A stretch of 16,703 nt of DNA from Verrucomicrobiota bacterium (GTDB taxonomy: Bacteria > Verrucomicrobiota > Verrucomicrobiia > Chthoniobacterales > UBA10450). The notes under the pieces are model-generated. The model had not been told where the DNA came from and did no database searches. It saw only the letters and a program-made list of their open reading frames with translations. Below, piece by piece: positions 1 through 16,703 of this stretch. The position numbers were made by a program, and so were the translations under genes. The stretch covers positions 1 through 16,703 of the forward strand of contig QHNF01000027.1 of the NCBI GenBank assembly GCA_003218345.1, given 5' to 3'. Within the stretch, counting starts at the first letter, position 1, and each line of letters begins with the position of its first letter.

Positions 1-538
1 CACCGAAGCATTTGGCGAGCTGGTAACTCGCTACCGAGCACGAGTATTCAGCATGATTTACAACATGGTCCATAGCGAGCAGGACGCCTGGGATCTGGCT
101 CAAGACAGCTTCCTTAAAGCATGGAAATCGATTAAGCGCTTTCGCGGGCGCTCGTCATTTTACACTTGGATTTATCGGATAGTCATGAATGTGACGATCG
201 ATTGGTTGCGCAAAAAGCAAGTTAAAGGCGGAGGTGCTGAGTTCGATGATGCTATCCAGTTAAAGGAAGTTGATCCGGCGTCCAAAACCGTTCCGAAAAC
301 GGATGCGTTGCCCTATGAGACAATGGAACGGAGCGAGATTCGCGCCCGAATCGACAAAGCAATCGCCCAACTCTCGCCCGAACAGCGCGCCGTTATTTTG
401 ATGAGAGAGATCGAAGAGATGCAATATCGCGAAATCGCAGAAGCGCTCGGCTGCTCAATCGGCACGGTGATGTCGCGCCTGTTTTATGCGCGCAAGAAAT
501 TGCAAAATTTGCTGAGAGACGTTTATGAAAACATTTGA
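1..538 (+). CDS. ECF-type RNA polymerase sigma factor (5'-truncated)
   Basis: This is an alternative sigma factor that directs RNA polymerase to a small regulon. The frame is open from base 2 and the gene starts outside the window, leaving 178 residues visible. The N-terminal half has sigma region 2, from FGELVTRYRARVFSMIYN to the region 2.4-like stretch FYTWIYRIVMNVTIDWLRKK. A variable linker follows. The C-terminal half has sigma region 4, with LSPEQRAVILMREIEEM followed by the helix-turn-helix YREIAEALGCSIGTVMSRLF. The ATG at 53 is internal to region 2, so it is not the true start. The stop lies 14 nt inside the next gene, a putative membrane anti-sigma protein, which is the usual arrangement of an ECF sigma factor with its regulator. 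The family call is firm; the signal and regulon are unknown. Confidence 0.93.
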   Translation, partial: TEAFGELVTRYRARVFSMIYNMVHSEQDAWDLAQDSFLKAWKSIKRFRGRSSFYTWIYRIVMNVTIDWLRKKQVKGGGAEFDDAIQLKEVDPASKTVPKTDALPYETMERSEIRARIDKAIAQLSPEQRAVILMREIEEMQYREIAEALGCSIGTVMSRLFYARKKLQNLLRDVYENI

Positions 539-1043
539 GGAAAAGTGGACAGCATGGCTGGATGGGCAGCTCACTGGGCGAGAACTATCGGAATTCGAGG
601 CCTCATTACCGGACAAAGCTGCCGCTGAAACTGAAAAAGCGGACGCAAGAAAACTTGGCGCTCTTCTGAAACGCGAGCTAAGCGCCCGGCCACTAACAAA
701 TGAAGAATTCTTTAGCCATCAGCTTGGTGAAAGAATTATGCGAGAAAGTGGCGAGCCGTCTCGGGAACGCGAGGTGGAGACCTCTACGTGGTGGACGATT
801 CGTCGCCTGTTGTGGACAGGCGCCGCATCGCTCGCTGTTTTTTTGGTTTTTACGATTTTCGTCATGCGTGACAAAAATCCCGCTGAGGAGTCGCAATACC
901 TTACTCAAATTCTAAATGCGCGCGTTGATCCGGTCGTCAGCCCAAATGCGACCATCTCGATGTTCGAAGCAAAACAAGACCGGGCAACGATTCTTTGGAC
1001 GGAAGGATTGCAGAGTTTGCCTGCCGACTACGCAGCGAAATAA
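525..1043 (+). CDS. putative membrane anti-sigma factor / zf-less regulator of the ECF sigma factor
   Basis: The 172-residue protein has a soluble N-terminal region (about 1-90), one hydrophobic membrane segment (about 96-114, TGAASLAVFLVFTIFVM) and a roughly 55-residue C-terminal part expected outside the cytoplasm. The N-terminus has the short acidic/helical start (FEEKWTAWLDGQL..E) often seen in anti-sigma domains, but it lacks the HxxxCxxC zinc signature of ZAS proteins. It overlaps the sigma gene by 14 nt, implying translational coupling. By family knowledge, such proteins sequester their sigma factor at the membrane until a signal releases it. The role here is inferred mainly from topology and position rather than from a diagnostic motif. 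Confidence 0.7.
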   Translation: MKTFEEKWTAWLDGQLTGRELSEFEASLPDKAAAETEKADARKLGALLKRELSARPLTNEEFFSHQLGERIMRESGEPSREREVETSTWWTIRRLLWTGAASLAVFLVFTIFVMRDKNPAEESQYLTQILNARVDPVVSPNATISMFEAKQDRATILWTEGLQSLPADYAAK

Positions 1044-1049
1044 CAGCTC

Positions 1050-1493
1050 ATGGGTCGCCTTCTGGCGTTCTTAATCTCTTTTGTCGCTCTGATTACCAGC
1101 GCGGCGCCGCAGTTACACGGCGCCGAAACGGTTTGGAGCGGACTTGTTATCGCGGAAAATGTCGCGCAGCCGCAACCGATTCCGCCGGAATTGATTCGGA
1201 TCGAGGGGTCCCTCAAGAAATTTTTCGGCTACAACCAATATCAGGTGATTGGCCAGTCGCAAAAGACACTCAAGACGGGACAGGAAGATTGGCTGGCGAC
1301 GAGCAAATTTTTCGGGCTGCACGTGGATGCGCGAGGCGAGAGCGAGGCCGGTTATGTTTTCAACCTGAAACTTTATAAGGAGAAAGAGCTCTTGCTCGAA
1401 ACGGCTGCCAAGCTGAATAGGCGCAGTCCTTTAATTATCAAAGGTCCGCAGGTGGGCGGTGGACAATTATTATTGGTATTAATTGTTCAGTAG
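1050..1493 (+). CDS. small secreted hypothetical protein, third gene of the sigma operon
   Basis: This 147-residue protein is not recognised as a named family. Residues 1-24 look like a Sec signal peptide: a short charged start, a hydrophobic core LLAFLISFVALITSA, and a likely cleavage after LHGA. The mature part is small, mixed alpha/beta in appearance, and contains a central aromatic stretch KKFFGYNQYQVIG. It ends in a Gly-rich turn and a hydrophobic tail (GGGQLLLVLIVQ) suggestive of a final beta strand. It begins 6 nt after the anti-sigma stop, so it is almost certainly co-transcribed with the sigma pair. It may be an envelope protein sensed by, or controlled with, that pair; this is inference from position only. 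Confidence 0.65.
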   Translation: MGRLLAFLISFVALITSAAPQLHGAETVWSGLVIAENVAQPQPIPPELIRIEGSLKKFFGYNQYQVIGQSQKTLKTGQEDWLATSKFFGLHVDARGESEAGYVFNLKLYKEKELLLETAAKLNRRSPLIIKGPQVGGGQLLLVLIVQ

Positions 1494-1518
1494 TAATAGC
1501 AGGCCGTTGTAGTGGCAG

Positions 1519-1532
1519 GCGCGTCGCGTGCT
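1519..1532. repeat. intergenic 14-mer, copy 1 (upstream of the M1 peptidase)
   Basis: GCGCGTCGCGTGCT. Together with the preceding GCAG it forms an imperfect hairpin (GCAGGCG - CGT - CGCGTGC, one mismatch). A 13/14-identical copy lies at 4324-4337, just past the end of the peptidase gene. It resembles a degraded REP-type palindrome. Confidence 0.35.
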
Positions 1533-1554
1533 TCACAAGTAATTGCAGCCAGCA

Positions 1555-1569
1555 TTCGCCTCAGGCGAA
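1555..1569. repeat. perfect short palindrome in the gap before the M1 peptidase
   Basis: TTCGCCTCAGGCGAA is an uninterrupted inverted repeat (6-bp stem, 3-nt loop as RNA). No T-tract follows, so a Rho-independent terminator is not well supported. It may be an operator, an attenuating hairpin, or chance. Confidence 0.3.
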
Positions 1570-1642
1570 CGACCACAGAATCTTTGTTCGCAGCTGGCTC
1601 GCGAAGACTTTCGGAGATGCAAACTTCAGCGCACGTTGTTTA

Positions 1643-4309
1643 ATGCGAGGGATGCGCGGCCTGCGTCTTTTTTTCGTGGCGCTATTTTGCATTATGTTCT
1701 GCGGTATCGCTGCAGAAAAGCCATTCAATTTTCAACACACGCCGGGGAAACTCCCGAAAGAAGTGGTCCCGACGGAGTATTCCGTTCGGATCGTCCCAGA
1801 CATTGATAAGCTCATCTTTGCCGGAACCGAAACCGTGAAGCTGAACGTTCGCAGTCCGGTTCATCAACTGGTATTGAATGCGCTCGAACTCAAAATCGAA
1901 GCAGCATCTCTCGATGGCGAGGAGTTGCCCGACTCTGCAATTAAGGTCGACGACGAAAACCAACTGCTAACGCTCGCGTTACCGTCAGAACTTGCGACCG
2001 GCGATCACACACTCGCGCTTCGTTTCGCCGGCAAAATCAATCAGCAAGGACAGGGATTTTTTTACATGCTTTATCAGGAGCAAGGTAGCGGCGCTCGGAA
2101 GATCATGCTCGGAACTCAATTCGAAGCGACCGATGCCCGTCGATTTTTTCCTTGCTGGGACGAGCCAGTCTTTCGCGCACGCTTTCAATTGACTGCGGTT
2201 GTGCCGGAGAACTGGCTCGCCGTATCGAACATGCCGGTCGCGAGCGAGAAAAAAATCGCCGGCGGAAAAGAGGTGCGCTTTGCTGCGAGTCCGCCGATGT
2301 CCAGCTACCTGAATGTTTTCGTAGCAGGCGAACTCGACCTTATTGAATCGCAAAGTGGATCCACTCAGCTCCGCGTGATCGCAGCCAAAGGCAAAGCGGA
2401 GATGGGCCGCTACGCGCTCCAAACCACCGCGCAAATTTTGCAATACTACAACGATTATTTCGGCGTGGCCTATCCGTTGCCCAAGCTGGATCAGATCGCG
2501 CTGCCCGGCGGATTTGGCGGCGCGATGGAAAACTGGGGTGGAATTACTTACTACGAAGCTTCGCTTCTGTTTGATTCAAAAAAATCCTCTGCAGAGACGA
2601 AGCAAGATATCTATGAGGTTCTCGCACATGAGATGGCGCACCAGTGGTTCGGCGATCTTGTGACAATGGCGTGGTGGGATAATCTCTGGCTTAACGAGGG
2701 GTTCGCCTCGTGGATGGGCACGAAATGCACAGCGCATTTCAACCCGCAATGGGAGGTTTGGTTGCGAAGGAACCTGCCGCGCGATCCTACGCGGCGCGTC
2801 GGCATCGCTAGGGAGCAGGCGATGGAAGGCGACGCAAGATCGACAACCCATCCGATCCAACAGCCTGTCGCGACGGAGGCTGAAGCTAATAGCGCCTTCG
2901 ACGATATCACCTATAAAAAAGGGCAGTCATTTTTGCGGATGCTGGAGAGTTTTCTCGGCGAAGACGTTTTCCGCGAGGGAATTCGCCGCTACATGGTTGC
3001 GCATAAGTATTCCAACACCACAACGACGGACTTATGGAATGCGCTCTCGGAAGCCTCCGGCAAGCCGGTGGTGGAAATCGCAGCCGGTTGGACACAGCAA
3101 CCAGGATTTCCCGTCGTGGAAGTGAAACGAGAAGAGGAAGGCAGAGTTTCACTTACACAGGAGCGTTTCACAGTCGGTTTCAAGAATGCTCCACCGCTCG
3201 AATGGAAAATTCCGCTAACTTATTTTGTCGTAGGAAAACCTCCCGCGACTTTGCTGATGACCAGCAAGACCGCTACCCTCCGAGACATTCCGCCGGACCG
3301 GGCGCTAAAGCTGAATGTAAATGGCGCTGGAAATTATCGCGTCGAATATGACGAGCCATCATGGAAACTATTGCTTCAGGTTTTGAAGGATCTGAGTGTT
3401 GAAGATCGCGTCAACCTCCTGAGCGACGCGTGGGCTCTTGCCCAAGCCAATCGCGCGCCGATCGCACTCTACTTTGGGTCGGTGGAAAGGTTGCCGGCTT
3501 CAACCGAACTCGCTGAGCGTGACCAGATCATTCATGTGCTGAATTTTATTAACCGGCTCTTAAGTGACAGCCCCGAACAAGGAAAATTTCAACGCTACGC
3601 GCGATCACTATTGCGTCCTACGTTTGACGCGCTTGGCTGGAAACCTAACCCAGGCGAACGGCCTGCCGCTGGGAACTTGCGCGCGAGCTTGATTACTGCA
3701 CTCGGAGAATTGAACGATCCGGAAATCATCGCGGGTTGTCGGGATCGTTTTAAAGCTTATCTCACCAATCCAGAATCGCTGTCTCCCGATCTTAGCCCAG
3801 CGGTGCTTGCGGTGGTCGGCCGATATGCTGACGAAGGGACCTGGAAGCAGCTTCACCAGCTCGGTCAGAAGACGACGAGCATTGAGGAGAAGCAAAATTA
3901 TTACAATGCGCTGGCAGGCGCGATTGATCCAAAATTGGCGAAGAAGACCCTTCCTATTGCGCTTACTGATGAGCTGCCGACGAGCCGTGCGATATTTCTT
4001 GTCTCGAGGGTCGCTCGCGAAAGCGGTCATCCCGAGATCGCGTGGGATTTTGCAAAGGCGAATATGAAAGCGCTGCTCGCCAAGACCGATGCGCTCGGCG
4101 CGAACACATATGCCCCTAGCCTGTTCACATTTTTCGCGGACGAATCGCATGCCAATGAACTAAGAACATATGCGAAAACTAACTTGCCGGCTGCGAGTGC
4201 GCCGGAGGTGGCAAAAGCCGTGGATGAAATCCAATTCCGATCCGAATTCAAGCGACGGCTAACGGATCAATTGAGCGCCTGGATGGACAGCAAGTCGAAA
4301 GCCAAGTAG
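1643..4309 (+). CDS. M1 family zinc aminopeptidase, secreted
   Basis: This gluzincin aminopeptidase removes N-terminal residues from peptides. The protein is 888 residues, the usual size of a PepN/ERAP-like enzyme. A signal peptide is visible at about 1-24 (hydrophobic LFFVALFCIMFCGIAA), so it probably acts in the periplasm or outside the cell. The substrate-binding GAMEN motif is at 293-297. The zinc motif HEMAH is at 329-333, with the third ligand Glu352 in NEGFASW 18 residues later. The catalytic Tyr of ITYKKGQSF is Tyr424. The C-terminal half is the helical ERAP1-C-like region. All catalytic residues are present. No Shine-Dalgarno precedes the ATG at 1643; an ATG at 1652 would still leave a signal peptide. 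A 149-bp gap separates it from the sigma operon, so independent transcription is likely. Confidence 0.95.
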   Translation: MRGMRGLRLFFVALFCIMFCGIAAEKPFNFQHTPGKLPKEVVPTEYSVRIVPDIDKLIFAGTETVKLNVRSPVHQLVLNALELKIEAASLDGEELPDSAIKVDDENQLLTLALPSELATGDHTLALRFAGKINQQGQGFFYMLYQEQGSGARKIMLGTQFEATDARRFFPCWDEPVFRARFQLTAVVPENWLAVSNMPVASEKKIAGGKEVRFAASPPMSSYLNVFVAGELDLIESQSGSTQLRVIAAKGKAEMGRYALQTTAQILQYYNDYFGVAYPLPKLDQIALPGGFGGAMENWGGITYYEASLLFDSKKSSAETKQDIYEVLAHEMAHQWFGDLVTMAWWDNLWLNEGFASWMGTKCTAHFNPQWEVWLRRNLPRDPTRRVGIAREQAMEGDARSTTHPIQQPVATEAEANSAFDDITYKKGQSFLRMLESFLGEDVFREGIRRYMVAHKYSNTTTTDLWNALSEASGKPVVEIAAGWTQQPGFPVVEVKREEEGRVSLTQERFTVGFKNAPPLEWKIPLTYFVVGKPPATLLMTSKTATLRDIPPDRALKLNVNGAGNYRVEYDEPSWKLLLQVLKDLSVEDRVNLLSDAWALAQANRAPIALYFGSVERLPASTELAERDQIIHVLNFINRLLSDSPEQGKFQRYARSLLRPTFDALGWKPNPGERPAAGNLRASLITALGELNDPEIIAGCRDRFKAYLTNPESLSPDLSPAVLAVVGRYADEGTWKQLHQLGQKTTSIEEKQNYYNALAGAIDPKLAKKTLPIALTDELPTSRAIFLVSRVARESGHPEIAWDFAKANMKALLAKTDALGANTYAPSLFTFFADESHANELRTYAKTNLPAASAPEVAKAVDEIQFRSEFKRRLTDQLSAWMDSKSKAK

Positions 4310-4323
4310 GCATTCCAGGACAA

Positions 4324-4337
4324 GCGCATCGCGTGCT
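4324..4337. repeat. intergenic 14-mer, copy 2 (downstream of the M1 peptidase)
   Basis: GCGCATCGCGTGCT, 13/14 identical to 1519-1532. It lies in the 77-bp gap between the convergent peptidase and acetyltransferase genes. No clear terminator with a T-run is visible in this gap. Confidence 0.35.
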
Positions 4338-4386
4338 GGGCAAATTCCTTCCGCTGTCGCGGAGTCGGCGCTTTCTGCGGTTCGTT

Positions 4387-4875
4387 CTATTGCGTCTGCA
4401 CGTTCTGTGGCGTGATCCACAGTCGCATCGGGATCATGGATGATTCCACAAAACCGTGGCGGCGGAAAAATTCCTGCGCCACATTTTCCGGCCGGTCGGT
4501 CAACAAAGTGATGCGGAGGAAATTTTTCTGCTTCGCGAAATCGATTGCATGCTGGAGAAGTTTCGACCCGTAACCTTTGCCTTGGTATTCTTTATGGACC
4601 ACCAGGTCCTCCAGCAGGATGACGAAACCCCCTTCAGCCGTGCTGATGGTAAAGAGCAAGTTGATCATGCCAACAATGACTCCGTCCCGCCGCAGCACGA
4701 ACACGCGCCCCCGGCTGGGTTGCTCGAAGATTAAGCGCAAGCCACGAAGCTGTTTTTCTTTGTCCGGGCGAAAGTCACTTTCCTGGGCAAACAACTCGAC
4801 GAGCATCTGCGACAATTCATCCATGTCGGCCTCGGTTGCTGGCTCAATTACGATATTATCGCTCATTGTTCGCAT
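4387..4875 (-). CDS. GNAT family N-acetyltransferase
   Basis: Members of this fold transfer an acetyl group from acetyl-CoA to an amine; the acceptor is not predictable here. The 162-residue protein covers a complete GNAT domain: beta1/alpha1 at about 8-30 (IVIEPATEADMDELSQML), the central strand VILLEDLVVHKEYQ at 85-98, and the acetyl-CoA pyrophosphate loop Q98-GKGYGS (Q/RxxGxG/A). The C-terminal NVAQEFFRRHGFVES (131-145) is the typical closing motif. The ATG at 4875 was taken as the start; an in-frame ATG at 4866 (MSDNIVIEP) is equally plausible. It is transcribed away from rpmH and towards the M1 peptidase, and appears monocistronic. Confidence 0.88.
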   Translation of the reverse strand: MRTMSDNIVIEPATEADMDELSQMLVELFAQESDFRPDKEKQLRGLRLIFEQPSRGRVFVLRRDGVIVGMINLLFTISTAEGGFVILLEDLVVHKEYQGKGYGSKLLQHAIDFAKQKNFLRITLLTDRPENVAQEFFRRHGFVESSMIPMRLWITPQNVQTQ

Positions 4876-4943
4876 CTCTTATCTCAAAAATCGGGTGTGC
4901 TGGCAATCACCGAATTCAGAGGACAATCGCGTTTCAGTGCCAA

Positions 4944-4974
4944 TTGACAACGCCTTACTGGCTCCTAGTGTAAC
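4944..4974 (+). promoter_or_regulatory. possible promoter for rpmH
   Basis: A perfect -35 hexamer TTGACA lies at 4944-4949. The best -10-like hexamer is TGTAAC (4969-4974) at a long 19-bp spacing; TAGTGT (4966-4971) at 16 bp is weaker. The leader to the rpmH ATG would be about 30 nt. The -35 is convincing, the -10 is not. Confidence 0.4.
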
Positions 4975-5010
4975 CGCTCTTCAATCGCGCCGGAGTTTGT
5001 TCTCGGTTTT

Positions 5011-5184
5011 ATGAAACGCACCTACCAGCCATCGAAGCGAACACGCAAACGCCAGCACGGTTTTCGTGCGCGCATGAAGACAAAAGGCGGACGCGCGATA
5101 CTCGCGCGCCGGCGGCAGCGTGGGCGAAAGCGCTTGCTTCCGAAAGGCGTCGAAAGGCATTACGCCCGTCATACGCAGGCGTGA
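5011..5184 (+). CDS. rpmH: 50S ribosomal protein L34, with C-terminal extension
   Basis: The 57-residue, extremely basic protein begins [20 protein letters not shown] and continues [20 protein letters not shown], the unmistakable L34 signature (compare the usual [21 protein letters not shown]). L34 sits in the large ribosomal subunit near domains I/III of 23S rRNA. Typical L34 is about 44-46 residues; here the reading frame runs on for roughly a dozen residues ([16 protein letters not shown]) before TGA. In most bacteria rpmH is followed directly by rnpA; here the next 119 bp hold no RnpA-like frame, and a CPBP protease gene comes in on the opposite strand. The nearest SD-like sequence, GGAG at 4992-4995, is rather far from the ATG. 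Confidence 0.93.
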
Positions 5185-5303
5185 AGCGTCCGGAAGTTGG
5201 ACATCTTGTCTGACTCCGCCGCCGGACCTCCAGTGGTGCAATGCCCGAATCCTTACATTCTCTAGCCGGTATCGCTGATCCGGGGCTGCATTAGCGGCTC
5301 AGG

Positions 5304-6254
5304 CTAAAGCCAGATCTTCACGAAGTCCGAAAGGTTCGGAAACAGATCGGCCGCAGCGTGAATTACCATCAGCGCAAAAAGATTTCTCGTTCTGGTCCAA
5401 ATGACGCCAAAGAAAACGCCGCTTATCGCGAGAATTGTAATTGAATAGGCCACAGCATCGAGCGCAGTGGGATTTGCGCCGAGACCTTCCATGGCTCCGG
5501 CATGTCGGAAGGTAAAGCCGGGCGCGTGTGCCAATCCGAAAATTAGCGACATTAAAACCACGCCGGTAATTTCGGATCGGAACCAGGCGCTCAGGCGCGT
5601 TTGAAGGAAAGCGCGAAAAAAGAATTCCTCGACGAGTCCTGCTTCAATCGTGAGCCAGAGGAAGCAGAACGGAATGCCAGCAAGCAGCTGCAGAGTGGAA
5701 AATTTGCCTTCGCGAAGTGGAGCCGCGGCGCCGCCTAAAAAATAGTTGAATGCCAGAACAGCACAGCTCGCGATCAGAACGATCGGTAAATGGGTACGGC
5801 CAAGTTCACGCAGGCCCTCCCTTTGAAATCCGAAGTCGCGCCCCGGATATCTCCAACCCCGCCCGAAGATCACGAGAGGAAGAGCAATGAAAACCAATAG
5901 TTTCTTACCCAGCGTGACGAAAAATTTGATCCGATCCGAAGCGATCCAATCTTGCGGCAGCCATAAATCAATCGTTTGTGGCCCGAATGCGAGATAAACG
6001 GAAAGAGCGAAAACATACGCTGGGAGGGCGAGCATTTCGGCCGCGGTCGGATGTACGCGAATTGTCAGAGGCCGCGCGCGTATCGTGCCTAACCACGCCA
6101 GCAGCGGGAACGCGATCCCGAAGATAATCAGCTCCATCAACGCTTCGCTGATGGAAAATTCCGTTCGCCGCGAGAGCACGAAGAGGGAGCCGATATACAG
6201 AACGATCGCGACGATGAACCAGCGGTTCGTTATTAAACGGCGCAGTGATTTCAT
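5304..6254 (-). CDS. CPBP family intramembrane glutamic endopeptidase (CAAX prenyl protease 2-like)
   Basis: This 316-residue polytopic membrane protein has about 7-8 hydrophobic segments. The ABI/CPBP active-site motifs are all present near the C-terminus: E209-E210-xxx-R214 (VEEFFFRAF), F239-xxx-H243 (FGLAH) and H299-xxx-D303 (HAAAD). Members cleave within the membrane. In eukaryotes they process prenylated CAAX proteins; in bacteria they are linked to bacteriocin immunity, maturation or regulated proteolysis, and the substrate is usually unknown. The gene is divergent from the sugar operon, with a 318-bp shared upstream region, and has no clear Shine-Dalgarno. The stop overlaps a small hairpin (GGCTAAAGCC) that could be part of a weak terminator. 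Confidence 0.9.
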   Translation of the reverse strand: MKSLRRLITNRWFIVAIVLYIGSLFVLSRRTEFSISEALMELIIFGIAFPLLAWLGTIRARPLTIRVHPTAAEMLALPAYVFALSVYLAFGPQTIDLWLPQDWIASDRIKFFVTLGKKLLVFIALPLVIFGRGWRYPGRDFGFQREGLRELGRTHLPIVLIASCAVLAFNYFLGGAAAPLREGKFSTLQLLAGIPFCFLWLTIEAGLVEEFFFRAFLQTRLSAWFRSEITGVVLMSLIFGLAHAPGFTFRHAGAMEGLGANPTALDAVAYSITILAISGVFFGVIWTRTRNLFALMVIHAAADLFPNLSDFVKIWL

Positions 6255-6277
6255 TGATTGGGTATTAGACGGGAACG

Positions 6278-6300
6278 ATGATTCCGGCCGCCGGCATCAT
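6278..6300. promoter_or_regulatory. imperfect 23-bp palindrome, candidate operator or hairpin
   Basis: The 11-bp arms, ATGATTCCGGC and GCCGGCATCAT, flank a central C at 6289. The arms are complementary except for one pair (6283/6295). The site begins 24 bp upstream of the CPBP start codon and about 270 bp upstream of the sugar operon. It could bind a dimeric regulator of either gene, or form a leader hairpin. No regulator is encoded next to it. Confidence 0.35.
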
Positions 6301-6560
6301 CCATTTTCCCTGCGATGGTCCCTTACTTTGTCAAGCTGCCGCGCAGTTCAGATGTATGGAAATGAAGAAATTTTCCGATTAGCCGGTTGCACCACTCGTA
6401 GCTGAATTCGAAAAGAAAAGACCCGTGTGGCGATCCACTGATGCGATTCATTGCTAAACAGTACGAACCGCCGATTTTTGCGCCTAACGAATGCCCATCG
6501 GCTAAGCTCGGATGCGACTCTACGAGATTTCCTGAGGGCTCCAGGCGCGCTCTGGTGCGA

Positions 6561-6566
6561 TATAAC
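6561..6566 (+). promoter_or_regulatory. possible -10 element for a leaderless transcript of the sugar operon
   Basis: TATAAC matches the -10 consensus at 5 of 6 positions and ends 6 nt before the epimerase ATG at 6573. Initiation would therefore fall on or next to the start codon. No Shine-Dalgarno precedes that ATG, which fits a leaderless mRNA. A good -35 is not visible at 16-18 bp. Confidence 0.3.
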
Positions 6567-6572
6567 TTACAA

Positions 6573-7694
6573 ATGGCGCAGAAGAAGGTGCTTATCACTG
6601 GCGGTGCGGGTTTCGTCGGATCACATCTGGCCGATGAATTGATCCAGTCTGGTTTTTCGGTTCGCGTGCTGGACAATTTGGCGCCGCAAGTGCATGGCAC
6701 CCGCGCGCGCCGACCGTCGTACCTGGCGCGCGAAGTGGAGTTCGTTCGCGGCGACGTTCGCGACCCCGATGCAATGACTCGCGCGCTGGAGAACATCGAC
6801 AGCGTTTTTCATTTTGCGGCGATGGTGGGCGTTGGTCAAAGCATGTACGAGATCTCCAATTACACGAGCAGTAACAGTTTGGGAACCGCCGTTCTGCTGG
6901 AAGCGCTCGCCAATCAGCCAATCGAACGGCTGATCGTCGCGTCGAGCATGAGCATCTATGGCGAAGGCCTCTACAGGACGCGCGATGGCTCGTCAGTCGA
7001 ACGGCGCGAACGCACTCTGGCGCAACTCCGGGCGCACGATTGGGAAGTGCGCGGCGCAGATGGCGAGCCGTTGATCCCGGTGCCAACTCCCGAATCAAAA
7101 TGCCCGGCCCTGCCATCAGTATATGCGATTTCCAAATACTATCAGGAGCGCCTTTGTATGACAGTCGGACGCGCTTATGGCATCGACACCGTCGCGTTGC
7201 GCTTCTTTAACATTTTCGGCACGCGCCAGGCCCTTTCTAATCCGTACACTGGTGTGCTGGCCATTTTTGCTTCGCGATTTTTGAATAATAATCCGCCGCT
7301 CATTAATGAGGACGGCAAACAGCGTCGCGATTTCGTTCACGTGCGCGACGTTGCCCAGGCCTGCAGGCTTGCATTGGAGGTGCAAGAAGCGGCGGGTGAA
7401 GTGTTCAACATCGGCAGCGGTCGCAATTACTCGGTTCTGGAGATCGCCGAGCAAATGGCGCGTGTCCTTGGAAAAGAGAACCTCGAGCCTGAGATCGTCG
7501 GGAAGTGCCGGGTGGGCGATATCCGTAATTGTTTCGCGGACATTTCGCGGGCGCGAAAAGTTCTTGGGTACGAGCCGCGAGTCAGCCTCGAAGAGGGTCT
7601 CACCGAATTAGCTGAATGGCTGGAAGGCCAGATCGCAGTCGATCGGGTTAGCGATGCGGTTCGTGAACTTAATTTGCGGGGTCTGGCAGTATGA
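6573..7694 (+). CDS. NAD-dependent epimerase/dehydratase, dTDP-L-rhamnose 4-epimerase-like
   Basis: This extended short-chain dehydrogenase acts on a nucleotide sugar. The 373-residue protein starts MAQKKVLITGG; the NAD-binding motif GGAGFVG is at 10-16, the active-site strand VASSMSIYG at 122-130, and the catalytic YxxxK is Tyr184/Lys188 in SVYAISKYYQE. About 50 residues separate SIYG from YAISK, more than in GalE-type enzymes. That insert, with GEGLYRTRDG and the PTPESK segment, plus RQALSNPYTGVLAIFASR further on, resembles WbiB/TloE-type dTDP-L-rhamnose 4-epimerases. The exact substrate is inference. The start at 6573 was chosen because the fold begins there; an upstream ATG at 6441 only adds unrelated sequence. 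It is the first gene of the operon and overlaps the next by ATGA. Confidence 0.88.
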   Translation: MAQKKVLITGGAGFVGSHLADELIQSGFSVRVLDNLAPQVHGTRARRPSYLAREVEFVRGDVRDPDAMTRALENIDSVFHFAAMVGVGQSMYEISNYTSSNSLGTAVLLEALANQPIERLIVASSMSIYGEGLYRTRDGSSVERRERTLAQLRAHDWEVRGADGEPLIPVPTPESKCPALPSVYAISKYYQERLCMTVGRAYGIDTVALRFFNIFGTRQALSNPYTGVLAIFASRFLNNNPPLINEDGKQRRDFVHVRDVAQACRLALEVQEAAGEVFNIGSGRNYSVLEIAEQMARVLGKENLEPEIVGKCRVGDIRNCFADISRARKVLGYEPRVSLEEGLTELAEWLEGQIAVDRVSDAVRELNLRGLAV

Positions 7695-9694
7695 AAAGCA
7701 GCGGCCGTCCTCTTTTGGGAATTCTCGAGTGGCTGCGCCCGGGAGAGGAGGAACGTGTCGAGCGTTTACTGGTTGATCTTAAAACAATCGGGGTGACGGA
7801 GCTGCGCACGGGCATTTCGTGGGCGGACTGGCACACTGAGGGCGGCGAGAAATGGTACGAGTGGTTGCTGCCGCGGCTCGCACGTGAAATCAATGTGCTT
7901 CCCTGTTTTCATTACACGCCACCGTGTCTCGGCATCGCGCCCAGCCAATGCTCGCCCCCGCGCAATCCAAAACAGTACGCCGATTTCCTCGACGTGTTCA
8001 TCACTCGGTTCGGCAAATTTTTTGAGTGGGTCGAGCTTTGGAACAAGCCGCGGAACCCGTTGGAATGGGACACCGCTCTCGATCCGCACTGGTTGATATT
8101 TTGTGAAATGGTCGGTGGCGCTGCGCATTGGGTGCGGGCGCGCGGCAAGAAAACCGTTCTCGGCGCAAGTGGGCCGATGGACGCGCAATGGGTGCGGTTG
8201 ATGTGCGAGCGCGGCGTCATGCAATATATCGACGCGGTCGGCATTCACGGTTTCCCTGGCACATTCGAATTCTGGTGGGACGGATGGAACGCGAAGATCG
8301 CCCGTGTCCGCAAAGTGCTGTTGCACCACCGCTGCAAGGCCGACATCTGGATCACCGAGACCGGCTACTCGACATGGCGACACGATGAGCGCGGCCAGAT
8401 CGCGGCGTTTATTGATGCGATGCACGCGCCAGCGGAGCGCGTTTATTGGTACGGCGCGCACGATCTCGGTGTGGAGCAGTTCCTGGGTGAGAACAAATTC
8501 TACAGTGATGAACGCGAACATCATTTCGGATTGCGTCGGAGCGATGGTTCGGAAAAATTGTTGTTCCGCTTGCTCGCGCAGGGCGGGACCGAAGCAGTGG
8601 AGAATTCCGCCTGGTTAGGCCGGAGGAACGCCCCGCCGCGCACCGGCAAACGTCCCGTAGTGATTACAGGCGGCTGCGGATTCATCGGTTGCAATCTGGC
8701 GCATGCCCTCTGTCTACGTGGACAACCGGTCGTCCTTTACGACAATCTCTCGCGCCCAGGCGTGGAACAAAATGCCGAATGGCTCCATGAGGACCACGGT
8801 GACCTGGTTCAACTGGAAGTCGCCGACACGCGCGACACCCAAACTCTGGCCCGGTGCGTCGAGCAGGCCGCGGCCATCTTTCACTTCGCTGCGCAGGTCG
8901 CCGTCACGAGCAGTCTCACTGCACCTGTCTACGACTTCGATGTCAATGCGCGCAGCACGCTCAATCTGCTCGAAATCCTGCGTGAATTACGCAATCCGCC
9001 GCCGATCATTTTCACGTCAACGAACAAAGTCTATGGCAGCCTCGACGACGTCGATCTTCGGCTGAACGCCGACCGGTACGAGCCGGTAGACGAAGAAACT
9101 CGCGCCTACGGGATCAGCGAAGATCAACGGCTCGATTTTTACAGTCCCTACGGCTGCTCCAAGGGCGCGGCCGATCAGTACATCCTCGATTACACGCGCA
9201 CGTTCGGCTTGCCCGCTGTCGTTTTCCGGATGAGTTGCATTTACGGGCTGCATCAATTCGGCACCGAAGACCAGGGGTGGGTCGCTCATTTTTTGATCAA
9301 CGCGCTGGAGCAACGCCCAATCACGATCTATGGCGACGGCAGACAGGTTCGCGATGTGTTGTTCGTCGATGACCTCGTTGACGCGCTGTTGCTGGCTCGC
9401 AAAAACATTCGAATGCTTTCGGGTCAAGTCTTCAACATCGGCGGAGGGGTGGGAAACACGACAAGCTTGCGCGAGCTAGTCGCCCTGATCGGCCAACTGA
9501 ATGAGAGCAAACCTCGCATTAGGCTGGCAAACTGGCGCCCGGGAGACCAGCGCTACTACGCCACGAACTTCTCAAATTTTCATACCGCCACCGGCTGGTC
9601 GCCGCGGGTCGGCAAACTCGAAGGCGTGCGTCGTCTTTATGATTGGCTGCGCAAATCTCACGCTGCGCGAGAAAGGTTGTTAGCCGCGGGATGA
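7691..9694 (+). CDS. bifunctional fusion: glycosidase-like TIM barrel + CDP-paratose/tyvelose-type epimerase
   Basis: The 667-residue two-domain protein joins two activities. Residues 1-310 look like a clan GH-A (beta-xylosidase-like) barrel: LRTGISWADWH, ELWNKPRN at 115-122, VGIHGFPGTFEFWWDGW, and WITETGYSTW containing the expected nucleophile Glu223. The usual NEP acid/base Glu is Lys119 here (codon AAG), so ordinary hydrolysis is doubtful. Residues about 322-660 form a complete extended SDR: GGCGFIG at 327-333 and YGCSKGAADQY with Tyr487/Lys491. The pattern FRMSCIYG..QFGTEDQGW is like CDP-paratose 2-epimerase/tyvelose epimerase. No signal peptide is present, so it is cytoplasmic, consistent with a biosynthetic role. 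The domains appear as one uninterrupted frame. The start overlaps the previous stop (ATGA). Confidence 0.87.
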   Translation: MKSSGRPLLGILEWLRPGEEERVERLLVDLKTIGVTELRTGISWADWHTEGGEKWYEWLLPRLAREINVLPCFHYTPPCLGIAPSQCSPPRNPKQYADFLDVFITRFGKFFEWVELWNKPRNPLEWDTALDPHWLIFCEMVGGAAHWVRARGKKTVLGASGPMDAQWVRLMCERGVMQYIDAVGIHGFPGTFEFWWDGWNAKIARVRKVLLHHRCKADIWITETGYSTWRHDERGQIAAFIDAMHAPAERVYWYGAHDLGVEQFLGENKFYSDEREHHFGLRRSDGSEKLLFRLLAQGGTEAVENSAWLGRRNAPPRTGKRPVVITGGCGFIGCNLAHALCLRGQPVVLYDNLSRPGVEQNAEWLHEDHGDLVQLEVADTRDTQTLARCVEQAAAIFHFAAQVAVTSSLTAPVYDFDVNARSTLNLLEILRELRNPPPIIFTSTNKVYGSLDDVDLRLNADRYEPVDEETRAYGISEDQRLDFYSPYGCSKGAADQYILDYTRTFGLPAVVFRMSCIYGLHQFGTEDQGWVAHFLINALEQRPITIYGDGRQVRDVLFVDDLVDALLLARKNIRMLSGQVFNIGGGVGNTTSLRELVALIGQLNESKPRIRLANWRPGDQRYYATNFSNFHTATGWSPRVGKLEGVRRLYDWLRKSHAARERLLAAG

Positions 9695-9702
9695 TAAAAG
9701 AT

Positions 9703-9807
9703 TGACGAAGCACGAATGACAAAATCCAAAGGAGTGACGAAGCACGAAACCAGAAGCAGTTCTTCGAATTCAAGCCACAATTCGAACTTAAGCCTTCGTC
9801 ATTCCTT
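9703..9807. repeat. block of small direct and inverted repeats inside the operon
   Basis: TGACGAAGCACGAA occurs twice exactly (9703-9716 and 9735-9748). AAGGAGTGACGAAG (9729-9742) is complementary to 9794-9807 over 14 bp with one G-T pair. TTCGAATTCAAGCC (9763-9776) recurs 18 bp later as TTCGAACTTAAGCC (9781-9794). The block fills the only gap in an otherwise overlapping operon. It looks like an eroded REP/MITE-type intergenic repeat; no transposase is present. Confidence 0.6.
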
Positions 9808-9823
9808 CGGCATCCAATCCGTC

Positions 9824-10771
9824 ATGCGGGCAGCCGTTATCACGTCGCCCCGCCGGATCGACATCGTAGAAGCGCCAATTCCAAAACCTGATTCAAGTCA
9901 GATTTTGGTTCGTGTGGACGGTTGCGGTGTCTGTGCGTCAAACGTTCCGCCATGGGAAGGCAAACCGTGGTTTACATATCCAATGCCGCCCGGCGCACTC
10001 GGCCACGAAGCGTGGGGCCGTATAGAGGAAGTCGGCAGTGCAGTTCGCGACTTTCAAAAAGCCGATCGCGTCGCCGTTTGCTCCACGCACGCATACGCTG
10101 ACTACGATGTATGCGATGTGTCGTCTGCAATAAAACTCCCTGAGGTTCTCGACGACGGGCCATTCCCCGGCGAACCCCTGGGCTGCGCGATGAATATTTT
10201 TCGCCGCAGCGACATCGGTAAGGATGACACCGTCGCGATCGTCGGCATCGGTTTTCTTGGCGCGTTGCTCACGCAACTGGCCAGCGCGACGGGCGCGCAC
10301 GTGATCGCGCTGGCCCGCCGCCGATTTGCTCTGGATCTGGCGAAAGAGATGGGAGCGGCGCAGCTTATAACTCTCGATGATCATGCAGTCGAGAACGTCA
10401 AAAACCTCACGCACGGCAAATTCTGCGACGTTGTTATCGAGTGCACGGGAAAACAATGGCCGCTCGATGTTGCCAGTGAGCTCACGCGCGAGCGCGGCCG
10501 CCTCGTTATTGCCGGTTATCACCAGGATGGACCGCGCAAGATTAACATGCAGCTTTGGAACTGGCGTGGACTCGACGTAGTCAATGCCCACGAGCGGGAT
10601 CCGCGAGTTTACGTCGACGGCATTCGACAAGCGGTGCGCGCGGTAGCGGCGGGACTGCTGAATCCTGCACCGCTCTACACGCATTTCTTTCCCCTAGAAC
10701 GGCTCGACGCCGCGTTGAGCATGGCGGCGCGACGCCCAGACGGTTTCATTAAGGCGGTGATCACAACATGA
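9824..10771 (+). CDS. zinc-type medium-chain alcohol dehydrogenase family oxidoreductase
   Basis: This 315-residue MDR-superfamily NAD(P)-dependent dehydrogenase probably oxidises or reduces a sugar or cyclitol hydroxyl. The catalytic domain has GCGVCASN (zinc ligand Cys37), LGHEAWG (His61-Glu62) and GEPLGCA (Glu117, possible third ligand). The Rossmann motif is VGIGFLG at 140-146. The four-Cys structural zinc lobe is absent, which shortens it below classical ADHs (about 340-350). The start at 9824 (MRAAVITSPRRIDIVEAP) matches the family N-terminus. An in-frame ATG at 9716 would add 36 Ser/Asn-rich residues encoded by the repeat block and is rejected. The gene ends in an ATGA overlap with the Gfo/Idh gene, so the two oxidoreductases are coupled. 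Substrate unknown. Confidence 0.87.
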   Translation: MRAAVITSPRRIDIVEAPIPKPDSSQILVRVDGCGVCASNVPPWEGKPWFTYPMPPGALGHEAWGRIEEVGSAVRDFQKADRVAVCSTHAYADYDVCDVSSAIKLPEVLDDGPFPGEPLGCAMNIFRRSDIGKDDTVAIVGIGFLGALLTQLASATGAHVIALARRRFALDLAKEMGAAQLITLDDHAVENVKNLTHGKFCDVVIECTGKQWPLDVASELTRERGRLVIAGYHQDGPRKINMQLWNWRGLDVVNAHERDPRVYVDGIRQAVRAVAAGLLNPAPLYTHFFPLERLDAALSMAARRPDGFIKAVITT

Positions 10772-11805
10772 ACACCGCCACTGCGTCATCGGCTCAATTC
10801 GCCGCGGCAATTGCGCCACGGCCGCGGCTTGGATTTCTGGGATTGGGGTGGATCGGTACACATCGGCTCGCGGCTATTGCGCGGGCCGGTGTGGCCGAAA
10901 TCGTGGCGATTGTCGATCCGATGGAGGACATGCTCGCCGCCGCGGCCCAGCACGCGCCTAACGCATTCCATTTTCGCGATTCGAACCAGCTTCTTGAGCG
11001 AGATCTTAATGGCATTGTGATCGCCACGCCGAGCGCGCAGCACGCCGGGCAATCCATCGCAGCCTTGAACCGCGGGCTGGCAGTTTTCTGCCAAAAACCG
11101 CTGGGACGCAACACGAGCGAAGTGTGCGAAGTGATTGACGCGGCCCGCTCGGCGAATCGTCTTCTCGGTGTCGATCTTTCGTATCGTTACACTGCGGGGC
11201 TGCAAAAAATCCGGCAGCTCGTCAGGGCAAATGAGCTCGGTGAGATTTTCGCTGTCGATCTTGTTTTTCATAATGCTTACGGTCCGCAAAAGTCTTGGTT
11301 TCACAGTCCGGCCCAGTCAGGCGGCGGTTGCGTTATCGATCTTGGAATTCATTTGGTCGACGCCGCGCTTTGGATTCTAGATCAGCCCATTGTCAACGTG
11401 AGCAGTCGTCTTTTCCACGAAGGCGAACGGATCGACCGATTGGAGCCCGTTTGTGAAGATTATGCTGCGGTTCGATTCGATCTCGCCAACGGCGCCGCGA
11501 TCAACCTGAATTGTTCATGGTATCTGCACGCCGGACGCGACGCCGTAATTGTGGCGTCATTTTACGGAACAAAAGGCGGCGCGGCTCTGCGTAACGTCAA
11601 CGGCTCGTTCTACGATTTTGTCGCCGAGCGTTTTACCGGCACAACGCGACAACTCTTGGCGGAACCGCCGGACGAATGGTTCGGCTACGCGGCAGTAGAA
11701 TGGGCGCGACGCCTCGCGATTGACGGCAACTTTGATCCTGAGATCGAAAGGATTATTGAGGTGGCGGCTGCGCTCGATCTAATTTATGAAAATGCAAACG
11801 CATAG
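10768..11805 (+). CDS. Gfo/Idh/MocA family oxidoreductase
   Basis: This 345-residue NAD(P)-dependent dehydrogenase belongs to the glucose-fructose oxidoreductase/inositol 2-dehydrogenase family. The N-terminal Rossmann fold has GLGWIG at 25-30 and an acidic strand end VAIVDP at 46-51. The family's EKP motif reads CQKPLG (Gln109-Lys110-Pro111): the catalytic Lys is kept, the Glu is not. The C-terminal substrate domain has GGGCVIDLGIHLVD (185-198) with Asp191 and His195 in the expected places. About 17 residues precede the usual family start. Some family members oxidise myo-inositol to scyllo-inosose, which is suggestive given the inositol phosphate synthase in the operon, but the substrate cannot be read from sequence. 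GGTGA at 10756-10760 is a possible ribosome site. Confidence 0.9.
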   Translation: MNTATASSAQFAAAIAPRPRLGFLGLGWIGTHRLAAIARAGVAEIVAIVDPMEDMLAAAAQHAPNAFHFRDSNQLLERDLNGIVIATPSAQHAGQSIAALNRGLAVFCQKPLGRNTSEVCEVIDAARSANRLLGVDLSYRYTAGLQKIRQLVRANELGEIFAVDLVFHNAYGPQKSWFHSPAQSGGGCVIDLGIHLVDAALWILDQPIVNVSSRLFHEGERIDRLEPVCEDYAAVRFDLANGAAINLNCSWYLHAGRDAVIVASFYGTKGGAALRNVNGSFYDFVAERFTGTTRQLLAEPPDEWFGYAAVEWARRLAIDGNFDPEIERIIEVAAALDLIYENANA

Positions 11806-12952
11806 CGCGGGTCCGCGCAAGATTCTGATGACTGTCGATCCAATCGGCGGTGTGTGGACCTATGCGCTCGAGCTGGCTCGCGCGCTGGAGCCGCACGGCG
11901 TCCAGATTGCGCTTGCCAGCATGGGTGCGCGTCCGACCCGCGAGCAATACAAGCAAGTCCTCGCGCGCAAAAACGTGCACCTGTTCGAAAGCGGTTACCG
12001 TCTCGAATGGATGGACGACGCTTGGGGCGACGTGGACGCTGCCGGCGATTGGCTCCTGCAAATTGCAGCGCGGGTTCGCCCTGATCTGATTCACCTCAAC
12101 GGCTACAGCCACGCTGTCCTTCGGTGGAATGCGCCTGCGCTGATAGTGGCGCACTCGTGCGTGTTGTCGTGGTGGGAGGCGGTTAAAAACGAGGAGGCGC
12201 CCCCGCGGTACGGCGAATATCGCGTGCGGGTCGCCACTGCTCTTGCGGCCGCAGATGCAGTTGTCGCACCGAGCGCCGCGATGCGCGATGCGTTGTCTTT
12301 TCATTACGGGCATGCCGATACGATCGTGATTCGCAATGCGGGCGACCCGCGCCTGTTTGCCCCCGGGGAAAAATCGCCAGTCGTTTTTGCCTGCGGTCGG
12401 ATTTGGGATGGGGCGAAAAACTTGCCGCTGGTCGACCGAATTGCGCAGCAAATTAAATGGCCGATCGCCTTTGCAGGTGATCGCCGGCATCCGGCGGGCT
12501 CGACAATCGCGGTTCAAAACGTTCGTTGTCTCGGAAAACTCTCGATGCCCGAAATGAGGCAGCAATTTGCTCGCGCTGCGATTTTCGTTTTGCCGGCGCG
12601 GTACGAGCCATTCGGGTTATCCGTGCTTGAGGCCGGGCTGAGCGGCTGCGCGTTGGTGCTGGGCGACATCTCAAGTTTGCGCGAAACCTGGCATGGAGCG
12701 GCTATTTTCGTCTCGCCTGACGACGCGAGCGGACTCGCAGACGCGCTCAACAATTTGATTGATAACCCGAAACGGCGACAAGATCTGAGCCGCCGCGCCC
12801 GCGCACGCGCGCTGGGATTTTCGCCATATCGAATGGCTAACGAATACCTGGCGATCTACAAAAGCTGTGCGGCTGAAGCGCGTGCTCCGAGCGTGATGGC
12901 AAATCAGGTCGCGCAGGGATCAACTTCCACTCTGGCGGAGGCGGTGGCATGA
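11786..12952 (+). CDS. GT4-family glycosyltransferase
   Basis: This 388-residue GT-B retaining glycosyltransferase transfers a sugar from an activated donor to a growing saccharide or lipid in the cytoplasm. The N-terminal domain starts RKILMTVDPIGGVWTYALEL, the GGV-type acceptor-side loop. The C-terminal domain has VFACGRIWDGAKNL (200-213) and the diagnostic EX7E motif Glu274-PFGLSVL-Glu282 within YEPFGLSVLEAGLSGCALV. A tail after about residue 365 is variable and Ala/Ser-rich. The start overlaps the previous gene by 20 nt; a second ATG at 11792 would reduce this to 14. There is no good Shine-Dalgarno at either, so coupling to the upstream gene is likely. Donor and acceptor are unknown. Confidence 0.9.
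   Translation: MKMQTHSAGPRKILMTVDPIGGVWTYALELARALEPHGVQIALASMGARPTREQYKQVLARKNVHLFESGYRLEWMDDAWGDVDAAGDWLLQIAARVRPDLIHLNGYSHAVLRWNAPALIVAHSCVLSWWEAVKNEEAPPRYGEYRVRVATALAAADAVVAPSAAMRDALSFHYGHADTIVIRNAGDPRLFAPGEKSPVVFACGRIWDGAKNLPLVDRIAQQIKWPIAFAGDRRHPAGSTIAVQNVRCLGKLSMPEMRQQFARAAIFVLPARYEPFGLSVLEAGLSGCALVLGDISSLRETWHGAAIFVSPDDASGLADALNNLIDNPKRRQDLSRRARARALGFSPYRMANEYLAIYKSCAAEARAPSVMANQVAQGSTSTLAEAVA
12937..12941 (+). promoter_or_regulatory. Shine-Dalgarno for the first CgeB-like gene
   Basis: GGAGG sits 7 nt before the ATG at 12949, inside the end of the GT4 gene. It supports that start and allows reinitiation at the ATGA overlap. Confidence 0.7.
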
Positions 12953-14043
12953 ACATCGTGATGTTCTATCACTCGCTCGTGTCCGATTGGAATCACGGCA
13001 ACGCCCATTTTCTGCGGGGCATCGCGATGGAATTCATCAAGCGCGGTCATCATCTGGAGATTTACGAACCGCAAAACGGGTGGAGCGTCTCGAACCTAAT
13101 CGCGACGCAGGGCGGCGAACCGCTCCGTGAGTTTCAAGCCCGTTTTCCGCTGTTAAGATCGAGGACCTACGCGATCGACACGTTCGACCTCGACCGCGCG
13201 CTCGATGACGTGGATCTCGTTCTGGTTCACGAATGGAACGATCCGGCGCTCGTGCGCCGCATCGGTAAGCATCGCGCGAAGACCGGCGGCGCGTACCATC
13301 TCTTTTTTCACGATACTCATCACCGCGCCGTGACCGCGCCGGAGCAAATGCGCAAGTACGATTTGTCACACTATGACGGCGTGCTCGCCTACGGTGATTT
13401 GTTGCGCGATGTCTATTGGCACTGCGGCTGGACTTGGCGCGCCTGGACATGGCGCGAAGCGGCCGACACAAACGTTTTTCGCGCGTCGCGTAACTGCCAT
13501 TTTGACGGCGATTTGGTCTGGATTGGTAACTGGGGTGACGACGAACGCACAGCCGAATTGCGCGAGTTCTTGATCGAGCCCGTCAAAGCGCTTCGGCTGC
13601 GCGCCAAAGTTTTCGGGGTGCGTTACCCGCAACACGCGCTCGAGATGTTGCGGGACGCTGGAATTTCCTACGGCGGTTGGCTGCCAAACTATCGTGTGCC
13701 GGATGTATTCGCCCGCTTTCGGCTTACGCTGCATGTGCCGCGTCGGCCTTATGTCGATCTGCTGCCTGGAATCCCGACGATTCGCCCGTTCGAGGCGCTC
13801 GCGTGCAGTATTCCGCTCGTCTGTTCCCCTTGGAACGACAGCGAAAAATTGTTTGAGCCGGGCCGCGATTTTTTGATCGCAAAGAACAGCGGTGAAATGA
13901 AACGGCATTTGCGCGCTCTGCTCAGCGACAAAAAAATGGCGCACGACTTGTCCGAGCACGGGTTGCAAACAATAAGGGCGCGGCACACCTGCGCCCATCG
14001 AGTGGACGAACTGATGTCGATCCTCGCGGAGGTGGACGGATGA
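12949..14043 (+). CDS. CgeB-like glycosyltransferase, paralog 1
   Basis: This 364-residue protein is of the CgeB / Glyco_trans_1_2 type (GT-B fold). Members are named after a Bacillus spore-coat maturation protein but are widespread in polysaccharide clusters. The N-terminal domain starts MNIVMFYHSLVSDWNHGNAH and includes KRGHHLEIYEP. The mid-region HLFFHDTHHR (117-126) aligns with the CDVDAP/YDIDTP segments of the next two proteins. The C-terminal nucleotide-sugar domain has RPFEALACSIPLVCSPW (279-295) and FEPGRDFLIAKN, the usual end motif. It is the most divergent of the three tandem paralogs and Trp-rich at 160-169 (GWTWRAWTWR). Both ends are ATGA overlaps. The sugar transferred is unknown. 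Confidence 0.83.
   Translation: MNIVMFYHSLVSDWNHGNAHFLRGIAMEFIKRGHHLEIYEPQNGWSVSNLIATQGGEPLREFQARFPLLRSRTYAIDTFDLDRALDDVDLVLVHEWNDPALVRRIGKHRAKTGGAYHLFFHDTHHRAVTAPEQMRKYDLSHYDGVLAYGDLLRDVYWHCGWTWRAWTWREAADTNVFRASRNCHFDGDLVWIGNWGDDERTAELREFLIEPVKALRLRAKVFGVRYPQHALEMLRDAGISYGGWLPNYRVPDVFARFRLTLHVPRRPYVDLLPGIPTIRPFEALACSIPLVCSPWNDSEKLFEPGRDFLIAKNSGEMKRHLRALLSDKKMAHDLSEHGLQTIRARHTCAHRVDELMSILAEVDG
14028..14032 (+). promoter_or_regulatory. Shine-Dalgarno for the second CgeB-like gene
   Basis: GGAGG sits 7 nt before the ATG at 14040, within the previous coding sequence, and fixes that start. Confidence 0.7.
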
Positions 14044-15113
14044 ATATCGCATTTTTCGTTTCAAGTTTACTCTCCGCATATTGGAATGGGGCCGCTACCT
14101 ATTACCGCGGGCTGATTAAAGCGCTGCACGATCGTGGGCATACAATTACGGTTTACGAGCCGGATGCGTACGATCGACAACATCATCGTGACATCGAGTC
14201 GCCGAGCTGGGCGCGCGTGATCGTTTATGACAACGAGGAGGACGCTGTGTTGCACGCGGTCGAGGCGGCGCGGCGGGACGCTGATCTGATCGTGAAAGCA
14301 AGCGGCATCGGTGTTTTCGATACGCTGCTCGAAGCGGCCGTGCTCGATCTCAAGCGCCCGCGCAATTGGGTCGCGTTTTGCGACGTTGATGCTCCAGCCA
14401 CACTCGAGCGGGTGGAGAACGATTCCGAGGATCCGTTTCGCGAGTTAATTCCGCGTTACGACTTCATCTTCACTTACGGCGGAGGCTCACCGGTAGTGCG
14501 CGGCTATGAGGCGCTGGGGGCGCGGTTATGCGTACCGATTTACAATGGGCTCGATCCGCAGACGCATCATCCGGTCCGGCCGGAAGCACGGTTCGAAGCC
14601 GATCTCGGTTTTTTGGGTCACCGTTTGCCCGACCGCGAAGCGCGTGTTGAAGAATTTTTCCTGAACGCAGCCGAGCAACTGCAAGATCGACAATTTTTGC
14701 TGGGCGGCATCGGCTGGGACACCAAGCCGCTGCCGCAGAACGTCAGAAATCTCGGGCACGTTTACACGGCCGATCACAATGCGTTCAACTGCACGCCGCG
14801 CGCGGTGTTGAATATTTCGCGCGCGAGCATGGCTCGGTACGGATTTTCACCGGCGACGCGAGTGTTCGAGGCCGCGGGCGCCGCGGCCTGTCTCATTACA
14901 GATTCCTGGGTCGGCATTGAAGAATTTTTCGAGCCCGACGGGGAGATTCTCGTCGCGCGCAATGGCGATGAAGTAGCGGCGCATGTTGTCGATCTGACGG
15001 CGGAGCGCGCGAACGAGATTGGCCAGGCGGCATATCGCCATGTTCTGGCGCAGCACACTTATGCCCATCGCGCCGCGCAATTTGACGAAATTTTGGAGGG
15101 CGCACTCGTATGA
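14040..15113 (+). CDS. CgeB-like glycosyltransferase, paralog 2
   Basis: This 357-residue GT-B protein of the CgeB family begins MNIAFFVSSLLSAYWNGAAT followed by RGLIKALHDRGHTITVYEP, matching both neighbours. The segment AFCDVDAPATLE (112-123) carries a DVD triad and corresponds to [10 protein letters not shown] in the third paralog. The C-terminal domain has LNISRASMARYGFSPATR (257-274) then VFEAAGAAACLITDSW and FFEPDGEILVARN. It is clearly closest to the third paralog (shared RA-M-R-GFSP-R-FEAA pattern), suggesting a duplication with divergence to a new acceptor or donor. ATGA overlaps at both ends indicate equal, coupled expression of the three enzymes. Substrate unknown; no membrane segment or signal peptide. 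Confidence 0.83.
   Translation: MNIAFFVSSLLSAYWNGAATYYRGLIKALHDRGHTITVYEPDAYDRQHHRDIESPSWARVIVYDNEEDAVLHAVEAARRDADLIVKASGIGVFDTLLEAAVLDLKRPRNWVAFCDVDAPATLERVENDSEDPFRELIPRYDFIFTYGGGSPVVRGYEALGARLCVPIYNGLDPQTHHPVRPEARFEADLGFLGHRLPDREARVEEFFLNAAEQLQDRQFLLGGIGWDTKPLPQNVRNLGHVYTADHNAFNCTPRAVLNISRASMARYGFSPATRVFEAAGAAACLITDSWVGIEEFFEPDGEILVARNGDEVAAHVVDLTAERANEIGQAAYRHVLAQHTYAHRAAQFDEILEGALV
15095..15099 (+). promoter_or_regulatory. Shine-Dalgarno for the third CgeB-like gene
   Basis: GGAGG sits 10 nt before the ATG at 15110, inside the end of the preceding gene. Confidence 0.65.
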
Positions 15114-16231
15114 AAGTTGTGATGCTCGGTCTTTCGATTACGTCATCGTGGGGAAACGGACACGCAACCACGTATCGCAGCCTGATGCGCGAGCTGTTCC
15201 GGCGCGGACACGAAGTCCTTTTTCTCGAGCGCGATCAGCCGTGGTATGCAGCCAATCGCGACCTGCCACGGCCTCCATTCGGCCGCACCGAGCTGTATCG
15301 GAGCGTGAGCCAATTGAAATCGCGATTCAGTGATGAAGTGGCAGATGCCGATTGCGTAATTGTCGGCTCGTTCATTCCCGAAGGCGTCACCGTGGGCCAA
15401 TGGGTAACGCGGATCGCGAGCGGGGTGACAGCATTTTACGATATCGACACACCGATAACGCTTGAAAAAATCGGGCGCGACCAGTGCGATTATCTTTCAG
15501 CCGATCTCATCGCCCATTACGATCTTTACCTGTCCTTCACCGGCGGGCCTACACTCGATTTGATCGAAACGGAATACGGATCGCCGATGGCGCGCGCGTT
15601 ATACTGTTCTGTCGATCCCACGTTGTATTTTCCGGACAAGCGGAGGACAAAATGGAGCCTCGGTTATCTCGGCACATTTAGCGAAGATCGACAACCGGTG
15701 CTCAATGCGCTTTTGGTCGCGCCGGCAACAATGTGGCCGGCCGGCCGATTCGTGGTGGCCGGTCCGCAGTATCCGCAAGCCATCCGCTGGCCGACGAACG
15801 TCAGACGTATCGTCCATCTGAATCCCACCGAGCACCGCACGTTCTATAACTCGCAGCGTTTCACATTGAACATCACACGCGCGGCCATGGTGCGCGCCGG
15901 TTTTTCGCCAAGCGTACGCTTGTTCGAGGCGGCCGCGTGCGGCACGCCGATTCTCACCGATCAATGGCCCGGCCTGAACACCTTCTTTACACCCGATGAA
16001 GAAATTCTGGTCGTGCAAAGCGCGGCCGAAGTGCTGGAGATTGTACGGGAGCTGCCCGAGGACATCGCTCACAAGATCGGCGCACGCGCGCGCGATCGTG
16101 TTTTGTCGGAGCACACAGCGTTTCATCGTGCACTCGAACTCGAATCGTTCATCGCCGCCGCGCGAGAATCGGCGATGACGACACCACAAATTCCTGGCAT
16201 GGACTTTCAGCGGGCGGAGGTCGCGCTATGA
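15110..16231 (+). CDS. CgeB-like glycosyltransferase, paralog 3
   Basis: This 373-residue GT-B protein of the CgeB family has the N-terminus [20 protein letters not shown] with [16 protein letters not shown]. The segment [14 protein letters not shown] (108-121) is the counterpart of CDVDAP in paralog 2. The C-terminal nucleotide-sugar domain has [18 protein letters not shown] (253-270), [18 protein letters not shown] and [12 protein letters not shown] tail of about 20 residues after FIAAARES is probably flexible. It sits between paralog 2 and the inositol-phosphate synthase with ATGA overlaps at both ends. As with the other paralogs, the family is clear and the substrate is not. Confidence 0.83.
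16216..16220 (+). promoter_or_regulatory. Shine-Dalgarno for the inositol-phosphate synthase
   Basis: GGAGG sits 7 nt before the ATG at 16228 and supports that start, which overlaps the previous stop. Confidence 0.7.
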
Positions 16232-16703
16232 AGAGAAATGGCTCAGGCAAAATTCGCGTCGGCATTATCGGCGTTGGGAATTGCGCGTCGTCCCTCGTGC
16301 AGGGCGTGCAGTTTTATCGAAACGCGCGCCAGGGCGAATTCGTGCCTGGATTGATGCATGCCGATCTTGGCGGTTATCACGTGCGCGATATCGAGTTCAC
16401 CGCCGCGTTCGACATCAATGTGACAAAAGTCGGACGCAAGCTGAGCGAAGCTATTTTCGCTGAACCAAACAACACGCTCCGATTCGCTGAGGTGCCGCGG
16501 CTCGGACTCAAAGTGCATCGGGGTATGACGCACGACGGGCTCGGCAAATATCTCAAGCAGGTCATCCAGAAAGCGCCGGGCTCGACCGACGACATCGTCG
16601 GCATCCTGAAAAAAACGCACACCGACGTGGTTGTATCGTATTTGCCGGTCGGTTCCGAGATGGCGACCAAGTGGTACGTTGAGCAAATCCTCGAAGCCGG
16701 CTG
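16228..16703 (+). CDS. ino1: myo-inositol-1-phosphate synthase (inositol-3-phosphate synthase), 3'-truncated
   Basis: This enzyme converts D-glucose 6-phosphate to 1D-myo-inositol 3-phosphate using bound NAD, the first step of inositol synthesis. The frame is open from the ATG to the window edge (158 codons), so the C-terminal half is missing. The visible part is a close match to the short actinobacterial/archaeal type. It shows [20 protein letters not shown] with the NAD motif [37 protein letters not shown], and [18 protein letters not shown]. Eukaryotic-type enzymes are longer and lack this wording. The start follows a GGAGG site and overlaps the previous stop (ATGA), placing it in the glycosyltransferase operon. 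In actinobacteria this enzyme feeds phosphatidylinositol and mycothiol; here it may supply a cyclitol to the pathway encoded upstream (inference). Confidence 0.94.

Follow-up and report, generated by a model that had tools for sequence, protein, structure and literature searches.

A run of nine genes at the end of a contig from a soil Verrucomicrobiota bacterium raises the question of what such an organism makes with two nucleotide-sugar epimerases, a glycosidase-like domain, two dehydrogenases, four glycosyltransferases and a myo-inositol-phosphate synthase. The window analysed here (16,703 nucleotides) is an entire contig, G000:C408, for which a first-pass annotation had proposed an uncharacterised glycan-making block, perhaps with an inositol or inosose core. 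In our assessment, there is an even chance that the locus encodes soluble, cytoplasmic enzymes that make a short hetero-oligosaccharide carrying O-methyl groups, which would probably act as a stress protectant.

The nine genes described in that annotation are all present, belong to the families it named and lie on the + strand, from position 6573 to the contig end at 16703. The first, epi1 (6573..7694), encodes an extended-SDR nucleotide-sugar epimerase (Pfam Epimerase, E 1.7e-53) with galE as its best NCBIfam match, below cut-off, and UDP-glucose 4-epimerase 4zrm as its nearest solved chain; in relatives, too, the block begins with it. The next gene fuses a GH39-like (PslG-like) glycosidase domain, GHw (7691..8644), to a CDP-tyvelose/paratose 2-epimerase-like SDR domain, epi2 (8645..9694), which phmmer matches to the solved chains 9rl0 (E 6.2e-81) and 1orr (E 6.7e-79). 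A Zn-type alcohol dehydrogenase, ADH (Pfam ADH_zinc), follows at 9824..10771, its conserved start lying within an ORF that opens at 9716, and is succeeded by a Gfo/Idh/MocA oxidoreductase, GFO (10768..11805; Pfam GFO_IDH_MocA), a GT4 glycosyltransferase (11786..12952; Glyco_transf_4 and Glyco_trans_1_4) and three CgeB-like glycosyltransferases with Glyco_trans_1_2 matches, CgA (12949..14043; E 3.3e-35), CgB (14040..15113; E 7.7e-39) and CgC (15110..16231; E 2.7e-39). The last gene, INO1, is cut by the contig end, and its N-terminal part (16228..16703) matches model positions 1-149 of 355 in TIGR03450 (E 7.2e-53, 180 bits).

The description of these genes as locked together holds for seven of the eight junctions (six 4-base overlaps and one 20-base overlap) and not for epi2/ADH, because a 129-base gap lies there. 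Since the window is the whole contig, the 3′ end of the operon is the end of the assembly, and the missing genes were located on a second contig of the same genome (G000:C104): CgD, a fourth CgeB-like glycosyltransferase; the nucleotidyltransferase NTPt; the methyltransferase MT, which passes TIGR04290 (386.9 bits, cut-off 300); a glycosidase-like gene; and the histidine phosphatase HisP. The nine-gene extent is thus right for the window, while the operon is longer, with the methyltransferase and the permuted glycosidase outside it. A promoter and terminator scan of the window gave the counts of shuffled sequence.

The block recurs sporadically, in variants, in relatives of the window genome and in several other phyla, and this conservation indicates that the gene array is not a product of chance. 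Its core consists of the two epimerases, GT4, three CgeB-like transferases, the methyltransferase and usually a GH39-like glycosidase, plus either ADH or a B12-radical-SAM enzyme. Our set of 80 loci was collected with the TIGR04290 methyltransferase as bait, hence its presence in 80/80; four of these loci (L050, L054, L058 and L069) are contigs that also belong to the family-locus set, and none was counted twice among the 50 loci in which ADH and the B12-radical-SAM enzyme were compared. In those 50 loci, the two enzymes never occur together. By tblastn, there was no match to the TIGR04295 B12-radical-SAM enzyme in the window or the family loci scanned, and ADH is there wherever that part is in view, while a sister locus passes TIGR04295 with 708 bits (cut-off 400). 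The dehydrogenase route and the B12-radical-SAM enzyme are likely to stand in for each other functionally, which, if right, would offer a handle on the function of TIGR04295. A strict pairing of ADH with GFO was considered and rejected, as ADH is found in 19 and GFO in 16 of the 80 loci, and five family loci with ADH (L018, L020, L022, L026 and L028) gave no GFO. GFO, which is present in the window's genus (L023 and L030), is an optional partner of ADH.

The glycosidases may show a second kind of exchange. The permuted enzyme, GHx, is a circular permutant of GHw, as the two align in two segments placed in swapped order, with GHw having the ordinary strand order. Both catalytic Glu motifs are kept in all 69 GHx copies read, and the AF2 model (pLDDT 91) is a (beta/alpha)8 barrel, so that the barrel, the two Glu residues and the PslG match after permutation would place GHx among GH39/PslG-like glycosidases. 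GHw lacks one of the two catalytic residues expected of such an enzyme, its acid/base Glu being Lys (NKP) in 6/6 Chthoniobacterales copies read, and in six genomes that carry both GHx and the fused domain, it is the fused domain that is without one catalytic Glu. GHw has no match in Pfam, and GHx reaches 17.2 bits with PF11790 (cut-off 21); the putative identity of GHw as a glycosidase derives from its homology to GHx and that of GHx, in permuted order, to PslG. This last relation came from VIA-align and a permuted query, as Foldseek with GHx returned weak, mixed barrel matches and a structure ranking by Z was led by GH20 and other barrels (13.8 at 3.6 A), with PslG at rank 24. GHx is found in 77/80 loci; L052 and L117 have no glycosidase after MT, and L106 stops there at a contig edge. 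A search of 12 genomes gave no glycosidase match at all in two (G440 and G506). If this reading is right, GHx and GHw show how, in nature, a circularly permuted glycosidase can take over from a homologue with the ordinary strand order.

How much weight inositol deserves is a separate question. A full-length INO1 orthologue in L023 scores 516.5 bits, below the equivalog cut-off of 638, and cores with ADH (L138) or the radical SAM enzyme (L131-L134, L136) occur without INO1 in the locus. Among 190 genomes of one alphaproteobacterial class, ten were positive for TIGR04290 and three of these had an INO1 match, in a sample centred on a genome chosen for having the cluster and itself one of the three. 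INO1 is thus a separable, optional unit. We also considered it as a marker for the cluster and rejected it, given that 52 of 83 family genomes match at 409-449 bits and 10 of 83 at 517-554 bits, the cluster type; both classes occur in G042 and G080, and other family genomes have partial matches or none. The inositol or inosose core of the first-pass annotation is not supported as it was stated. Because INO1 separates from the ADH or radical-SAM step, inositol is not necessarily a substrate of the dehydrogenases, and the absence of INO1 from many core loci means that inositol may feed something else. These observations bear on the idea that the locus makes a pseudosugar or an aminoglycoside-like secondary metabolite on inositol via an inosose, which we regard as improbable. 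It would account for INO1 standing alongside an ADH whose nearest NCBIfam model is scyllo-inosose 3-dehydrogenase and a GFO resembling inositol dehydrogenases, and for the B12-radical-SAM enzyme of sister loci, but the scores fall far below the cut-offs for inositol enzymes (95 of 450 bits for ADH and 105 of 355 for GFO), ADH and the radical SAM enzyme occur in loci that lack INO1, and no aminotransferase was recognised among the recurrent families.

Whether the product leaves the cytoplasm is the other point on which explanations diverge. The first-pass annotation had seen no polymer-export genes, and a hydropathy scan agrees with this: 64 of 66 loci with at least six core genes are free of unlabelled polytopic ORFs (at least 150 residues) within the cluster span. 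Within the cluster, then, the make-up is not that of a Wzx/Wzy or ABC-exported polysaccharide operon, but an exporter could be encoded elsewhere, and the genes could then build a decoration of LPS, capsule or membrane lipid. We find this possible but doubtful. In other systems, CgeB-like and GT4 enzymes work on surface glycans; PslG, the nearest known relative of GHx, is part of an exported surface-polysaccharide operon, which also counts against a cytosolic product; and genes like Sinorhizobium F420-type and pyruvyl-transferase annotations are found in 6/80 loci. Against these stand the scarcity of unlabelled polytopic ORFs in the span (two loci in 66) and the fact that no initiating sugar-phosphate transferase was recognised among the recurrent families, several of which were labelled by eye only. 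As CgeB is a spore-crust protein of Bacillus, the family name might suggest glycosylation of a protein or spore coat, which seems to us the least probable of these explanations: no candidate acceptor protein was recognised among families found in at least five loci, and three to four transferases with a methyltransferase and a glycosidase fit a free oligosaccharide equally well. The small defined product of the first-pass annotation is plausible.

The stress connection comes from the Alphaproteobacteria, to which the scan for EcfG-type promoters was confined (63 loci, 140 leaders). The EcfG-type pattern GGAAC-N15..18-CGTT was found in 32 of the 140 leaders, where 0.82 were expected, and in 26 of the 63 loci, while eight altered patterns gave 0-6 sites. 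The sites favour INO1 (22/53 leaders) and CgD leaders over those of epi1 (6/31), and none precedes the first gene of the two core-only loci in which that gene is in view (L131 and L136; in L132-L134 and L137 it lies beyond view), so that EcfG control of the core is not supported. In L135, a locus without INO1, a site lies 34 bases before the CgD match. Since many inositol units in Alphaproteobacteria follow a promoter of the general stress sigma factor, the product probably protects the cell under stress.

In the soluble pathway that we favour, epi1 and epi2 would shape NDP-sugar donors, and GT4 and the CgeB-like enzymes would attach the sugars stepwise. The ADH route, with GFO where present, or the B12-radical-SAM enzyme elsewhere, would change a single position, the simplest case being a stereocentre; the chain would be capped or decorated by the TIGR04290 methyltransferase, and the PslG-like glycosidase would trim or recycle it. 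In the window's lineage, this core is joined to a second unit in which INO1 and the histidine phosphatase may provide the myo-inositol to be built in, and CgD, with the nucleotidyltransferase, may add a further sugar. More tentatively, and with a rather low probability, the locus could represent a class of stress-induced cytosolic O-methylated inositol hetero-oligosaccharides in many soil bacteria, a counterpart of plant galactosyl cyclitols. CgeB-type transferases would build such a compound step by step, redox or B12-radical-SAM enzymes would remodel it interchangeably, and a circularly permuted glycosidase, having taken the place of an ordinary-order homologue, would recycle it. If the soluble pathway is right, the locus would specify an unrecognised soluble glycan in bacteria of soil, rhizosphere and skin, among them the symbionts Sinorhizobium and Mesorhizobium, and link it to the general stress response.

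Among the closest known systems are two hypothetical NCBIfam equivalogs, TIGR04290 (meth_Rta_06860) and TIGR04295 (B12_rSAM_oligo), whose models the genome's own methyltransferase and the sister locus pass. NCBI models thus already flag the locus, with descriptions that state no function, and the name "oligo" suggests that curators already suspected an oligosaccharide locus. The window's lineage differs in having ADH and GFO instead of TIGR04295 and in adding INO1, HisP, CgD, NTPt and the GH-epimerase fusion. Our literature search found nothing on the locus and no paper on CgeB with inositol, TIGR04290 or Rta_06860, although TIGR04295 may have appeared in print; a passage of PMC12542648, with SMb2022-2024 tags, treats a neighbouring ABC gene, and one of the Ensifer aridi paper PMC8877191 contains no cluster gene.

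Other resemblances concern parts of the locus. Epi2 is close to solved members of the CDP-tyvelose 2-epimerases (RfbE/TyvE; E 6e-81) but is fused to a GH domain, and in contrast to PslG of the Pseudomonas Psl operon, GHx is circularly permuted and adjoins a methyltransferase, and polytopic proteins are scarce in its cluster. Mycothiol synthesis (INO1, MshA-D) shares an INO1 of the same model family, and in some loci a second GT4 is present along with PIG-L-like and GNAT-like proteins (labels given by eye, with no NCBIfam hit), but GT4 falls far short of the MshA model (TIGR03449, 40 of 462.5 bits), and neither the window nor the eight other family loci scanned showed such PIG-L- or GNAT-like proteins. 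In the methylmannose pathway, as described in PMC9883506, a glycosyltransferase, methyltransferases and a recycling (endo-)hydrolase lie in one cluster. This mycobacterial MMP cluster (MeT1, MmpH, pMeT3, ManT) has four genes and uses one sugar, in contrast to the four to five transferases, several donors, inositol and redox enzymes found here. The AlphaFold model of CgB (pLDDT 93.7) has ManT as its top Foldseek match, followed by PglA, BshA and MshA, a predicted resemblance that favours an oligosaccharide product but carries less weight because the match is to a generic GT-B fold at ~15% identity. The likeness to the MMP cluster is one of fold and gene types, a methylated glycan there being the product of a glycosyltransferase, methyltransferases and an endo-hydrolase.

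The nine genes of the window operon run on the plus strand from position 6573 to the contig end, joined by six 4-base overlaps, one 20-base overlap and one 129-base gap, and profile matches bore out the gene families named in the first-pass annotation; the second epimerase, epi2, closely resembles CDP-tyvelose 2-epimerases of solved structure. INO1, the ninth gene, is truncated where the contig ends; the window is this contig (C408) in full. The source genome (475 contigs, 81% complete) is evidently metagenome-assembled, and the missing 3′ genes that the same annotation proposed to look for were located on another of its contigs, C104 (3958 bases). This contig starts within CgD, a fourth CgeB-like transferase, at residue 164 of the orthologue, and after it come genes for a nucleotidyltransferase (NTPt), a methyltransferase (MT; TIGR04290, 386.9 bits against a cut-off of 300), a glycosidase-like protein (GHx) and a histidine phosphatase (HisP). 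Because relatives keep this CgD-NTPt-MT-GHx-HisP order past INO1, we infer that the two separate contigs are adjacent in the genome. GHx is spread over two frames here (C104, 739-1664), which points to either misassembly or gene decay. Positions 2-1043, at the opposite end of the window, hold a sigma-70-like ORF that the contig start truncates and, downstream of it, another ORF; from what could be observed, neither is connected with the operon.

Conservation as a block, on which the annotation had staked its reading, was found: four family contigs (from G080, G035, G029 and G042) span epi1 to HisP, that of G042 without the GH-epi2 gene, while the remaining fetched family contigs are ended by contig edges or carry fewer genes. 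Among 83 family genomes, the transferase CgB was matched in 14 (at 63% identity or more in eleven, including the window's own) and MT exceeded its cut-off in 13; across the phylum, MT did so in 2 of 288 sampled genomes, one being the window's own. A scan of named genomes yielded at least 575 MT-encoding stretches, and the best 80, a choice tilted towards close relatives, comprise 60 from Pseudomonadota, 9 from Verrucomicrobiota, 6 from Acidobacteriota, 4 from other phyla and 1 unassigned, according to record titles; many of these loci come from metagenome bins. Variants of the gene set also occur on plasmids of Azospirillum, Roseomonas, Bradyrhizobium and Sinorhizobium.

These best 80 of at least 575 loci measure 3 to 21 kb each, so that gene absences are soft; they contain MT (80), GHx (77), HisP (62), INO1 (59), CgC (56), NTPt (54), CgD (52), CgB (52), CgA (51), GT4 (48), epi1 (40), epi2 (36), a radical SAM enzyme (25), the UDP-glucuronate decarboxylase-like UXS (21), ADH (19) and GFO (16). 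CgD and NTPt travel as a pair: 52 loci have both and 26 have neither, and 2 have NTPt without CgD. A phosphopentomutase adjoins the NTPt-MT-GHx unit in six of the 80 (for instance, L049, 19679-20884), and this proximity raises the possibility of a pentose-1-phosphate as the substrate that NTPt activates. A protein of about 580 residues lies beside the cluster in 18 of the 80 (for example, L046 28339-30087 and L078 11802-13562); an NCBIfam search with the L078 copy at E 1e-10 gave no match.

A less biased sample, centred on Phenylobacterium deserti (picked for its cluster) and made up of 190 genomes from a single class, had MT in 10 genomes and an INO1 match at E 1e-60 in 15. The two occurred together in three, or in two of nine MT genomes when P. 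deserti is left out. Of the seven MT genomes without INO1, five carry the core together with radical SAM, another shows part of the core, and the last has just CgD-NTPt-MT-GHx with accessory genes; since the core is thus still carried without INO1, it and the inositol unit are separable. INO1 was matched in 73 of the 83 family genomes, at 409-449 bits in 52 and at 517-554 bits, the cluster type, in 10. G042 and G080 have full copies of both types, and therefore the cluster copy is separate there. Three assemblies, 66-92% complete, have a cluster-type INO1 without a full CgB match (G037, L033 3862-5578; G036, C171; G032, C215), adjoined in G037 by a CgB remnant, which suggests that INO1 outlasted the loss of the other operon genes.

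Within the best 80 of at least 575 loci, ADH and radical SAM never occur in one locus. The 36 of these with epi1, GT4 and CgA divide into 20 with a TIGR04295-type radical SAM, 13 with ADH (12 of them also with GFO), three with neither and none with both. Adding the window, six other loci and seven further ones (L131-L134, L136, L138 and L139; epi1 lies outside the stretch in L132-L134), and omitting L135 and L137, which have neither gene, gave 27, 20, three and none among 50 (Fisher p 3.8e-11, ignoring the kinship of loci). A quick tree of CgA plus CgB with 43 rows requires, on its starred branches, three or more changes of each label. Judging from this pattern, the two routes would perform equivalent chemistry.

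GHx is a permuted counterpart of GHw, the glycosidase-like domain fused to epi2, with which it aligns as two swapped pieces (GHx 3-192 with GHw 112-297, and GHx 191-294 with GHw 3-108). It matches PslG over part of the barrel in native order (E 0.031) and over the whole barrel in permuted order (1.8e-7). Its AlphaFold model (pLDDT 91) has eight strands in barrel order, with residues 1-195 superposing on PslG 156-356 at 2.2 Å over 175 residues; by Z, PslG ranks 24th (12.3), after other barrels aligned at 3.5 Å or more. Both Glu motifs are kept in all 69 GHx copies read, 8 of the 77 being left out for frame breaks or length. In six genomes also holding GHx, GHw has lost one Glu: the acid/base residue is Lys in the window, L018, L022, L023 and L028, and the nucleophile is Ala in L087; L029, counted apart, also has Lys. 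Both Glu are present in another ordinary-order relative, located in L024, and in all four full GHw copies from the core-only loci L131, L134, L136 and L138, in whose genomes the best match to GHx is the GHw region itself (34-40% identity). A GHx search of 12 genomes at E 1e-5 found no match in G440, which has MT and INO1, or in G506, and GHx is absent downstream of MT in L052 and L117; these absences therefore count against a strict glycosidase requirement.

For loci taken as alphaproteobacterial (59 of the best 80 of at least 575, by title, and four plasmids), we searched the 300 bases upstream of each leader, a cluster gene with no same-strand cluster gene within 150 bases upstream, disregarding unlabelled genes, for the EcfG pattern GGAAC-N15..18-CGTT. 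It precedes 32 of 140 leaders, in 26 of 63 loci; base shuffles give 0.82, and eight altered patterns gave 0, 2, 6, 0, 2, 0, 2 and 1. By leader, the counts are 22/53 for INO1, 6/31 for epi1, 3/4 for CgD, 1/13 for ADH and 0/39 for others, from at least four orders in which related loci are non-independent, above all those of Microvirga (8 loci). Recurrent neighbours in Microvirga resemble, by eye, the PrkA-YeaH-SpoVR stress trio. Ten of the best 80 (L065, L094, L104, L105, L110, L111, L118, L124, L125 and L127), chiefly from Mesorhizobium, have a gene for an ECF sigma factor close to the cluster, and the single one profiled encodes a sigma-70 ECF protein.

The lack of export genes noticed in the window recurs across loci: among 66 that carry at least six core genes, just 2 have an unlabelled ORF with at least four predicted membrane segments within the span (controls: ABC permease, 6; CyoB, 12), and core proteins have at most one predicted segment. 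The CgB model (pLDDT 93.7) lies nearest to the GT-B enzymes ManT, PglA, BshA and MshA at about 15% identity, a match that informs on fold and not on substrate. As for the product, linkage and role of the pathway, we infer that the gene set would make a soluble, methylated hetero-oligosaccharide and include a recycling glycosidase. In many lineages the set also contains an inositol unit, with promoters of stress type. Judging by the names TIGR04290 and B12_rSAM_oligo, annotators had already noticed this neighbourhood; among the open-access papers that our searches listed, none dealt with it. The cluster would operate in a manner resembling the mycobacterial MMP system (PMC9883506), a likeness of working and not a demonstrated membership.
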